NCBI RefSeq assembly: GCF_900104385.1
Contig: NZ_FNJA01000006.1
Coordinates: 310,001-374,000, forward strand
Source of the DNA: Rhodoferax sp. OV413
Lineage (GTDB): Bacteria > Pseudomonadota > Gammaproteobacteria > Burkholderiales > Burkholderiaceae_C
Reading direction: 5' to 3'
DNA: 64,000 nt
The notes beneath the pieces were generated by a model. That model worked only from the letters and a program-made list of their open reading frames with translations, had not been told where the DNA came from and did no database searches. Shown here piece after piece: positions 1 through 64,000 of the stretch; within the stretch, counting starts at the first letter, position 1; each line of letters opens with the position of its first letter. A program made the translations under genes and the position numbers.

Positions 1-1
1 G

Positions 2-634
2 TTCATCGCCATCGGCCTGAACTACGCCGACCACGCCGCCGAGTCGGGCCTGCCGATTCCGGCCGAGCCGGTGGTGTTCATGAAGGCGACTTCGTGCATC
101 CAGGGTCCGAACGATCCGGTGATGCTGCCCAAGGGCTCGAAGAAGACCGACTGGGAAGTCGAGTTGGGCGTGGTCATCGGCACCCAGGCCCGCTATGTGT
201 CGCAAAAGGACGCGCTGAACTTCGTCGCCGGCTACTGCACCATCAACGATGTGAGCGAACGCGAATACCAGATCGAGCGCGGCGGCACCTGGGACAAGGG
301 CAAAGGCTGCGACACCTTCGGCCCGCTCGGCCCCTGGCTGGTGACGCGCGACGAAGTGCCGAACCCGCAAAAACTCAGCATGTGGCTGGACGTGAACGGC
401 CAGCGCGTGCAGACCGGCAACACCAAGACCATGATCTTCAGCGTGGCCAAGATCGTCAGCTACGTCAGCCAGTTCATGACCCTGATGCCGGGTGACGTGA
501 TCACCACCGGCACCCCGCCCGGCGTCGGCCTGGGCATGAAGCCACCGGTGTTCCTGAAGAAGGGAGACACCATGGCCCTGGGTATCGAAGGTCTGGGTGA
601 ACAGCACCAGGTAGTAGTGCCCTTCAAGCTATAA
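2..634 (+). CDS. fumarylacetoacetate hydrolase (FAH) family protein, 5' truncated
   Basis: The gene begins before the window; 210 residues are visible, reading from base 2 in frame. They cover most of an FAH fold: the metal-binding glutamates in DWEVELGVVIG, the ERGGTWDKGKGCDTFGPLGP segment, and the closing motif PGDVITTGTPPGVGLG. Members cleave or hydrate C-C bonds in acylpyruvates, 2-oxo-hepta-diene-dioates or ureidoglycolate, using a divalent metal in the cytoplasm. The substrate cannot be told from this part alone. The stop TAA is followed at once by a rho-independent terminator, so this is the last gene of its unit. The downstream importer genes run convergently and are not part of it. 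Confidence 0.9.
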   Translation, partial: FIAIGLNYADHAAESGLPIPAEPVVFMKATSCIQGPNDPVMLPKGSKKTDWEVELGVVIGTQARYVSQKDALNFVAGYCTINDVSEREYQIERGGTWDKGKGCDTFGPLGPWLVTRDEVPNPQKLSMWLDVNGQRVQTGNTKTMIFSVAKIVSYVSQFMTLMPGDVITTGTPPGVGLGMKPPVFLKKGDTMALGIEGLGEQHQVVVPFKL

Positions 635-642
635 GCTGAGTG

Positions 643-675
643 CATCCCCAGCCGTCAGGCTTGGGGATGTTTTTG
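643..675 (+). terminator. rho-independent terminator after the FAH gene
   Basis: CATCCCCA (643-650) pairs with TGGGGATG (662-669), with an inner GCC/GGC pair around a GTCA loop and one bulged T. A TTTTT run follows the stem directly. It starts 8 bases after the stop codon. This is one of the clearest terminators in the window. Confidence 0.85.
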
Positions 676-697
676 TTGGTTTATAGGTTTTGGGGTT

Positions 698-736
698 GTA
701 GCGCTTATGCAATAAGCGCTGGATGCTATTGAATAT
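698..736. repeat. palindromic intergenic repeat, copy 1
   Basis: AGCGCTTAT (700-708) and ATAAGCGCT (712-720) form a perfect 9-bp inverted repeat with a 3-base loop, followed by a TGCTAT tract. It is the cleanest core of a repeat family seen at least nine times in the window. It lies between two convergent genes, where it could also form a transcript hairpin. Confidence 0.7.
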
Positions 737-751
737 GTAGCATTTGTCTTC

Positions 752-1573
752 TTACTGGCGCCGACCGCGCAGCCACTCCAGCGCCAGCAGCAGGCTGGTG
801 GTGAAGATGATCAGCAGGGTGGCGACCGCCGCAATGGTCGGGCTGATGTTCTCGCGGATGCCGTTGAACATCTGGCGCGGCAGCGTGGACTGCGAAGGGC
901 CGGCCAGGAACAGCGTCACCACCACTTCGTCGAAGGATGTCGCAAAGGCGAACAGCGCACCCGAGAAGACGCCAGGCGCGATGATGGGCAGCGTCACGCG
1001 CCAGAAGGTGGTCCAGGGCGAGGCGCCCAGCGACTGGCTGGCGCGCACCAGGTTCTGGTTGAAGCCCTGTAGCGTGGCCAGCACGGTGGTCAGCACAAAC
1101 GGGGCGCCGAGTGCGGCGTGCACCATGATCAAACCCGCATACGAATCGGTCAGGCCGACCTTGGCAAAGCTCAGGTAAGCGGCTACGCCGACCACCACAA
1201 TCGGTACCACCATGGGCGAGATCAGTACGCCCATCAGCAGGCCTTTGCCGGGGAAGTTTTCGCGCGCCAGCCCGACTGCCGCCAGGGTGCCGAGAATGGT
1301 CGCCAGCACCGTGGCTGCGGGTGCCACGATGAAACTGTTTTGTGCCGCCCGCTTCCATTCATCCGAGCCAAACAGGTTCTGGTACCACTGCATCGACCAG
1401 CCAGGAATCGGATACGACAAGAAGGAGCTGGACGAGAACGACAGCGGAATGATCACCACGATGGGCAGCAGCAAAAACACTAGCATGCCGACGCCGAAAG
1501 CGCGCAGCGCCCACCAGCCGAGCTTGTCGAGCCAGGTGGCGTAGGCAGGGAATACGGGGAGGAACTTGCTCAT
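752..1573 (-). CDS. ABC transporter permease, PotC-like
   Basis: This 273-residue inner-membrane protein has about six predicted membrane segments and the EAA-type loop (LVRASQSLGASPWTTFWRVT, about residues 180-200) that docks on the ATPase. It belongs to the PotC/YdcV branch of polyamine, opine and iron-type permeases. It is the last gene of a four-gene operon read from ATPase to receptor to PotB-like to PotC-like permease, only 1 base downstream of its partner permease. It forms the channel with that partner. The family fits polyamine or other small cationic or opine-like solutes; the real substrate is not visible. Confidence 0.9.
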   Translation of the reverse strand: MSKFLPVFPAYATWLDKLGWWALRAFGVGMLVFLLLPIVVIIPLSFSSSSFLSYPIPGWSMQWYQNLFGSDEWKRAAQNSFIVAPAATVLATILGTLAAVGLARENFPGKGLLMGVLISPMVVPIVVVGVAAYLSFAKVGLTDSYAGLIMVHAALGAPFVLTTVLATLQGFNQNLVRASQSLGASPWTTFWRVTLPIIAPGVFSGALFAFATSFDEVVVTLFLAGPSQSTLPRQMFNGIRENISPTIAAVATLLIIFTTSLLLALEWLRGRRQ

Positions 1574-1574
1574 A

Positions 1575-2840
1575 TCAGGTCATGCTCAGTTCTGTTTTCA
1601 GGAGCCGGCGGTACAGCGCATAGAGCACCAGCGTGGTCGCCAGCAGCACGGTGGACAGCGCGGCGGCTACACCCCAGTTGACGTTCACGTTGATGTACTG
1701 GGCCACGTAGTAGGACAGCATCTGGTCGTCGGCGCCGCCCAGCAGCGCCGGGGTCACGTAGTAGCCGATAGCCAGGATAAATACCATCAGCGCACCGGCA
1801 CCTATGCCGGCATAGGTTTGCGGCACGTAGACGCGCCAGAACGCGGCCAGCGGCGTGCTGCCCAGCGACACGGCGGCGCGCTGGTAGGTCGAGGGCACGG
1901 ACTTCATCACGCTGTACAGCGGCAGGATCATGAAGGGCAGCAGCACATGCACCATGGCGATCACCACGCCGGTGCGGTTGAACAACAGGGCCAGTGGCTC
2001 GTTGATGAGGCCCAGGTCCTGTAGGCCGTGGTTGATCAGGCCTTCGCGCTGCAGCAGCACGATCCAGGCGGCGATGCGCACCAGGATCGAGGTCCAGAAC
2101 GGCACCAGCACCAGAATCATCAGCAGATTGGCTTTTCGTGCCGGCAGGGTGGACAGCCAGTAGGCCAGCGGATACGCCAGCAGCAGGCACCACAGCGTGA
2201 CGATGAAGCTGGTCGAGCAGGTGCGCCAGAGAATCTTGGTGAATACCGCGCGCGACGGGTCTACCGCCGTGATCTGGCCGCCCTCGCGCTGCAGGTCCAT
2301 GGCCGTGAGCAGGTAGTCGGGGGTCCAGCGCGAGCCGTTCTTGGCAATCGCCATCCAGTATTTGCTCTCGCTCCAGCGCGGGTCGATTTCCAGGATGCGG
2401 CTGCGGTATTCCTCGTCGGACAAGCCCGGCGGCAGCGGCATGGCGCGGAAGGTGTTCATCACCAGCGAGCGCGCGCCCGGGGTTTCGGTATTCAGTCGAC
2501 GCGCCAGGCCACCGGCCTGGCCGCCGCCACCGGGCAGCTTGGACAGGTCGATGGCCAGGGCCGCGAAAGCCCGTGGCGGCGCGGTCATGGCCGGGTCCCA
2601 GCCATCGAGCGAGCGCGCCGTCAGCGGCAGTGCTGCAACCACCTCGGGATTCTCTACTCCGCGTACCAGCAGCACCGCAATCGGCGCCAGCAGGATGACC
2701 AGCAAGTAGGCCAGCATCGGCAGTGCCAGGGCAAAGGCCCAGATGCGGGCACGGCGTTTGGCGCGGCCCAGCTGGCGCATGAGCACATCGCGGTCCTCCG
2801 CGCCGAGGGCGTTTGCAGCGGTCAAAGTAGCGTTTCCCAT
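1575..2840 (-). CDS. ABC transporter permease, PotB-like, with long N-terminal insert
   Basis: This 421-residue permease is about 120-130 residues longer than a usual PotB (about 285-300). After the first membrane segment (about residues 32-60) there is a long hydrophilic stretch, about residues 65-200, predicted to be periplasmic and rich in charged residues, before the usual five-segment core. The EAA loop reads YQRAAVSLGSTPLAAFWRVY. The insert is known in some PotB/YdcU-like permeases and may contact the binding protein. The gene follows the receptor gene by 22 bases and pairs with the next permease. Confidence 0.88.
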   Translation of the reverse strand: MGNATLTAANALGAEDRDVLMRQLGRAKRRARIWAFALALPMLAYLLVILLAPIAVLLVRGVENPEVVAALPLTARSLDGWDPAMTAPPRAFAALAIDLSKLPGGGGQAGGLARRLNTETPGARSLVMNTFRAMPLPPGLSDEEYRSRILEIDPRWSESKYWMAIAKNGSRWTPDYLLTAMDLQREGGQITAVDPSRAVFTKILWRTCSTSFIVTLWCLLLAYPLAYWLSTLPARKANLLMILVLVPFWTSILVRIAAWIVLLQREGLINHGLQDLGLINEPLALLFNRTGVVIAMVHVLLPFMILPLYSVMKSVPSTYQRAAVSLGSTPLAAFWRVYVPQTYAGIGAGALMVFILAIGYYVTPALLGGADDQMLSYYVAQYINVNVNWGVAAALSTVLLATTLVLYALYRRLLKTELSMT

Positions 2841-2862
2841 GGTGTTTGCGTCTGCGCCCTGC

Positions 2863-3894
2863 TTACTGGGTGGCCCAGGCGGCGAAGCGCTTTTCCAGCT
2901 CTTCGCCCTGGTCGGCCCAGAACTTGACGTTGAACTGCAGCGAGTCCTTGGCGTTGGCGGGCGAGGTCGGCAGATTGGCCAGCACTTCCTTGCTCAGCTG
3001 CGGCAAGGCCTTGTTGTTCACCGGGCCGTAGGCGATGTTGCGGGCGTACTCGGCCTGCGCGGCGGGCGCCGTGGCGTAGGCGATGAACTTGATAGCCGCG
3101 TCCTTGTTTGGCGTGCCCTTGGGGATGACCCAGTAGTCCAGATCGTAGATGCCGCCGGTCCAGCCTATGCCGAGGTTCTTGCCTTCGCGGTTGGCGGCGT
3201 CGATGCGGCCGTTGTAGACGGTGCTCATAACCACGTCACCGGCGACCAGGAACTGCGGCGGCTGGGCACCGGCTTCCCACCACTGGATGCTGGGCTTGAG
3301 CTGGGTCAGCTTGGCGAATGCGCGGTCGGCGCCGGCCTTGGTGGCCAATACCTTGTAGACGTCGGCGGTAGCCACACCGTCGGCCATCAGCGCGAATTCC
3401 AGGTTGTAGCGCGCGCCTTTGCGCATGCCGCGCTTGCCGGCGATCTTCTTGGTGTCCCAGAAGTCGGCCCAGGTCTTGGGTGGCGTCTTGAGCTTGTCGG
3501 CGTTGTAAGCCATGACGGTGGACCAGACGAACACGCCGACACCGCATTCATGTACGGCGGCGGGCACGAAGTCGGCCTTGTTGCCAACCTTGGCCCAGTC
3601 GATTTTTTCAAACAGACCTTCGTCGCAGCCGCGGCTGACGTCGGGCGATTCGACTTCGACCACGTCCCAGGTGACCTTGCCGGCTTCGACCATGGCCTTG
3701 ATCTTGGCCTGTTCGCCGTTGTATTCGACGGCCACGATCTTGGCTGCACCGGTTTTGTCATAGGGCTCGTAGAACGCCTTCTTCTGTGCATTGGCGTTGG
3801 CACCGCCAAAGTTGATCACATTGAGTTGCGTCTGGGCCAGGGCGGGCAGGGTGGCCACGGCCGCCAGCAGGGACAGGTACTTCAGCTTCATCAC
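2863..3894 (-). CDS. ABC transporter substrate-binding protein, PotD-like
   Basis: This 343-residue periplasmic receptor has a cleavable signal peptide (MMKLKYLSLLAAVATLPALA, cut near AQTQ). It has the PotD/SBP_bac_8 layout: LNVINFGGANANAQ at the start of lobe 1, the VVEVESPDV region, and the closing GPVNNKALPQLS segment. Family members bind spermidine, putrescine or other small solutes. A 48-base gap separates it from the upstream ATPase gene. The nearby MocR-type regulator makes an amine or amino-acid-like solute plausible, but this is inference only. Confidence 0.9.
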   Translation of the reverse strand: MMKLKYLSLLAAVATLPALAQTQLNVINFGGANANAQKKAFYEPYDKTGAAKIVAVEYNGEQAKIKAMVEAGKVTWDVVEVESPDVSRGCDEGLFEKIDWAKVGNKADFVPAAVHECGVGVFVWSTVMAYNADKLKTPPKTWADFWDTKKIAGKRGMRKGARYNLEFALMADGVATADVYKVLATKAGADRAFAKLTQLKPSIQWWEAGAQPPQFLVAGDVVMSTVYNGRIDAANREGKNLGIGWTGGIYDLDYWVIPKGTPNKDAAIKFIAYATAPAAQAEYARNIAYGPVNNKALPQLSKEVLANLPTSPANAKDSLQFNVKFWADQGEELEKRFAAWATQ

Positions 3895-3942
3895 AGAAAA
3901 CTCCAGTTAAGAAAGGAACAGAACAACGGAAGGGATAACGAC

Positions 3943-5049
3943 TTACAGATACACACGCAGGTGTTCGGGAGGCACGTGCAGCCACAGGGTGTCGCCTGGC
4001 GCCGGTGGCTGCGTCACGGACAGTGGCAGCTTCACGGTGGCCAGGCCCTGGCCGTCGACGGCGCAGCGCAGGCGCAGGTGGTCGCCGAAATACATGGTGT
4101 CGACCAGCACGGCCTTGAACACGTTCAGCTCGGGCAGGCTGTTCTCGGCATGCACGGCGATGCGCTCCGGGCGCACGCTGGCGATGATGTCGGCGCCCAC
4201 ATGGGCGGTGTTCACGTTCACGCCCAGGCAGCGGGTCACGGCACCGGGGATGCTCAGCTCGCACAGGCCGCCTTCGCTGCTGCCGCACTTGCCTTTGAGC
4301 GGCGTGTTGTCGCCCACGAAGCCGGCGACAAAGCGGTTGGCCGGGGTCTCGTAGAGCGACAGCACTGGTGCCAGCTGCTGCACCACGCCGTCGTTGAACA
4401 CGGCCACGCGGTCGCTCATGGTCAGCGCTTCGCTCTGGTCGTGGGTCACGTAGACGAAGGTCACGCCCAGCTTCTTGTGCAGGTCTTTCAGCTCGATCTG
4501 CATGTGTTCGCGCAGCTGTTTGTCGAGCGCGCCCAGCGGCTCGTCCATCAACACCAGCTGGGGCTCGAACACCATGGCGCGGGCCAGGGCCACGCGCTGC
4601 TGTTGGCCGCCGGAGAGCTGGGCCGGATAGCGGTCCTGCTTGCCGCGCAGCTGCACCATGTCCAGCGCGCGGGCCACGCGCTCGGCACGCTGGTCCTTGG
4701 GCACGTTGCGCACGCTCAAGGGGTAGGCTACGTTGTCGCCCACGGTCATGTGCGGGAACAGCGCGTAGTTCTGGAACACCATGCCGAAGTTGCGCTTGTG
4801 TGGCGGCGTGCGGGTGATAGATTTTTCGTTCAGGAAGATTTCGCCCGAGGTGGGCGACTCGAAGCCGGCCAGCATCATCAACGTGGTGGTCTTGCCGGAG
4901 CCGGAGGGGCCCAGCAGCGTCAGAAACTCGCCGCTCTGGATCTGCAGGTCCAGGTTCTGGACCACCAGCTGGTTGCCGTCGTAGGTCTTCTGGACAGCTG
5001 AAAAGCGGACCAAAGGCTGGCTGCTGGTGTTGTGCGCGTGGGGTGCCAT
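3943..5049 (-). CDS. ABC transporter ATP-binding protein, PotA-like
   Basis: This 368-residue ATPase shows Walker A (GPSGSGKTT), signature LSGGQQQR, Walker B ([12 protein letters not shown]) and the switch His in VTHDQSEA, then a C-terminal TOBE-type domain (about residues 270-368). It energises the importer at the inner membrane. The frame is open further upstream to 5172, but I chose the start MAPHAHN at 5049 because the conserved domain begins soon after it and upstream residues look like leader sequence. No strong ribosome site is seen at any candidate. It is the first gene of the operon, divergent from the MocR-type regulator. Confidence 0.88.
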
Positions 5050-5138
5050 GGGGTGTCGTTCGCCGCTTGTCGTTGCAATGCCGGTATTTTTGAGCCCCGC
5101 TTGATCTGTCGCCATATACACAGGCGCTGTGTGTGGCA

Positions 5139-5167
5139 CGGTACGTGCTGGTCCACAGACCGGTACA
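5139..5167. promoter_or_regulatory. candidate MocR-type operator (direct repeats)
   Basis: GGTAC occurs at 5140-5144 and again at 5162-5166 in the same orientation, 22 bases apart (about two helical turns), with a related GGTCC at 5150-5154 between them. The site lies in the divergent region between the ATPase gene and the MocR-type regulator. MocR regulators such as GabR are known to bind direct repeats, so the arrangement fits; binding is inferred. Confidence 0.4.
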
Positions 5168-5214
5168 CACAAACCCTACGCAAACTAGGGCACGCGAGCG
5201 TTTCCAATACCCCC

Positions 5215-6630
5215 ATGTTTAAGTTTGAATTTCGCCACGGTACGCCGTTGGTGGCGCAGATCGTTGCGCGCATTGGGGAAATGGTCGATACGGGGCGGCT
5301 GCGTACGGGGGCCAAGCTGCCGTCGATACGCCAATTCGCCCATCAAAATGGGGTCAGCATCTTTACCGTAGTCGAGGCCTACGACCGTTTGGTCGCAGCC
5401 GGCTATGTGGTTTCGCGTTTGAACGCCGGGTTTTTTGTCTGTGCCCGCACCGCCTCGGTGCATTCGCCGGACGTTGAGCGGCCATCGGCCTTATCGGCAG
5501 GCAGCTTTGACAACAGTTGGTACCTGCAGCGCATTTTCGAAAACCACCATCTGCCGTTCAAACCCGGCTGTGGCTGGTTGCCGCAAAACTGGCTGTTTGA
5601 AGAAGGTGTACGCAAGGCCATGCGGTCCCTGGCCGCGGTGGACCCGATGCAACTGGGCGACTACGGCGATCCTTTGGGTTACTTCCCATTGCGCGCCTGG
5701 GTCTGCGAGAGCATGCGCCAGCATGCCATCCACATCCAGCCATTCCAGGTGCTATTGACCCATGGCGCCAGCCAGGCCCTGGACCTGGCTGTGCGCTGGC
5801 TGGTCGGGCAGGGGGACGTGGTGTTGGTGGATGAGCCGGGCTACCCGAATCTCACCAACGCGCTGCGCTTTGCCGGCGTCCGCCTGCACGGTGTGCCCCG
5901 AACGCCGGACGGCTGGGACTTGGCAGCGCTGGAGGACCTGATCGTGCGTTTGCGGCCCAAGGTGTTTTTTACCCAGCCGCGCTTCCATAGCCCGACCGGC
6001 TCTGTGGCCACGCTGCAGCAACTGCACAAGGTGCTGCGCCTGGCCGAGAAATACGACGTGCTGCTGGTGGAAAACGATATCTACTGCGAGTTGGATACCG
6101 AGTCGCGTCCTTCGCTGGCCAGTCTGGACAACCTGTCCCGGGTGGTTTACGTGGGCAGCTTTTCCAAGTCGATTGCCCCGAGCTTGCGCTGCGGCTATCT
6201 GCTGGCGCATAACGACATCATGGGGGATTTCTCACGGCTGAAGATGTTTTCTGGCCTGACCAGTTCCGAGTTGGTGGAGCGCATCGTGCACACCGCCTTG
6301 AGCGATTCGCACCGTCCGCGCTATTTGCGTGGCCTGCGCACCCGGCTGACGCAAGCCCACGAGCGTTGTGGTCAGCGCTTGCGCAATATGGGGTTTGAGT
6401 TGTTTTGCGAGCCCGGTGGCGGCTTGTTCCTCTGGGCCTGGCATCCGCGCATCCACAACGCGGTGGAGCTGGCAGCACGGGCCAGCGAGCGCGGCGTGAT
6501 GCTGGCGCCGGGGCATTTGTTCAGTACGGTTGCCGCCACGCGCTCCTGGATGCGCTTCAATGTTGCGCATTGTGAGAACGATGCGGATGCATTTGTCTAT
6601 ACCTGGCTGGAGCAGGCGTTGGCGGGGTGA
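5215..6630 (+). CDS. MocR-type transcriptional regulator (GntR helix-turn-helix fused to aminotransferase fold)
   Basis: This 471-residue protein has an N-terminal GntR winged helix (about residues 1-75, with LPSIRQFAHQNGVSIFTVVE) joined to a class I aminotransferase domain. The PLP lysine is expected in YVGSFSKSIAPSLRCGYL. Such proteins usually sense PLP adducts of amino compounds and act as activators or repressors of an adjacent operon. Start MFKFEFRHG was chosen because the family begins there; the frame is open further upstream. It is divergent from the PotABCD-like importer, which is its likely target. It is not next to the Moc-like cluster near 17-25 kb. Confidence 0.88.
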   Translation: MFKFEFRHGTPLVAQIVARIGEMVDTGRLRTGAKLPSIRQFAHQNGVSIFTVVEAYDRLVAAGYVVSRLNAGFFVCARTASVHSPDVERPSALSAGSFDNSWYLQRIFENHHLPFKPGCGWLPQNWLFEEGVRKAMRSLAAVDPMQLGDYGDPLGYFPLRAWVCESMRQHAIHIQPFQVLLTHGASQALDLAVRWLVGQGDVVLVDEPGYPNLTNALRFAGVRLHGVPRTPDGWDLAALEDLIVRLRPKVFFTQPRFHSPTGSVATLQQLHKVLRLAEKYDVLLVENDIYCELDTESRPSLASLDNLSRVVYVGSFSKSIAPSLRCGYLLAHNDIMGDFSRLKMFSGLTSSELVERIVHTALSDSHRPRYLRGLRTRLTQAHERCGQRLRNMGFELFCEPGGGLFLWAWHPRIHNAVELAARASERGVMLAPGHLFSTVAATRSWMRFNVAHCENDADAFVYTWLEQALAG

Positions 6631-6720
6631 TGCGAAGCGGAGGGCTGGCCTGGGAAAACCCTGTCGCGCAGGCGCAATAAATGCGGTCCCATCGGTAGAC
6701 TTTTGAAAACAAGTCTGGTT

Positions 6721-6760
6721 AAATTCAAAAAATAGCACGATCGTTCGTATTTTTGAATTT
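6721..6760. promoter_or_regulatory. 40-bp palindrome, candidate operator of the TetR regulator
   Basis: AAATTCAAAAA (6721-6731) and TTTTTGAATTT (6750-6760) are perfect inverted arms, and the inner ACGATCGT (6737-6744) has the same centre at 6740.5. Sixteen of 20 base pairs match overall. The palindrome ends 6 bases before the TetR start codon, leaving no room for a usual ribosome site. Autoregulation, and control of the downstream beta-oxidation genes, is the likely role. Confidence 0.65.
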
Positions 6761-6766
6761 AAACCC

Positions 6767-7456
6767 ATGACTTCGTCAGAACCGTCCGCCAAATCAGGCC
6801 GCGATGCCAGCAGCGAAGGCCGCGCCTTGCTCAAGGGCCGGCAGACCAAGGCCTCGATTGTCGAGGCGGCACTGGGCTTGGCCAGCCACATCGGGCTCGA
6901 AGGCCTGAGCATAGGCGCGCTGGCCGAGGTCACGCAGATGAGCAAGTCGGGCGTGTTCGCCCACTTCGGCTCGCGCGAAGAGCTGCAGATCTCGGTGATC
7001 CGCGAATACCACCGCCTGTTTGAGGCCGAAGTGTTCTACCCCGCCATGCAAGCCCAGCGCGGCTTGCCCCGGCTGCGCGCGCTGTTTGCCAACTGGATGC
7101 AGCGCGTGGCCATCGAGCTGCAGTCGGGCTGCATCTTCATCAGCGGCGCGGTTGAGTTCGACGACCGGCCCGGCCCGGTGCGCGACGCGCTGGCCAGTTC
7201 GGTGCAGGCCTGGCTGTCGGCGTTCTGCCGCGCGGTAGAGCAGGCCAAGGAAGTCGGCGATCTGCGCGCCGATGCCGACGAGCGGCAAGTCGCCTTCGAG
7301 ATACATGGCTTGATCTTGTCGTTGCATTATGAGGCCCGTTTTTTGAAGAATCCCGGTGCCGTGGCGCGCGCCAACACCGGTTTCGAGCACATCCTGGAGC
7401 GTTACGGGCAGCCCGTCGCCCCATCGCCATCCACCCCCAAAAAATCCAAGGAGTAA
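6767..7456 (+). CDS. TetR/AcrR family regulator of the beta-oxidation cluster
   Basis: This 229-residue protein has a TetR N-terminal helix-turn-helix (about residues 25-75: TKASIVEAALGLASHIGLEG, then MSKSGVFAHFGSREELQ) and a C-terminal ligand domain. Its stop lies 2 bases before the acyl-CoA dehydrogenase start, so it is co-transcribed with the fatty-acid genes. By family knowledge (FadP/FadR-like TetR proteins of betaproteobacteria) it probably represses beta-oxidation genes until long-chain acyl-CoA binds; this is inferred from position. No good ribosome site precedes the ATG, because the 40-bp palindrome fills that space. Confidence 0.85.
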   Translation: MTSSEPSAKSGRDASSEGRALLKGRQTKASIVEAALGLASHIGLEGLSIGALAEVTQMSKSGVFAHFGSREELQISVIREYHRLFEAEVFYPAMQAQRGLPRLRALFANWMQRVAIELQSGCIFISGAVEFDDRPGPVRDALASSVQAWLSAFCRAVEQAKEVGDLRADADERQVAFEIHGLILSLHYEARFLKNPGAVARANTGFEHILERYGQPVAPSPSTPKKSKE

Positions 7457-7458
7457 CC

Positions 7459-9255
7459 ATGCCCAGCTACACCCCGCCCCTGCGCGACATGCAATTTGTG
7501 ATGCACGAAGTGCTGAAGGTCACCGACGACCTGAAGCTCTGCCCGCAGCATGCCGACACCGATGCCGACACCATCAACGCGGTGCTGGAAGAGGGCGGCA
7601 AGTTCGCCTCCGAGGTGGCCTTCCCGCTGAACATCAGCGGCGACGAAGAAGGCTGCACGCTGGACAAGACCACGCACGAAGTCACCGCCCCCAAGGGCTT
7701 CAAAGAGGCTTACGCACAGTACGTGCAAGGCGGCTGGGCAGCGCTGAGCTGCGACCCGGCCTACGGCGGCCAGGGCCTGCCCTTTGTGGTCAACCAGTGC
7801 TTCTATGAAATGCTGAACTCGGCCAACCAGGCCTGGACCATGTACCCCGGCCTGTCGCACGGTGCCTACGAGGCGCTGCAAGCCCACGGCACCGATGCCC
7901 AAAAAGCCCTGTACCTGCCCAAGCTGACCAGTGGCGAATGGACCGGCACCATGTGCCTGACCGAGCCGCATTGCGGTACCGACCTGGGCCTGCTGCGCAC
8001 CAAGGCCGAGCCGCTGGCCGATGGCAGCTACGCCATCACCGGCAACAAAATCTTCATCAGCGCGGGTGAACACGACATGGCCGAGAACATCGTCCATCTG
8101 GTTTTGGCCCGTCTGCCCGATGCGCCTGTGGGCAGCAAGGGCATCAGCCTGTTCGCCGTGCCCAAGTTCCACGTCAGTGCCGATGGCACGCTGGGCAAGC
8201 GCAACGGCATCTACTGCGGCGGCCTGGAGCACAAGATGGGCATCCACGGCAACGCCACCGCGCAGATGGTGCTAGAAGGCGCGATCGGCACCCTGGTCGG
8301 CCAGCCCAACAAGGGCCTGGCGGCAATGTTCGTGATGATGAACGCCGCCCGCCTGGGTGTGGGCAACCAGTCGCTGGGCCTGACCGAAGTGGCCTACCAG
8401 AACGCGCTGGCCTATGCCAAGGACCGCATCCAGATGCGTTCGCTGTCCGGCACCAAGGCCAAGGACAAGCCAGCCGATCCGATCATCGTCCACCCCGACG
8501 TGCGCAAGATGCTGCTCACCGCCAAGGCCTATGCTGAAGGCGGCCGCGCACTGGGCATCTTCTGCGGCGTGTTGCTGGACAAGGAACACAGCCACCCCGA
8601 CGAAAAGGTGCGTGCCGATTCCGGCGAAATGCTGGCCCTGCTGACCCCCATCGTCAAAGCCTTCCTGACCGACAACGGCCACATCTCGACCAATGCCTGC
8701 ATGCAGGTGTTTGGCGGCCACGGCTTCATCAAGGAATGGGGCATGGAGCAGTATGTGCGCGACAACCGCATCAACATGATCTACGAAGGCACCAACACCA
8801 TCCAGAGCCTGGACTTGCTGGGTCGCAAGGTGCTGGGCAACAACGGCGCCACGCTGAAGAAGTTTGGCCGCCTGGTCGCCGCACTGGTGGAAGAAGAAGG
8901 CGTGAACGAGAAGATGGCCGAGTTCATCACCCCCATCGCCATCCTCGGCGACCAGGTCACCAAGCTGACCACCGAGCTGGGCTTCAAGGGCTTCCAGAAC
9001 GCCGACGAAGTGGGCGCGGCTGCAGTCGACTATCTGCGCGTCGCCGGCCACCTGGTGTTCGGCTACTTTTGGGCCCGTATGGCGCAGGTCGCACTGCGTG
9101 AAATCGCCGCCGGCAACACCGACCAGTTCTACCTGGCCAAGGTGCAGACCGCGCGCTTCTACTTCGCCAAGCTGTTCCCCGAAACCGCCACGCTGATGCG
9201 CACCATGCGCACTGGCAGCAAGGCGCTGATGGATACCGACGCCGCGCTGGCCTGA
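7459..9255 (+). CDS. acyl-CoA dehydrogenase (long form, ~600 residues)
   Basis: This 598-residue FAD enzyme catalyses the first oxidation of acyl-CoA to trans-2-enoyl-CoA. It has the acyl-CoA dehydrogenase N, middle and C domains (MCLTEPHCGTDLG near 175; IFISAGEHDMAEN near 200) and the C-terminal extra domain of the 600-residue branch. The catalytic Glu is expected in MIYEGTNTIQ (about residue 443). Electrons would go to ETF. It follows the TetR gene by 2 bases, with AAGGAG just upstream, and leads the fad operon. Confidence 0.93.
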   Translation: MPSYTPPLRDMQFVMHEVLKVTDDLKLCPQHADTDADTINAVLEEGGKFASEVAFPLNISGDEEGCTLDKTTHEVTAPKGFKEAYAQYVQGGWAALSCDPAYGGQGLPFVVNQCFYEMLNSANQAWTMYPGLSHGAYEALQAHGTDAQKALYLPKLTSGEWTGTMCLTEPHCGTDLGLLRTKAEPLADGSYAITGNKIFISAGEHDMAENIVHLVLARLPDAPVGSKGISLFAVPKFHVSADGTLGKRNGIYCGGLEHKMGIHGNATAQMVLEGAIGTLVGQPNKGLAAMFVMMNAARLGVGNQSLGLTEVAYQNALAYAKDRIQMRSLSGTKAKDKPADPIIVHPDVRKMLLTAKAYAEGGRALGIFCGVLLDKEHSHPDEKVRADSGEMLALLTPIVKAFLTDNGHISTNACMQVFGGHGFIKEWGMEQYVRDNRINMIYEGTNTIQSLDLLGRKVLGNNGATLKKFGRLVAALVEEEGVNEKMAEFITPIAILGDQVTKLTTELGFKGFQNADEVGAAAVDYLRVAGHLVFGYFWARMAQVALREIAAGNTDQFYLAKVQTARFYFAKLFPETATLMRTMRTGSKALMDTDAALA

Positions 9256-9275
9256 AGCCCGCTTTGGAGACAAGC

Positions 9276-9707
9276 ATGAAAAAAATAATAGCACTCACCG
9301 CAGGTCTTATCTGCGCTGGCGGAGTATTTGCTCAGATGACCCCCGAGGGTCTGTGGCGCAATATCGACGACAAGACCGGCCAGGCCAAGGCGGAGATCCG
9401 CATTACCGCCAACAGCGCCGGCGTGCTCAGCGGGGTGGTGGAAAAAGCCCTGATCCCTAGCCCCGAACCGCTGTGCAAGGAGTGCACCGACGACCGCAAA
9501 GACAAGCCCAAGCTGGGCCTGGAAATCATCCGCGGCGCCAAGAAGACCGAAGGCAAGGACGTGTGGGAAGACGGCAAGATCCTCGACCCCGAAAACGGCA
9601 AGAACTACACGCTGCGCATGGAGCCGCTGGAAGACGGCAAGAAGCTCCAGGTGCGTGGCTACATCGGCCCGTTCTACCGCACCCAAATCTGGCAACGCAT
9701 TCAGTAA
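9276..9707 (+). CDS. DUF2147 domain secreted protein
   Basis: This 143-residue protein has a signal peptide (MKKIIALTAGLICAGGVFA) and the DUF2147 pattern: GLWRNIDDKTGQAKAEIRI at the start and GYIGPFYRTQIWQR at the end, with a CKECTDD pair of cysteines. The family is a small beta-barrel of unknown function, secreted or periplasmic. The start at 9276 is backed by GGAGA 6 bases upstream. It sits inside the beta-oxidation operon between the dehydrogenase and the FadB-like gene, which suggests a role linked to lipid use, but none is proven. Confidence 0.85.
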   Translation: MKKIIALTAGLICAGGVFAQMTPEGLWRNIDDKTGQAKAEIRITANSAGVLSGVVEKALIPSPEPLCKECTDDRKDKPKLGLEIIRGAKKTEGKDVWEDGKILDPENGKNYTLRMEPLEDGKKLQVRGYIGPFYRTQIWQRIQ

Positions 9708-9722
9708 TTTCGAAAGACGTTT

Positions 9723-12137
9723 ATGTCCCGATTCCCGATCAAGAAAGTCGCCGTACTCGGCGCAGGTGTGATGGGCGCGCAGATTGCTGCGCACCTGGTC
9801 AACGTCAAGGTGCAGGTCGTACTGTTCGACCTGAAGGCCAAAGAAGGCCCGGCCAACGGCATCACCGCCAAGGCCATTGCCAACCTGAAGAAGCTCAAGC
9901 CCGCGCCACTGGGTGTGGCCGAAGATGCGGACCTGATCCAGCAGGCCAACTACGATGACCACCTGGAACAGCTGAAAGACTGCGACCTCATCATCGAAGC
10001 CATCGCCGAGCGCATGGACTGGAAGCTCGATCTGTACAAGAAGATCGCGCCCTTCGTCGCGCCGCACGCGCTGGTGGCGTCCAACACTTCCGGCCTGTCG
10101 ATCACCAAGCTCAGCGAAGCGCTGCCCGAAGAAATCAAGCCGCGCTTCTGCGGCATCCACTTCTTCAACCCACCGCGCTACATGTACCTGGTGGAGCTGA
10201 TCAACACGCCGACCACCCAGCCTGAAGCGCTGGACCAGTTGGAAGCCTTCGTCACCACCAGCCTGGGCAAGGGCGTGGTGCGCGCCAAGGACACGCCGAA
10301 TTTCATCGCCAACCGTGTCGGTATCGCCGGCATGCTGGGCATCATCGGCGAGACCGCCAAGTTCGGCCTGACCTACGACGTGGTCGACGACCTGACAGGC
10401 AAACGCCTGGGCCGTGCCAGCTCGGGTACCTTCCGCACCGCCGACGTGGTGGGCCTGGACACCATGGCCCACGTGGTCAAGACGCTGCAAGACAACCTGA
10501 GCCTGGACACCGACCCGTTCTACGGCAGCTACGGCACGCCGCCGGTGCTGGCCAAGCTGCTGGAAATGGGCAACCTGGGCCAGAAGGCCAAGGCCGGTTT
10601 CTTCAAGAAAGTTGGCCGCGACATCCTGCGCTTCGACATGGCTACGGGCAACTACGTGGCAGGCGGCGAGAAGGCCGACGAGGTCTATGGCCGCATGCTG
10701 AAAAAGCCGGCCGCCGAGCGCCTGGCCCTGCTGCGCAACAGCGAAGGCCCGCAAGGCCAGTTTCTGTGGGCGGTGTTGCGCAACAGCTTCCACTATGCTG
10801 CCGTGCACCTGCAGACGATTGCCGAAACCGCGCGCGACGTGGACCTGGCGATGCGCTGGGGCTTCGGCATGCAGCAAGGCCCGTTCGAACTCTGGCAGGA
10901 AGCCGGCTGGCTGACGGTAGCCAACTGGATCAAAGAAGACATCGCCGCCGGCAAGGCGCTGAGCAACGCACCGCTGCCCGACTGGGTGTTCAACGGCCCG
11001 GTGGCCGAGGCGCAAGGCGTCCACACGGCCGAAGGTTCGTGGAACCCATCTACTTCAAAATTTGTAGCGCGTCACGCACTGCCTGTCTACGCCAGGCAGC
11101 TGTTTCCTGAAAAAATCTCCGGCCACACCCAAGGTCTGGGCCTGGGCGGTGGCTTCGAGACGGCAGGCAAGACCCTGCATGAGGACAAGGCCATCCGCCT
11201 GTGGACCCTCGATGACCAGATCATCATCGCCAGCATCAAGACCAAGATGCACGCCATCAGCCCCGAAGTCTCCGAAGGCCTGGCCCGCGCGGTCGATCTG
11301 GCCGAGAAGGACTACGCCGGCGTGGTGATCTGGTCGGGTGACGAGCCCTTCAGCGCCGGCGCCGATCTGCAGGCCATGCTGCCCGGCTTCATGATGGGCG
11401 GCGCCGGTGCCATCAACAAGATGGAAAAAGCGCTGCAGAACGTGATGCTGAAAATCCGCTACGCCAATGTGCCGGTGGTGTCGGCCGTGCGCGGCCTGGC
11501 GCTGGGTGGCGGCTGCGAGCTGGCGGTGCACTCGGCCCGCCGCGTGGTGGCGATGGAGAGCTATATCGGCCTGGTGGAAGTTGGCGTGGGCCTGGTGCCC
11601 GGCGCAGGCGGCCTGACCTATATCGCCCGCCGTGCGGCAGAGAACGCCGCGCTGTCCACGCACAAGGACTTGCTGCCCTTCCTGACCGAAGGCTTCACCG
11701 CCGCGGCCATGGCCAAGGTGGGCACCAGCGCGCTGGAGTCGCGCAAGCTTGGCTACTTGCTGGACAGCGATGTCATCGTGCCGAACAAGGACGAGCTGCT
11801 GTTCGTCGCGATCAATGAAGCCAAGGCCATGGCCACCGGCGGCTACCGCGCACCGCACAAGCGCCAGTTTTTGGTGGCGGGCCGCAACGGCAAGGCCACC
11901 ATCCAGGGTCAGCTGGTGAACATGCGTGACGGCGGCTTTATCAGCCAGCACGACTTTCACATTGCCAGCCTGATCGCCGGCGTGGTGACCGGTGGCGACG
12001 TGGACAACGGCACGCTGGTGACCGAGGAATACATCATGGCGTTGGAGCGCAAAGCCTTCTGCAGCCTGCTGGAGAACGCCAAGACGCAGGAACGCATCAT
12101 GGGCATGCTGTCCACCGGCAAGCCTGTGCGCAACTAA
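9723..12137 (+). CDS. 3-hydroxyacyl-CoA dehydrogenase / enoyl-CoA hydratase, FadN-type
   Basis: This 804-residue two-domain enzyme performs the hydration and NAD-dependent 3-hydroxy oxidation steps of beta-oxidation. The order is dehydrogenase first (VAVLGAGVMGAQIAAHLV near residue 12, IHFFNPPRYMYLVELI near 150) and hydratase last (SGDEPFSAGADLQAMLPGF near 545, ALGGGCELAV near 600). This is the FadN arrangement, the reverse of E. coli FadB. The usual partner thiolase follows after 9 bases. All expected motifs are intact. Confidence 0.93.
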   Translation: MSRFPIKKVAVLGAGVMGAQIAAHLVNVKVQVVLFDLKAKEGPANGITAKAIANLKKLKPAPLGVAEDADLIQQANYDDHLEQLKDCDLIIEAIAERMDWKLDLYKKIAPFVAPHALVASNTSGLSITKLSEALPEEIKPRFCGIHFFNPPRYMYLVELINTPTTQPEALDQLEAFVTTSLGKGVVRAKDTPNFIANRVGIAGMLGIIGETAKFGLTYDVVDDLTGKRLGRASSGTFRTADVVGLDTMAHVVKTLQDNLSLDTDPFYGSYGTPPVLAKLLEMGNLGQKAKAGFFKKVGRDILRFDMATGNYVAGGEKADEVYGRMLKKPAAERLALLRNSEGPQGQFLWAVLRNSFHYAAVHLQTIAETARDVDLAMRWGFGMQQGPFELWQEAGWLTVANWIKEDIAAGKALSNAPLPDWVFNGPVAEAQGVHTAEGSWNPSTSKFVARHALPVYARQLFPEKISGHTQGLGLGGGFETAGKTLHEDKAIRLWTLDDQIIIASIKTKMHAISPEVSEGLARAVDLAEKDYAGVVIWSGDEPFSAGADLQAMLPGFMMGGAGAINKMEKALQNVMLKIRYANVPVVSAVRGLALGGGCELAVHSARRVVAMESYIGLVEVGVGLVPGAGGLTYIARRAAENAALSTHKDLLPFLTEGFTAAAMAKVGTSALESRKLGYLLDSDVIVPNKDELLFVAINEAKAMATGGYRAPHKRQFLVAGRNGKATIQGQLVNMRDGGFISQHDFHIASLIAGVVTGGDVDNGTLVTEEYIMALERKAFCSLLENAKTQERIMGMLSTGKPVRN

Positions 12138-12146
12138 GGAACGAAT

Positions 12147-13355
12147 ATGAGCAAGCAAATCCAAGACGCCTACATCGTCGCCGCCACCCGCACGCCGATT
12201 GGCCGTTCGCACAAAGGCTATCTCCGCAACACCCGGCCCGACGAGCTGCTGGCCACCACGCTGCGCGCGGCGCTGGCCCAGGTGCCGGGCCTGGACCCCG
12301 CCACCATCGAAGATGTGATCTGCGGCTGTGCCATCCCCGAAGCCCAGCAGGGCCTGAACGTGGCGCGCATCGGCGCGGTGCTGGCCGGTCTGCCGAATTC
12401 GGTGGGCGGCATCACCGTGAACCGCTTCTGCGCCTCTGGCATCAGCGCGGTGCAGATGGCGGCCGACCGCATCCGCGTCGGCGAGGCCGATGTGATGTTT
12501 GCCGCCGGTGTTGAAAGCATGAGCATGGTGCCGATGATGGGCAACGGGCCCAGCCTGTCGCCGAACATCTTCAGCAACACCGACGACGTGGACAACTACG
12601 GCATCGCCTACGGCATGGGCCTGACCGCCGAGAAGGTGGCGCAGCAGTGGAAGATCAGCCGCAGCGCGCAGGACGAGTTCGCCTATGCATCGCACATGAA
12701 GGCGCTGGCGGCGATGAAGGCCGGTTACTTCAGCGACGAGATCACGCCGATCACCGTCGATGACCGCAGCGTCGATCTGGACAGCGCCAAGGTCACCGTG
12801 ACCCAGCGCACCGTCAATCTGGACGAAGGCGTGCGCCCTGAGACCACGGTCGAAGGACTCGGCAAGCTGAAGACGGTGTTCTCGGCGCGTGGCTCGGTCA
12901 CCGCCGGCAACAGCTCGCAAACCTCGGACGGCGCCGGCGCGCTGATCCTGGCCAGCGAGTCGGCCATCAAGCGCTTCGGCCTGACGCCCTTGGCCCGCTT
13001 CGTCAGCTTTGCCAGCAAGGGCGTGCCGCCGCACATAATGGGCATAGGCCCGATCGAGGCGATTCCTGCCGCGCTGCGCTACGCCGGCCTGCAACACCAG
13101 GACATCGACTGGTTCGAGCTGAACGAAGCCTTCGCGGCCCAGTCGCTGGCGGTCATCAACACGCTGGGCCTGGACCCGTCCAAGGTGAACCCGATGGGCG
13201 GCGCGATTGCGCTCGGCCACCCGCTGGGCGCCACCGGTGCCATCCGCGCTGCGACGGTGATCCACGCGCTGCGCCGCAACAACCTGAAATACGGCATGGT
13301 GACCATGTGCGTAGGCATGGGCCAGGGCGCGGCAGGCATCTTCGAGCGGGTTTAA
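12147..13355 (+). CDS. acetyl-CoA C-acyltransferase (thiolase)
   Basis: This 402-residue thiolase cleaves 3-ketoacyl-CoA into acetyl-CoA and a shortened acyl-CoA. The nucleophile is Cys95 in NRFCASGISAVQMA; the other active-site parts are NEAFAAQSLAV, GGAIALGHPLGATGA and the C-terminal CVGMGQGAAG. It has full length for the family. It follows the FadN-type gene with a 9-base gap and GGAACG upstream, and probably forms a complex or at least a pathway unit with it. Confidence 0.94.
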   Translation: MSKQIQDAYIVAATRTPIGRSHKGYLRNTRPDELLATTLRAALAQVPGLDPATIEDVICGCAIPEAQQGLNVARIGAVLAGLPNSVGGITVNRFCASGISAVQMAADRIRVGEADVMFAAGVESMSMVPMMGNGPSLSPNIFSNTDDVDNYGIAYGMGLTAEKVAQQWKISRSAQDEFAYASHMKALAAMKAGYFSDEITPITVDDRSVDLDSAKVTVTQRTVNLDEGVRPETTVEGLGKLKTVFSARGSVTAGNSSQTSDGAGALILASESAIKRFGLTPLARFVSFASKGVPPHIMGIGPIEAIPAALRYAGLQHQDIDWFELNEAFAAQSLAVINTLGLDPSKVNPMGGAIALGHPLGATGAIRAATVIHALRRNNLKYGMVTMCVGMGQGAAGIFERV

Positions 13356-13383
13356 GCTCCCCATCTTTTGCAACTACTTAACC

Positions 13384-13507
13384 CCGGCGGGCGTGCTGAG
13401 CGCATCCAGTCCAGAGATACCGTGGAACCGGCTTTGCCGGGCCACTGGTATCGCCCCCTGCAGGGGGTTGGAGGAGCGACACGCAGTGCGCGGAGCCTGG
13501 GGGGGAA
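13384..13507. repeat. GC-rich palindromic intergenic element with hairpins
   Basis: GATACC (13416-13421) pairs with GGTATC (13447-13452) around an inner CCGGCTTTGCCGG stem, and CCCCCTGCAGGGGG (13454-13467) is a perfect 14-bp palindrome. The element ends in GGGGGGGAACC, which serves as the ribosome site of the next gene. Sequences of this look are common between genes in Comamonadaceae, as I recall. It separates the thiolase from the hydratase gene. Confidence 0.6.
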
Positions 13508-13513
13508 CCATAT

Positions 13514-14278
13514 ATGACCGACATCCTGACCCATACCGACGCGGGCATCCTGACCATCACGCTGAACCGGGTTGCCAAGAAGAACTCCATCACCTCGGCG
13601 ATGTACACCGCCATGGCCGATGCGCTGGAAGCTGCTGCGGCCGACGCCAGCGTGCGGGTGGCGGTGATCCAGGGCCACGAAACCATTTTCTCGGCCGGCA
13701 ACGACATTGGCGATTTCCTGAGTGCCCCCGTGCCCACGGCCGAGTCGCCGGTGATCCGCTTTCTGCGCGTCATCAGCAGCTTCCCCAAGCCCTTGGTCGG
13801 CGCGGTCTGCGGTGCGGCGGTGGGCATTGGCACCACCATGCTGCTGCATTGCGACCTGGTCTACGCGGGCGACAACGCGGCTTTTTCCATGCCCTTCGTG
13901 AACCTGGGCGTCTGCCCCGAGGCCGGCTCCAGCTACCTGGTGCCGCGGCTCATGGGCCACCAGCGCGCCGCCGAGGCCTTGCTGCTGGGCGACCCGTTCA
14001 CGGCAGAGACGGCTTTGGAGGTGGGCCTGATCAACCGCATCGTGCCGCCGGCCGAGGTGCATGCCCTGGCCCAGCTGCAGGCCAAGCGCCTGGCGGCCAA
14101 GCCGCTGGCTTCGCTGGTCACCACCAAGCGGCTGATGAAGCAAGAGCAGGCTGCGCCCGTGGCCGAGCGCATTGCCGAAGAAACCGTGTTGTTCAGCCGC
14201 ATGCTGCGTGAGCCTGCCGCGAAAGAGGCGCTCACGGCGTTTATGGAAAACCGGCGCCCCGATTTCAGCAGCTTCTGA
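13514..14278 (+). CDS. enoyl-CoA hydratase/isomerase family protein
   Basis: This 254-residue crotonase-fold protein has the oxyanion-hole segments HETIFSAGNDIGDFL (about residues 58-72) and VCGAAVGIGTTMLLHCDLVYA (two Gly-rich turns), and a second conserved segment NLGVCPEAGSSYL. It would hydrate or isomerise enoyl-CoA. The usual catalytic Glu positions are only partly matched, so isomerase activity is possible. It lies 158 bases after the thiolase, across the GC-rich repeat, and may be read from the same operon. Confidence 0.88.
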   Translation: MTDILTHTDAGILTITLNRVAKKNSITSAMYTAMADALEAAAADASVRVAVIQGHETIFSAGNDIGDFLSAPVPTAESPVIRFLRVISSFPKPLVGAVCGAAVGIGTTMLLHCDLVYAGDNAAFSMPFVNLGVCPEAGSSYLVPRLMGHQRAAEALLLGDPFTAETALEVGLINRIVPPAEVHALAQLQAKRLAAKPLASLVTTKRLMKQEQAAPVAERIAEETVLFSRMLREPAAKEALTAFMENRRPDFSSF

Positions 14279-14284
14279 TTGCAG

Positions 14285-14347
14285 ATTTTGTATAAATAAT
14301 GCCTCTGACGATTATTTAATAAGCGCTGGTAGCTATCAATTTCATAG
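14285..14347 (+). repeat. palindromic intergenic repeat, copy 2
   Basis: The copy shows GCCTCTGACGATTATTTAAT, then AAGCGCTGGTAGCTATCAAT and TTCATAG, matching the consensus along its whole length of about 63 bases. It lies in the 160-base gap between the hydratase and the Bug-type receptor. Its strong similarity to copies at 46.6, 48.6 and 60.0 kb identifies the family. Confidence 0.7.
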
Positions 14348-14438
14348 TTCTCATTTCGTAGTAAGCTGCCGCTGCCGGGCCAGTCATGTTCTTTTCGGCC
14401 CATTCAAGCGGTTTTCAACTTGCGACGGGAAGTAACTT

Positions 14439-15461
14439 ATGAAACATATTGGCCTGAATCGCCGAGGCGTTTTGTCTCAATCCCTGGGTCTGGCTTTGGC
14501 CGGGCTGGCGCCGGCGCTGTATGCGCAGACCGCCGCCCCGGTGCGTAAAGCGGGTGACAAAGACGCCGTCAAACCTCTGGCTCCGCGCCTGCGCATCGTC
14601 ATCCCCGCCAACGAAGGCGGTGGCTGGGACCAGACCGGCCGGGCCATAGGCGCATCCCTGGTGGCGGCCGGAGCCTGCGAGCAGGTGGACTACGAAAACA
14701 TTGGCGGCAAGGGCGGCACCATCGGCCTGGCCGCGTTTGTGCAGCGCTACAGCCAGGACCCGAACGCCATGATGATGGGCGGTACCGTGATGGTCGGCGC
14801 CGTGGCCTTGCAGCGGCCTGCGGTGACGCTGGCCCAGGTGCAGCCCCTGGCCCGCCTGACCGGCGACTACCTGGTGCTGGTGGTCAAGGCCGACTCGCCG
14901 ATACGCTCGGTCACCGACCTGGTGGCCATGGTGAAAGCCGATCCCAAGCAGGTGCCGTTCACCGGCGGATCTTCCGGTGGCATCGACCATATTTTTGCCG
15001 GCCTGTTCGCACGCGCGGCCGGGGCGCCGGTGGCCGACCTGGTGTACCTGCCGTTCACCAGCGGCGTGCAGTCGGCCGAGGCGGTGCTGACCGGCAAGGC
15101 GGTGGCCGGCGTATCGGGTTACAGCGAATTCGCCGACCTGCTGGCCAGCGGCAAGCTGCGGGCGATTGGTGTGTCGGCGCGCAAGCCGATGTTCGGCATC
15201 CCGGCCATCCGCGACCAGAAGGTGGATGCGGTGATGTCCAACTGGCGCGGCCTGTTCGTGGGCAGCGGCGTGGCGCCGGCGCGGGTGTCCGAGCTGCTGG
15301 CGGGTGTCAAAAACGCCACCAACCATGCGAGCTGGCAGAAGTCGCTGAAGCAGAACCGCTGGGAATCGAGCTGGCTGGATGGCACCGATCTGCGCAGCTT
15401 CATGGAGATCGACCAGACCACCGCTACCGCCATCATCTACATGCTCAAGCTCAAGGCCTGA
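14439..15461 (+). CDS. tripartite tricarboxylate transporter receptor (Bug/TctC family)
   Basis: This 340-residue periplasmic binding protein has a signal with twin arginines (NRRGVLSQSLGLALAGLAPA), possibly Tat-exported. Bug features are visible: LRIVIPANEGGGWDQTGR, then VPFTGGSSGGIDHIFAGLFA, and VSGYSEFADLLASGKLRAIGVSA. Bug receptors capture carboxylates for TctAB-type transporters; many are orphans. No TctA/B gene is adjacent. A tctBA pair lacking its own tctC lies about 13 kb away and could be its partner. It overlaps the convergent next gene by 11 bases. Confidence 0.88.
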   Translation: MKHIGLNRRGVLSQSLGLALAGLAPALYAQTAAPVRKAGDKDAVKPLAPRLRIVIPANEGGGWDQTGRAIGASLVAAGACEQVDYENIGGKGGTIGLAAFVQRYSQDPNAMMMGGTVMVGAVALQRPAVTLAQVQPLARLTGDYLVLVVKADSPIRSVTDLVAMVKADPKQVPFTGGSSGGIDHIFAGLFARAAGAPVADLVYLPFTSGVQSAEAVLTGKAVAGVSGYSEFADLLASGKLRAIGVSARKPMFGIPAIRDQKVDAVMSNWRGLFVGSGVAPARVSELLAGVKNATNHASWQKSLKQNRWESSWLDGTDLRSFMEIDQTTATAIIYMLKLKA

Positions 15462-16353
15462 GTTCGGCCGTCAGCGCGTCCCAGTACTCCTTCTTGTCCA
15501 ATCCGTAGACCGGCTGGGCGTAGCTGGGGTTGTCCAGGCGGATCAGCTTGCGGCCCTTCAGCGGCAAGCCGCGCAGCACTTCTTTTTTGAACCCGGCGTA
15601 CATCCTGTCCATGCCGCCATCGGCGCGCAGGCGGGCCAGGCCCAGGGCTAGCCGGGCCTTTAGCGCATCGCCTTCGGGCCCTTTCTTGACCGCGAAATAG
15701 CGCGACAGCGGGTAGTACAGCAGCAGTGCATCGTCGATGGCCAGGTCGGGCTCGGTGCTGCGGTGTTGCCGGTACTCGGCCAGTACTTCGTTGATGCCGC
15801 GGGGGAACAGGTCGAAGCGTTTGCGCTCCAGCATCTGGAACAGGCCGTCGTAGCTGGCGCCCTGGACCACCTGCATCCGGGCCTGCGCCAGGATGGCCAG
15901 GTCATCCCAGCCCAGGCCCTGGCCGATGCGGAAGGCCCGCAAGTCGTCGAGTGTGCTGACCTGGGCCAGCCTGGCCTGGGTGTCGCTGTGGATCAGAAAA
16001 ACCCGGTAACCCAGCAGCCCCTTGTCCAGCGGCACCGGCACCATGTCCAGCCGGTCGGCGTATTCGGGCGGCATGACGGAGCGCAGGGCGACCTGTATCG
16101 AGCCGTCGAGCAGCTTTTCCATGCAGCGCTGGGCGTTCATGCTGAAGGGCGTTTGCTGTAGCACGACCGGGCCGTATTCGGCCTGGGTGCGGTCCAGCGC
16201 GGCCTCCATCAGCCGCCAGTAATACACGTAGCGCAGGTCGGTGTTGGACTCGGGGCGCGGGTAGGTGATGGTCGTGCTGGTGGCCTGTGCCAGGGCGCAG
16301 ACCATGAGCCAGCAGACTGCCAGGCCCAGCTTGTTCCAGCGTGCGCGCAGCAT
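15451..16353 (-). CDS. periplasmic solute-binding-like protein (SBP_bac_3-like)
   Basis: This 300-residue protein has a signal peptide (cut near ALAQATS) and the two-lobed pattern of amino-acid-type receptors: TLDDLRAFRIGQGLGWDD in lobe 1, YDGLFQMLERKRFDLFPRGI in lobe 2. It lacks an adjacent permease or ATPase. Such solitary proteins are common in betaproteobacteria, sometimes acting as sensors for kinases. It lies 12 bases after gph on the same strand, so both may be co-transcribed. The ligand is unknown. Confidence 0.7.
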   Translation of the reverse strand: MLRARWNKLGLAVCWLMVCALAQATSTTITYPRPESNTDLRYVYYWRLMEAALDRTQAEYGPVVLQQTPFSMNAQRCMEKLLDGSIQVALRSVMPPEYADRLDMVPVPLDKGLLGYRVFLIHSDTQARLAQVSTLDDLRAFRIGQGLGWDDLAILAQARMQVVQGASYDGLFQMLERKRFDLFPRGINEVLAEYRQHRSTEPDLAIDDALLLYYPLSRYFAVKKGPEGDALKARLALGLARLRADGGMDRMYAGFKKEVLRGLPLKGRKLIRLDNPSYAQPVYGLDKKEYWDALTAELRP

Positions 16354-16365
16354 GGTGGGCCTGGT

Positions 16366-17073
16366 TCAAAGTGGAGCCAGTTCGGCCAGCGAATCGAGCA
16401 GGCCGTCGGTATCCACCGCTTCCACCGGCTCGCCGTGGTTGTAGCCGTAGCGCACCAGCAGCACAGGGCAGCCGGCGGCGCGCGCGGCCTGGGCGTCGTT
16501 GCGTGAGTCGCCTAGCATCAGCGTGTGCTGCGGCAGTGTGCCCAGCGCCGCGCAGGTTTTCAGCAGCGGTAGCGGATCGGGCTTTTTGCGCTCGAACGCA
16601 TCGCCGCCAAACACCTGGCTGAAGAAGCCGTCCAGCCCCTTGGCCTGCAGCAGCGGCAGCGCAAACGCCGTGGGCTTGTTGGTCAGGCAGGCCAGCTTCC
16701 AGCCGCGTTGCTGCATGGCCTGCAGGCCGGCCACCACACCCGGATAGACCTGCGAGAACTGGCCGTTGATCGCCAGGTAGTGGTGCTGGTAGCGGTCCCA
16801 GGCGCGGTCAAACAATGCTTCAGTATTGATAGCTGCTTGCGCAGGCGCAGATTGCGCCAGAGCATGTTTTAGCACCAAATTCAGCAGATGCTCCGAGCCC
16901 TTGCCGACCATGGGCGCTATGGTGGCGGCGGTGATGGCCGGCAGTTCCAGGTCGGCCAGCATGCCGTTCAAAGCCGCTGCAAAGTCGCCCAGGGTATCGA
17001 CCATGGTGCCGTCCAGATCGACGATGGCGGCTTGGAGGGGGGGGCGGTTCGACCGAATAGAGTCCAGAAGCAT
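16366..17073 (-). CDS. gph: phosphoglycolate phosphatase (HAD family)
   Basis: This 235-residue HAD hydrolase removes phosphate from 2-phosphoglycolate. Motif I is VDLDGTMVDT (about residues 18-27), motif II/III residues are in CLTNKP and GGDAFERKKPDP, and motif IV is MLGDSRNDAQAA. The cap domain is the larger alpha-helical type. Residues about 66-84 (KHALAQSAPAQAAINTEAL region) are coded by a copy of the genomic palindromic repeat (16821-16882), so part of the cap seems to come from an in-frame repeat insertion. The gene is followed closely by the solute-binding-like gene. Confidence 0.9.
   Translation of the reverse strand: MLLDSIRSNRPPLQAAIVDLDGTMVDTLGDFAAALNGMLADLELPAITAATIAPMVGKGSEHLLNLVLKHALAQSAPAQAAINTEALFDRAWDRYQHHYLAINGQFSQVYPGVVAGLQAMQQRGWKLACLTNKPTAFALPLLQAKGLDGFFSQVFGGDAFERKKPDPLPLLKTCAALGTLPQHTLMLGDSRNDAQAARAAGCPVLLVRYGYNHGEPVEAVDTDGLLDSLAELAPL
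16821..16882 (-). repeat. palindromic repeat inside gph, in frame
   Basis: Read on the minus strand it contains CCTGCGCAAGCAGCTAT, identical over 17 bases to the intergenic copy at about 59990-60006, preceded by a CTCTGGCGCAATCTGCG tract like the consensus CTCTAGCGCTTAT. Its codons form an alanine- and glutamine-rich stretch in the HAD cap domain. Confidence 0.6.
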
Positions 17074-17176
17074 GAAATGGGGTCCGTAAAGTTGTCATGA
17101 TTTTGGACCATCTGAGAACAGCAGGGGCCAAGACTTTGCATGCCATTTCACGGCGCGGCGAGGGCCGCGACCTGCT

Positions 17177-17914
17177 CTAGGATGGCGTTTGGCCGTGGGC
17201 GGATGGACGGGCGTCGCGCACCGCACGGGCCAAGGCCAGGCCTGCGGGAATGCCGTGCAGACCCTGGCCCAGATGGGCAATGCATACCTGGGCCGCTGCT
17301 GCGCCATACCCGCATCCGCCCAGGCCATCGGTGATGGCCACCCAGGGGATGCCGATGCGCTGGGCCATGCCTACGGGGTTGAAGTCGCTCCCAGGATCGG
17401 ACAGCAGTGCGACAGAGAGCAGCACATCGCACTCCCTAGCTGCCCACGGGTTCGCAGGCGAGTCCATGGGGGTATGCATCCACTGCACGGTCAAGCCTGC
17501 TACGCGCAGCATATCGGCATAGCAATGCGCGATTTGCGCGGTCTGTGGCGCCGCATGCATCCAAACTGTGCGGGCCTGCTGCAGCAAATGCACCGCGCGG
17601 CTGTATGCGTCGCCATGTTCCTCGGCTTCCTGCACTGGAGGGGGCTCCGGCGCGCTGGTGGGCGCTCTCCCTGCATCGGTCAAGAATGCCATCTTGAAGT
17701 CGAGAAAGCCCCGAAACCCGTAGCGCTTGGCGAGCCGCACCACGGTGACGGGTTGCGTTTCGCACCGCTGCGCCACGTCCTGGATGCGGCACAGATGCAG
17801 GTGCCGCGCATGCTGGAGGCAATAGGTTGCCACCTGCTTCAGCTTGGGGCTCAAGCTGGGCAGGTTGCCTTGGATGCGCGCCTCCAGGACGGAGGCGGGA
17901 GAGCCGGTCAACAT
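17177..17914 (-). CDS. RpiR/MurR family transcriptional regulator
   Basis: This 245-residue protein has an N-terminal RpiR helix-turn-helix (about residues 15-90: LSPKLKQVATYCLQHARHL, then TQPVTVVRLAKRYGFRGFLD) and a C-terminal SIS sugar-phosphate isomerase fold (about 110-245, with DVLLSVALLSDPGSDF and WVAITDGLG). SIS domains sense phosphosugars or related polyols. It is the last gene of the Moc-like minus-strand operon, 21 bases after the inositol-dehydrogenase-like gene, and probably senses an intermediate of that pathway. Confidence 0.85.
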   Translation of the reverse strand: MLTGSPASVLEARIQGNLPSLSPKLKQVATYCLQHARHLHLCRIQDVAQRCETQPVTVVRLAKRYGFRGFLDFKMAFLTDAGRAPTSAPEPPPVQEAEEHGDAYSRAVHLLQQARTVWMHAAPQTAQIAHCYADMLRVAGLTVQWMHTPMDSPANPWAARECDVLLSVALLSDPGSDFNPVGMAQRIGIPWVAITDGLGGCGYGAAAAQVCIAHLGQGLHGIPAGLALARAVRDARPSAHGQTPS

Positions 17915-17935
17915 GGCGGTCGGGGCTACGGTGGC

Positions 17936-18946
17936 TTATGCCAGGACGGGTTTTCCGTCTTTCAGCGTGACCGGCTTGCCCTGCTTGGCGGACAGCGTGG
18001 CGGCTTCGGCCACAGCCAGGGCGTTGATGCCGTCTTTCAGTGTGACGGGCAAGGCGCTGCCCGACTCCAGGGCGGCGATGAAAGCAGTCCATTCGGCGGC
18101 ATAGGCACGCATATAGCGCTCCAGAAAGAAGAACTCAGGCTTGGCGCTGACGGCACCACCGGTGGTGACTTTGGTGACGGTGTTTTCCAGCACATTGTTG
18201 GCCGTCAACAGGCCTTCCGAGCCCAGCAGTTCCACGCGTTGGTCATAGCCGTAGACGGCGCGGCGGCTGTTCTTGATGACGGCGATGCGGCCATCGGCAT
18301 AGCGCAGGGTGATGACGGCGGTATCCACGTCGCCGGCCTCGCCGATGGCCGGGTCCACGATGCTGGAGGCAATCGCCGACACGGTTTCTGGCAGGCCGCC
18401 AAACAGCCAGCAGGCCATGTCGAAGTCATGGATGGCCATGTCGCGGAACAGCCCGCCGGATACCTTGATGTACGACACCGGCGGCGGCGCGGGGTCGAAC
18501 GAGGTGATGGACAGCAGCTCGCCCTTGCCGATTTCACCGGCATCCAGTGCGCGCTTGAGGGCGGCAAACTGGGGGTCGAAGCGGCGGTTGAAGCCGATCA
18601 TCACGGGCTTGCCGCTGTCTTTGACGGCCTCCTGGCAGGCCAGGGCGCGGTACAGGTCCAGGTCGACCGGCTTTTCGCAGAGCACGGCTTTGCCCGCTGC
18701 GGTAGCGGCTTCGATCAGGTTGGCGTGGGTGTCGGTGGAGGTGGCGATCAGCACCGCGTCAATCGATGGGTCGTTCAGGATGTCTTGCGTGCTGCGGGCC
18801 ACGGCGCCACAGGTAGCGGCCAGCTTCTCTGCCGACGGCATGTGCACGTCGGATATAGCTACGAGCTGGCACAAGGGGTGGCTGGTGATGCTTTGGGCGT
18901 GCACATTGCCGATGCGGCCTGCGCCGAGAAGACCAATTTTGAACAT
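17936..18946 (-). CDS. Gfo/Idh/MocA oxidoreductase, inositol 2-dehydrogenase-like (MocA/IolG-like)
   Basis: This 336-residue enzyme has the NAD-binding GLLGAGRIGNVHA, the family signature VLCEKPVDLDL with catalytic Lys, and the active-site segment GGLFRDMAIHDFDMACWLFG with Asp and His. It would oxidise a cyclitol such as myo- or scyllo-inositol to the ketone. The founding MocA acts in rhizopine catabolism in Sinorhizobium meliloti. Here it sits after the MocC-position isomerase gene and before the RpiR gene. The mocDE-like neighbours favour a modified inositol over plain myo-inositol, since no iolBCDE genes are present. Confidence 0.9.
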   Translation of the reverse strand: MFKIGLLGAGRIGNVHAQSITSHPLCQLVAISDVHMPSAEKLAATCGAVARSTQDILNDPSIDAVLIATSTDTHANLIEAATAAGKAVLCEKPVDLDLYRALACQEAVKDSGKPVMIGFNRRFDPQFAALKRALDAGEIGKGELLSITSFDPAPPPVSYIKVSGGLFRDMAIHDFDMACWLFGGLPETVSAIASSIVDPAIGEAGDVDTAVITLRYADGRIAVIKNSRRAVYGYDQRVELLGSEGLLTANNVLENTVTKVTTGGAVSAKPEFFFLERYMRAYAAEWTAFIAALESGSALPVTLKDGINALAVAEAATLSAKQGKPVTLKDGKPVLA

Positions 18947-18991
18947 GGAGATTCCTTGAAAAGTAAGGGAGGGTTGGGGTGAAAAACGGAT

Positions 18992-19780
18992 TCAGGCGGG
19001 CAGGGTGAAGGCCGCCCGGAAGGACTCCAAAGCCGCCTCAGGGTCGCCCGAGGCAAAGGCTTCCATGCCCACCGGGCCGCGGTAACCCATGGCGTGCAGC
19101 GCGCGGGCAATGCCGGGGTAGTTGATTTCGCCGGTGCCGGGCTCCATGCGGCCGGGCACGTCGGCCACCTGCACTTCGCCAATCCAGGGCAGGCAGGCCT
19201 TGCACAGCTCGATCAGATTGCCTTCGCCAATTTGTGCGTGGTACAGATCCAGATTCAGGCGCAGGCGCGGATGGTTCACTGCCGAGACCAGGGCCAGGGT
19301 GTCTTCAGCCCGGCCGAAGGGAACGCCGGGGTGGTCCACGGGCAGGTTCAGGTTTTCCAGCGTAAAGGTCACGCCTTCTTCATCCGCCAGGTCGGCGATG
19401 CGGGCCAGGGTGTCACGGGCCTTGAGCCACATGGCACCGGTGGTGACCTCAACAGGCGTGACGGGCAGGCCGTCGTCGCCCAGGCCGGTGCCGTGCAGGT
19501 TCAGCCGGGCTACGCCCAGGCGCTTGCCGACTTGGGCGGTCTCGCGGGCGGTGCGCAGCAGCTCGGCAGCGCCCTCGTCGTCGGTCAGGCGACCGCGCAG
19601 GTAGCCGTTCATGATGGAGAAGGTGGCGCCGGATTTCTCCAGCTGGGCCAGGTCGTGCTCGGGCCAGTTCCAAAGGCCCACCTGGAAGCCCATTTCGGTG
19701 AGGCGCTGGACGCGCCATTGCATGGGTTTGTCGCGCCACAGCATTTCGGCGCAGGCGGCGAGGGTAAAAGCGTTTGTCAT
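18992..19780 (-). CDS. TIM-barrel isomerase, hydroxypyruvate isomerase-like (MocC position)
   Basis: This 262-residue AP-endonuclease-2-type TIM barrel resembles Hyi/OtnI: metal ligands are expected at the Glu of TFTLENLNLP (about residue 142), the Asp of LNLDLYHAQIGEG (about 177-180), the His of the same segment and the Glu of VGMEAF. The motif GRMEPGTGEINYPGI is typical of hydroxypyruvate isomerase-like proteins. MocC of rhizobia is also a TIM barrel of this superfamily. It would isomerise or dehydrate the keto-cyclitol or a cleaved product. Gap of 5 bases to the ferredoxin gene upstream. Confidence 0.8.
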   Translation of the reverse strand: MTNAFTLAACAEMLWRDKPMQWRVQRLTEMGFQVGLWNWPEHDLAQLEKSGATFSIMNGYLRGRLTDDEGAAELLRTARETAQVGKRLGVARLNLHGTGLGDDGLPVTPVEVTTGAMWLKARDTLARIADLADEEGVTFTLENLNLPVDHPGVPFGRAEDTLALVSAVNHPRLRLNLDLYHAQIGEGNLIELCKACLPWIGEVQVADVPGRMEPGTGEINYPGIARALHAMGYRGPVGMEAFASGDPEAALESFRAAFTLPA

Positions 19781-19785
19781 GGTGG

Positions 19786-20097
19786 TCAGACTTCTATGTG
19801 GATGCGGCCGTTTTCGACCTTGGTTGGAAAGGTTTTGAGGTTGATGCAGGCCGGGGAGCGGCGGGCTTCTCCGGTGCGGTAGTCAAAGGCGCCGCTGTGC
19901 TTGGGGCACTCGACTTCATGGTCCATGACCAGGCCGTCGGCGAGGTGCACGTTCTCGTGGGTGCAGAGCCCGGCAGTGCAGTAATACCGGTCGTCCGGGC
20001 TGCGGAAGATGGCGAAGGTTTTGGCGGCGTGGTCGAAGCGGATGGCTTCTTCGGGCTCCACATCGTTCACGGCGCAGGCATTGATCCATTCGGGCAT
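19786..20097 (-). CDS. MocE-family Rieske 2Fe-2S ferredoxin
   Basis: This 103-residue soluble Rieske protein has both cluster motifs: CTHE (with preceding AGLCTHENVHLADG) and CPKHSG, giving the Cys-X-His and Cys-X2-His ligands. The ending SPACINLKTFPTKVENGRI matches the MocE family. It would pass electrons to the adjacent membrane hydroxylase. I chose MPEWINAC at 20097 because the family starts there; the frame is open 42 bases further up, into the hydroxylase gene. No matching reductase gene is seen nearby. Confidence 0.85.
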   Translation of the reverse strand: MPEWINACAVNDVEPEEAIRFDHAAKTFAIFRSPDDRYYCTAGLCTHENVHLADGLVMDHEVECPKHSGAFDYRTGEARRSPACINLKTFPTKVENGRIHIEV

Positions 20098-20116
20098 AGG
20101 AGTGGTCTTTAAAGAT

Positions 20117-21133
20117 TTAAGTGGAAGGCGTTTCTGCATTCATCCGGGCGCGCTTCTTGTCAAAGCGGGCCTGCATGCGGGCTTCGCCTGCAGGTGAACC
20201 GTCGTGCCAGGTGCCGAACAGCATGTCCAGCGGCACGAGCTGGTCGCCGCCGTAATTCACCTCGAAGTACTTGTGGTGCAGGTAGTGCGCATAGGCCGAG
20301 CTGTCAAACGCCACGCCATCTGACACTTCGACCTTGTCGAAGCCAATGTGGCCATTGAGTGCGCCGAATCCCGCGATGTGCAGCTGGAACAGCGCCACGA
20401 TGGGGTTGGACGGAATCACCAGATGCCACAGCGCCACCGCGTGGTACAGAAAGGCCTCTACCGGATGCATGGACAGCGAGGACCAGGGCGTGGGATTGAC
20501 CGAGTTGTGGTGGATGGCGTGCACCCACTTGTAGCCCAGGCGGGTATGCATGGCCCAGTGGATGAAGAAGAAGTGCGTCTCGTGGATCACCGGGGCCAGC
20601 AGCACCAGGGCCACCAGCCAGTAGGGGTTGTCTGCCCACGCCAGCCAGGGCACGTAACCGTTGGCGAAGCACCACAGAAACAGCACTTCCACCACGGTCC
20701 ACAGCGGGATGGAGACGAAAAAGCTGCGCAGGGAATTGTCGATGTTCTGACTCTTGAACCAGAACACGTCCGAGGGCTGGTCGGCCGGGAATTTGCCGTT
20801 GAACTTGAATGCCGAGCCTTGGCGGCGGCGCATATACAGCTGGTATTCAAAAGCGCCGTACAGCACGAACACGGCGGCTGCATTTACGGCATACAGCCAC
20901 AGCGCCCAGCCCCAGCCCAAGGTTTTCATGGTCTCCACATCCGGCACCACGGCATACCAGTACAGCAGGGCGCTGGCCATGTGCAAGGCGTTCCAGGGCC
21001 AGACGTAAGACACCAGCCAGCGCAGGATCTTGCCCAGGTTGAAGGGCCGCACCCAGAGGGGGGCTGGCTCCAGCGCCTGGTACGGGGCCCAGTCGCCACG
21101 TTTATTGCGTTTGCCGTATTGCGAGTCGTCCAT
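20117..21133 (-). CDS. membrane di-iron hydroxylase, sterol desaturase family (MocD-like)
   Basis: This 338-residue integral membrane protein has four to five hydrophobic segments and the histidine clusters of the fatty-acid hydroxylase family: HETHFFFIHWAMH (about residues 185-197), HAIHHN (about 207-212), and HYLHHKYFE (about 290). These bind two irons for O2-dependent hydroxylation. In rhizobia MocD with MocE is needed to turn 3-O-methyl-scyllo-inosamine into scyllo-inosamine, i.e. oxidative demethylation. It is the first gene of the minus operon, 45 bases after the LacI-type operator. A lipid substrate cannot be excluded from sequence. Confidence 0.82.
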   Translation of the reverse strand: MDDSQYGKRNKRGDWAPYQALEPAPLWVRPFNLGKILRWLVSYVWPWNALHMASALLYWYAVVPDVETMKTLGWGWALWLYAVNAAAVFVLYGAFEYQLYMRRRQGSAFKFNGKFPADQPSDVFWFKSQNIDNSLRSFFVSIPLWTVVEVLFLWCFANGYVPWLAWADNPYWLVALVLLAPVIHETHFFFIHWAMHTRLGYKWVHAIHHNSVNPTPWSSLSMHPVEAFLYHAVALWHLVIPSNPIVALFQLHIAGFGALNGHIGFDKVEVSDGVAFDSSAYAHYLHHKYFEVNYGGDQLVPLDMLFGTWHDGSPAGEARMQARFDKKRARMNAETPST

Positions 21134-21177
21134 AGCGATTCCTAAAGTTTGTTGGGTTCAACCGTTACATCGGTGAA

Positions 21178-21193
21178 ATGCAACCGGGTGCAT
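21178..21193. promoter_or_regulatory. LacI-family operator before the Moc-like operon
   Basis: ATGCAACCGGGTGCAT is a near-perfect 16-bp palindrome (7 of 8 pairs, centre CG step), as LacI-family operators usually are. It lies 45 bases upstream of the hydroxylase start and next to the LacI gene. A copy differing by one base is at 22848-22863 before the transporter genes. Confidence 0.75.
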
Positions 21194-21332
21194 ATCTTGA
21201 GAAAATTTTTTTGAAAATTTCTTGAAATATATTTTTTATGAAGTATTTTTCAGAATTAATTTTCTAATGATGTGATCATCGCACAATGAAAATAGAATTT
21301 TTATAAGGGTTTTCGATAGATTTTTAGATGAT

Positions 21333-21348
21333 TTGCTCTCGGGTGCAA
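21333..21348. promoter_or_regulatory. LacI-family operator, weaker copy
   Basis: TTGCTCTCGGGTGCAA keeps the half-site CGGGTGCAA and has 6 of 8 symmetric pairs. It lies 157 bases before the LacI start, where it could serve autoregulation or looping with the copy at 21178. Confidence 0.45.
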
Positions 21349-21504
21349 AATGTTGTGAAATAGATGCAGTTTTGGCGTGCAGAGCCAGCCCTGTAAGCGC
21401 GGGGTGCCAACTTGGTACTATGGTTTGGGCCATCGCCGGGAGCGGTGTAGACAAAGTTGCCGCTAAATTGCGGCTCATAGCCCCGGCCAGATGCAAGCAA
21501 GACC

Positions 21505-22521
21505 ATGAACCAAGACAATTCGAACAAGAAAGTCACGGCGCGCGACGTAGCCGTTCGCGCCGGTACCTCCAAGTGGACCGTGTCCCGCGCGTTCACGGAC
21601 GGGGCCTCGATCGCTCCCGAGGTGCGCGACCGTATCCGGGCCCTGGCCACCGAGATGGGCTATTCGCCCAATCTCCTGGCTAGAAGCCTGTCCACCCGCA
21701 GCACGGGCTTGATCGCCCTGGTGGCAGATGAGCTGGCCAACCCGAACCAGCTCTACTCCTTGAACGAGGCCACCCGGCAGCTGCAGGCGCGGGGGCTCAG
21801 CACTTTGCTGCTCAATACCAGCCCCGAGTACCGGCCTGCGATTGCACTGCGCCTGGCGGACCAGTTCCAGGTGGACGGCATCATGTTCTTGGGTACCACC
21901 TTGACGCATGAGCTGATCGAGTTGGCGCAGCGCATCAAACACATCCCTTTGGTCGTCCTCCTGCGCAACAGCGGTCAGGCGGACATTCCTTTCGTCAGCA
22001 CCGATGGCTATGCCGCGGGTGCAGAGATTGCGGATCTGTTTCTGGCGCAGGGTTACCGGCGCATCGGCTACATGGCGGGCCCCATGTCCGAGCGCACCGA
22101 GCTGCGGCGCATGGAGGGCTTCAGGGATCGGCTCAGCGCCTGTGGCATTGCTTTGACCACGGTGATGGAAACCGCGCACTACCGCCGCGAGCAGGGCATG
22201 CACGCGCTGCAGCGCTATCTGGCCGCCACACCCCGGGAATCGCGCCTGGAAGCGCTGTTCTGTGAAAACGACATTCTGGCGATTGGCGCCATGGACGCAC
22301 TGGTCGCCGCGAATGCCCAGCGCAAGATCGCCATCGTCGGCTTTGACGATATCGAGATGGCAGCTTCACCCAGCTACGAGCTCACCACCTTTCGCCAGCC
22401 GGTCGAATACCTGGTGGGCGAAGCCATCCGCTTGATCGTGGAGCCCGGCAGTGCGTCGTCCAGGGCGCTGATGGCCCCTGGTTCGCTTGTGCTGCGGGCC
22501 TCGCACCGGCGCCAGGACTGA
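21505..22521 (+). CDS. LacI family transcriptional regulator of the Moc-like cluster
   Basis: This 338-residue repressor has the N-terminal LacI helix-turn-helix (KVTARDVAVRAGTSKWTVSR, then AFTDGASIAPEVRDRIRALA) and hinge (YSPNLLARSLSTRSTGLIAL), followed by a periplasmic-binding-fold sensor domain. It lies between the minus catabolic operon and the plus transporter operon, and 16-bp operator copies occur in front of both. A role as the common repressor, released by a sugar or cyclitol inducer, is strongly suggested. The ligand itself cannot be read from sequence. Confidence 0.9.
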   Translation: MNQDNSNKKVTARDVAVRAGTSKWTVSRAFTDGASIAPEVRDRIRALATEMGYSPNLLARSLSTRSTGLIALVADELANPNQLYSLNEATRQLQARGLSTLLLNTSPEYRPAIALRLADQFQVDGIMFLGTTLTHELIELAQRIKHIPLVVLLRNSGQADIPFVSTDGYAAGAEIADLFLAQGYRRIGYMAGPMSERTELRRMEGFRDRLSACGIALTTVMETAHYRREQGMHALQRYLAATPRESRLEALFCENDILAIGAMDALVAANAQRKIAIVGFDDIEMAASPSYELTTFRQPVEYLVGEAIRLIVEPGSASSRALMAPGSLVLRASHRRQD

Positions 22522-22604
22522 GGCCTGAGGCGCAAGGCCCGCACCTGCGTGGCTGGAGGAGTCGCAGCGCATCCAATGAACCGACCCGAGGGGTAAACAG
22601 GTAA

Positions 22605-22622
22605 ATTGTGATCGGGTGCAAT
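22605..22622. promoter_or_regulatory. LacI-family operator, half-conserved copy
   Basis: ATTGTGATCGGGTGCAAT retains the right half CGGGTGCAA exactly as in the other sites but only about 5 of 9 symmetric pairs. It lies between the end of the LacI gene and the strong site at 22848. Confidence 0.35.
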
Positions 22623-22847
22623 CCCTCGGGGCTGTAGTTCTTGAAAAGCGGGATTCCATACGCTGGAACTCTCTGTACATCACAGCCGTTCTCGGCTGGC
22701 AGATGACCATGCAATTCCTCTTGTTTTTCAAAGATCTTTGATTTGAAAGGATTTTTTGGAAATTTAAGTTTTTTACTGCAGCGTTTGGAATTTTATTTCC
22801 ACGGGGAAACACCTATGACTGCGCAATGGGTTCTTGGCTACAGTGCA

Positions 22848-22863
22848 TTGCACCCGGTTGCAT
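22848..22863. promoter_or_regulatory. LacI-family operator before the transporter operon
   Basis: TTGCACCCGGTTGCAT read on the other strand is ATGCAACCGGGTGCAA, one base different from the site at 21178. It lies 123 bases upstream of the receptor start. This ties the transporter to the same regulator as the catabolic operon. Confidence 0.75.
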
Positions 22864-22986
22864 TTCGCAAGAAGTAGCAAAAAATGTTCTGGCCCTGTCC
22901 AACAGGCCACTGGAGCGGCCTGGAGCGCAGCCGGTGCGATCCACACAGGTTTTTGACATCCACATGAGACACAAGAGGAGATAGAT

Positions 22987-23967
22987 ATGCAATCAGTGAA
23001 ACGCATCCTGACGATGGCGGCCGTGGCTGCCAGCATCGCAGCCATGGCCACAACTGCGATGGCCGCTGGCCCCAAGATCTTCGTGATCGGCGGCAAGGCC
23101 GACGATCCGTTCTGGTCGCGTGTCAAGAAGGGGGCGGATGATGCTGCACTGGCCGTCAAGGCTGCAGGCGGCACGGTGACCTGGCTCGGACCACAGACCT
23201 ACGACAACCTCGGCCCCGATGCGGCCAAATTGATCCGCTCTGCCCTGAGCCAGAAGCCAGATGCCATCGTCGGCCCTGACTGGGTGCCCGAAGCCATGGA
23301 CGCCGCGTTCAAGGAGGTGGTGGCCGCCGGTGTGCCGCTGATCATCTACAACTCGGGTGGCATGGAGGCCGCCAAGCGCCTGGGCGCCCAGAACTATGTG
23401 GGCAGCGAGGAGTACGTGGCGGGTTTTGGTGGCGGCGAGTACTTTGCCAGCCACGGCGCCAAGTATGTTCTGTGCGTCAATACGCAGCCGGGATCGACCA
23501 ACCAGGAGTCGCGCTGCAAAGGCGTTGCTGACGGCATGGCAAAGGGGGGTGGAAAGAGCGTCCAGTTGCCTTTGCCTTCCTCGGCCTTTGGTAACCCCAC
23601 CGCCGTCGCACAGGCGATCAAGGCCGCCCTGCAAAAGGATACCGCTGTGGACGGCATCATCACGATCGGTGCCAACGATGCCAATAGCGCCGCCAATGGC
23701 ATCAGCCAGGGAGGCTTTGGCAAGCGCGTGAAGTTGGGCACCTTCGACATCGATCCGACCAACCTCAAGCGCATCAAGGACGGCACGCAACTCTTCTGCA
23801 TCGACCAGCAGCCCTACTTGCAAGGCTACCTGGCCGTGTCCATGCTCAACGCTTATGTGCAATACGGCCTGAAAGTGCCGACCGCGCCTATTCTGACGGG
23901 CCCTGGAATCGTCGACGCCTCCAACGTGGATGCGACCGTCGCGGGCGCAGCTGCCGGCGCTCGCTGA
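22987..23967 (+). CDS. sugar/cyclitol ABC transporter substrate-binding protein (MocB/FrcB-like)
   Basis: This 326-residue periplasmic receptor has a signal peptide (cut near TAMAAGPK) and the Peripla_BP_4 pattern of ribose/inositol/rhizopine-type receptors: IFVIGGKADDPFWSRVKKGA at the start, LVPx-free DAIVGPDWVPEAMDAAF, and ITIGANDANSAANGI, with the hinge segment LFCIDQQPYLQGYLAV near the end. MocB of rhizobia belongs here. GAGGAGATAG lies just upstream as ribosome site. It leads the transporter operon and is preceded by the 16-bp operator. Confidence 0.88.
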   Translation: MQSVKRILTMAAVAASIAAMATTAMAAGPKIFVIGGKADDPFWSRVKKGADDAALAVKAAGGTVTWLGPQTYDNLGPDAAKLIRSALSQKPDAIVGPDWVPEAMDAAFKEVVAAGVPLIIYNSGGMEAAKRLGAQNYVGSEEYVAGFGGGEYFASHGAKYVLCVNTQPGSTNQESRCKGVADGMAKGGGKSVQLPLPSSAFGNPTAVAQAIKAALQKDTAVDGIITIGANDANSAANGISQGGFGKRVKLGTFDIDPTNLKRIKDGTQLFCIDQQPYLQGYLAVSMLNAYVQYGLKVPTAPILTGPGIVDASNVDATVAGAAAGAR

Positions 23968-24013
23968 CCGGCATACGGCGGGGCGCGGCCGATGAGCGGC
24001 ATCCCGCTACCCA

Positions 24014-24039
24014 AGCGCCCCTGGCCGATCTCGGGCGCT
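24014..24039 (+). promoter_or_regulatory. intercistronic stem-loop after the receptor gene
   Basis: AGCGCCC (24014-24020) pairs with GGGCGCT (24033-24039). It lies in the 92-base gap between receptor and permease, a common place for hairpins that protect or attenuate the mRNA so that the receptor is made in excess. No T run follows, so it is not a clear terminator. Confidence 0.4.
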
Positions 24040-24059
24040 CGGGTGCCCACTCTTTTTCC

Positions 24060-25154
24060 ATGCATACATCGAGCCCCATCATGAACTCGCAAATCCATAT
24101 CTCAGCGCCCGCCGGCAGCAAGCCGGACGTGAGCGCAGGCCGCACGCCGTTTTCCTTCGGTGCGCTGCTACGCCGTCCGGAAACCGGATCCTTCATAGGA
24201 TTGGTTGCCGTGTTTGTCTTTTTCTCCATCTTTGGTGGGGAGACATTTCTTTCCGCCGGTGGTGCAGCCAGTTGGCTGAACATCGCCGCCGAGCTGGGCA
24301 TCATTGCCTTGCCGATTGGCCTCCTGATGATCGCGGGTCAGCTGGACCTGTCGATAGGCAGCGTGATCCCGGCCAGTTCGATGACCATCGCCATCGTCTC
24401 CGGCCACTACGGCCTGCCCATGCCCGTGGGCATTGCTGCCGCATTGGGCCTGGGCCTGGGCATCGGCTTCCTCAACGGCTACCTGATCATCCGCACCGAT
24501 CTGCCGTCGTTCGTGGTGACTCTGGCCACCTTGTTTGCCGTGGCGGGTTTGACCCTGGGCTTGTCGGTCATCCTGGCGGGCAGCACCAGTGTGGCGCTGG
24601 AAAGCAGTCCGGTCTACAAAATGGTTTTCGGCGATTTCATCGACGGCAAATTTGAAGTCATTTTGCTGTGGTGGGTAGCCGCCATCGCCTTGGTCAGCTA
24701 CATACTGAGCCACTCCAAATACGGCAACTGGATACTGGCGCTCGGCGGCGACAAGGTCAGTGCGCGCAATGCCGGCATCCCTACCGACAAGCTCAATATC
24801 GCGCTGTACATGGCCAGTGGCTTCTGCGCGGCTTTCGTAGGCATGTGTCAGGCCATCCTCTACAACAGTGCCCAAGTCTCAGCCGGGCAGTCCTTCATCT
24901 TCAACTCCATCATTGCGGTGGTCATCGGCGGTGTTTTCCTCACCGGCGGTTATGGCTCGGTGCTGGGCATCGTGCTGGGCACGGTGACCTTTGCCATCGT
25001 CAACCAAGGCATCTATTACACCGGTTTCGATGCCAACTGGGCCAGCCTGATCATTGGTGTTCTCCTCCTGGCGGCCGTGCTCCTCAACAACACCTTCCGC
25101 ACCATGGCACTGACCCACTCTGCACCCAGCGCTAAGAAAAAGGCAAGCAAATGA
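24060..25154 (+). CDS. sugar ABC transporter permease (FrcC/RbsC-like)
   Basis: This 364-residue permease has about eight to ten membrane segments and the BPD_transp_2 signature: LPIGLLMIAGQLDLSIGSVI, LGLGIGFLNGYLIIRTDLP, and LALGGDKVSARNAGIPTDKL as the cytoplasmic coupling loop. It has the length of FrcC (about 360). It forms the channel for the receptor upstream. Start is uncertain: MHTSS at 24060 or MNSQIH at 24081; neither has a clear ribosome site. It overlaps the ATPase gene by 4 bases (ATGA). Confidence 0.9.
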   Translation: MHTSSPIMNSQIHISAPAGSKPDVSAGRTPFSFGALLRRPETGSFIGLVAVFVFFSIFGGETFLSAGGAASWLNIAAELGIIALPIGLLMIAGQLDLSIGSVIPASSMTIAIVSGHYGLPMPVGIAAALGLGLGIGFLNGYLIIRTDLPSFVVTLATLFAVAGLTLGLSVILAGSTSVALESSPVYKMVFGDFIDGKFEVILLWWVAAIALVSYILSHSKYGNWILALGGDKVSARNAGIPTDKLNIALYMASGFCAAFVGMCQAILYNSAQVSAGQSFIFNSIIAVVIGGVFLTGGYGSVLGIVLGTVTFAIVNQGIYYTGFDANWASLIIGVLLLAAVLLNNTFRTMALTHSAPSAKKKASK

Positions 25155-25933
25155 CCACCCCTCTGCTGCAACTAAAGGGCGTAAACAAGTCCTTCGGCCC
25201 CATCGACGTCCTACACGATATTTCTCTGGAGGTGCATGCGGGCGAGGTGCTGTGCTTGCTGGGCGACAACGGCGCCGGAAAATCCACCTTGATCCGGCTG
25301 CTGTCCGGCGTGCACAAGCCAACCTCCGGTGAAATGTGGATGAATGGCAAACCGGTGCTGTTTGAGAATCCGCGCGAGGCCAGCAACCATGGCATTGCCA
25401 CCGTGCACCAGTTCGGCGGCACGTTTCCGCTGATGAGCATTGGGCGATCCTTCTTTGTGGGGGCGGAGCCTACCAAGCGCTGGGGCCCGTTCGAAGTCTT
25501 CGACCGCGACTATGCGAACGAGGTCGCCGTGCGGGAGATGCGCGAGTTGGGCATCACCCGCATCAACGACGGTAACCGGCTGGTGGGTGGGCTTTCCGGC
25601 GGGGAGCGCCAGGCGCTGGCCATCGCACGCGCCGTGCACTTCGGTGCCAATGTGCTGATTCTGGACGAGCCCACAGCAGCGCTCGGCGTGAAGGAAGCCG
25701 CCCATGTGCTGCGGATTGTTCTGCAAGCGCGCAAGAAGGGCATCGCTGTCATCTTCATCACCCACCAGGTGATGCATGCCATGACCGTGGGCGACCACTT
25801 TGCGGTGCTGATCCGCGGCGCCAAAGCGGCCGACTTCCGCAAAGGTGAGAAATCCCGCGAGGAAATCACCGACCTCATGGCCGGAGGGGAAGCCATGGCC
25901 GGACTGGAGGCCGAGATCGAAAGCCATCTGTAG
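25151..25933 (+). CDS. sugar ABC transporter ATP-binding protein (single-domain, FrcA-like)
   Basis: This 260-residue ATPase has Walker A (GDNGAGKSTL), signature LSGGERQALA, Walker B (VLILDEPTAALG) and the switch His (FITHQVMHA). Most sugar importers of this kind have a double 500-residue ATPase; the single-domain form matches FrcA and some cyclitol systems, so two copies would work as a dimer. The VHQFGGTFPLMSIGRSFFVG stretch is typical of FrcA-like proteins. It is the last gene of the transporter operon. Confidence 0.9.
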   Translation: MTTPLLQLKGVNKSFGPIDVLHDISLEVHAGEVLCLLGDNGAGKSTLIRLLSGVHKPTSGEMWMNGKPVLFENPREASNHGIATVHQFGGTFPLMSIGRSFFVGAEPTKRWGPFEVFDRDYANEVAVREMRELGITRINDGNRLVGGLSGGERQALAIARAVHFGANVLILDEPTAALGVKEAAHVLRIVLQARKKGIAVIFITHQVMHAMTVGDHFAVLIRGAKAADFRKGEKSREEITDLMAGGEAMAGLEAEIESHL

Positions 25934-26034
25934 CAGACATCCTCGTTGCTAGCCGATGGGCATTGTGGGGCGGAAGTAGCGCAATCGACGGCATCAGCAA
26001 CCAACCCCAAAAAAGGTCAAGGTAACATGTCACG

Positions 26035-28044
26035 ATGGAGACTGTGTCACATGTTTTTGCGCGCTTTGGCTGGGTCCGCACGCTCAAGTTCAAGATCGTT
26101 GCAATGGCGGTGGTTACCGGGGTGTTGTCGGCCCTGGTGACGACGCAACTGGTGCTGTTCACCACGCAGGCGAATATCCAGCAGATGCTGATGCAGGGTG
26201 AAAGCGACGATGTGGAGCGCACCGCCGCACTGCTGGGCACCAAGATCGATATGTTGCGCGATGCCTTGAAGGCCGTGGCCCGGCAAGCGCCTGCGCCGCT
26301 GTGGGACGACCCCGCGGCCATGCAGGGCTATCTTGCCAGTAACCAGGGCCTGAACGCGCTGTTTGAAAGCGTGCTGGCCGCCCGCTCGGATGGGGCGATG
26401 CTGGCCCGCATGGCCAAAGACCAAATCTCCACCGATCTGCCCAATATTGGCGACCGCGCGTACTTCCAGCAAGCACTGCGCACCGACCAGCCCGTGCTCT
26501 CCGATCCGCTGGTTGCCAGGGTGGCCAAGACGCCGGTGGTGATCATTGCCATTTCCTCGCAAGCACCGGACAGCCAGGTCGTTGGTGTGATCGCCGGGGT
26601 GCTGCGGCTGCAGTCCAACAACCTGTTTTCGGAGGTCACCCGCACCGTCCATAGCAAAGGCGCTCGAGTGCTGATCATGGACCGGGCCGGCGTGCTGCTG
26701 GCACATACCAACCCCGCCCAGCTGCTGGGGCCGGCGGCAGAAGAACCCGGTTTGATGGATGTGTTCAGCCGCTGGCATGCAGTGGGCAGTCCCATCGATA
26801 CCACTGGCGCTGCCACCTTGAGCCAGGGCCACCTGGTTGCCATGGCGGGCATACCCGATTCAGACTGGACGCTGGTGCGGCTCACACCCTTGGCAGCGGC
26901 TTTGCAACCCGTGGATGCAGCCCAGGCCACGGCCTGGAAAGCCGCGGGCGGCGTAGGCCTGTTGGCTGCCCTGCTGGCCGGCGCGGTGGCCTGGCGGCTG
27001 ACCCGGCCGATCTCCACGTTGCGGGCACGGGCGAAGAAGATGCTGCTGGAGGAAGATTCGTCCACTGAAGGCTGGCCGCAGGATGGTGGCGAGATCGGTC
27101 AGTTGGCACTGGCGTTCCAGCAGGTGGTGGAACAGCGCCAGCAAAAGCAGGGCGAAACCCAGGCGCTGCTGGTGCAGCTGGAGGCGGTGCTGGACCACGC
27201 CGAGGTCGGCATCACCTTCACCCGCAACGGCCATTTTGAACTGGTGAGTCGCCAGTTCTGCCAGATTTTCCAGTTCGACAAGCAGCGCGTCATCGGCAAG
27301 CCGACGCGGCTGATGCATCCCTCGGCCGAGGCCTACCAGGCTTTGTCGGAGCGCGCGTATCCGGCCTTCATGCAGCACGGCGCCTTCGATGGCGAGGTGC
27401 AGCTCGCACGTGTGACGGGCGAGCTGTTCTGGGCTCATATGCGCGGCCGTGCGGTGATGCCGGGAGACCAGTCGAAAGGCACGATCTGGACAGTGGAGGA
27501 CATCACCGCATCGCGTGAGCACCGCGAACGGTTGGCCTGGACTTCGAGCCACGATTCGCTCACCGGCTTGGTCAACCGGCCGGCGTTCGAGGAGCAGCTG
27601 ACCCGCAGCACAGAGCGCGCGGGCACGGAGCCGTTCTGCGCCATGTTCATCGATCTGGACCACTTCAAGCAGGTCAACGATACCGGTGGTCATGCCGCCG
27701 GCGATGCGCTGCTGCGCGATGTCGCCCATATCCTGGCCGCCCAGGTGCGCCAGGCCGACACCGTGGCCCGGCTGGGCGGAGACGAGTTCGCCATCCTGCT
27801 GCGCGGCTGCCCGTTGCCGCAGGCCCTGGAGGTGGGTGAGAAGCTGCGCAGCGCCGTGGCGGCCTACCGCTTGCCATGGGAAGGGCAGAGCTTTGGGGTG
27901 AGCACCAGCATTGGCCTGGTGGCGGTGGACGCTGGCTACCCATCTGCGGCCGAAGTGATGCGGGCCGCCGACGCCGCCTGCTATGCCGCCAAGGAGCAGG
28001 GGCGCAATGCGGTGGCGGTGTTTGATCCGCAGGCACCCGCTTAG
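26035..28044 (+). CDS. membrane diguanylate cyclase with periplasmic dCACHE, HAMP, PAS and GGDEF
   Basis: This 669-residue protein has a membrane segment at about 17-42, a periplasmic sensor domain of CACHE kind to about 300 (with DRAYFQQALRTDQPVLSDPL), a second segment near 302-322, HAMP, PAS (about 375-495) and GGDEF (about 500-665). The active loop is ARLGGDEFAILL, and the inhibitory site RQAD lies five residues before it, so feedback by c-di-GMP is likely. It makes c-di-GMP in response to an outside signal. It follows the Moc-like transporter by 101 bases without clear linkage. Confidence 0.9.
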   Translation: METVSHVFARFGWVRTLKFKIVAMAVVTGVLSALVTTQLVLFTTQANIQQMLMQGESDDVERTAALLGTKIDMLRDALKAVARQAPAPLWDDPAAMQGYLASNQGLNALFESVLAARSDGAMLARMAKDQISTDLPNIGDRAYFQQALRTDQPVLSDPLVARVAKTPVVIIAISSQAPDSQVVGVIAGVLRLQSNNLFSEVTRTVHSKGARVLIMDRAGVLLAHTNPAQLLGPAAEEPGLMDVFSRWHAVGSPIDTTGAATLSQGHLVAMAGIPDSDWTLVRLTPLAAALQPVDAAQATAWKAAGGVGLLAALLAGAVAWRLTRPISTLRARAKKMLLEEDSSTEGWPQDGGEIGQLALAFQQVVEQRQQKQGETQALLVQLEAVLDHAEVGITFTRNGHFELVSRQFCQIFQFDKQRVIGKPTRLMHPSAEAYQALSERAYPAFMQHGAFDGEVQLARVTGELFWAHMRGRAVMPGDQSKGTIWTVEDITASREHRERLAWTSSHDSLTGLVNRPAFEEQLTRSTERAGTEPFCAMFIDLDHFKQVNDTGGHAAGDALLRDVAHILAAQVRQADTVARLGGDEFAILLRGCPLPQALEVGEKLRSAVAAYRLPWEGQSFGVSTSIGLVAVDAGYPSAAEVMRAADAACYAAKEQGRNAVAVFDPQAPA

Positions 28045-28071
28045 CGCCGACCAGTCCTTGGGGCGGCGGAA

Positions 28072-29592
28072 CTATTCGGTGACCGCTGCAGGTTCCAGGC
28101 GAATCGGTGTGGGCGTCTTGCGCAAACCTCGCACAAAAACCACCACTTGCCACACGATCAGCGCGCCGATCACGCTGAGCAAAGTTCCGCTGATGGGGCG
28201 GGTGACAAAGGTGCTGAAGCTGCCGCGGCTCAGCAGCATGGTGCGGCGGAAATTCTCCTCCAGCATGGGGCCCAGGATGAAGCCCAGCATGAGCGGCGCG
28301 GCCTCCATGTCCAGGCGCAGGAACAGATAGCCGATCAGGCCGAAAACGGATGTGGTGTAGATGTCGTCCAGGCTGTTGTTGATGCTGAAAGTACCGATGC
28401 AGCAGAAGAACAGGATCGCCGGAAACAGCACGGTGTAGGGGATCTTGAACACCGACAGCCAGTAGCGCACCAAGGGCACGTTCAGGACCACCAGGAAGCA
28501 ATTGCCCACCCACATGCTGGCCACCAGACCCCAGAACAGGTCGGGGTGGCTGGCAATCATGTTGGGGCCGGGCTGGATGCCCTTGACCACGAACGCGGCC
28601 ATCATCAGCGCCATGACGGCGTTTTCAGGGATGCCAATGGCCATCAGCGGAATGAAGCTGGTGCGCGCAGCCGCCTCGTCGGCCGCGGCTTGGCCAGCCA
28701 CGCCTTCGATGCAGCCGGTGCCGATTTCATGCTTGTACTTGCTGAACTTCTTGTCGGCGGCATAGGCGGCGAACTGGGCGATGGTGGGGCCGCCGCCGGG
28801 CAGGATGCCCAGTACCGACCCGATCACGCTGCCGCGCAGGGCGCTGGGTATGATGCGCTTGAACTCCGGCCAGGTCGGCATGAGCTTGATCTCGCCGTTG
28901 AACGGGGTGAGCACGTTCTTGTTGTCCAGGTTTTTCACGACCTCGGCAATGCCGAAGCAGCCCAGTGCAATACTGATCAGGCCGATGCCGTCCATCAGGA
29001 ACGGCAGGTCCATGGTGTAGCGCGCCACGCCGCTGTTCACGTCGGTACCAACCATGCCCAGCAGCACGCCGACCATGGCCATGGCAAGGCCGTTGAGCAA
29101 GCTGCCCGCGCTGACAAAACTCACGCAGAAGAAGCCGAGCAACATCAGGGCGCAGTAGTCGGCCGGACCGAACAGAAAGCCCACCTCGCCCAGCGTAGGC
29201 GCCATCGTCGACAGGACCACAATCGCCACGGTGCCGCCGATAAAGCTGGAAATACCCGCGGTGAACAGCGCCAGGCCGGTCTTGCCTTTGAGCGTCATCT
29301 GGTAGCCATCGATACAGGCCACGATGCTGCTGGCATGCGGGATCTTCATGGTGATGGCGCTCACGCTGTCGCCGTATTGGGCGCCATAGTAGATACCGGC
29401 CAGCATGATGAGTGCGCCACCCGTGGGGATGGAATAGGTCAGCGGCAGCAGCAGGCTGATGGTGGACAAAGGGCCCAGTCCGGGCAGCAGTCCGATGAGC
29501 GTGCCCACCGTGCAACCCAGAGCGCAGTACAAGAGGTTTTGCAGAGTCAGCGCTTGATCAAACCCAAGCGATAGGTTGTGCAGGATGTCCAT
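28072..29592 (-). CDS. tctA: tripartite tricarboxylate transporter, large membrane subunit
   Basis: This 506-residue protein has about 11-12 membrane segments and the TctA signatures: GLLPGLGPLSTISLLLPLTY near the N-terminus, then PHASSIVACIDGYQM, and GILPGGGPTIAQFAAYAADK with KHEIGTGCIEGVAGQAAADE. It moves carboxylates such as citrate together with TctB and a periplasmic TctC. Its start overlaps the stop of tctB (TGATG). There is no tctC gene in this operon; the orphan receptor at 14439 is a candidate partner. Confidence 0.93.
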   Translation of the reverse strand: MDILHNLSLGFDQALTLQNLLYCALGCTVGTLIGLLPGLGPLSTISLLLPLTYSIPTGGALIMLAGIYYGAQYGDSVSAITMKIPHASSIVACIDGYQMTLKGKTGLALFTAGISSFIGGTVAIVVLSTMAPTLGEVGFLFGPADYCALMLLGFFCVSFVSAGSLLNGLAMAMVGVLLGMVGTDVNSGVARYTMDLPFLMDGIGLISIALGCFGIAEVVKNLDNKNVLTPFNGEIKLMPTWPEFKRIIPSALRGSVIGSVLGILPGGGPTIAQFAAYAADKKFSKYKHEIGTGCIEGVAGQAAADEAAARTSFIPLMAIGIPENAVMALMMAAFVVKGIQPGPNMIASHPDLFWGLVASMWVGNCFLVVLNVPLVRYWLSVFKIPYTVLFPAILFFCCIGTFSINNSLDDIYTTSVFGLIGYLFLRLDMEAAPLMLGFILGPMLEENFRRTMLLSRGSFSTFVTRPISGTLLSVIGALIVWQVVVFVRGLRKTPTPIRLEPAAVTE

Positions 29593-30020
29593 CAGAATAA
29601 GGGCAGGCTAAGGCCGAGGAAGTTTTTGAACGCATAGGCCACCGCGATCAGGCCCAGCGCGATCTTGATGTTGCGCACCACCGAATACGAAGTACCGGCG
29701 AAGGTAGAGCAGAACACCAGAAACACGATGGCCAGGATCATGTTGAGGTGTTCGGAGATCACCGCGAACCCGGCCAGACTCAGCAGAATCAGGGCAATGT
29801 TCTTGACGTTGTAGTCCAGCGGCACTGGCGCGACGAAGTGCGAACGCACCACCGTGAGCAGGCCGATCACAAACAGAAAAGAACTCACCATCAGGGGAAA
29901 CAGCCCGGGCCCGGACCGGCTCAGTTCGCCTATCGAGTAGTTCCGCGCCACCACGCCAAACAGCAGGGCAATCGCCATGAGGAACAAGCCTCTGACGAAA
30001 TTTCGGTTCTTCAGATTCAT
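29592..30020 (-). CDS. tctB: tripartite tricarboxylate transporter, small membrane subunit
   Basis: This 142-residue protein has four membrane segments and the TctB opening (GLFLMAIALLFGVVARNYSI, then SGPGLFPLMVSSFLFVIGLL). It assists TctA. A 19-codon reading frame with a strong ribosome site ends in an ATGA overlap with the tctB start, which suggests coupled translation. The gene's own ribosome site (GGAG, 9 bases away) is modest. Confidence 0.9.
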   Translation of the reverse strand: MNLKNRNFVRGLFLMAIALLFGVVARNYSIGELSRSGPGLFPLMVSSFLFVIGLLTVVRSHFVAPVPLDYNVKNIALILLSLAGFAVISEHLNMILAIVFLVFCSTFAGTSYSVVRNIKIALGLIAVAYAFKNFLGLSLPLF

Positions 30021-30076
30021 ATGTAGCGACTCCAGGGCTGGGCCGATGCGGCGTTGTGATTTACGGGGGGGGTCAT
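30017..30076 (-). CDS. short leader peptide, translationally coupled to tctB
   Basis: A 19-residue frame, MTPPVNHNAASAQPWSRYI, begins 5 bases after a strong AAGGAGA ribosome site (30082-30088) and stops at a TGA that overlaps the tctB ATG. It contains a run of eight C bases near its start, open to slippage. The function is unknown; it most likely loads ribosomes for tctB. Whether it is truly translated cannot be shown from sequence. Confidence 0.4.
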   Translation of the reverse strand: MTPPVNHNAASAQPWSRYI

Positions 30077-30210
30077 CCGGGTCTCCTTATGGGTATGCCC
30101 CGCGCCGCCAGGTCGTGCAAAACGCAGACGGCAAGGCGTTCGGGTTGGAGGGGGATGGTAGGAAGCGAGGCTTCCAATCAGCTTTCGTTTTGCGCGCCCA
30201 GGCTCAAAAT

Positions 30211-30230
30211 ACGTGTTATTACTAACACGT
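30211..30230. promoter_or_regulatory. inverted repeat between tctDE and tctBA
   Basis: ACGTGTTATTACTAACACGT has perfect 8-base arms around a 4-base loop. It lies 135 bases before the leader peptide and 49 bases after the tctE stop. It could be the TctD binding site for tctBA or a weak terminator for tctDE (minus-strand TATTTTG follows). I favour the operator. Confidence 0.45.
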
Positions 30231-30278
30231 GGCGCCCTGCGGCCAACGCTCGTGCTTCGGCGCTGAGGCCGTGAGGGC

Positions 30279-31826
30279 TCAGCTCTGCGGTCCGGACACC
30301 AGAGGCAGGCGCAGGATGGCCCGTAAGCCGGTAGCGCCGTGGGCTGTGCCCGCGGTATCTGCGGCGAGGCTGGCGTCGGCCAACGCGATGTCGCCGCCGT
30401 TGCGCCGGGCGTAGGCGCGTGCAATCGCCAGACCCAGTCCGGCCCCGTGCGCACCTTTGCCCGGGCTGCTGCCCGTATGGTGGAAGCGTTCGAAGACGGC
30501 TGCCCGCTGCGCCTTGGCGATGCCCGGGCCGTCGTCGCATACTTCGGCACTTGCCATGCCATCCTGGGTGCTGACCATCACGGTGATGTGGCCGCCGGAC
30601 GGTGTGTAGACGATGGCGTTGTGTACCAGGTTGGCCAGCGCCTCATGCAACTCGGGGCCTCGGGCCAGCACGGGAACCACAGGTGCGGCCGGATCTTCGG
30701 AGAGGGAAGGCGTGCCATCCCGGGCATCGATCCAGCCCAGGTCCTGGTCTTTTTCGTGGGCCAGTGTGAGGTACTGGAGCACGACGTCCTTGGCAACGGT
30801 GTTCAGGTCGGTGAGCTCCGGCGCATCGGCGGGCGGGCTGTGGTCGCTTGCGTGGGCCAGCGACAGCAGTTGCTCGCACAGGCGCCGGCTGCGCGAGATT
30901 TGGGTGACGATGGCGCGCAAGGTCGCGCGCTGCTGCTCGGGGTCTTTTTCGCGGAGCGCAAAGCCCGCCTGTGTCAGCATGATGGCCAGCGGCGTACGCA
31001 ACTGGTGCGATGCGTCGGCCAGAAACCGCGACTGCTGGTCCAGCAAGTCCCGGTAGTTGGCCACGTACTGGTTGATGGCGTCGACCAGCGGTGCCACCTC
31101 ATGCGGAACATCGATGGTGTCTAGCGGTTTGAGATCATGGCCCTTGCTTTGCAACACGGATTTGCGCAGCCGCTCCAGCGGCCGCAGCGACCAGTTCACC
31201 CCCAGCCAGACCAGCAGAACCACCACCAGCACCATGCGCGCGTCGCGCAGCAGCGCATGCTCTGAAGAGGTTGCTTGCGCCATATCCCGCTGGCCACTGC
31301 TTTCAGCCGCCTGGATCAGCAGGTCAAAGGTCTGGCCGCGTCCGTCCACCACCTGGCTTTGGATGGCTACCACCCGCACCGGCTGGCCCTGGTAGCGGCT
31401 GTCGTACCAGACCTGGGAGGCTGAACCCGTAGAGGAGGCTGGTGCCGCCGGTTCAGGCGGTGCAGGCAGGTCTGCATCGCCCAGCAGGGTTTGCCTGGCA
31501 GCCGTGCCGCCCCCCGCGGTCTGGTGCGGTGCCAGGCCTACATACAGGTGCTTGTGCTGCGGGCTGCCGGCGTCGGTTGCTGTTGGGGCCATGAACGATG
31601 GCGCATTCAACTGGAAGGAGCCGTCTTGCGCCAGTGCCAGGCTGTTGCGCAGCGCGTTCACCGATTCGAGCATGGACTGGTCGTAGGCGTCCTGTACCAG
31701 CGTGCGCAAGGCGCGGTAGTCGTTCCAGCTGTCCAGTATCAGCAGGCCCAGGATGCCGGGTAGTAGCAGTGTCAGCAGGCGTGCGCGGATGCCGAAGTGG
31801 TCGGGGTCAGCCCGGAAGGTTTTCAT
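30279..31826 (-). CDS. sensor histidine kinase, TctE-like
   Basis: This 515-residue kinase has an N-terminal membrane segment (about 15-35), a periplasmic part with a 2CSK_N-like sensor, a second segment near 205-222, HAMP-like linker, HisKA with FLADASHQLRTPLAIML (phospho-His, about residue 274) and a HATPase domain with NLVHNAIVYTP (N box) and DDGPGIA (G1). It overlaps the response regulator gene by 20 bases. It probably senses a carboxylate and controls the tctBA genes just downstream, as TctE does. Confidence 0.85.
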   Translation of the reverse strand: MKTFRADPDHFGIRARLLTLLLPGILGLLILDSWNDYRALRTLVQDAYDQSMLESVNALRNSLALAQDGSFQLNAPSFMAPTATDAGSPQHKHLYVGLAPHQTAGGGTAARQTLLGDADLPAPPEPAAPASSTGSASQVWYDSRYQGQPVRVVAIQSQVVDGRGQTFDLLIQAAESSGQRDMAQATSSEHALLRDARMVLVVVLLVWLGVNWSLRPLERLRKSVLQSKGHDLKPLDTIDVPHEVAPLVDAINQYVANYRDLLDQQSRFLADASHQLRTPLAIMLTQAGFALREKDPEQQRATLRAIVTQISRSRRLCEQLLSLAHASDHSPPADAPELTDLNTVAKDVVLQYLTLAHEKDQDLGWIDARDGTPSLSEDPAAPVVPVLARGPELHEALANLVHNAIVYTPSGGHITVMVSTQDGMASAEVCDDGPGIAKAQRAAVFERFHHTGSSPGKGAHGAGLGLAIARAYARRNGGDIALADASLAADTAGTAHGATGLRAILRLPLVSGPQS

Positions 31827-32493
31827 GCACCGTGCTTTCCAGCATATAGCCCAGGCCGCGCACGGTCACAATGCGCACGTCGCCCCCGGCCAGCTTGCGG
31901 CGCAGCCGGTGTAGCACCAGTTCGATCGCATCCGGGCCGGCATTGCTGTCGGTCGGAAAGACCTTGCCCGAGAGGAGGGACTTTTCTACCGGCGAACCGC
32001 TGCGCGCCAGCAAGACCGACAGGGCCGCGCTCTCGCGCCGTGTGAGCTGCAACAGTGTTCCCGCCAGTGTGAAGACCCGGCTGTCGTGGGCGCACGAGAG
32101 CGAGCCGCACTGCAGCGGCGTGTGCGAACTGCCCCGGCTGCGCCGTACCAGCGCGGTAAGGCGGGCTTCGAGTTCTTCGATTGCGAAGGGCTTGGTCAAA
32201 AAGTCATCGGCCCCGACGTTCAGGCCTTTCACCCGGTCCTGCAGCGAGCCCTGTGCGGTCAGCACCAGCACGGGTGTGCGGTTGCCGGCCTTGCGCATAT
32301 CGGCCAGCAAGGCCAAGCCGTGTTTGTCGGGCAACCGCAGGTCGAGCACTACCGCGTCATAGCTGTTGCCAGCCAGCAATGACTCGGCGACGGCGGCATT
32401 CTGTGCATGGTCCGGCACGAAGCCGCTCTGCTTGAATACCCGCACCAGCCACGATGCCATTTCGGCCTCGTCTTCCACCAGCAGCAGACGCAT
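31807..32493 (-). CDS. response regulator, OmpR family, TctD-like
   Basis: This 228-residue protein has a receiver domain (phospho-Asp in DAVVLDLRLPDKHGL, about residue 51; conserved Lys in FLTKPFAIEEL) and an OmpR winged helix (about 125-220, with GPDAIELVLHRLRRKLAGG, then IVTVRGLGYML). It works with the overlapping kinase. The genes tctDE and tctBA lie in the same direction, with the 20-bp inverted repeat at 30211 between the two pairs. Confidence 0.9.
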   Translation of the reverse strand: MRLLLVEDEAEMASWLVRVFKQSGFVPDHAQNAAVAESLLAGNSYDAVVLDLRLPDKHGLALLADMRKAGNRTPVLVLTAQGSLQDRVKGLNVGADDFLTKPFAIEELEARLTALVRRSRGSSHTPLQCGSLSCAHDSRVFTLAGTLLQLTRRESAALSVLLARSGSPVEKSLLSGKVFPTDSNAGPDAIELVLHRLRRKLAGGDVRIVTVRGLGYMLESTVHENLPG

Positions 32494-32647
32494 ATCAGAG
32501 CCGGTGTACGGAGGAAGTCAGCGCAAAGCATCTTCCCGACACAGATACTGTGTGGGCTATGGGGATGGTCTGCATATCCATGGTGCGCTCTCTGTCAATG
32601 AGGTGTCGGCCCGGCTGGCACCCTGCAAGCCGATGCTTTTGAAACCC

Positions 32648-33169
32648 CTAGTTGGCTCGGATGGCCGCGCAGGCAATCCGCGCCCCCGAGTTGCCGGTGG
32701 GCTGGGTGGTGAAGTCGTCGGGGTCCTTGTGCACGATCAGGCCACGGCCGACCACGTCGGTCGCGCCGCTGCCCACCGCCAGGGTGGTGGATTCATACCG
32801 GATCTTGGCCACGCCACTGGCATCGGCCTGCAGGCTGGGCAGGTCGCCCGCATGGTGCATGGCGCCGGTGGCAGCGCCGTGGGCATGGCCGTCGGGGTTG
32901 AAATGGCCGCCCGTGCCCATGCCATCGCCGCTGCTGCAGTCGCCTTTTTCGTGAATGTGGAAGCCGTGCACGGTGTTGGGCAGCAGGCCACGGACTTCGC
33001 CTTGCATCAGCACCTTGCCCGGTAGCTGGGTGAAATGGATGTTGCCGGTGGCCGTGTTTCCGGTGGTTGGCGACAGACGGGCCGTGGCCGAGGGGCCGGA
33101 CGGCGAGCTTGCGCAAGCGGACAAAAGGGCGGCGCAGAGGGCGGGTGCCAGGTAGCGAGGGATGGACAT
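32648..33169 (-). CDS. Cu/Zn superoxide dismutase family lipoprotein
   Basis: This 173-residue protein has a lipoprotein signal (lipobox LLSACAS) and the SodC copper/zinc ligands: GFHIHEKGD, GGHFNPDGHAHG and a last His in GLIVHKDPDD; cysteines are in GDCSSG and IACAAI. It converts superoxide in the periplasm, anchored to a membrane. I chose MSIPRYL at 33169 because AAGGAAA sits just upstream and the signal starts there; the frame is open to 33352. It is monocistronic by position. Confidence 0.9.
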   Translation of the reverse strand: MSIPRYLAPALCAALLSACASSPSGPSATARLSPTTGNTATGNIHFTQLPGKVLMQGEVRGLLPNTVHGFHIHEKGDCSSGDGMGTGGHFNPDGHAHGAATGAMHHAGDLPSLQADASGVAKIRYESTTLAVGSGATDVVGRGLIVHKDPDDFTTQPTGNSGARIACAAIRAN

Positions 33170-33248
33170 GGATTTCCTTGGGTTGGGAGAGGTTTGGTAG
33201 ATGGTTGGTATGGGAGATGTACCCCATGCTACGCCAAAGCCGGCTGCT

Positions 33249-34310
33249 TCAATCGGGCTCTTTGAAGCGCTCGCGGATCGCCAGAATGTCGGGCAGGCAT
33301 TGCTGGAAGTGGGCGGCCACCGTGGGGTCGAAATGGCTGCCTGCGCCGTCACGGATCAGCTTTACCGCCTCTTCCACCGGCCAGGCTTTTTTGTACGGGC
33401 GGCTGGACGTCAGGGCGTCAAACACATCGGCTACCGCCACGATGCGTCCGGCCAGCGGAATGGCCTCGCCGGCCAGGCCCTGGGGGTAGCCGCTGCCGTC
33501 CCACTTCTCGTGGTGGCTGCGGGCGATGGTGCTGGCCAGCTGCAGCAGGTCGGAGTCGCTGTCGCCCAGGATGTGGGCACCGATCTCGGCATGGGTTTTC
33601 ATGATTTCCCACTCGTGCGGCTCGAACTTGCCGGGCTTGAGCAGCACGGCGTCGGGGATGCCGATCTTGCCCACGTCGTGCATGGGGCTGGCGTGCAGCA
33701 GCAGTTCGCAGTCGGCGGTGCTCCAGCCCAGGCTTTGGGCCAGCCGGGCCGCGTAATGGCTCATGCGGATGGTGTGCAGGCCGGTTTCGTTGTCGCGGTA
33801 CTCTGCCGCCCGGCCCAGGCGGTGCACCACCTGCAGGCGGGTGCGGTTCAGGTCTTCGGTGCGCACCCGCACCATTTCTTCCAGCGCGGCTTTCTGGTCG
33901 TGCAGCAGGCGGTGGGCGCGCTGGGCATCCAGCAGGTTGCGCACCCGCATCAGCAGTTCCACGCGGTCAAACGGCTTGCCGACAAAGTCGCGCGCTCCCA
34001 GGGCCAGCGCCTTCACCATGTGTTCGCGGCCCAGCTGGGCGGTAAGGACCACGATGGGCGGCAGCAGCGGGTCGTTCAGGGCTTTCAGCTGCTCCATGAT
34101 CTGGTAGCCATCCAGGTGCGGCATGTTGATGTCGAGCAGTATCAGGTCTGGGCGGACCTGCTGGTAGCGCTGTAACACCTCGCGCGAATCCTGCACCAGC
34201 ACGGGAGCCGGGTAGCCCTGGCTGGTCAACAGTTTCTCCAGCAGCTTGAGGTTGGCGGGCTCGTCGTCCACCACCAGAATGCGGGCCAGTTCCATCGGTT
34301 TAGAGCTCAT
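33249..34310 (-). CDS. response regulator with HD-GYP phosphodiesterase domain
   Basis: This 353-residue protein has a receiver domain (phospho-Asp in DLILLDINMPHLDGYQIM, about residue 64) and an HD-GYP domain (about 150-350) with MHDVGKIGIPD, then HAEIGAHIL and HHEKWDGSGYPQGLAG. It would hydrolyse c-di-GMP when phosphorylated. The start at 34310 overlaps the stop of the hybrid kinase gene (ATGA), so both are translated together and the kinase is the likely partner. All metal-ligand motifs appear intact. Confidence 0.92.
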   Translation of the reverse strand: MSSKPMELARILVVDDEPANLKLLEKLLTSQGYPAPVLVQDSREVLQRYQQVRPDLILLDINMPHLDGYQIMEQLKALNDPLLPPIVVLTAQLGREHMVKALALGARDFVGKPFDRVELLMRVRNLLDAQRAHRLLHDQKAALEEMVRVRTEDLNRTRLQVVHRLGRAAEYRDNETGLHTIRMSHYAARLAQSLGWSTADCELLLHASPMHDVGKIGIPDAVLLKPGKFEPHEWEIMKTHAEIGAHILGDSDSDLLQLASTIARSHHEKWDGSGYPQGLAGEAIPLAGRIVAVADVFDALTSSRPYKKAWPVEEAVKLIRDGAGSHFDPTVAAHFQQCLPDILAIRERFKEPD

Positions 34311-36814
34311 GGGGCGTCCTTTGCGCTGCCTGCCAGGCAACGGTCTACGGTCAGCAGGAAGAGGCCGACATCCAGCGGCTTGGTCAGATAGTCGCTGAAG
34401 CCCGCCGCACGGCCGCGGGCGATGTCGCTGGGCATGGCATTGGCGGTGATGGCGATCACCGGCGTGGCCCGTAGCCGTGCGTCGGCCTGCAGCACCTGCA
34501 GCAGCTGGTAGCCGCTCATGCCCGGCATGTGGATGTCGAGCAGGATCAGGTCTGGTCGGTGGGCCAGCGCCAGTTCCAGGCCCAGCTCGGGGGCGTGGGC
34601 CGTCAGCAGGTCGATGTGCGGCCGCAGTGCCATGGTTTGGGCGATCAGCTTCAGGTTGACCGGGTTGTCGTCCACACACAGCACGCAGTAGCGCTGCGCA
34701 GACGCGGTGGCCGAGGCGGCGGCGCTGCGCGGCGTGGTGGCCAGGTCGGTGGCCGGGGCATCGGCGGGCAAGTCGATCCAGAAAGTCGTGCCCACACCCA
34801 ACTGGCTGTCGACGCCCACTTCGCCGCCCATCAGGTCCACCAGCCTGCGGGTGATGGTCAGGCCTATGCCTGTGCCTTCGATTTCACCGTGTTCGGCGCC
34901 CAGGCGGTTGAACGGCTGGAACAGCTCGGTCAGTCGCTCCGGCGCGATGCCGGTGCCGGTATCGGTGACGCCCATCCGCAGCCGGCCGCCCTGGGCGGTG
35001 AGCATCGCCACCCGGATCTCGCCGCCTTCGCGGTTGTATTTGACGGCATTTGACAGCAGGTTCAGCAAGGCCTGTTTGCAGCGTACCCGGTCGGCGCGCA
35101 CCGTGGCCTGGGGCGGCACGCTGAGCTGCAGGCGGATATTGCGCGCATCGGCCAGCGGCTGTATCAGCTGCCGGCAGTCTTCTACCAGATGGGCCAGGTC
35201 CACCGGTTCTAGCGACAGATTGGTGCGGCCGGATTCGATCTGCGCCAGGTCCAGCACCTCGTTGATCAGCGTCAGCAGATGCCGGCCACCCTTCAGGATT
35301 TCCTGCACATTGTCCTGCTGGTCGGCATTCAGCGCGCTGTCGTATTCGAGCATCTGCGAGAAGCCGAGGATGGCATTCATCGGTGTGCGCAGCTCATGGC
35401 TCATGCTGGACAGGAAGTCCGACTTGGCCTGGTTGGCGCGCTCGGCCGCCTCCTTGGCCTGCGCCAGTTCGTTGCGCCGCGCCAGCTCGGGGCCGAAGTC
35501 GAAGAAGATGTTGAAGATGTACTGGATCTGGCCGGTTTTGTCCTGGATGCAGCCGATGTTGTTGCTGGCGATGAAGCGGCTGCCATCCTTGCGCTGCAGC
35601 TGCAGATGGCCATTCCAGTTGCCTCCGACGGCCAGCGCGGGCCGAACTTCGGCGGCACAGATCGCCAGGCTTTCTGGCGCCACCGTCAGGGTGAAGTGCT
35701 GGCCGACGACCTCTGCATCCGAATAGCCCAGCTCCTGGGCGTGGGCCCGGTTCTGGTACAGGCACCGGCCCTCGCCATCCAGAATGCTGACCAGCTGGCT
35801 GCTGGTGTCGAACACCCGGCGAAACAGCGCCAAGCGCTCCTCCGACTCCTTGCGTGCGGTGATGTCGGTAATGAAGGCGGTGTACTGGTAGCCCTTGGCA
35901 TTCCTGAGCGGCGCAATCGCCACTTCCACCGGAAACTCCTGGCCGCTGTGGTTCAGTGCGGTGGTCGCAATCCGCTGGTTCATGCGTTGGCTGTCGCCGC
36001 TGGCGAGAAACTCTGCCTTGGTCTCCCGGAAGTTGCTGTGGTGGCGTGCGGGCACAAGCGTGGTTTCGAAGTCCAGCCCCCGCACTTCGTCCAGGCTGCG
36101 GCCGAACATGGACTCGGCGCGCATATTCCAGTCGGTGATGCGGCCCTGGCTGTCGAAGCCGATGATCGCCTCTTGCGAGGCATTCAGGATGGCCCGCATC
36201 TGGGCCTGTGCACCCAGCGAGGTACGCACGGTTTGGTGGATGTTGTGGCCCACCACGAACATGGCCGTCAGGCCGAACAGCAGCACCACGGCCACCACCT
36301 GCTCCAAGGCGCCATCCAGGGCCATCAGCGCCAGAATGGGCGGTACCAGCGCCGTGCCCAGAAAGGCGTACATCGCAGCGCGGTGCTCGGCGACCGACAC
36401 CGCCGCCACCGTGCAGGCGACCAGGGGGATGCTGACCAGCAGCGCCAGCTCCGCCCCTTGGGCTTGGGACGCCAGCAGGGTGGGGCCAATGGCCCACGAC
36501 GCGCCGTTGGCCAGGCCCTGGGCGGTCAACAGAGTTTGCCAGCGCCCAATGGCTCTGCGGGTGGGAGCGGCGTAGCGGAAGGCCTGGCAGATGGCGAAGC
36601 TCAGCCCTGCGCTGACCAGCAGCGCCGCCAGCCAGCTGGCCACCACGGTATGGGAAAAATGCTCCCACATCAGCCACCGGATCAGGACCACCGAAGCCAG
36701 CGTCAGCAGCAGGTTGAACGGCTGCCGGCCATAGGCCACATACAGCATGGTGGTTTCCACATCCAGCTCGGCGCGTGGATGGAGGTTGGACGTCTGTAGG
36801 CGGGAATCGCGCAT
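34307..36814 (-). CDS. hybrid histidine kinase with two PAS domains and receiver
   Basis: This protein of about 835 residues has five to six N-terminal membrane segments (about 30-185), PAS (about 205-320), a second PAS (about 330-450), HisKA with FLSSMSHELRTPMNAILGF (phospho-His), HATPase with NLLSNAVKYNREGG and GTGIGLTITRRLVDLMGG, and a C-terminal receiver (DLILLDIHMPGMSGYQLL). It is coupled by ATGA to the HD-GYP gene. The start MRDSRLQ at 36814 is preferred because AAGG precedes it; the frame is open to 36928. It probably tunes c-di-GMP through its partner. Confidence 0.88.
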   Translation of the reverse strand: MRDSRLQTSNLHPRAELDVETTMLYVAYGRQPFNLLLTLASVVLIRWLMWEHFSHTVVASWLAALLVSAGLSFAICQAFRYAAPTRRAIGRWQTLLTAQGLANGASWAIGPTLLASQAQGAELALLVSIPLVACTVAAVSVAEHRAAMYAFLGTALVPPILALMALDGALEQVVAVVLLFGLTAMFVVGHNIHQTVRTSLGAQAQMRAILNASQEAIIGFDSQGRITDWNMRAESMFGRSLDEVRGLDFETTLVPARHHSNFRETKAEFLASGDSQRMNQRIATTALNHSGQEFPVEVAIAPLRNAKGYQYTAFITDITARKESEERLALFRRVFDTSSQLVSILDGEGRCLYQNRAHAQELGYSDAEVVGQHFTLTVAPESLAICAAEVRPALAVGGNWNGHLQLQRKDGSRFIASNNIGCIQDKTGQIQYIFNIFFDFGPELARRNELAQAKEAAERANQAKSDFLSSMSHELRTPMNAILGFSQMLEYDSALNADQQDNVQEILKGGRHLLTLINEVLDLAQIESGRTNLSLEPVDLAHLVEDCRQLIQPLADARNIRLQLSVPPQATVRADRVRCKQALLNLLSNAVKYNREGGEIRVAMLTAQGGRLRMGVTDTGTGIAPERLTELFQPFNRLGAEHGEIEGTGIGLTITRRLVDLMGGEVGVDSQLGVGTTFWIDLPADAPATDLATTPRSAAASATASAQRYCVLCVDDNPVNLKLIAQTMALRPHIDLLTAHAPELGLELALAHRPDLILLDIHMPGMSGYQLLQVLQADARLRATPVIAITANAMPSDIARGRAAGFSDYLTKPLDVGLFLLTVDRCLAGSAKDAP

Positions 36815-36962
36815 GCGGCCTTGTTTCGGTTGTCTGCTGGGCGGCTCCCTCTGCTCCGGTCTCGGCGGGAAGAGGGCGTTTGCACAGAATAAACCGATTT
36901 CGGCCGCCCGGATTCGCCCGGGCGCCAATTATTTAAGCAGGGCCTGCCGCACAGGCGCTGGT

Positions 36963-39710
<2,748 letters not shown>

Positions 39711-39787
39711 GGCGATACTCCTTTGGTTGCCTGCAAAGATAGCAGGCTTCGATGAACCTGGCTGTCAGTGGGGGTGCCGTCTATTCA

Positions 39788-41932
39788 CTACAGCTTGGCG
39801 ATAGCCGCCCGCAGGTCGTCCACGTTTAGCACCTCGGACAGTACCTGCGGCGCGCTGCCGGCCTTGTACAGCACATACACCGGCACGCCGTTGCGGCCCA
39901 GCTGGCCCAGGGCCGCGGTAATGGCCGGGTCGCGGCGGGTCCAGTCGGCGCGCAGCAGCTGCACGTTCTTGGCCTCCAGGTCGGCCAGCACGGAGGTGTT
40001 CGACAGCGTGGTCTTCTTGTTGTACTGGCAGGTCACGCACCAGGCGGCGGTGAAGTCCACCATCACCGGCTGGCCGGTGGCCAGGGTCTGTTCGACCCGA
40101 CCCGGCTCCCAGGGTTGCCAGCGCTCGCCGGCAACCACCGCGTTGGACGGCGGTGCATTTTTTATAACATTTGGGCCTACAGCGCTGATAGCTCCAGCGA
40201 GAGCAGCTATGGAAAGCGTAGCAACCACGAGCCGCGTGCGCCCTGCCAGCCCCAGCGCCCACAGCACGGCCGCCACAGCTACCAGCAGCACCAGCAGACT
40301 GCCGGCACCGTCGATGCCGCTTTGCTGGCCCAGCACCCAGACCAGCCAGGCGACCGTGGCGAACATCGGGAACGCCATCAACTGGCGGAAGGTGGCCATC
40401 CAGGCGCCGGGCCGCGGCAGCAGCCGGGCCAGACCCGGGCTCAGGCTGGCGGCCAGGTAGGGCAGGGCCATGCCCAGGCCCATCACCGCAAATATCGGCA
40501 GCGCCTGCGCGGCCGGCAGGCCCACGGCCAGGCCCAGCGAAGCCCCCATGAACGGCGCAGTGCACGGGGAGGCCACGGCCACCGCCAATACGCCAGACAA
40601 AAACGCGTTCAGCGCCGGGTTGCGCGCCTGCAGCGTGGCCAGGCGGCTGGGCAGGAACTGGCCGAACTCGAACAGCCCTGCCAGGTTCAACCCGACCACG
40701 GTGAACAGCACAGCCAGCCCGGCCACTACGGCCGGCGACTGCAGCTGGAAGCCCCAGCCCAGTTGCTCGCCAGCAGCCCGCAAGCCCAGCATTAGCGCGC
40801 CCAGTGCCAGGAAGGACGCGATGGCGCCGGCGCTGTAGGCCAGGCCATCGACGCGGTGGGCGCGGCGGTCGCCCGCATGCTGGGCAAAACCCATCAGCTT
40901 GATCGCCAGCACCGGGAACACGCAGGGCATCAGGTTCAGGATCAGCCCGCCCAGCAGCGCGCCGAGCAGGGCGGCAGCCCAGCTGAGGCTGGGTGCGGCG
41001 GGGATTTGCGCGGCCGCGCTATTGGCCTGCAAAGCGGCTTCCAGCGCCGGGGACAGGGTGGGCGCGGCCACCGCCTGCGGCCAGCTGCCTTGTACATCCG
41101 CTTCAGTCCGGTAGCCCTGGCGCTGCCCGCCTTGCTCGGCCACCAGCACCAGTGGCATCTGTGCAGGGCTTTGGCTGCGCATGGCGGTCAGCGTCGCGGT
41201 GGCGGTCCAGGTCGGGCCGCTCCAGCTTTGGCGGATGTCGACCGCGGGGGCGGTGATTTCCGGGGTTTCCGGGAACAGTTCCAGGGTCTTGCCGCGCAAG
41301 GCCGCAGGCAGGTCGGCCACCGTGATCTGCAGCTTAGCGCCCTGTACCTCGATCTTGCTGCGCGCCGCCAGCGGCTGCGGCTGCGCGGCCAGGCTGGCGT
41401 CGAACGCGGCGCCGTTGATGGCGGTGGTGCTCTTCACCGGCACTTTGAGTGTGAAGTCGCCTTCCTCGGGAATGCATTCCTTGCGGCAGACCAGCCAGAC
41501 GGCGTGCAGCTTCACCTCCAGCTCGCTGGCCAGCTGGGAGGGCTTGAAGTCGGGCGAGATGGTCAGCGGCACTGGCAGCAGCACCGTGCCCTCGTAGCCG
41601 TAGTTGGCCAGGTTGCCGATGGGGATCTTGCGCGGCAGCGGCCAGGCGATGTCGCCCGCCGTCACGCCCGGTGGCAGGGTCCACTGCAGCACGGTGGGCA
41701 GGCCGGAGTCGCCGGAGTTCTTCCAATAGGTATGCCATTCGGGCTGGTGGGCGATCTGCAGCCCCACCCACACCGGCTGGCCGGGCACCACGCCCTGCGG
41801 CGCATGCGCCAGCAGCTCGGCGCGCACCTGCGGCGTGGTGACTACCGATTTAGGGGAATTTTGGGCATTGGCACTGATGGATGCTGCGGTGGCAGCTATT
41901 AAAAACAGAGCGGATAGGAAGCGGTGCAGCAT
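39788..41932 (-). CDS. dsbD: thiol:disulfide interchange protein DsbD family
   Basis: This 714-residue protein has a signal peptide (MLHRFLSALFLIAATAASIS), an N-terminal periplasmic DsbD domain with CRKECIPEEG, a membrane domain with eight segments carrying NLMPCVFPVLAIKLMGF and AVASPCTAPFMGASLG, and a C-terminal thioredoxin domain with TAAWCVTCQYNKKT. It passes electrons from thioredoxin to periplasmic proteins, for example for cytochrome c assembly. Two repeat copies lie inside: one forms the signal peptide, the other the stretch near residues 585-610 joining membrane and thioredoxin domains. Start at 41932 was chosen on the signal peptide. Confidence 0.9.
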   Translation of the reverse strand: MLHRFLSALFLIAATAASISANAQNSPKSVVTTPQVRAELLAHAPQGVVPGQPVWVGLQIAHQPEWHTYWKNSGDSGLPTVLQWTLPPGVTAGDIAWPLPRKIPIGNLANYGYEGTVLLPVPLTISPDFKPSQLASELEVKLHAVWLVCRKECIPEEGDFTLKVPVKSTTAINGAAFDASLAAQPQPLAARSKIEVQGAKLQITVADLPAALRGKTLELFPETPEITAPAVDIRQSWSGPTWTATATLTAMRSQSPAQMPLVLVAEQGGQRQGYRTEADVQGSWPQAVAAPTLSPALEAALQANSAAAQIPAAPSLSWAAALLGALLGGLILNLMPCVFPVLAIKLMGFAQHAGDRRAHRVDGLAYSAGAIASFLALGALMLGLRAAGEQLGWGFQLQSPAVVAGLAVLFTVVGLNLAGLFEFGQFLPSRLATLQARNPALNAFLSGVLAVAVASPCTAPFMGASLGLAVGLPAAQALPIFAVMGLGMALPYLAASLSPGLARLLPRPGAWMATFRQLMAFPMFATVAWLVWVLGQQSGIDGAGSLLVLLVAVAAVLWALGLAGRTRLVVATLSIAALAGAISAVGPNVIKNAPPSNAVVAGERWQPWEPGRVEQTLATGQPVMVDFTAAWCVTCQYNKKTTLSNTSVLADLEAKNVQLLRADWTRRDPAITAALGQLGRNGVPVYVLYKAGSAPQVLSEVLNVDDLRAAIAKL
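40157..40219 (+). repeat. palindromic repeat inside dsbD (membrane-to-thioredoxin linker), in frame
   Basis: On the plus strand it reads GGGCCTACAGCGCTGATAGC, then TCCAGCGAGAGCAGCTATGG, in line with the intergenic consensus. dsbD is read from the other strand, giving residues ATLSIAALAGAISAVGPN and VIKNAP. The element thus codes the last membrane stretch and linker. Confidence 0.6.
41848..41911 (+). repeat. palindromic repeat inside dsbD (signal peptide), in frame
   Basis: The plus strand reads GATTTAGGGGAATTTTGGGC, then ATTGGCACTGATGGATGC and GGCAGCTATTAAAAACAGAG; the last part matches the copy at 48.6 kb (CAGCTACTAAAAACATAG). On the coding strand it gives ALFLIAATAASISANAQNSP, the core and cleavage region of the signal peptide. 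Confidence 0.55.
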
Positions 41933-41986
41933 GGTGGGACCAGAGTATGCCGGGTGGGAGCGGCTGGCAGGTGGCAAAGTTCCAGC

Positions 41987-42298
41987 TCAGGGGCTGGTGA
42001 ACACCGCCGGCAGCTTCTTCGGCGCCTTGATGCGCAGTTGCTTGTGCACGCTTTCCTGGCCGAACACCACCTCGATATCGGCCACCGCCACGCCAAATAG
42101 CGGCGCCAGGAAGCGCACCATATGGTCGGTGGCCTTGCCGTTCTTTGGTGTGGCGGTGACGCTGACCTTGAGCTGTGTGCCCATGGGCTTGGCGATGGCG
42201 TCGCAGCAGGCCGAGGGCTTGCCCAGGATGTTGACGATCAGCACATCGCCATCCCAGGCAAAAAACGAGTCGCCGGTGGCGTTGCGCGGTGTGGCCAT
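41987..42298 (-). CDS. DUF167 family protein (YggU-like)
   Basis: This 103-residue protein matches the DUF167 fold: LKVSVTATPKNGKATDHMVRFLAPLFGVAV, here read as LKVSVTATPKNGKATDHMV followed by the helix RFLAPLFGVA, and ending QLRIKAPKKLPAVF. The usual family motif is VxPxaxxgkAN; the Asn is Thr-Asp here. The function is unknown. It lies 20 bases after the LysE-type gene on the same strand and 54 bases before dsbD, and its longer upstream frame is not conserved-looking. Confidence 0.75.
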   Translation of the reverse strand: MATPRNATGDSFFAWDGDVLIVNILGKPSACCDAIAKPMGTQLKVSVTATPKNGKATDHMVRFLAPLFGVAVADIEVVFGQESVHKQLRIKAPKKLPAVFTSP

Positions 42299-42318
42299 AC
42301 CGTGTGGTGTGGTTCGGG

Positions 42319-42957
42319 TCAGTTCGGGTTTTTGAGTCGCAGCAGGCCCAGACCCAGCAGGCCAAACGCACCGCCGGTCACGCGGTTGAACAGCCGGGCC
42401 CGGCTTTGGGTGGAGAACCAGCCCTGCAAGCGTGTGGCCAGCAGCGAATACACCAGGTGCGAAGTCAGGGCGCAGGCGGTGAACACGCTGGTCAGCTCCA
42501 GGAACTGCGGCAGCATGGGCGCGTCCAGGTGCAGGAACTGTGGAAACAGCGCGGTGAAGAACAAGATGCTCTTGGGGTTGGTCAGCGACACCAGCAGGCC
42601 CTGGCGGGCCAGCGCCAAGCGGGATTTGTCTGGCTGCGCCACGGCCTGGGTGGCCTTGCTGAAAACCGAGCCGGGGTTGGTCCACTGTCGGTAGCCCAGG
42701 TACATCAGGTACAGCGCGCCAGCGGTCTTCAGCCCCGCAAACAACCAGGCCGAGGTGTGCAGCAAGGTGCCCAGCCCCGCCATGGCAATGCCCGACACCA
42801 CAAACACCCCGATCGCGCTGCCCACCGAGCTGCCCAGCAGCGTCTTGCGCAGGCCCCAGGCCATGGTGTTGGACATTGCCAGCAGCACGGCCGGGCCGGG
42901 GGTGAAGGCGGTCACCAGGGAAATGGTGATGAACAGGAGCCAGGCAGAGGTGGTCAT
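42319..42957 (-). CDS. LysE family translocator
   Basis: This 212-residue membrane protein has six segments and the LysE/RhtB pattern: FTPGPAVLLAMSNTMAWGLR near the start, LYLMYLGYRQW, and SLTNPKSILFFTALFPQFL. The family exports amino acids such as lysine, homoserine or threonine. The exact substrate is not predictable. It precedes the DUF167 gene on the same strand and is divergent from the CBS protein gene. Confidence 0.9.
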   Translation of the reverse strand: MTTSAWLLFITISLVTAFTPGPAVLLAMSNTMAWGLRKTLLGSSVGSAIGVFVVSGIAMAGLGTLLHTSAWLFAGLKTAGALYLMYLGYRQWTNPGSVFSKATQAVAQPDKSRLALARQGLLVSLTNPKSILFFTALFPQFLHLDAPMLPQFLELTSVFTACALTSHLVYSLLATRLQGWFSTQSRARLFNRVTGGAFGLLGLGLLRLKNPN

Positions 42958-43078
42958 GGTGCGGAGTCGAGCGGGTGGTCGGGTGGGGCATTGAATCTAC
43001 CCGATCCGGCCGGCTGCTACCCGCCGGAGCCGCAAAAACCAGCGATTTTTGGGTGGATTGCAAAGCGCCGGTAAAGTC

Positions 43079-43090
43079 AGGGTTAACCCT
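43079..43090. promoter_or_regulatory. 12-bp perfect palindrome upstream of the CBS gene
   Basis: AGGGTTAACCCT is a perfect palindrome about 120 bases before the CBS-protein start and 120 bases before the LysE start on the other side. It is short and may be a regulator site or chance. Confidence 0.3.
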
Positions 43091-43209
43091 AGTAAAGCCG
43101 CTTGTGGCGCCCGTGGGCCAGGCCTATAACCGAAACCGTCGCAGCACCGATTGCACCCCTTGCGACTGGCCCTGGTTCGGGCCCCCGGGTGCGGCTTTGA
43201 AAGGCAACC

Positions 43210-43803
43210 ATGTCAGACGGCTCCCTCCCCACCTTCCGCTTCCCCGCAGGCACGCACATCGTCCAGGTCCAGCCGCCGCAGCATGGCCCGGTAACCCTGG
43301 ATTCGCCGGCGATGGCGGTGTTTACCGACCTGGCGCAGATCCGCGCCGCCACGGTGCAGCCGCAAACCTCGTTGGACCAGGCCGAGCTGAAGATGATCTA
43401 CCAGGGTGTGCGCCTGTTGTTCGTGGTGTCCGACATGCCCTCGGTGGACGGCATTCTGACCGCCGCCGACATCGCCGGCGACAAGCCCATGCGCCTGGTG
43501 CACCAGCGCCAGGTCAAGCACCAGGACCTGACCGCCGCCGACGTGATGACCCCTCTGGCCGACATCGACGCCATCACCTTCGCCGCACTGCAGCGCGCCA
43601 CAGTGGCCGAGGTGGTCGCCACGCTGACCCAGCGCGGCCGTCCGCACCTGCTGGTGATCGACTCCAACACCGCCGACCGCGCACCGCGCATCCGCGGCCT
43701 GGTGTCACAAACCCAGGTCGAACGCCAGCTGGGCCAGCGGCTGCAGGTGACAGCGATGGCGCAGACCTTTTCCGAGCTGGAGCAGGTGCTGGCGGGGCAT
43801 TGA
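43210..43803 (+). CDS. CBS-domain protein
   Basis: This 197-residue cytoplasmic protein carries CBS-type segments: LLFVVSDMPSVDGILTAADI in the middle and DVMTPLADIDAITFAAL, then HLLVIDSNTADRAPRIRGLV near the end. CBS pairs bind adenosyl compounds and regulate partner proteins; the partner is unknown. It stands alone between a divergent transporter gene and the convergent homocysteine methyltransferase gene. Confidence 0.85.
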   Translation: MSDGSLPTFRFPAGTHIVQVQPPQHGPVTLDSPAMAVFTDLAQIRAATVQPQTSLDQAELKMIYQGVRLLFVVSDMPSVDGILTAADIAGDKPMRLVHQRQVKHQDLTAADVMTPLADIDAITFAALQRATVAEVVATLTQRGRPHLLVIDSNTADRAPRIRGLVSQTQVERQLGQRLQVTAMAQTFSELEQVLAGH

Positions 43804-43908
43804 GGGGGCGGGACGGCTTGGGGGCCCAGAAGAGGCATACGTCGCGTCCGATACCAGCCTTTCAGGGCAAGTGCGAATCCAGGCCGCTGCGCCCGGTGCT
43901 CCGAGTAC

Positions 43909-44841
43909 CTAGCTAACCCACGCATCCCGTACAGCGCGAAGGTGGCGCCAGTCGGTCCCGCAGCAGCCGCCCAGTACGTTCAGCCGCGGCAAGACACTTT
44001 TGAGGCCGCGGTACCGTTGAGCAAGGTCCGTCGGATCGCCTATGTCCAGTTCGGTTGATTCATCGAGTTCAGCATGGCTCTTGGTCGAGGCGTTGGCACG
44101 TAGGCCCTGGATGCGCCTGATCCACGGTGCGCTGCTTGTCAAAGCATGCTCGAAATGCGTCGGATGCGCGCAATTGATGGCGAAGTAGGCCGGCGGAGTG
44201 GACGCGTCCACTCTTTCTATGGCGTCCCCCAGCGTCTCTCCACTGGGCAGTCGGCCATCCATCTCAACAGTGAATGAGATGGCGACGGGCAATCCCACAC
44301 GCTGCGCCGCCATGGAGATGCCCAGGGCCTCAGCTGATGTGGTCATGGTGACGGCCGCGAGCATGTCGACGCCGCCAGCGGCAAGCGCCTCAGCCTGCTG
44401 GTGGTGATAGTCGGCAGCGTCATCCACGCTGTCGGGTGCTTCAGCAATGTAGCCGTCTCCCCGCGGACCGATGACGCCACTTACAACAATGGGCCCACTG
44501 AGGCGTGGCGCCCAGCGCGCGCGCATCGCGCACATCATCTGCGCCGCTTGGGTGTTGAGTGCTCTCAGGCGCGCGGCATCAACGCCCAGCAGAGTGGCCC
44601 AATCGGAGCTGGCGCGCCACGTAGGTGTTTCAAGTATGAATCCAGCCCCGGGCGTCTCGCCGCAGAGTTCGAGATACGGAACGTAGTAGCTCTTCAAGCG
44701 CTCGCGGCCAAGCTCATCATCCAGTAGCGTGAACGCAGCGAAGTGCGGCAATTCAATCTTGTCGAGAAAAACGAGCGAAGTCTCGAGGCCGCCATCGCTC
44801 AAGAAGGTGCCCCCAGCGAGCTGAGGAAGTGCGCTAGCCAT
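43909..44841 (-). CDS. homocysteine S-methyltransferase family protein
   Basis: This 310-residue protein has the zinc cysteines of the family: one in YFAINCAHPTHFE (about residue 220) and the pair in NVLGGCCGTDWRHL (about 290). The start GGTFLSDGGLETSLVF matches the homocysteine-binding barrel. It would methylate homocysteine using S-methylmethionine or S-adenosylmethionine, or a related thiol. Start at 44841 is backed by AAAGGAGA. It lies downstream of a possible truncated gene. Confidence 0.88.
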   Translation of the reverse strand: MASALPQLAGGTFLSDGGLETSLVFLDKIELPHFAAFTLLDDELGRERLKSYYVPYLELCGETPGAGFILETPTWRASSDWATLLGVDAARLRALNTQAAQMMCAMRARWAPRLSGPIVVSGVIGPRGDGYIAEAPDSVDDAADYHHQQAEALAAGGVDMLAAVTMTTSAEALGISMAAQRVGLPVAISFTVEMDGRLPSGETLGDAIERVDASTPPAYFAINCAHPTHFEHALTSSAPWIRRIQGLRANASTKSHAELDESTELDIGDPTDLAQRYRGLKSVLPRLNVLGGCCGTDWRHLRAVRDAWVS

Positions 44842-45068
44842 GCTCTGTCTCCTTTGGCAAAACCGTCTAAGCGAACACGCAGCCATTTGCCTTCCAGCAG
44901 TTGCCAGGGGGCAAGGTCGAGGATGCCCAGCTTGACCGCCCGCATGAAATGACGCGGGTACTTGAGCCATGGGGGCTCTCGGATTCTGTCAGCAACCTGG
45001 CATCGAGACAATCGACCGGGAGGCCGATAGTAGCCTTTGCTCACTTTCTCGGGAACCATGGACGGCAC
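44799..45068 (-). pseudogene. possible remnant of an SMI1/KNR4-like (immunity-type) gene
   Basis: An 89-codon frame carries PPWLKYPRHFMRAVKLGILD and LAPWQLLEGKWL, which resembles the W..YP......V..GL.DL.PW pattern of SMI1/KNR4-fold proteins, here in the part that usually precedes PFA.R..NDDIACF. That C-terminal part is missing, and the frame runs into the methyltransferase start. It may be the relic of a deletion. The match is by eye and weak. Confidence 0.3.
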
Positions 45069-45106
45069 AGGCCTTCAAGCGGTTGTCGGCTTAGCACCGA
45101 GCCCGC

Positions 45107-45511
45107 TCAGCCCGCACTGCTCTCCGGCAGCTTGGCAATCACCTTGATTTCGAAGTCGAAGCCATATAGCCAGGTCACGCCGACCCCCGTCAGCGTCGGG
45201 TGCGGCGCCTGGCCCCAGTAGTCGGGGAACACCTTCCAGATGGTTTCGAATTTCGACGCCGGGTCGACGATGAAGACGGTGACGTCCACTACGTCATCAA
45301 AGCTGCACCCGGCGGCTTTCAGGATGCCGTTCAGGTTATCAAAGGCGAGGCGAACCTGCGCTTCCAGGTCGGGCTCGGGCGAACCGTCTTCGCGGCTGCC
45401 AACCTGGCCGGACACGAATAAAAAACCGTTAGAGCGTACTGCTGGCGAGTAGCGGTTGCGCTCGTAGAGCGCCTGGCGGCCGGGTGGGAAAACAACGTCG
45501 CGTTGGGTCAT
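45107..45511 (-). CDS. RidA family protein
   Basis: This 134-residue protein has the RidA/YjgF pattern: RYSPAVRSNGFLFVSGQVGS at the start, DLEAQVRLAFDNLNGILKAA in the middle and DFEIKVIAKLP at the end. RidA proteins hydrolyse reactive enamine/imine intermediates, though some members of this branch have other substrates; the usual Arg near the C-terminus is not obvious here. AAGGACAGTC precedes the ATG at 45511. It is divergent from the LysR gene, its likely regulator. Confidence 0.85.
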   Translation of the reverse strand: MTQRDVVFPPGRQALYERNRYSPAVRSNGFLFVSGQVGSREDGSPEPDLEAQVRLAFDNLNGILKAAGCSFDDVVDVTVFIVDPASKFETIWKVFPDYWGQAPHPTLTGVGVTWLYGFDFEIKVIAKLPESSAG

Positions 45512-45592
45512 GACTGTCCTTGTTAGGGGTGAAAGATGGAGCCACTTTAGAGCGCCGTGCTTCGCGGATAAACAGCCAAGCCCACCCATCAC

Positions 45593-45611
45593 TGTTTGTA
45601 AAATCCAAACA
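45593..45611. promoter_or_regulatory. candidate LysR binding site
   Basis: TGTTTG (45593-45598) and CAAACA (45606-45611) are perfect inverted arms with a 7-base spacer, fitting the T-N11-A type of LysR sites. It lies between the divergent RidA and LysR genes, 82 bases before RidA and 37 before LysR. Confidence 0.5.
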
Positions 45612-45647
45612 ATCGGCAACGTTAATGTCGAGGTATGGGGAGCAGCG

Positions 45648-46562
45648 ATGGACCGTTTCGATGCCATGCAGGCCTTCGCCCGGGTGGTGGAAACCGGCAG
45701 CTTCACCAAGGCGGCCGAGACCTTGCACATGAGCAAGACCAGCGTGACGCAGCTGGTGCAGCAGCTGGAGGCGCGGCTGCGCGTGCGGCTGCTGAACCGC
45801 ACCACTCGCAAGGTCAACGTCACGGCCGATGGCGCGGCCTATTACGAACGGGTGCTGCGCATCCTGGCCGACGTGGACGATGCCGAGACCAGCCTGTCCA
45901 GCGCATCCGCGGCACCGCGTGGCCGGCTGCGGGTCGATGTCCCCAGCCCCCTGGCCCGCATGGTGCTGGTGCCGGCATTGCCGGCCTTCCACGCCCAATA
46001 CCCTGACATCCAGATTGACATGGGTGTGAGCGACCGCATGGTGGACATCATTGACGAAAGCGTGGACTGCGTGGTGCGCGGCGGCGAGCTCACCGACCAG
46101 TCGCTGGTGGCCCGCCACGTCGGCGACCTGCAGCTTGGCGTGTACGCCGCGCCCAGCTACCTGGCGCAGGCCGGCACGCCGGCGCACCCGCGGGAGCTGG
46201 AGGACACGCACCACCGCGTCGTGGGCTTCCTATGGGCGCGCAGCGGCAAGACCTTTCCGTACGCCATGCACCGCGACGCCGAGAGCACCACGGTGCAAGG
46301 CCGCTACGTGTTTTCGGTGGACGACGGCAATGCCTACCTGGCGGCCGGCCTGGCCGGCGTCGGCGTGCTGTGGCTGCCGGACTACATGGCCAAGCCGCAC
46401 CGGGCCAGTGGCGAACTGGTGCCCTTGTTCGCGGACTGGCGCCTGGACCCCATGCCGCTGTACCTGGCGTTTGCGCCGAACCGGCATGTCAGCAGCAAAC
46501 TGCGGGTGTTCATCGACTGGGTCATCGGGCTGATGGCGCAGCACGCACCTATCGCTGGGTGA
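45648..46562 (+). CDS. LysR family transcriptional regulator
   Basis: This 304-residue protein has a LysR helix-turn-helix (MDRFDAMQAFARVVETGSFT, then KTSVTQLVQQLEARLRVRLL) and a substrate-binding domain of the usual length. GGGGAGCAGCG precedes the ATG at 45648, so I prefer it over an earlier open start. It is divergent from the RidA-family gene and the palindrome at 45593 lies between. The effector is unknown. Confidence 0.9.
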   Translation: MDRFDAMQAFARVVETGSFTKAAETLHMSKTSVTQLVQQLEARLRVRLLNRTTRKVNVTADGAAYYERVLRILADVDDAETSLSSASAAPRGRLRVDVPSPLARMVLVPALPAFHAQYPDIQIDMGVSDRMVDIIDESVDCVVRGGELTDQSLVARHVGDLQLGVYAAPSYLAQAGTPAHPRELEDTHHRVVGFLWARSGKTFPYAMHRDAESTTVQGRYVFSVDDGNAYLAAGLAGVGVLWLPDYMAKPHRASGELVPLFADWRLDPMPLYLAFAPNRHVSSKLRVFIDWVIGLMAQHAPIAG

Positions 46563-46590
46563 CCGGCTGCGTGAGCGTGGCGGTAGGGTC

Positions 46591-46656
46591 TGGTTTCTAG
46601 ATTAAATCTGCCTCTGCCGCAATATCCATAAGCACAAGCAGCTATTAATAATGTAG
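46591..46656 (+). repeat. palindromic intergenic repeat, copy 3
   Basis: TCTGCCTCTGCCGCAATATC, then CATAAGCACAAGCAGCTATT and AATAATGTAG, matches the consensus closely and is most like the copy at 48.6 kb. It lies between the LysR gene and the convergent SDR gene. Confidence 0.7.
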
Positions 46657-46701
46657 TGATTTGCGTGCGCTGCATTCCTGCCCAGACCGCCCGTTGCTTT
46701 C

Positions 46702-47457
46702 TCAGATGCTTTGCCCGCCCGACACCTCGATACGCTGTGCGGTAACCCAACGGTTGTCCGGCCGCAGCAAGCTGGCCACCATGGGGCCGATGTCGTCGGG
46801 GAGTCCTACCCTGCCCAGTGCGGTGATGTTGGCGAAGGCTTGGTTGTAGCCCGGGGTGTCGCGCACGGCGCCCCCGAGGAAGTCGGTTTCGATGGCGCCC
46901 GGCGCAACGGTGTTGGCGGTGATGCCGCGGCTGCCCAATTCCTTGGCCATATAGAGCGTCATGATTTCTACCGCCCCCTTGGCCGCCGAGTACGCCGAGA
47001 AGCCCGGGAAAGACACACGGGTCAGACCGGATGAGAAATTGACGATGCGGCCCTTGTCTGCCAGCAATGGCAGCAGCGCCTGCGTCAGGAAGAATACGCC
47101 CTTCACATGCACATTGAATAGGCTGTCGAATTGTGCTTCCGTGGTTTCCGCCAAGCTAGCCATTTCGCCGTGGCCTGCGTTGTTGATGAGGTGGTCGAAG
47201 CTCGAGCGTCCCCAGCGCTCCGTCAGGGCGGTTCGGGTTGCATTTGCAAAAGCCGGAAAAGCTGAAATGGTGGACACATCGAGCTGCAGGGCCACAGCGT
47301 TGCGGCCCATGCGTTCGATTTCGGCTACGACAGCTTGGGCATCGTCGGCGCCGCTGCGGTAGGTGAGGATGACGTCACCGCCGTGCCGGGCGATGCTCAA
47401 TGCGGTGTTGCGACCCAGCCCGCGGCTGCCGCCTGTGACCAAAGAAATAGCGCTCAT
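46702..47457 (-). CDS. SDR family oxidoreductase
   Basis: This 251-residue short-chain dehydrogenase has the NAD(P) motif TGGSRGLGRNTA, the NNAG motif (INNAGHGEMA), the catalytic Ser in IVNFSSGLTR, and YSAAKGAVEIMTLYMAKEL with Tyr and Lys. The closing RIEVSGGQSI is typical. It reduces or oxidises an unknown alcohol or ketone. Start at 47457 is preferred because GAGGA lies 6 bases before it. It is divergent from the AraC gene. Confidence 0.9.
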   Translation of the reverse strand: MSAISLVTGGSRGLGRNTALSIARHGGDVILTYRSGADDAQAVVAEIERMGRNAVALQLDVSTISAFPAFANATRTALTERWGRSSFDHLINNAGHGEMASLAETTEAQFDSLFNVHVKGVFFLTQALLPLLADKGRIVNFSSGLTRVSFPGFSAYSAAKGAVEIMTLYMAKELGSRGITANTVAPGAIETDFLGGAVRDTPGYNQAFANITALGRVGLPDDIGPMVASLLRPDNRWVTAQRIEVSGGQSI

Positions 47458-47596
47458 TTTCATTCCTCGAAAGTTCATGTTGAAGACCATGGATTCTTCA
47501 GCCAAGGCCTTCAGAGGAATTGCGCGTAAATCGGTAATTCTTGCCTAAAAGTCCGGCACGATGCCGCGACCACAGTCCCTGGCATAGACTGAGTCC

Positions 47597-48490
47597 ATGA
47601 CCCAGAAGCTTCTTGAGATTGCTTTCCGCTTCGCCGAGTCGAATGCCGACCGCGATGGCGTTGCACGCACGTCCATCCCCGGCGTCACCGTCATCCGAGA
47701 GACAGTTCCGGGCGCGATGCAGTACGCCATCAACAGGCCTTTGGTGGCTCTGGTGCTGCAAGGTCGCAAGCGTGTAGCGATGGGACGCGAGACGTTTGAG
47801 TTCGGTGCAGGCGAATCGCTGCTCATCACCACCGATGTACCGACAGTCAGCGAAATCACCAGAGCCAGCGCGGCTGCGCCCTATGTTTCCATCGTCTTCG
47901 ACCTGGATATCGCCGTTCTCGAAAGCCTTGTGGTGGAGATGGGCGCAGCGCCCTGGGCCATTGGTCAGGCAGTGCGGGTCGATCCTACGGGGCCGGATGT
48001 CGCTGACTGCGCCTTGCGGCTGATGGCCTTGCTCGAACGTCCGGCTTCGCTGGCGGTACTACAGGCGCAGCTACTGCGCGAGCTGCATTTCTGGCTGCTC
48101 ACGGGCCAGCACGCTGGCGCCATCAGGGCTCTGGGGGTGGTAGACAGCCACGCCCAGCGCATAGGCCGGGCTGTGGCGCGCATCCGCGGCGGTTACGCCC
48201 AGGTTCTGCACGTCGAGCAACTAGCGGCAGTTGCCGACATGAGCGTCTCGACGTTTCACGAACACTTTCGTACCATCACTTCGGTGACGCCGATCCAGTT
48301 GCAAAAGCGGCTCCGGCTCATCGAAGCGCGCCGGAAGCTGCTTTCGGAAGGCCTGATGGTGGCCCACGCAGCGCACAGCGTGGGTTATGAGAGCGTTCCA
48401 CAGTTCACCCGCGACTATGGCCGCTTGTTCGGCATGTCTCCCGCACGAGAGGTCAGGATGGTCAGGCTGAAGCTGGCATCCACGGCCTGA
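47597..48490 (+). CDS. AraC family transcriptional regulator
   Basis: This 297-residue protein has an N-terminal cupin-type AraC sensor (about 25-160; YAINRPLVALVLQGRKRVAM) and a C-terminal double helix-turn-helix (about 195-290; VEQLAAVADMSVSTFHEHFR, then VGYESVPQFTRDYGRLFGMS). It is divergent from the SDR gene across a 139-base gap, its likely target. This pairing (AraC with SDR) is common in proteobacteria. The inducer is unknown. Confidence 0.9.
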   Translation: MTQKLLEIAFRFAESNADRDGVARTSIPGVTVIRETVPGAMQYAINRPLVALVLQGRKRVAMGRETFEFGAGESLLITTDVPTVSEITRASAAAPYVSIVFDLDIAVLESLVVEMGAAPWAIGQAVRVDPTGPDVADCALRLMALLERPASLAVLQAQLLRELHFWLLTGQHAGAIRALGVVDSHAQRIGRAVARIRGGYAQVLHVEQLAAVADMSVSTFHEHFRTITSVTPIQLQKRLRLIEARRKLLSEGLMVAHAAHSVGYESVPQFTRDYGRLFGMSPAREVRMVRLKLASTA

Positions 48491-48554
48491 GGCCGCGGAT
48501 GCGCCGAATCCAATGGCAGTCACCAACCCGTCCGGCACGGTAGTGCTTGGTCGG

Positions 48555-48617
48555 TTTTGAATCAAATCGGCTTCTACCGCAATATCTACTAGCGCAGACA
48601 GCTACTAAAAACATAGT
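48555..48617 (+). repeat. palindromic intergenic repeat, copy 4
   Basis: AATCAAATCGGCTTCTACCG, then CAATATCTACTAGCGCAGAC and AGCTACTAAAAACATAG, aligned to the family over about 62 bases. It lies between the AraC gene and argG, 100 bases before argG. Confidence 0.7.
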
Positions 48618-48683
48618 GATCCTCGCCCGCTGCAGCTAGGCCGCAATGCCTCTCCACCAAGGGCATTCCCGCGCGTCAATTAA

Positions 48684-50063
<1,380 letters not shown>

Positions 50064-50091
50064 GCCCCGGTGCCGGCGGGCTGAGGGGTAT

Positions 50092-50802
50092 TCAAGCCCA
50101 CTCCCGCCGGCTGTTTTCCACCCAGCGCTGCTGCGATGCCTTGAGGTGGGCGCGCATCGCGGTTTGCGCTTCCAGCACATCGCGGCGCTCCAGCGCCTGC
50201 AGTATGGCCTCGTGCTCGTGCAGCGCCTCGGCCCAGGTCAGGCTGCTTTCCGAATGCTCGCGCAGCTGCGCCGAGATCGGACTGTGGCGCTCGTCAAACA
50301 ACTCCCCCACCAGCCGCACCAGCACCGCATTGCCGGTCAAGGCGGCAATCGCCAGATGGAACTGCCGGTCGTGCGCCAGCGGCGGGCGCTGCTGGGCGAC
50401 GGCGCTGCGCATGTCTTCCAGCGCCTGGCGCACCGGCGCCAGCGTTTCGGGCGTGGCCAGGGCGCAAACCTGCATGGCCACCGAGCCCTCCAGCAGCGCG
50501 CGCGCCTGCATCAGCTCGCTCGGGCTTTCGCCCATGGCTGCCGTCGCCTGGGACGTGCGTGCTGAGGGCGCGCATACGTAGACGCCCGCGCCCATCCGCA
50601 CTTCCACACTACCGTCGATCTCCAGCGCGATCAGGGCTTCGCGCACCGAGGGCCGGGATACCCCCAACTGCTGCGCCAGGTCGCGCTCCGGAGGCAGGCG
50701 GGTGCCGGGCGGGTAGGTGCCTTTCTGGATGAAGGCACGGATCTGGTCGGCAATCTGTTGGTAGAGCCGCCGGGTGTCCACCTGTTTGAGTTGTTCCAGC
50801 AT
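50092..50802 (-). CDS. FadR/GntR (FCD) family regulator of the adjacent transporter operon
   Basis: This 236-residue protein has a GntR winged helix (about 10-75: TYPPGTRLPPERDLAQQLGV, then SRPSVREALIALEIDGSVEV) and an FCD ligand domain (about 95-225) with the metal His residues in HLAIAALTGN and HEAILQALERRD. FCD regulators respond to sugar acids, carboxylates or amino acids. TTGG-N5-CCAA sites lie before its own gene and before the divergent transporter, so it likely controls both. Confidence 0.9.
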   Translation of the reverse strand: MLEQLKQVDTRRLYQQIADQIRAFIQKGTYPPGTRLPPERDLAQQLGVSRPSVREALIALEIDGSVEVRMGAGVYVCAPSARTSQATAAMGESPSELMQARALLEGSVAMQVCALATPETLAPVRQALEDMRSAVAQQRPPLAHDRQFHLAIAALTGNAVLVRLVGELFDERHSPISAQLREHSESSLTWAEALHEHEAILQALERRDVLEAQTAMRAHLKASQQRWVENSRREWA

Positions 50803-50835
50803 CGGTATTCCTGTGTCTGCAGGGCAAGGACGGGA

Positions 50836-50848
50836 TTGGCCTTACCAA
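50836..50848. promoter_or_regulatory. GntR operator copy 1
   Basis: TTGGCCTTACCAA (TTGG-N5-CCAA) lies 34 bases before the GntR start. It matches the inverted-arm form of FCD-type GntR operators. Two related copies lie near the transporter start. Confidence 0.6.
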
Positions 50849-50919
50849 GCGTTGTATCTGCGGATTCTATGGGGGCTGCTGGCGCGAGTGTGGCTGCTTT
50901 TTCGGGCTTTAGGGTAACT

Positions 50920-50963
50920 ACGGTAAGGCCAATTTGTCTTTCTAGGTAAAGTGGCCTTACCAA
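50920..50963. promoter_or_regulatory. GntR operator copies 2 and 3
   Basis: ACGGTAAGGCCAA (50920-50932) and GTGGCCTTACCAA (50951-50963) are inverted relative to each other; GGTAAGGCCA and TGGCCTTACC are exact reverse complements. Their centres are 31 bases apart (three helical turns). Copy 3 ends 36 bases before the permease start. Confidence 0.6.
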
Positions 50964-50998
50964 AAATCAAAACCCTGCCCCACGGCAGCACGAGACAC

Positions 50999-51682
50999 AT
51001 GCAGTACACATTCGATTTCAGCGCTCCGCTGGCGTACTGGCCGGACCTGCTGGCGGGCGCGGCCACCACGCTGGGGCTGTCGCTGGCAGCCACGGTGTTC
51101 GGTTTTTTGCTGGGGGTTTTTTGCGCCCTGGGGCGGATGGGGCAGTCGGCCGGCATGGCCCGGCTGTGTGCCGTGTACGTTGAGACCATCCGCAACACGC
51201 CCTTGCTGGTGCAGATCTTCATCGTCTATTTCGGCCTGGCCTCGGTGGGCTGGAAGGTGGACGCATTCACCGCGGCCACGGCGGCGCTGGTGATCAATGT
51301 CGGCGCCTACACCTCGGAGATCGTGCGCGCCGGTATCGACTCGATTCCGCGCGGCCAGCTGGAGGCGGCGGAGTGCCTGGGCCTGAGCCGCGCACAGATC
51401 CTCGCCCATGTGGTACTGCCGCCGGCCATCGAGCGGGTCTACCCGGCGCTGACCAGCCAGTACGTGCTGCTGATGCTGGCCTCGTCCATCACCTCGCAGA
51501 TTTCCGCCGAGGAGCTGACCGCCGTGGCGAATCGGGTCCAGTCGGACACCTTTCGCTCGGTGGAGACCTATTTGATCGTCGCCGTGGCCTATCTGGTGCT
51601 GTCGTTGCTGATGCGGGTGGTGTTCTGGGCCGCGAGCTATGTGGCCTTCCCGCGCCGGCGCCGCCTGGGCACCACCGTCTGA
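50999..51682 (+). CDS. amino-acid-type ABC transporter permease (HisM/GlnP family)
   Basis: This 227-residue permease has five membrane segments and the EAA-type loop GQLEAAECLGLSRAQILAHV (about residues 120-140), which docks on the ATPase. It belongs to the polar amino-acid family. I chose MQYTFDF at 50999 with GAGACAC upstream; the frame is open 48 bases further up, across the operator. It is the first gene of the operon with a second permease, an ATPase, a receptor and two dehydrogenases. Confidence 0.9.
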   Translation: MQYTFDFSAPLAYWPDLLAGAATTLGLSLAATVFGFLLGVFCALGRMGQSAGMARLCAVYVETIRNTPLLVQIFIVYFGLASVGWKVDAFTAATAALVINVGAYTSEIVRAGIDSIPRGQLEAAECLGLSRAQILAHVVLPPAIERVYPALTSQYVLLMLASSITSQISAEELTAVANRVQSDTFRSVETYLIVAVAYLVLSLLMRVVFWAASYVAFPRRRRLGTTV

Positions 51683-51692
51683 AGGGGCCGAC

Positions 51693-52343
51693 ATGACATC
51701 CTTGAGTCTTCCCCAACTGCAGTTCCTGCTCCATGGCCTGGCCTGGACCGTGCTGCTGTCGCTGATGGCCTTTGCGGGCGGTGGCCTGCTGGGCTTTGTG
51801 GTGGCCATCGTCCGGGTCTACGGGCCCGGGGGCAGCCGCCACCTGGCGATGCTCTACATCAAGCTGGTCCAGGGCACACCGCTGCTGGTGCTGCTGTCGC
51901 TGGCTTTCTTCGGCCTGCCAGCCATGGGCCTGAACATCGAGCCGCTGACCGCCGCCGGCCTGGGCCTGAGCGTCTATGTGTCGGCCTACCTCGGCGAGAT
52001 CTGGCGCGGCTGTATCCAGTCGGTGCCGGCCACCCAGGTCGAGGCCGCCGAATGCCTGGCGCTCAATTGGGGCCAGCGGCTGGTGCATGTGGTGCTGCCC
52101 CAGGCCATCAAGATCGCCACGCCGCCGACCGTGGGTTTCATGGTGCAGATCGTCAAGAACACCTCGCTGGCCTCGGCCATCGGCTTTGTCGAGCTGGCCC
52201 GCGCTGGCCAGGTCATCAACAACGCCACCTTCCAGCCCTTCGTGATCTTCGTGCTGATTGCCGCGCTGTATTTCGCGCTGTGCTACCCCTTGTCGGTGTG
52301 GAGCCGGCGCCTAGAGAGGAAATTCAATGTTGCCCATCGTTAA
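51693..52343 (+). CDS. amino-acid-type ABC transporter permease, second subunit
   Basis: This 216-residue permease has the same fold and loop (ATQVEAAECLALNWGQRLVH) as its partner, with which it forms the channel. The start at 51693 is preceded by AAGGGGCC. Its end overlaps the ATPase gene by 17 bases. The family usually moves amino acids, but the operon's two sugar-acid dehydrogenases suggest another solute. Confidence 0.9.
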   Translation: MTSLSLPQLQFLLHGLAWTVLLSLMAFAGGGLLGFVVAIVRVYGPGGSRHLAMLYIKLVQGTPLLVLLSLAFFGLPAMGLNIEPLTAAGLGLSVYVSAYLGEIWRGCIQSVPATQVEAAECLALNWGQRLVHVVLPQAIKIATPPTVGFMVQIVKNTSLASAIGFVELARAGQVINNATFQPFVIFVLIAALYFALCYPLSVWSRRLERKFNVAHR

Positions 52344-53055
52344 GGTCGAGTCGATCTCCAAAAGCTTCGGTGCCGTGCGGGTGCTGGAGGACGTGTCTTT
52401 CAATGTCAACAAGGGCAGCGTGGTTGCCATCATCGGCCGCAGTGGCTCGGGCAAGAGCACGGCGCTGCGCTGCATCGACCGGCTGGAGACGGTGGACAGC
52501 GGCCGCATCGAGGTCTGCGGCCACAACATCACCTCGCCCAAGCTCGACCTGCAGCAGCTGCGCCGCGACGTGGGCATCGTGTTCCAGAGCTACAACCTGT
52601 TCCCGCACATGACGGTCGAGCAGAACATCATGCTGGCGCCGCGCCTGGTGCTCAAGGGTGCGAAGGCCGAGCTGCGCGAGCGCGCCCACAAGGTGCTGGC
52701 CCAGGTCGGGCTGGCAGAGAAGGCCGATGCCTACCCCTCGCAGCTCTCCGGTGGCCAGCAGCAGCGCGTGGCGATTGCCCGCTCGCTGGCCATGGCGCCG
52801 CAGCTGATGCTGTTCGACGAAGTGACTTCGGCGCTCGACCCCGAGCTCACCGGCGAGGTGCTGCGCGTGATGGAAAAGCTGGCCGCCGACGGCATGACCA
52901 TGATCCTGGTCACCCATGAGATGGCTTTTGCTCGCAAGGTGGCCGACGAAGTCATCTTCATGCACCGCGGCAAGGTCTGGGAGCAAGGCCCGGGCTCCAT
53001 GCTCGATGCCCCCCAAACCGAAGAATTGCGCCAGTTTGTCGGCAGTGGCCTCTAG
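52327..53055 (+). CDS. amino-acid-type ABC transporter ATP-binding protein (GlnQ-like)
   Basis: This 242-residue ATPase has Walker A (GRSGSGKSTAL), signature [12 protein letters not shown], Walker B (LMLFDEVTSALD) and switch His (LVTHEMAFA). It powers the two permeases upstream. Its stop codon TAG at 53053-53055 is supplied by the left end of a MITE-like element, so the original C-terminus may have differed by a few residues. AGAGAGGAA lies just before its start. Confidence 0.93.
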   Translation: MLPIVKVESISKSFGAVRVLEDVSFNVNKGSVVAIIGRSGSGKSTALRCIDRLETVDSGRIEVCGHNITSPKLDLQQLRRDVGIVFQSYNLFPHMTVEQNIMLAPRLVLKGAKAELRERAHKVLAQVGLAEKADAYPSQLSGGQQQRVAIARSLAMAPQLMLFDEVTSALDPELTGEVLRVMEKLAADGMTMILVTHEMAFARKVADEVIFMHRGKVWEQGPGSMLDAPQTEELRQFVGSGL

Positions 53056-53218
53056 TACTGCGCCCCAGAAGTAGCGGAACAAAATGAAAGTGATGGATTC
53101 GTTCTCAGGGTTAGGCGCAAGCCGCAGCGAAGGCTGTACGCCTTCGCAAGGTTTGCAACGACACCATGGGGACGAAGACGCGCTTTCATGTTTCGTTACT
53201 TCTGGGGCGCAGTACTAG
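53052..53218. mobile_element. MITE-like element with inverted ends
   Basis: A 167-base element begins CTAGTACTGCGCCCCAGAAG at 53052 and ends with the same sequence inverted at 53218; the first 22 bases match perfectly and similarity continues to about 38 bases with a 3-base gap. Inside, GCGAAGGC (53127-53134) and GCCTTCGC (53140-53147) form a hairpin. No transposase is coded. The palindromic CTAG at both ends may be the target duplication or the element tip. It lies between ATPase and receptor genes. Confidence 0.7.
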
Positions 53219-53267
53219 CCCTGCCTGTGTTACCCGTTCCGCCCCACAACCCCCTAGGAGATACACC

Positions 53268-54032
53268 ATGATCCAACGTTCCATTTTTGTGCGCGGCCTG
53301 CTGGCCGCTGCGGCCGTGGCTGCTTTTGCCGGTGCGGCCCAGGCCGACCTGCTGGACGACGTGCGCGCCGCCAAGAAGCTGCGCGTCGCCATCGACGTGG
53401 GCTCGCCGCCGTTCGGCACCATGGACAGCGCGATGAAGCCCACCGGCTCCGACGTGGAAACCGCCCGCCTGCTGGCCAAGGACCTGGGCGTGGAGCTGGA
53501 GATCGTGCAGACCACCGGCGCCAACCGCATTCCGTTCCTGCAGACAGGCAAGGCCGACCTGGTGATCTCCTCGCTGTCTGTCACGCCCGAGCGCGAGAAG
53601 GTGATTGATTTCTCAACCCCGTACGCGCAAATCCAGGCCGTGGTCGCTGCGCCCAAGGCCATGGCACTCAAGGGCTTTGCCGACCTGGCGGGCAAGCGCG
53701 TGGCCACGGCCCGCGGCACGACCAACGACCGCCTGGCGACCGAAGGTGCCAAGGGCGCGCAGATCGTGCGCTTTGACGACGACGCCACCCTGGTCACCGC
53801 CATCGCCAGCGGCCAGGTCGAGATCTTTGCTACCTCGCCGTCCATCGTGAAGACGGTGGCCGACAAGGCACCTGCGCTGGGCGTGGAAACCAAGTTCGTG
53901 ATGAACAGCTTTCCCCTGGGCATTGGCATGCGCAAGGGCGAAACCAAACTGCAGGCCTGGATCAACGACTGGGTCGCCAAGAACAACGAGAACGGCAACC
54001 TCACCGCCATCTACAAGCGCTTCCACGGCTGA
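53268..54032 (+). CDS. ABC transporter substrate-binding protein (SBP_bac_3 family)
   Basis: This 254-residue periplasmic receptor has a signal peptide (MIQRSIFVRGLLAAAAVAAF, cut near AQADLL) and the usual pattern LRVAIDVGSPPFGTMDS, then KADLVISSLSVTPEREKVID and GKRVATARGTTNDR. It would bind a small polar solute and pass it to the permeases. AGGAG at 53256 and the ATG at 53268 set the start. The MITE-like element lies between it and the ATPase gene. Confidence 0.9.
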   Translation: MIQRSIFVRGLLAAAAVAAFAGAAQADLLDDVRAAKKLRVAIDVGSPPFGTMDSAMKPTGSDVETARLLAKDLGVELEIVQTTGANRIPFLQTGKADLVISSLSVTPEREKVIDFSTPYAQIQAVVAAPKAMALKGFADLAGKRVATARGTTNDRLATEGAKGAQIVRFDDDATLVTAIASGQVEIFATSPSIVKTVADKAPALGVETKFVMNSFPLGIGMRKGETKLQAWINDWVAKNNENGNLTAIYKRFHG

Positions 54033-54064
54033 AGCGCATTTTTGAACTGAACTGAAGGATTTCC

Positions 54065-55075
54065 ATGCTGACCGTGATTTGCGAAACGCCGGGCACGCTG
54101 CGCGCCGAAGACCGCTCCATGCCGCTGCGCGGCGAAGACGAGGTGCTGCTGCGCGTCAAACGCGTGGGTGTGTGCGGCACCGACCTGCACATCTTTACCG
54201 GCAAGCAGCCGTTCCTCAGCTACCCGCGGGTGATGGGGCACGAGCTGTCGGGCATCGTTGAGCAGGCACCGGCCGGCAGCCATCTGGCCGCCGGCGACAC
54301 GGTCTACGTCATGCCTTATCTTTCCTGCGGGAAATGCGTGGCCTGCCGGCAGGGCAAGACCAACTGCTGCGTCAACATCCAGGTGCTGGGCGTGCACCGC
54401 GACGGCGCTTTTACCGAATACCTCACCGTGCCCCAGGCGTTTGTGCACAAGGCCGAGGGCGTGACCCTGGACCAGGCGGCCATGGTCGAGTTCCTGGCCA
54501 TCGGCGCGCACGCCGTGCGCCGCGGCCAGGTGCAAGCCGGCCAGCGCGTGTTGGTGGTCGGCGCCGGGCCTATCGGCATGGCGGCGATGATCTTCGCCCA
54601 GCTGCGCGGCGCAGTGGTCACGGCGCTGGATACCCGGCGCGACCGGTTGGATTTCTGCACCAAGCAGCTGGCCGTTCCGGCCGCCGTGCAGATCGGCCCG
54701 GACGACGAGGCGCAACTGGCCGCGCTGACCGATGGCGAATACTTTGACGTGGTCTTTGACGCCACCGGCAACCCCCAGGCCATGGAGCGCGGCTTCCAAT
54801 TTGTCGCCCATGCGGGCACCTATGTGCTGATCTCAGTGGTGGGCGCCAACATCACTTTCTCGGACCCGGAATTCCACAAGCGCGAGACCACGCTGCTGGG
54901 CAGCCGCAACGCCACCACCGAAGATTTTGAAACCGTGCTGCAGGCCATGCGCGCCGGCCAGATCCCGGATGCTGCGTTGAACACCCACCGCCTGGCCTTG
55001 GCCGATGTGCCGACCGGCTTCCAGAAGCTGCTGGACCCGACCCAGGGCGTGGTCAAGGCCATCGTCGAATGCTGA
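54065..55075 (+). CDS. zinc-binding alcohol dehydrogenase (sorbitol/galactonate dehydrogenase-like)
   Basis: This 336-residue medium-chain dehydrogenase has catalytic zinc ligands in VGVCGTDLHIF (Cys) and VMGHELSG (His, Glu), a structural-zinc cysteine cluster (CGKCVACRQGKTNCC), and the NAD motif VLVVGAGPIGMAAM. It resembles RspB/sorbitol or L-galactonate dehydrogenases. It oxidises a polyol or sugar acid. GAAGG lies just before the ATG. It is 32 bases after the receptor and overlaps the next gene. Confidence 0.9.
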   Translation: MLTVICETPGTLRAEDRSMPLRGEDEVLLRVKRVGVCGTDLHIFTGKQPFLSYPRVMGHELSGIVEQAPAGSHLAAGDTVYVMPYLSCGKCVACRQGKTNCCVNIQVLGVHRDGAFTEYLTVPQAFVHKAEGVTLDQAAMVEFLAIGAHAVRRGQVQAGQRVLVVGAGPIGMAAMIFAQLRGAVVTALDTRRDRLDFCTKQLAVPAAVQIGPDDEAQLAALTDGEYFDVVFDATGNPQAMERGFQFVAHAGTYVLISVVGANITFSDPEFHKRETTLLGSRNATTEDFETVLQAMRAGQIPDAALNTHRLALADVPTGFQKLLDPTQGVVKAIVEC

Positions 55076-56232
55076 AGCCCAGCGCCATGGGTCAGCCCAT
55101 ACTCCAGTTCGGCACCAGCCGCTTTCTGCAGGCGCATGTGGACCTGTTCGTTTCGCAGGCGCTGGCGCGCGGCCAGGCGCTGGGCGGGATCACCGTGGTG
55201 CAGACCACCAGCAACCCGGCCAGCGCGCAGCGCGTGGCGGCGCTGGCCCAGGGCGCTGGCTACCCGGTGCATCTGCGAGGCCTGCTGCGCGGCGAGCGTA
55301 TCGACAGCACCGTCACCTGCAACGCCGTGCGCCAAGCCTGGCAGGCCGATGTGGACTGGCCCAGACTGCTGGACGCAATGGCTGGCGAGGTCCAGGTGAT
55401 CGTCTCGAACACCGCCGACCGCGGCTACCAGCTGGATGCGCAGGACGGCCCCGATCTTTTGGCCTCTGCAGCCCGTGTGCCGCGCAGCTTCCCGGCCAAG
55501 CTGCTGGTGCTGCTGCGGCACCGCTGGCAGCAGCAGCCGGCCGCGCCTCTGTCGATCTTTCCCTGCGAGCTGATCGAGCGCAACGGCGACGCGCTGCGCG
55601 AGGTGGTTTGCGGGCTGGCCGCTGCCTGGGCACTGCCGGCTGAGTTCATTGCCTGGCTGCGGCAACACTGCGTCTGGGCCAATTCGCTGGTCGACCGCAT
55701 CGTCTCCGAGGCGCTGGACCCGGTGGGTGCGGTGGCCGAGCCCTATGCGCTGTGGGCGGTGGAAAAGCAGGACCGGCTGGTGCTGCCCTGCCAGCATGAG
55801 GCCATCGTCCTGACCGACGACCTGGACCACCACGAGCGGCTCAAGCTGTTCTTGCTAAACGCCGGCCATACCTACCTGGCCGAGCGCTGGCTGGTCGATG
55901 GCCGCGCGGCCGACGAGACGGTGCAGCAGGCTATGAACGACCCGGCCCTGCGCGCCGCGCTGGAGTCGCTATGGGCCGAAGAGGTGGTGCCGGTCTTCGA
56001 AGCACTGGGCCAGCGCGATGCGGCCCTGGCCTATCTGGTGGACTTGCGTGAACGCCTGCTGAATCCGTTTCTGGCCCACCGCCTGGCCGACATTGCGCAG
56101 AACCACGCGCAGAAAAAGCAGCGGCGGCTGGCACCGGTGCTGGCGCTGGCTAGCCAGTTGGGCCTGGACCTCGCCCAGCCCCGGCTGCGTGCGGCCTTGG
56201 CCGGCACAGTTCAGTCGATTCAATCGGAATAG
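55069..56232 (+). CDS. mannitol dehydrogenase family protein (mannonate/tagaturonate reductase-like)
   Basis: This 387-residue long-chain polyol dehydrogenase has the NAD-binding opening ILQFGTSRFLQAHVDLFVSQ and the catalytic region LFLLNAGHTYLAERWLVDG, with Lys in DDLDHHERLKLFLLNAG. It resembles UxaB/UxuB-type reductases more than mannitol dehydrogenase, as CELIERNGDALREVV shows. It interconverts a sugar acid and its keto form. Start ATGCTGAAG at 55069 overlaps the previous stop by 7 bases; a later start at 55087 is possible. It ends the transporter operon and overlaps the convergent VOC gene. Confidence 0.88.
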   Translation: MLKPSAMGQPILQFGTSRFLQAHVDLFVSQALARGQALGGITVVQTTSNPASAQRVAALAQGAGYPVHLRGLLRGERIDSTVTCNAVRQAWQADVDWPRLLDAMAGEVQVIVSNTADRGYQLDAQDGPDLLASAARVPRSFPAKLLVLLRHRWQQQPAAPLSIFPCELIERNGDALREVVCGLAAAWALPAEFIAWLRQHCVWANSLVDRIVSEALDPVGAVAEPYALWAVEKQDRLVLPCQHEAIVLTDDLDHHERLKLFLLNAGHTYLAERWLVDGRAADETVQQAMNDPALRAALESLWAEEVVPVFEALGQRDAALAYLVDLRERLLNPFLAHRLADIAQNHAQKKQRRLAPVLALASQLGLDLAQPRLRAALAGTVQSIQSE

Positions 56233-56615
56233 GGCGCCTGCACGGTGCGCTGCGAAATCCACCAGATGTTGCCGTGCGGGTCGAGTACGCCGCCCTGGCG
56301 GTCGCCGTAGGGCATGTCGGCCACCAGCATCTGCAGCACCGCGCCGTGCTGCAGCGCCCGCTCCATCGCCGCGTCGGCGTCTTCCACGTACAGGTAGTAG
56401 GCCGCGGCCATCGGCGGGTAGTGGTCGCTGGCTTCGCTGACCATCACCGCCGATCCGCCGATCTGCACCTGGGCGTTAGCAATAAAGCCATCGGGCCGCA
56501 GCGTGCGGCCGGTTTCGCTGCCGCCCAGCCCCTGGACCAGGAAGTCCACAAACGCATCGGCGTTGCGCACAAAGAAGTAGGGCGTGACCGTGTTGAAGCC
56601 GGGCGGGATGTACAT
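56220..56615 (-). CDS. VOC family (glyoxalase/PhnB-like) protein
   Basis: This 131-residue protein has the beta-alpha-beta-beta-beta pattern of PhnB-like VOC proteins: TPYFFVRNADAFVDFLVQGL at the start, YYLYVEDADAAMERALQHGA in the middle and YGDRQGGVLDPHGNIWWIS at the end. Metal-ligand positions are only partly kept, so enzyme activity is unproven. It ends 13 bases inside the convergent dehydrogenase gene and lies 16 bases after the small membrane protein gene. Confidence 0.85.
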   Translation of the reverse strand: MYIPPGFNTVTPYFFVRNADAFVDFLVQGLGGSETGRTLRPDGFIANAQVQIGGSAVMVSEASDHYPPMAAAYYLYVEDADAAMERALQHGAVLQMLVADMPYGDRQGGVLDPHGNIWWISQRTVQAPYSD

Positions 56616-56631
56616 GGTGGACTCCTGGGGG

Positions 56632-57018
56632 TTAGACGCTTGTTTTCAGGGTGTAGGCAAACACCAGCGCCAGCAGCACCAGGCCGAGGCTGACCCAGCG
56701 CAGCCGCACCCGGTTGGCCTCTACGCGCTGCACCAGTTCGGTATTTTGGGTGGCCAGGGCCTGTATCAGCTCGGTCGAGTCCTGCATTTGCGCATGCAGC
56801 TCGGCGGTGGTGGCTTCCAGGGTGGCGATGCGGGCCTGCAGCTGGCTGAGGATGTCGCCCTCGGTGGCCAGCACCACCGAGGCCGGGGCGGGGGCTGTCA
56901 CCGGCTTCTTGGAGACGGTTTTCCAGAGCTTTTTGGCGCCTTCGGCCACCACCGGTGCGGTGGCGATCACCTCCGCCCAGGGTACGGTTTTGAGCAGTGA
57001 AAACCAGCCTAACGCCAT
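56632..57018 (-). CDS. hypothetical protein with coiled coil and C-terminal membrane segment
   Basis: I do not recognise this 128-residue protein. It starts MALGWFSLLKTVPWAEVI, has a KKLWKTVSKKP basic stretch, an Ala/Pro linker, a predicted coiled coil at about 52-100 (ILSQLQARIATLEATTAELH), and a membrane segment at about 107-124 (WVSLGLVLLALVFAYTLKTS). It would be tail-anchored in the inner membrane. It precedes the VOC gene. Its ribosome site (AAAGG) supports the start. Confidence 0.7.
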   Translation of the reverse strand: MALGWFSLLKTVPWAEVIATAPVVAEGAKKLWKTVSKKPVTAPAPASVVLATEGDILSQLQARIATLEATTAELHAQMQDSTELIQALATQNTELVQRVEANRVRLRWVSLGLVLLALVFAYTLKTSV

Positions 57019-57130
57019 AGCACAACCTTTCGAAAATAGAGGAACCGGCCCCGCCGCTCCAGCTTGGAGGCTGGATGCGCGGGAGGGTTCCCCTTTATAC
57101 TTGCCCAGACGGGGTACGGGCTTTTCGAAT

Positions 57131-57184
57131 GCTATACGTTTGATAGCTGCTGGTGCAAGCTATATATGCGCCAGCCATCGATTT
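57131..57184 (-). repeat. palindromic intergenic repeat, copy 5 (inverted)
   Basis: CTATACGTTTGATAGCTGCT, then GGTGCAAGCTATATATGCGC and CAGCCATCGATTTA, aligned to the family in the opposite direction. It reaches into the last bases of the universal stress protein gene. The preceding GAATGC is also in line. Confidence 0.55.
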
Positions 57185-57626
57185 AGCGTAAAACCAGCAC
57201 CGGCGTGTGCGAGTGCGTCAGCACCTGCTGGGTTTCGCTGCCCAGCAGCAGGCGCTTGATGCCGCGGCGGCCGTGCGAGGCCATCACGATCAAATCGGCC
57301 TGGTGCTGGGTGGCGGCGGCAATGATGCCCTCGGCCACCAGGTCCGACTTCACCACCACGGCCTTGGCGTTCACGCCCTGGGCCTCGGCACGGGCCTTGT
57401 CGGCGTCCACCACGACCAAGGCGTCGTCAGACCATTGCTGTTCGATGCGTGCCAGCTCGTCCATGCTCACGGGAATCGAGCCCTCGAAATAGCTGCGCGC
57501 ATAGAACGGCACAACCTTGGCGATGACCAGCTTGGCGCCGGTCAGCTTGGCCAGGTCGATGCCGCTGGTCACCGCCAGCTGCGAGAGTTCCGACCCGTCG
57601 GTAGCGACAAGAATGCATTTGTACAT
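57183..57626 (-). CDS. universal stress protein
   Basis: This 147-residue UspA-fold protein has the start KCILVATDGSELSQLAVTSG, the switch VMASHGRRGIKRLLLGS (G-2X-G-9X-G-S/T ATP-binding pattern), and THSHTPVLVLR at the end. It likely binds ATP and helps survival under stress. An FNR-type box lies 58 to 71 bases before the start, with a TAATCT -10 hexamer at the expected distance, so oxygen-limited expression is likely. CCGGAGATCACC gives a good ribosome site. Confidence 0.92.
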   Translation of the reverse strand: MYKCILVATDGSELSQLAVTSGIDLAKLTGAKLVIAKVVPFYARSYFEGSIPVSMDELARIEQQWSDDALVVVDADKARAEAQGVNAKAVVVKSDLVAEGIIAAATQHQADLIVMASHGRRGIKRLLLGSETQQVLTHSHTPVLVLR

Positions 57627-57683
57627 GGTGATCTCCGGTAGTGGACTAGACCGATAGATTAGTCCTATTTATCGGCTCTGGGG

Positions 57684-57697
57684 TTGATCCACATCAA
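57684..57697. promoter_or_regulatory. FNR/ANR-type box between uspA and ccoI
   Basis: TTGATCCACATCAA is a perfect TTGAT-N4-ATCAA match. On the minus strand a TAATCT hexamer follows 22 bases after it, giving a class II promoter for uspA. On the plus strand TACGCT lies at the equivalent place for ccoI, so that the start of transcription would fall at the ccoI ATG itself. Confidence 0.75.
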
Positions 57698-57732
57698 ATG
57701 CGGCCCCGTCCTACACGGCTACGCTAGGCCCC

Positions 57733-59955
57733 ATGCTTGCCACCCTTGCGCCTTCCTCCCTGCCAACCCGCGACTGGCTGGACGAACCCGGCGAATGGGC
57801 TGCGTTCAGCCAGCCATCCAGCGACTGGCCGGCCTACCAGGAATCGCAACTGCTGATCGACGGCATGCACTGCGCAGCCTGCGCGCTGTCGGTCGAGCAG
57901 GCCTTGCGCGCCGTGCCCGGCGTGCGCCTGGCCGAGGTGGGCGCGGCCTCCCGGCGGGCGCGGGTGGTCTGGTCGGCCACGCAGACCCGGCCTTCGCAGT
58001 GGCTGGCCGCCGTGGCGCAGGCCGGCTACCACGCGATCCCGGCGCTGGACGCCGGCGAGCGCCAGCGCCGCCAGGTCGAGCAACGGCGGGCGCTGTGGCG
58101 CTGGCTGGTGGCCGGCCTGTGCATGATGCAGGTGATGATGTACGCCATGCCTGCCTATGTGGCCGGGCCGGGCGAGATGACGGCCGACATGGCCCAGCTG
58201 CTGCGCTGGGCCTCCTGGGTGCTGACCCTGCCGGTGCTGGTGTTCTCCTGCGGGCCGTTCTTTGCCAATGCCTGGCGCGACGTGCTGCAGCGCCGCATCA
58301 GCATGGACCTGCCGGCTGCGCTGGGCATGGCCGTGACCTTTGCCGTCAGCAGCGCCGGCACCTTCGACCCCGACGGCCTGCTGGGCCACGAGGTGTACTT
58401 CGACTCGCTGACCATGTTCGTGTTCTTCCTGCTCACCGGCCGCTGGCTGGAGCTGCGCCTGCGCGACCGCACCGCCGGCGCGCTGGAGGCGCTGATCGGC
58501 CGCCTGCCCGACAGCGTGGAGCGCTGGGACGGCGCCGCGTTCGTGCGTGTGGCCGTGCGGCGGCTGCACACCGGCGACCACATCCGCGTGCTGCCGGGCG
58601 AGGCCTTTCCGGCCGACGGCACCGTGCTGCAAGGCCGTACCCAGGTGGACGAGGCGCTGCTCACCGGCGAATCCCGGCCGCTGGGCCGCGCGGTGGGTGA
58701 CGCCGTGCTGGCCGGCAGCTACAACCTGAGCGCTCCAGTGGAGCTGCATGTGGACCAGCTGGGCGCCAGCACTCGCTTCGCCCAGATCGTCGCACTGATG
58801 GCCCAGGCCGCCAGCCAGAAGCCGCGGCTGGCGCAGCTGGCCGACCGGGTGGCGCGGCCGTTCCTGTGGGGCGTGCTGCTGGCCGCCGCGCTGGCGGGTG
58901 TGCTGTGGTGGCCGTCCGGCCCTGGCCATGCGCTGATGGTGGTGGTGGCGGTGCTGGTGGTCACCTGCCCGTGCGCGCTGTCGCTGGCCACGCCGGCGGC
59001 ACTGCTGGCGGCGGCTGGCAGCATGGCCAAGTCGGGCGTGCTGGTGCGGCGCCTGCAGGCGCTGGAAAACCTGGCCCAGGTGGACACCGTGGTGTTTGAC
59101 AAGACCGGTACCCTGACCCGCGACGGCATGGCCGTGGTCACCACCCACCACCGGGCCGATGTGTCGGCGCAGCGCGCGTTGGCCCTGGCGGCAGCGCTGG
59201 CCCGCCAATCGCTGCACCCGGTGTCGCGTGCGGTGGTCGCCGCAGCCCAGGCGCTGGGCCTGCCGGCCGAGCCGGTGGAAGATGTGGAGGAGGTCGTTGG
59301 CCAAGGCCTGCGCAGCCCGCACTACCGCTTTGGCGCGGCGCGGTTTTGCGGCGTGCCGGCGGACCCGGCCCAGCAGCAGGTGCACCTCAGCGATGCGCAG
59401 GGCTGGCTGGCTACGTTTGATTTGTCGGAGGACGTGCGGCCCGATGCGGTGCCGGCGATCCAGTCGCTGCGTGACGCTGGCATCCGGGTCGAGCTGCTGT
59501 CGGGCGACAACGCGGCAGCCGCGTTGCGGGTGGCCGCGCAGGTGGGCATTGCGCTGGCCCGCGGCGGCTGCTCGCCGCAGGACAAGCTGCAGCATCTGCA
59601 GGCGCTGCAAGCCCAGGGCCATTGCGCGGCCATGGTCGGCGACGGGCTGAACGACGGCCCGGTGCTGGCCGGCGCCCATGTGTCGTTTGCCTTTGGCCAG
59701 GCCGTGCCGCTGGCCCAGCGCCAGGCCGACCTGGTGGTTACCGGCGATGCGCTGAACGTGGTGCCGCAGTCCCTGCTGATGGCTCGGCGCACGCTGCGCG
59801 TGGTGCGGCAAAACCTGCTCTGGGCCGCGGCCTACAACGCGGTCTGCGTGCCGCTGGCGCTGGCCGGCTGGCTACCCGCCTGGGCCGCGGGCCTGGGCAT
59901 GGCGCTGAGTTCGCTGCTGGTGGTGTTGAATGCGGCCCGCTTGTCGCGCGGCTAG
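57733..59955 (+). CDS. ccoI: copper-translocating P-type ATPase of cbb3 assembly
   Basis: This 740-residue P1B-ATPase supplies copper for cbb3 oxidase. It has an N-terminal metal-binding domain with GMHCAACALSVEQAL (CxxC), eight membrane segments, the TCPCALSLATP ion motif, the phosphorylation motif FDKTGTLTRDG, and GDGLNDGPVLAGAHV. The start ATG at 57733 lacks a ribosome site, and an FNR box at 57684 would place the transcript start at the ATG, so a leaderless mRNA is likely. It is followed by ccoS after a repeat copy. Confidence 0.9.
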   Translation: MLATLAPSSLPTRDWLDEPGEWAAFSQPSSDWPAYQESQLLIDGMHCAACALSVEQALRAVPGVRLAEVGAASRRARVVWSATQTRPSQWLAAVAQAGYHAIPALDAGERQRRQVEQRRALWRWLVAGLCMMQVMMYAMPAYVAGPGEMTADMAQLLRWASWVLTLPVLVFSCGPFFANAWRDVLQRRISMDLPAALGMAVTFAVSSAGTFDPDGLLGHEVYFDSLTMFVFFLLTGRWLELRLRDRTAGALEALIGRLPDSVERWDGAAFVRVAVRRLHTGDHIRVLPGEAFPADGTVLQGRTQVDEALLTGESRPLGRAVGDAVLAGSYNLSAPVELHVDQLGASTRFAQIVALMAQAASQKPRLAQLADRVARPFLWGVLLAAALAGVLWWPSGPGHALMVVVAVLVVTCPCALSLATPAALLAAAGSMAKSGVLVRRLQALENLAQVDTVVFDKTGTLTRDGMAVVTTHHRADVSAQRALALAAALARQSLHPVSRAVVAAAQALGLPAEPVEDVEEVVGQGLRSPHYRFGAARFCGVPADPAQQQVHLSDAQGWLATFDLSEDVRPDAVPAIQSLRDAGIRVELLSGDNAAAALRVAAQVGIALARGGCSPQDKLQHLQALQAQGHCAAMVGDGLNDGPVLAGAHVSFAFGQAVPLAQRQADLVVTGDALNVVPQSLLMARRTLRVVRQNLLWAAAYNAVCVPLALAGWLPAWAAGLGMALSSLLVVLNAARLSRG

Positions 59956-60018
59956 TTTTTATATGAAAACTACCTCTAGCGCTTATTTAACCTGCGCAAG
60001 CAGCTATGTATTGCATAG
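59955..60018 (+). repeat. palindromic intergenic repeat, copy 6
   Basis: GAAAACTACCTCTAGCGCTT, then ATTTAACCTGCGCAAGCAGC and TATGTATTGCATAG. It lies between ccoI and ccoS in the same operon and shares the 17-base block CCTGCGCAAGCAGCTAT with the copy inside gph. Confidence 0.7.
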
Positions 60019-60039
60019 CAAAACGGTATGGGAGCACGG

Positions 60040-60177
60040 ATGGACATCCTGTATCTGTTGATCCCCTTGTCGGTGGTGCTGGTGCTGTTGATCCTGGGTG
60101 GGCTGTGGTTGGCCATTTTCCAGGGCCAGTTTGAAAACATCGAGCAAGAAGGCGAGCGGATTCTGCACAACGATTGA
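60040..60177 (+). CDS. ccoS: cbb3 oxidase assembly protein CcoS
   Basis: This 45-residue protein (MDILYLLIPLSVVLVLLILG onward) has one membrane segment (about residues 4-26) and a cytoplasmic end FQGQFENIEQEGERILHND. CcoS is a tiny protein needed for cbb3 maturation and usually follows ccoI. GGGAGC lies 5 bases before the ATG. The frame is too short for usual ORF finders, but its sequence and position identify it. Confidence 0.88.
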   Translation: MDILYLLIPLSVVLVLLILGGLWLAIFQGQFENIEQEGERILHND

Positions 60178-60448
60178 CGGGATTGCTCACCCCCAGGCTA
60201 CACACTGCCCGGAATCGACCCAATAGGTCGATAACGCATGTTTTCGCCAACCCCCCTCGTAGATGTTTGCAAAACATCTACGACAGGCTGGGGGCAACAC
60301 CAGCAGCCTGGCAAAGCCAGTTCTGCGGTGTTCTTGAAGAATACCGGGGCCGCTTATCGCGAGCGGCCTAAGTGACATTGACTTGACTTGAATCAAAGTG
60401 TCTTTGGGTCAAGGCTTGGACACTGCCATGAACACAAATGAGGTGCCC
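60178..60448. other. structured non-coding region before ccoN
   Basis: ATCGACC (60214-60220)/GGTCGAT (60226-60232) form a 7-bp stem and TCGTAGATGTTT (60257-60268)/AAACATCTACGA (60272-60283) a perfect 12-bp stem, flanked by C and G runs that extend it. No T tract follows, so these are not plain terminators. The FNR-type box follows at 60383. No gene was found. Confidence 0.65.
60383..60396. promoter_or_regulatory. FNR/ANR-type box before ccoN
   Basis: TTGACTTGAATCAA differs from TTGAT-N4-ATCAA at one of ten positions. If it acts at -41.5, transcription starts near 60431, which leaves room for the ccoN start at 60449 but not for the one at 60428. Confidence 0.7.
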
Positions 60449-61897
60449 ATGGCTTTTACGAATACACAAATGGCTCCGCCGGAGGTCTACAGCGATACGG
60501 CAGCGCGGCAGTTCGCCATCATGTCGGTGGTCTGGGGCGTAGTGGGCATGTTGGTGGGGGTCATCATTGCCTCGCAGCTGGCCTGGCCGGAGCTGAACTT
60601 CGGCATCTCCTGGCTCAGCTATGGCCGCTTGCGGCCGCTGCATACCAACGCGGTAATTTTTGCGTTTGGCGGCTGCGCCCTGATGTCCACCAGCCTGTAT
60701 GTGGCCCAGCGCACCTGCCAGGTGCGGCTGTTCTGCCCGCCGCTGGCGTCCTTCGTGTTTTGGGGCTGGCAGGCGGTCATCGTGGCTGCGGCTATCAGCC
60801 TGCCCATGGGCTATACCACCGGCAAGGAATACGCCGAGCTTGAATGGCCCATCGACATCCTGATCACCGTGGTGTGGGTGGCCTATGCGATCGTGTTCTT
60901 TGGCACCATAGGCCGGCGCCGGGTCAAACACATCTACGTGGCCAATTGGTTCTACGGCTCCTTCATCATCGCCGTGGCCTTGCTGCATATCGTCAACAGC
61001 GCCGAGGTGCCCGCGGGCTGGATGAAGTCCTACTCGGCCTATGCCGGTGTGCAGGACGCGATGGTGCAGTGGTGGTACGGCCACAACGCGGTGGGCTTTC
61101 TGTTGACGGCCGGCTTTCTGGGCATGATGTACTACTTCATCCCCAAGCAGGCCGAGCGGCCGGTGTACTCGTACCGCCTGTCCATCGTGCACTTCTGGGC
61201 GCTGATCTTCACCTATATGTGGGCCGGCCCGCACCACCTGCACTACACCGCGCTGCCGGACTGGACCCAGTCGCTGGGCATGGTGTTCTCGCTGATCCTG
61301 CTGGCGCCCAGCTGGGGCGGCATGATCAACGGCGTAATGACGCTGTCGGGCGCCTGGCACAAGTTGCGTGATGACCCGATCCTGCGCTTCCTGATCGTCT
61401 CGCTGTCGTTCTACGGCATGAGCACTTTCGAGGGCCCGATGATGGCCATCAAGACGGTGAACGCGCTCAGCCACTACACCGACTGGACCGTAGGCCATGT
61501 GCATTCCGGGGCGTTGGGCTGGGTCGGGTTCATCACCATGGGCTCGCTGTACTACCTGATCCCGCGCATGTTCGGCGGCAAGACCATGTACAGCATCAAG
61601 GCCATCGAGCTGCATTTCTGGATGGCCACCATCGGCGTTGTTTTCTACATCGCCGCCATGTGGATTGCCGGCGTGATGCAGGGCCTGATGTGGGGCGCGG
61701 TGAACACCGACGGCACCCTGACCTACACCTTTGTGGAGAGCGTCAAAGCCACCTTCCCGTTCTATGTGGTGCGCATGGTCGGGGGCCTGCTGTACCTGAG
61801 CGGCATGCTGGTGATGGCCTGGAACGTGTGGATGACGGCGATCTCCGGGCGCTCGGTGCTGGTACCCGTGCCTGCGTTCCAACCTGCCCACGCTTGA
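60449..61897 (+). CDS. ccoN: cytochrome c oxidase cbb3-type, subunit I
   Basis: This protein of 482 residues with 12 membrane segments is the catalytic heme-copper subunit. His ligands lie in the segments around [31 protein letters not shown] (copper) and [20 protein letters not shown] (heme b3). It reduces O2 to water at low oxygen. The start at 60449 is preferred: GAGGTGCCC precedes it, the FNR box geometry fits it, and its length equals that of relatives; an ATG at 60428 is possible. It leads ccoNOQP. Confidence 0.93.
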
Positions 61898-61907
61898 GGA
61901 CAAGAAC

Positions 61908-62597
61908 ATGGCTGACAACAACAAACCCATTCCGCTGTTCTCGCACGAGAAGATCGAGACCAACAACTTCCTGATGATCGTGCTGATTCTGCTGGTGGTC
62001 GCCGTAGGCGGACTGGTCGAGATCGTGCCGCTGTTCTTCCAGAAGTCCACCACCGAGGCGGTCACCGGCCTCAAGCCCTACACCCCTCTGCAGCTGGTGG
62101 GCCGCGACATCTATCTGCGCGAGGGCTGCTACAACTGCCACTCGCAGATGATCCGCCCGTTCCGCGCCGAGACCCTGCGCTACGGCCACTACTCGGTGGC
62201 CGGCGAGTTCGTCTACGACCACCCGTTCCAGTGGGGCAGCAAGCGCACCGGGCCCGACCTGCACCGCGTGGGCGGCAAGTACAGCGACGAATGGCACCGC
62301 ATCCACCTGAACAACCCGCGCGACGTGGTGCCCGAGTCGAACATGCCCGCCTACGCCTGGCTGGAAAAAGCCATGGTCGAGCCGGCCGTGGTAGCGCCCC
62401 GCATGAAGGCCTTGCGCAGCGTGGGCGTGCCTTACACCGATGCAGAGATCGCCGGTGGCGCCGAGGCCGTGCAAGGCAAGACCGAGCAAGACGCGCTGAT
62501 CGCCTACCTGCAGGTGCTGGGCCGGGCCTTGACCGACCAGCTGGCCCTGCAGGCCGCCGCTGCTCCTGCCCCCGCTGCACCCGCCAGCGCTCCTTGA
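61908..62597 (+). CDS. ccoO: cytochrome c oxidase cbb3-type, subunit II
   Basis: This 229-residue protein has one N-terminal membrane segment (about 20-42) and a single c-type heme in [13 protein letters not shown] (CxxCH). It passes electrons to the catalytic subunit. An alanine/proline tail closes it. It follows ccoN by 10 bases; AGGACAAGAAC gives the ribosome site. All expected features are intact, including [20 protein letters not shown]. Confidence 0.94.
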
Positions 62598-62612
62598 TTC
62601 AGAAAGCCCACC

Positions 62613-62750
62613 ATGGACGTCACCACCTTGCGCGTTATCGCCACCGTCTGCAGCTTCATCACCTTCATCGGTATCTGGGTCTGGGCTTTTTCGCGCCGCA
62701 ACAAAGCCCGGTTTGACGAAGCAGCGCAGCTTCCTTTTCTACAAGATTGA
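62613..62750 (+). CDS. ccoQ: cbb3 oxidase small subunit CcoQ/FixQ
   Basis: This 45-residue protein has one membrane segment (RVIATVCSFITFIGIWVWAF) and a short charged tail (SRRNKARFDEAAQLPFLQD). It stabilises the cbb3 complex and links CcoP. It lies 15 bases after ccoO and 19 before ccoP, exactly as expected. It is below the size limit of many gene finders. Confidence 0.88.
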   Translation: MDVTTLRVIATVCSFITFIGIWVWAFSRRNKARFDEAAQLPFLQD

Positions 62751-62769
62751 CGGCTAACAGGACATCCCC

Positions 62770-63684
62770 ATGAGTGATTTCACCAGCAATTTCTGGTCGT
62801 TATTTGTCGCCGGCATTTCGGTGGTCAGCATTGCCGCATGTCTGCTGTTGCTGTGGATCACTGCGCGCAAGAAAGTACCGTTCCAGAGCGACAACACCAC
62901 CGGCCACGTATGGGACGAAGACCTGCGCGAGATGAACAACCCGCTGCCCATTTGGTGGGTAGGCTTGTTCATCCTGACCGTGCTGTTCTCCATCGGCTAC
63001 CTGGTGGTTTACCCGGGCCTGGGCAGCTACAAGGGCACGCTGGGCTGGACCCAGGTGGGTGAGTACGAGGGCGAGGTAACCGAGGCCAACCAAGCGCTGG
63101 CGCCGCTGTATGCCAACTTCACCGCCTTGCCCCCCGAAAAGCTTGCCGGCAACGCGCAGGCCATGGCCGTGGGCGAGCGGCTGTTCATGAACAACTGCGC
63201 CCAGTGCCACGGCTCGGACGCCCGCGGCAGCAAGGGCTTTCCGAACCTGGCCGATGCCGACTGGCTGCACGGCGGCAGCGCGGAAAAGATATCGGAAACC
63301 TTGCACCAGGGCCGCATCGGCCAGATGCCACCGATGGCCGCAGCCGTGGGTACGCCGGACGACGTGAAGAACGTGGCCAACTACGTGCTCAGCCTGTCGG
63401 GCAGCCCGCACGACTCGCTGCGTGCCGCTTTGGGCAAGTCCAAGTTCGGCGTCTGTGCCGCCTGCCATGGCGTGGGCGGCAAGGGCAACCCGGCCCTGGG
63501 TGCCCCCAATTTGTCGGACGACATCTGGCTGCACGGCTGGGGCGAGGCGGCCATCGTGGCCATGGTCAACAACGGCAAGACCAACCAGATGCCGGCCCAG
63601 CAAGGCAAGCTGACCGAGGCGCAGATCCATGTGCTGACCAGCTATGTGTGGGGCTTGTCGAACAAGCCCGCGGTCACCCCGTAA
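62770..63684 (+). CDS. ccoP: cytochrome c oxidase cbb3-type, subunit III
   Basis: This 304-residue membrane protein has two N-terminal membrane segments (about 10-30 and 57-77) and two c-type hemes in CAQCHGSDARG and CAACHGVGGKGNP, each with later Met ligands. It receives electrons from soluble cytochrome c. The start is preceded by GGACATCCCC and follows ccoQ by 19 bases. It ends 7 bases before the ccoG start. Confidence 0.94.
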   Translation: MSDFTSNFWSLFVAGISVVSIAACLLLLWITARKKVPFQSDNTTGHVWDEDLREMNNPLPIWWVGLFILTVLFSIGYLVVYPGLGSYKGTLGWTQVGEYEGEVTEANQALAPLYANFTALPPEKLAGNAQAMAVGERLFMNNCAQCHGSDARGSKGFPNLADADWLHGGSAEKISETLHQGRIGQMPPMAAAVGTPDDVKNVANYVLSLSGSPHDSLRAALGKSKFGVCAACHGVGGKGNPALGAPNLSDDIWLHGWGEAAIVAMVNNGKTNQMPAQQGKLTEAQIHVLTSYVWGLSNKPAVTP

Positions 63685-63691
63685 GCAGCCC

Positions 63692-64000
63692 ATGCGCGCG
63701 CCCAGCCCCCGCAAGACCATTCCCATCGCCGCCGTGCCGGCCGATGGGGACATGGTGTCGCTGTACGCCGCGCAGCAGAAGATCTACCCGCGCTCGGTGC
63801 AAGGCCTGTTCGCCCGCTGGCGCTGGGCCATGGTGTTCTTGACCCAGCTGGTGTACTACGGCCTGCCCTGGCTGCAGTACGGCGAGCGCCAGGCCGTGCT
63901 GTTCGACCTGGGTGCGCGGCGCTTCTACATCTTCAATCTGGTGCTGTACCCGCAGGACTTCATTTACCTGACCGGCTTGCTGGTGGTGTCGGCGCTGGCG
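63692..64000 (+). CDS. ccoG: cytochrome c oxidase accessory protein CcoG, 3' truncated by the window end
   Basis: 103 residues are visible of a membrane 4Fe-4S protein (FixG/RdxA) of about 470-490. The start reads MRAPSPRKTIPIAAVPADGD and the typical QQKIYPRSVQGLFARWRWAM, then LTQLVYYGLPWLQYGERQAV and FYIFNLVLYPQDFIYLTGLL. CcoG helps copper delivery, reducing copper(II) in the cytoplasm. It follows ccoP by 7 bases. The iron-sulphur cysteines are beyond the window. Confidence 0.92.
   Translation, partial: MRAPSPRKTIPIAAVPADGDMVSLYAAQQKIYPRSVQGLFARWRWAMVFLTQLVYYGLPWLQYGERQAVLFDLGARRFYIFNLVLYPQDFIYLTGLLVVSALA

Follow-up and report, generated by a model that had tools for sequence, protein, structure and literature searches.

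Does the divergent gene cluster at 17177-25933 of the stretch analysed here (64 kb of Rhodoferax sp. OV413 DNA, hereafter the window) encode the breakdown of a rhizopine, one of the substrates that a sequence-only reading had proposed, or does it serve another? In the available part of PMC10107442, rhizopine catabolism comprises mocDEF, mocR, mocBA and mocC. Judged from sequence comparisons, the cluster is probably a cassette under LacI control that lets the host grow on a methylated cyclitol, with an O-methyl-inositol (pinitol, ononitol, sequoyitol or similar) as the likeliest candidate, a reading to which we assign a probability of about 0.7. Legumes and conifers are rich in pinitol and other methylated inositols.

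A nine-gene cassette with paired LacI operators

All nine open reading frames are present, in two divergent blocks (Table 1): the minus-strand block encodes an RpiR-type regulator, IolG, a TIM barrel, a MocE-type ferredoxin and a hydroxylase, and the plus-strand block encodes a LacI-family regulator, a receptor, a permease and an ATPase whose layout we take to be FrcA-like. This architecture, with LacI and RpiR as regulators, had been read correctly, as ORF coordinates and Pfam matches show; the RpiR-type protein gave no SIS-domain match in Pfam. Since two congeners hold the nine genes in identical order between different flanks, we treat them as one unit, and the cassette is probably movable and self-contained. 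Eight of the genes are 88-97% identical in the two congeners, while RpiR is only 58% identical. The hydroxylase occurs in 3 of 8 genomes of the genus and is scarce in the family (2/200, own genome included); at E <= 1e-60 the host's own is the single instance among 399 genomes of the order.

Table 1. Features of the cassette, in window coordinates.
Feature	Position	Strand	Evidence
RpiR-type regulator	17177..17914	-	HTH_6 only, Pfam 38.7 bits vs 28.3
IolG, inositol 2-dehydrogenase (Gfo/Idh/MocA fold)	17936..18946	-	TIGR04380 426.1 bits, cut-off 355
TIM-barrel isomerase/epimerase, Hyi-like; proposed inosose isomerase	18992..19780	-	PF01261 111 bits
MocE-family Rieske [2Fe-2S] ferredoxin	19786..20139	-	TIGR02377 173.5 bits, cut-off 136.15
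PF04116 membrane di-iron hydroxylase (FA_hydroxylase / 'sterol desaturase family'); proposed methyl hydroxylase (demethylase)	20117..21133	-	PF04116 63 bits, cut-off 31
LacI operator (predicted), upstream of hydroxylase block, ATGCAACCGGGTGCAT	21178..21193	.	exact match
Weaker LacI-operator-like site	21333..21348	.	1 mismatch
LacI-family regulator	21505..22521	+	LacI and Peripla_BP matches
Weak LacI-operator-like site	22606..22621	.	2 mismatches, one strand
LacI operator (predicted), upstream of transporter block, TTGCACCCGGTTGCAT	22848..22863	.	exact match
CUT2-type substrate-binding protein, probably for cyclitol	22987..23967	+	nearest family rhizopine SBP, 194 bits < cut-off 420
CUT2-type permease	24060..25154	+	PF02653 152 bits
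Single-domain ABC ATPase	25151..25933	+	PF00005 108 bits

An exact-match search of the 5.7 Mb genome gave the palindromes at 21178-21193 and 22848-22863 and nothing else. Allowing two mismatches at most gave seven strand-wise matches in the 64 kb, all of them in the two gaps that hold these palindromes, against 2.83 expected by chance. Together with the weaker sites at 21333 and 22606, the palindromes bear out the earlier suggestion that LacI operators are common to both blocks. In both congeners a site fitting this consensus stands at the place matching 21178, and the place matching 22848 has identical letters. Palindromes similar to the 21178 operator were also seen in the relatives L014, L089 and L093, and the consensus was not seen in seven alphaproteobacterial loci examined.

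The cassette proteins compared with the Moc families

The ferredoxin claimed to be MocE does exceed the curated cut-off for that family. The TIGR02377 model covers residues 17-117, the protein carries CTH at 59 and CPKH at 78, and its gene overlaps that of the hydroxylase by 23 nt. The MocE family is also present in other cassettes.

The hydroxylase had been called a MocD homologue. It matches PF04116 and not PF00487, and its profile aligned to the genome's own two PF00487 proteins, used in place of a reference MocD, gave an hhalign probability of only 3.5%; with no kinship detectable, we rejected homology to MocD. These two desaturases lie beside their own MocE genes in the genome's iol region, and no PF00487 match was found on the window's contig. 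MocD itself is among the desaturase-like proteins in the available part of PMC2593844. The histidine motifs of the PF04116 protein are HETH at 184, HWAMH at 192, HAIHH at 205 and HYLHH at 283, and all of their histidines are invariant across 33 aligned sequences but for H184, which is kept in 90% or more. When solved structures were searched, the single protein gave no match at E <= 1 and its alignment gave two, to unrelated proteins (E 0.15 and 0.4); the predicted model is weak (pLDDT 63.9).

Compared with curated equivalog families, the putative MocA scores as an IolG equivalog (Table 1). Its best solved relative is 4hkt ('Inositol 2-dehydrogenase'), and K92, D169 and H173, which we take to be the catalytic residues, are kept in at least 97% of 43 relatives. 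Some IolG paralogs were marked by the search program as containing an internal TAG. For the enzyme assigned to the MocC position, the TIM barrel (PF01261) is there, but the protein is Hyi-like and passes no equivalog cut-off among those compared (107.7 bits against the Hyi model, cut-off 353). Residues E142, D178, H181, Q204 and E240 are kept in at least 97% of 60 relatives, and a 66% identical homologue lies beside IolG in a hydroxylase-free cluster, L137.

The receptor, described as MocB-like, has the rhizopine substrate-binding family NF052284 as its closest model and scores far below the cut-off (194 vs 420 bits). By both sequence and fold its best solved relative is 4ru1, a verified myo-inositol transporter according to the available part of PMC10747050, and we consider the receptor inositol-type and probably cyclitol-binding. 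The receptor alignment included both L013 (genome G074) and L089, whose coordinates coincide and which very probably represent a single genome.

Checking the proteins against the Moc families thus gave a divided result, in which MocE passes, MocB fails and the dehydrogenase passes as IolG. MocR is indeed absent from the cluster, whose regulators are LacI and RpiR, and so is MocF. Given the hydroxylase family, the receptor score, the IolG call and the absence of MocF and MocR, the cassette does not qualify as a Moc system by the features examined; the ferredoxin is the only member to pass a Moc-named family, and the proposed membership of the rhizopine set was rejected.

Inositol and one-carbon genes of the host

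A full iol set lies in the host genome, outside the cassette, with IolD at 886 vs 715, IolE at 390.8 vs 290, IolB at 324 vs 205 and IolC/J at 1023.7 vs 600. Three reductase queries found no ferredoxin reductase in the 64 kb; one is encoded on contig C5, near the genome's PF00487-MocE pairs. PurU and FolD are not in the host's cluster and are found in a minority of relatives. Judged by sequence starts, a Rieske-type gene stands about 6 kb from one host PurU, and an FAD oxidoreductase with FolD nearby adjoins another. The PurU on contig C14, 74% identical to that of L014, is treated as housekeeping because, again by sequence starts, it stands among ribosomal-protein genes.

Gene neighbourhoods of hydroxylase relatives

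The description of the setting as non-rhizobial holds for the host genome, but the 80 nearest hydroxylase relatives (the best 80 of 517) come mostly from Rhizobiales and Rhodobacterales, and the module recurs across alphaproteobacteria. In 75 of the 80 a receptor gene sits no more than 10 kb from the hydroxylase, which is not a lipid-gene setting. Neighbours were counted by tblastn at 59 of the 80 loci, the other 21 having too short a flank (less than 9 kb downstream or less than 3 kb upstream); we set the identity thresholds ourselves and left out the four plasmid-record loci (L008-L011). Within 10 kb of the hydroxylase, a LacI homologue was found in 58/59 of these well-covered relatives, the receptor, permease and ATPase each in 56/59, MocE, the TIM barrel and a PanB-like gene each in 52/59, and IolG in 37/59. 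Ferredoxin reductase (16/59), PurU (15/59) and FolD (6/59) occur in several arrangements; at the density of PurU genes in the host genome, roughly 1% of 20 kb stretches would be expected to contain one. FolD and PurU accompany demethylation elsewhere (PMC6214936 and PMC3691474, in the parts available).

In the nearest relative, L014, the module adjoins iolD, iolE and iolB (all over cut-off) together with PurU and FolD. Such iolD/iolE linkage was seen at only three of the 80 loci (L014, L070, L078). IolD exceeded its cut-off in 43/43 host genomes searched, a count that covers host genomes alone and was drawn from 44/80 loci with L051 left out. Among the relatives of the transporter, four that stand without a hydroxylase were examined: L138 and L139 adjoin iolC-iolD, L137 carries TIM, IolG and RpiR, and neither L137 nor L140 has iolC/D in the portion inspected. 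At the thresholds used, 40/59 relatives have IolG or another dehydrogenase and 19/59 have neither; L019, L022 and L031 have other enzymes in place of IolG and TIM, and therefore the substrate may vary.

In the PanB-like enzyme the VGDSLG motif is gone, and so are the DLP and KLEGG positions, which in PanB are presumably metal-binding. The enzyme is absent from the host genome and from locus L089, and is therefore either dispensable or the window type differs; a PanB step as an obligatory part of the pathway was ruled out by its absence here.

A proposed pathway and its alternatives

The substrate class suggested from the sequence, a methylated cyclitol of the O-methyl-inositol type, gains independent support: some relatives carry PurU and FolD, the nearest one adjoins iolDEB, the dehydrogenase is IolG and the receptor is inositol-type. 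The conserved gene set, the iolC-iolD neighbours of two hydroxylase-free relatives, the parallel Marivivens plasmid cassette described below and IolD in all 43 host genomes searched point the same way. Weighing against it are the minority share of relatives with PurU or FolD, the 19/59 with neither dehydrogenase type, the PanB-like gene missing here, the few loci with iolD/iolE nearby and the low identity of the Marivivens transporter. In our model the CUT2 ABC transporter would import the O-methyl-inositol, and the MocE-type Rieske ferredoxin, with a reductase encoded elsewhere, would feed electrons to the PF04116 di-iron enzyme. Hydroxylation of the methyl carbon would give a hemiacetal that yields free inositol and a one-carbon unit. 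IolG would then oxidise the inositol and the TIM-barrel enzyme isomerise the inosose, the product entering the IolE-IolD-IolB-IolC/J pathway, whose genes are present in the host genome. The one-carbon unit may pass via tetrahydrofolate to formate through FolD and PurU, which are encoded in-cluster in some relatives and outside the cluster here. LacI would control both blocks from the paired operators.

How far this resembles rhizopine catabolism in Rhizobium and Sinorhizobium bears on whether a true Moc system for 3-O-methyl-scyllo-inosamine has moved into a betaproteobacterium. Both pair a MocE-family ferredoxin (here over its cut-off) with a membrane hydroxylase, the receptor is nearest the rhizopine family, and in both the product is expected to join the inositol pathway downstream. 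However, here the hydroxylase is PF04116 rather than a desaturase-type protein, the dehydrogenase scores as IolG, the receptor falls below its cut-off, LacI stands where MocR is expected and the three reductase queries found no ferredoxin reductase in the window, which makes such a transfer very unlikely. The cassette probably works like part of the rhizobial pathway but with a different kind of hydroxylase. We are just as sceptical that the substrate is an O-methyl sugar of the hexose type: L019, L022, L031, L054 and L062 do carry other Gfo/Idh/MocA dehydrogenases, but in the window type this enzyme is IolG, and the nearest relative adjoins iolDEB. Least credible of all is lipid or sterol modification. 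The Pfam family, which also holds lipid/sterol-type enzymes, and the annotation name 'sterol desaturase' are all that favour it, whereas the sugar-type transport neighbours in 56/59 relatives led us to reject it, and inositol-type dehydrogenase or one-carbon genes lie near many of them.

Two further schemes keep a cyclitol and alter the chemistry. PF04116 enzymes hydroxylate C-H bonds, and conversion of a deoxy-cyclitol (quercitol type) to inositol by hydroxylation without demethylation would need the same receptor, dehydrogenase and iol links; it leaves PurU and FolD in the relatives unexplained and seems unlikely to us. A little less plausible still are branched sugars, or cyclitols that bear a C-methyl or hydroxymethyl group. 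There the C-methyl would be hydroxylated, the dehydrogenase would form a ketone on the adjacent carbon, and the hydroxymethyl would be moved to tetrahydrofolate by the PanB-like enzyme. PanB chemistry follows retro-aldol logic, and the PanB-like gene is common in the relatives and recurs in a Marivivens cassette with the other hydroxylase, but the enzyme's missing motifs and the lack of such a gene in the host genome count against this scheme.

Relation to other systems

Demethylation of an O-methyl-inositol would place the cassette ahead of the iol pathway, which it resembles in its IolG, in the iolDEB genes adjoining the module in L014 and in the full set elsewhere in the host, and from which it differs by the added hydroxylase and ferredoxin. 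The PF00487-MocE cassettes (host C5, the plasmid of Marivivens sp. LCG002, and L024) share the ferredoxin family and LacI-family regulators, with a PanB-like gene in Marivivens and L024, but use the other hydroxylase family. The Marivivens plasmid carries LacI, a PF00487 desaturase, MocE, PanB-like, TIM, an ABC set, iolG and iolC; the permease and ATPase encoded there show only 27-33% identity, and the receptor belongs to another type. One might speculate, though we doubt it, that PF04116 and PF00487 hydroxylases are interchangeable heads of one MocE/PanB-like cyclitol-demethylase cassette, and that the divergent PanB-superfamily enzyme represents a new catalyst, acting on folate or formaldehyde, which removes the oxidised methyl directly from the cyclitol without free formaldehyde.

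Searches of open-licence literature listings turned up neither a set of genes by which bacteria use methylated inositols nor a description of this cluster. If the O-methyl-inositol reading is right, it provides a widespread and testable candidate gene set in Rhizobiales, Rhodobacterales and a few Burkholderiales; the labels 'MocE family' and 'sterol desaturase' can then point to cyclitol demethylation instead of the breakdown of rhizopines or the metabolism of lipids, and a common PanB-like orphan gains a testable function. The FixV-linked LacI / 'mocD' clusters, for which an inositol-derivative ligand is proposed in the available part of PMC3538637, likewise have a hydroxylase operon and a PF01261 epimerase next to a LacI-family regulator. 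In the three more distant PF04116 clusters L007, L010 and L011 the LacI match is 28-30% identical.

Gene order and operators of the cassette

We confirmed the coordinates that the sequence-only reading had assigned to all nine open reading frames of its rhizopine-like (Moc-type) island. A search of seven other congener genomes found the hydroxylase, at 96% identity, in two (three of eight, own genome included), and these two congeners keep the order and orientation of the nine genes, eight of which are 88–97% identical to those of the window and one, RpiR, 58%. When nine window flanking genes were used as queries, none was found around the congener cassettes (19-kb stretches) except for a weak 28% match of enoyl-CoA-hydratase type, and the HAD phosphatase gene bordering the window cassette is far off in both. 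Because the congeners keep the nine genes in order with other flanks, 17177-25933 behaves as a single cassette. Its G+C content is 61.4%, versus 64.2% for the window. The RpiR protein, more divergent than its neighbours, has no SIS domain match.

Genes and operator sites of the cassette (positions in the window)
Feature	Position	Strand
RpiR regulator gene	17177-17914	minus
IolG gene	17936-18946	minus
TIM barrel gene	18992-19780	minus
MocE-family ferredoxin gene	19786-20139	minus
Hydroxylase gene	20117-21133	minus
Operator site, exact match	21178	
Operator-like site, one mismatch	21333	
LacI gene	21505-22521	plus
Operator-like site, two mismatches	22606	
Operator site, exact match	22848	
Receptor gene	22987-23967	plus
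Permease gene	24060-25154	plus
ATPase gene	25151-25933	plus

The operator consensus, WTGCANYCGGKTGCAW, was derived from the cassette's own sites, and its only exact matches genome-wide are the two in the table. Allowing up to two mismatches, the window holds seven strand-wise matches, all inside the cassette's two gaps (2.83 expected; seven reached by 1 of 100 shuffles). Three one-mismatch matches occur genome-wide outside the window, as many as for a reversed control pattern at the same level. Consensus sites lie 5' of both blocks in both congeners, and similar palindromes lie 5' of the hydroxylase gene in three Burkholderiales relatives (L014, L089 and L093); the consensus was not found in the seven alphaproteobacterial loci inspected.

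A PF04116 hydroxylase and its partners

With 63 bits against a cut-off of 31, the hydroxylase is a PF04116 protein. It has no match to PF00487, whose six matches in the genome are all on contigs other than the window's. Profile comparison with the genome's two MocE-paired PF00487 desaturases gave a probability of 3.5%, the desaturase side consisting of two sequences. MocD of the rhizopine system is counted among desaturase-like proteins in the available text of PMC2593844. Two further PF04116 genes occur in the genome, one 34% identical to the hydroxylase over 171 residues and the other without a significant match. The dehydrogenase and the ferredoxin exceed the IolG and MocE cut-offs, respectively, and the receptor scores 194 bits against the rhizopine-receptor model, below its cut-off of 420. 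The receptor's best solved relative, by both sequence and fold, is 4ru1, a verified myo-inositol transporter according to the available part of PMC10747050. A search of the 64-kb window for a ferredoxin reductase gave no match. Compared with the Moc anatomy as described in the accessible parts of PMC10107442 and PMC5132102, the cassette would do what the demethylating steps of the rhizopine pathway do, without belonging to that system by the features tested. The name "Moc island" should be dropped in favour of the better one, "methylated-cyclitol cassette with a PF04116 hydroxylase".

Distribution and gene content of relatives

A genome-collection scan yielded 517 hydroxylase relatives. We retained the best 80, mainly from Rhizobiales and Rhodobacterales, with L014, L089 and L093 the three named Burkholderiales. 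A family-wide search found the hydroxylase in one genome besides our own, G074, very probably the genome of L089, as the coordinates match. The tree pairs the window with L014 (100/95) and places L089 and L093 with Mesorhizobium (100/90). The four betaproteobacterial copies are not one group, two changes being needed.

Presence was counted in the 59 loci with enough flank among the best 80 of 517: LacI in 58, receptor, permease and ATPase in 56 each, MocE, TIM barrel and a divergent PanB-like enzyme in 52 each, IolG in 37 (other Gfo dehydrogenases in three), ferredoxin reductase in 16, PurU in 15 and FolD in six. In eight Rhizobiaceae loci PurU follows IolG on the 3' side, and in five others it lies, with the reductase, 5' of LacI; L014 and L093 each have their own arrangement. 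At our genome's PurU density, a 20-kb stretch would hold such a gene by chance in about 1% of cases, a crude estimate that takes no account of kinship among loci. The PanB-like enzyme (L017:15256-16080 and 51 more well-covered loci) is a near-constant module partner. It lacks the usual metal-site motifs, having lost the VGDSLG, DLP and KLEGG positions, and keeps the segments that align with AHLGL and LE.VP. Our own genome lacks it, the best match being a PanB of the usual kind at 29% identity; given this absence and the motif losses, we do not name it a hydroxymethyltransferase. In three loci (L019, L022 and L031) a second PF04116-type hydroxylase (53–57%) lies 3' of MocE and PanB-like, and the places of IolG and TIM are taken by different Gfo/Idh/MocA dehydrogenases and a different TIM barrel. 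Elsewhere, the available text of PMC6214936 describes nicotine catabolism in which an N-demethylating oxidase is followed by FolD and PurU, and that of PMC3691474 locates PurU with sarcosine oxidase genes.

Links to iol genes

Three comparisons (nearest relative, subtraction and substitution) set the direction. In the nearest relative, L014, iolD, iolE and iolB (all over cut-off) adjoin the module with PurU and FolD; L070 and L078 have iolD and iolE, and none of the three genes was found in the remaining 77 of the best 80 loci within the stretch covered. For subtraction we used four plasmid clusters carrying a related receptor-permease-ATPase set without hydroxylase or ferredoxin. The set adjoins iolC-iolD in L139 (receptor 56% identical) and L138 (35%), is accompanied by TIM (66%), IolG (52%) and an RpiR gene in L137 (37%), and by other dehydrogenases in L140 (58%); no iolC or iolD was found in the latter two within the stretch seen. 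Substitution is seen in Marivivens sp. LCG002, where a PF00487 hydroxylase stands with MocE (59%), PanB-like (63%), TIM, an ABC set only distantly akin to the window's, iolG (51%) and iolC, an alpha/beta hydrolase gene being interposed on the opposite strand. One locus, L024, holds both cassette types, the PF00487-type one (L024:18342-19391, minus strand, with MocE, PanB-like and LacI) sharing it with the PF04116 module. IolD exceeded its cut-off in every host genome of the search (43 of 43) and in 3 of 14 control genomes, none of these a non-host relative.

From the gene families, gene order, operator sites and iol genes observed, we propose that the cassette transporter would import the substrate, whose methyl carbon would be hydroxylated and a one-carbon unit set free; IolG would oxidise and the TIM enzyme then isomerise, with LacI as the predicted controller.

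Related functions elsewhere in the genome

Contig C5 of the same genome encodes IolC/J, IolB, IolE, IolD (886 versus 715 bits) and a second IolG (403 bits), as well as two PF00487-MocE pairs accompanied by LacI regulators and a ferredoxin reductase, the genome's own MocDEF-like set. The window cassette thus brings the genome's hydroxylase-ferredoxin pairs to three and differs from the other two in family. The C5 pairs lie in the iol region, at L109:11862-15866 and from L108:19107 to L109:390. PurU is present in three copies (L123–L125; one more partial match was not counted). One is some 6 kb away from a Rieske-type gene with its reductase, and another adjoins an FAD oxidoreductase gene with FolD near; judged from the starts of their sequences, these neighbourhoods probably serve betaine and dimethylglycine/sarcosine demethylation.
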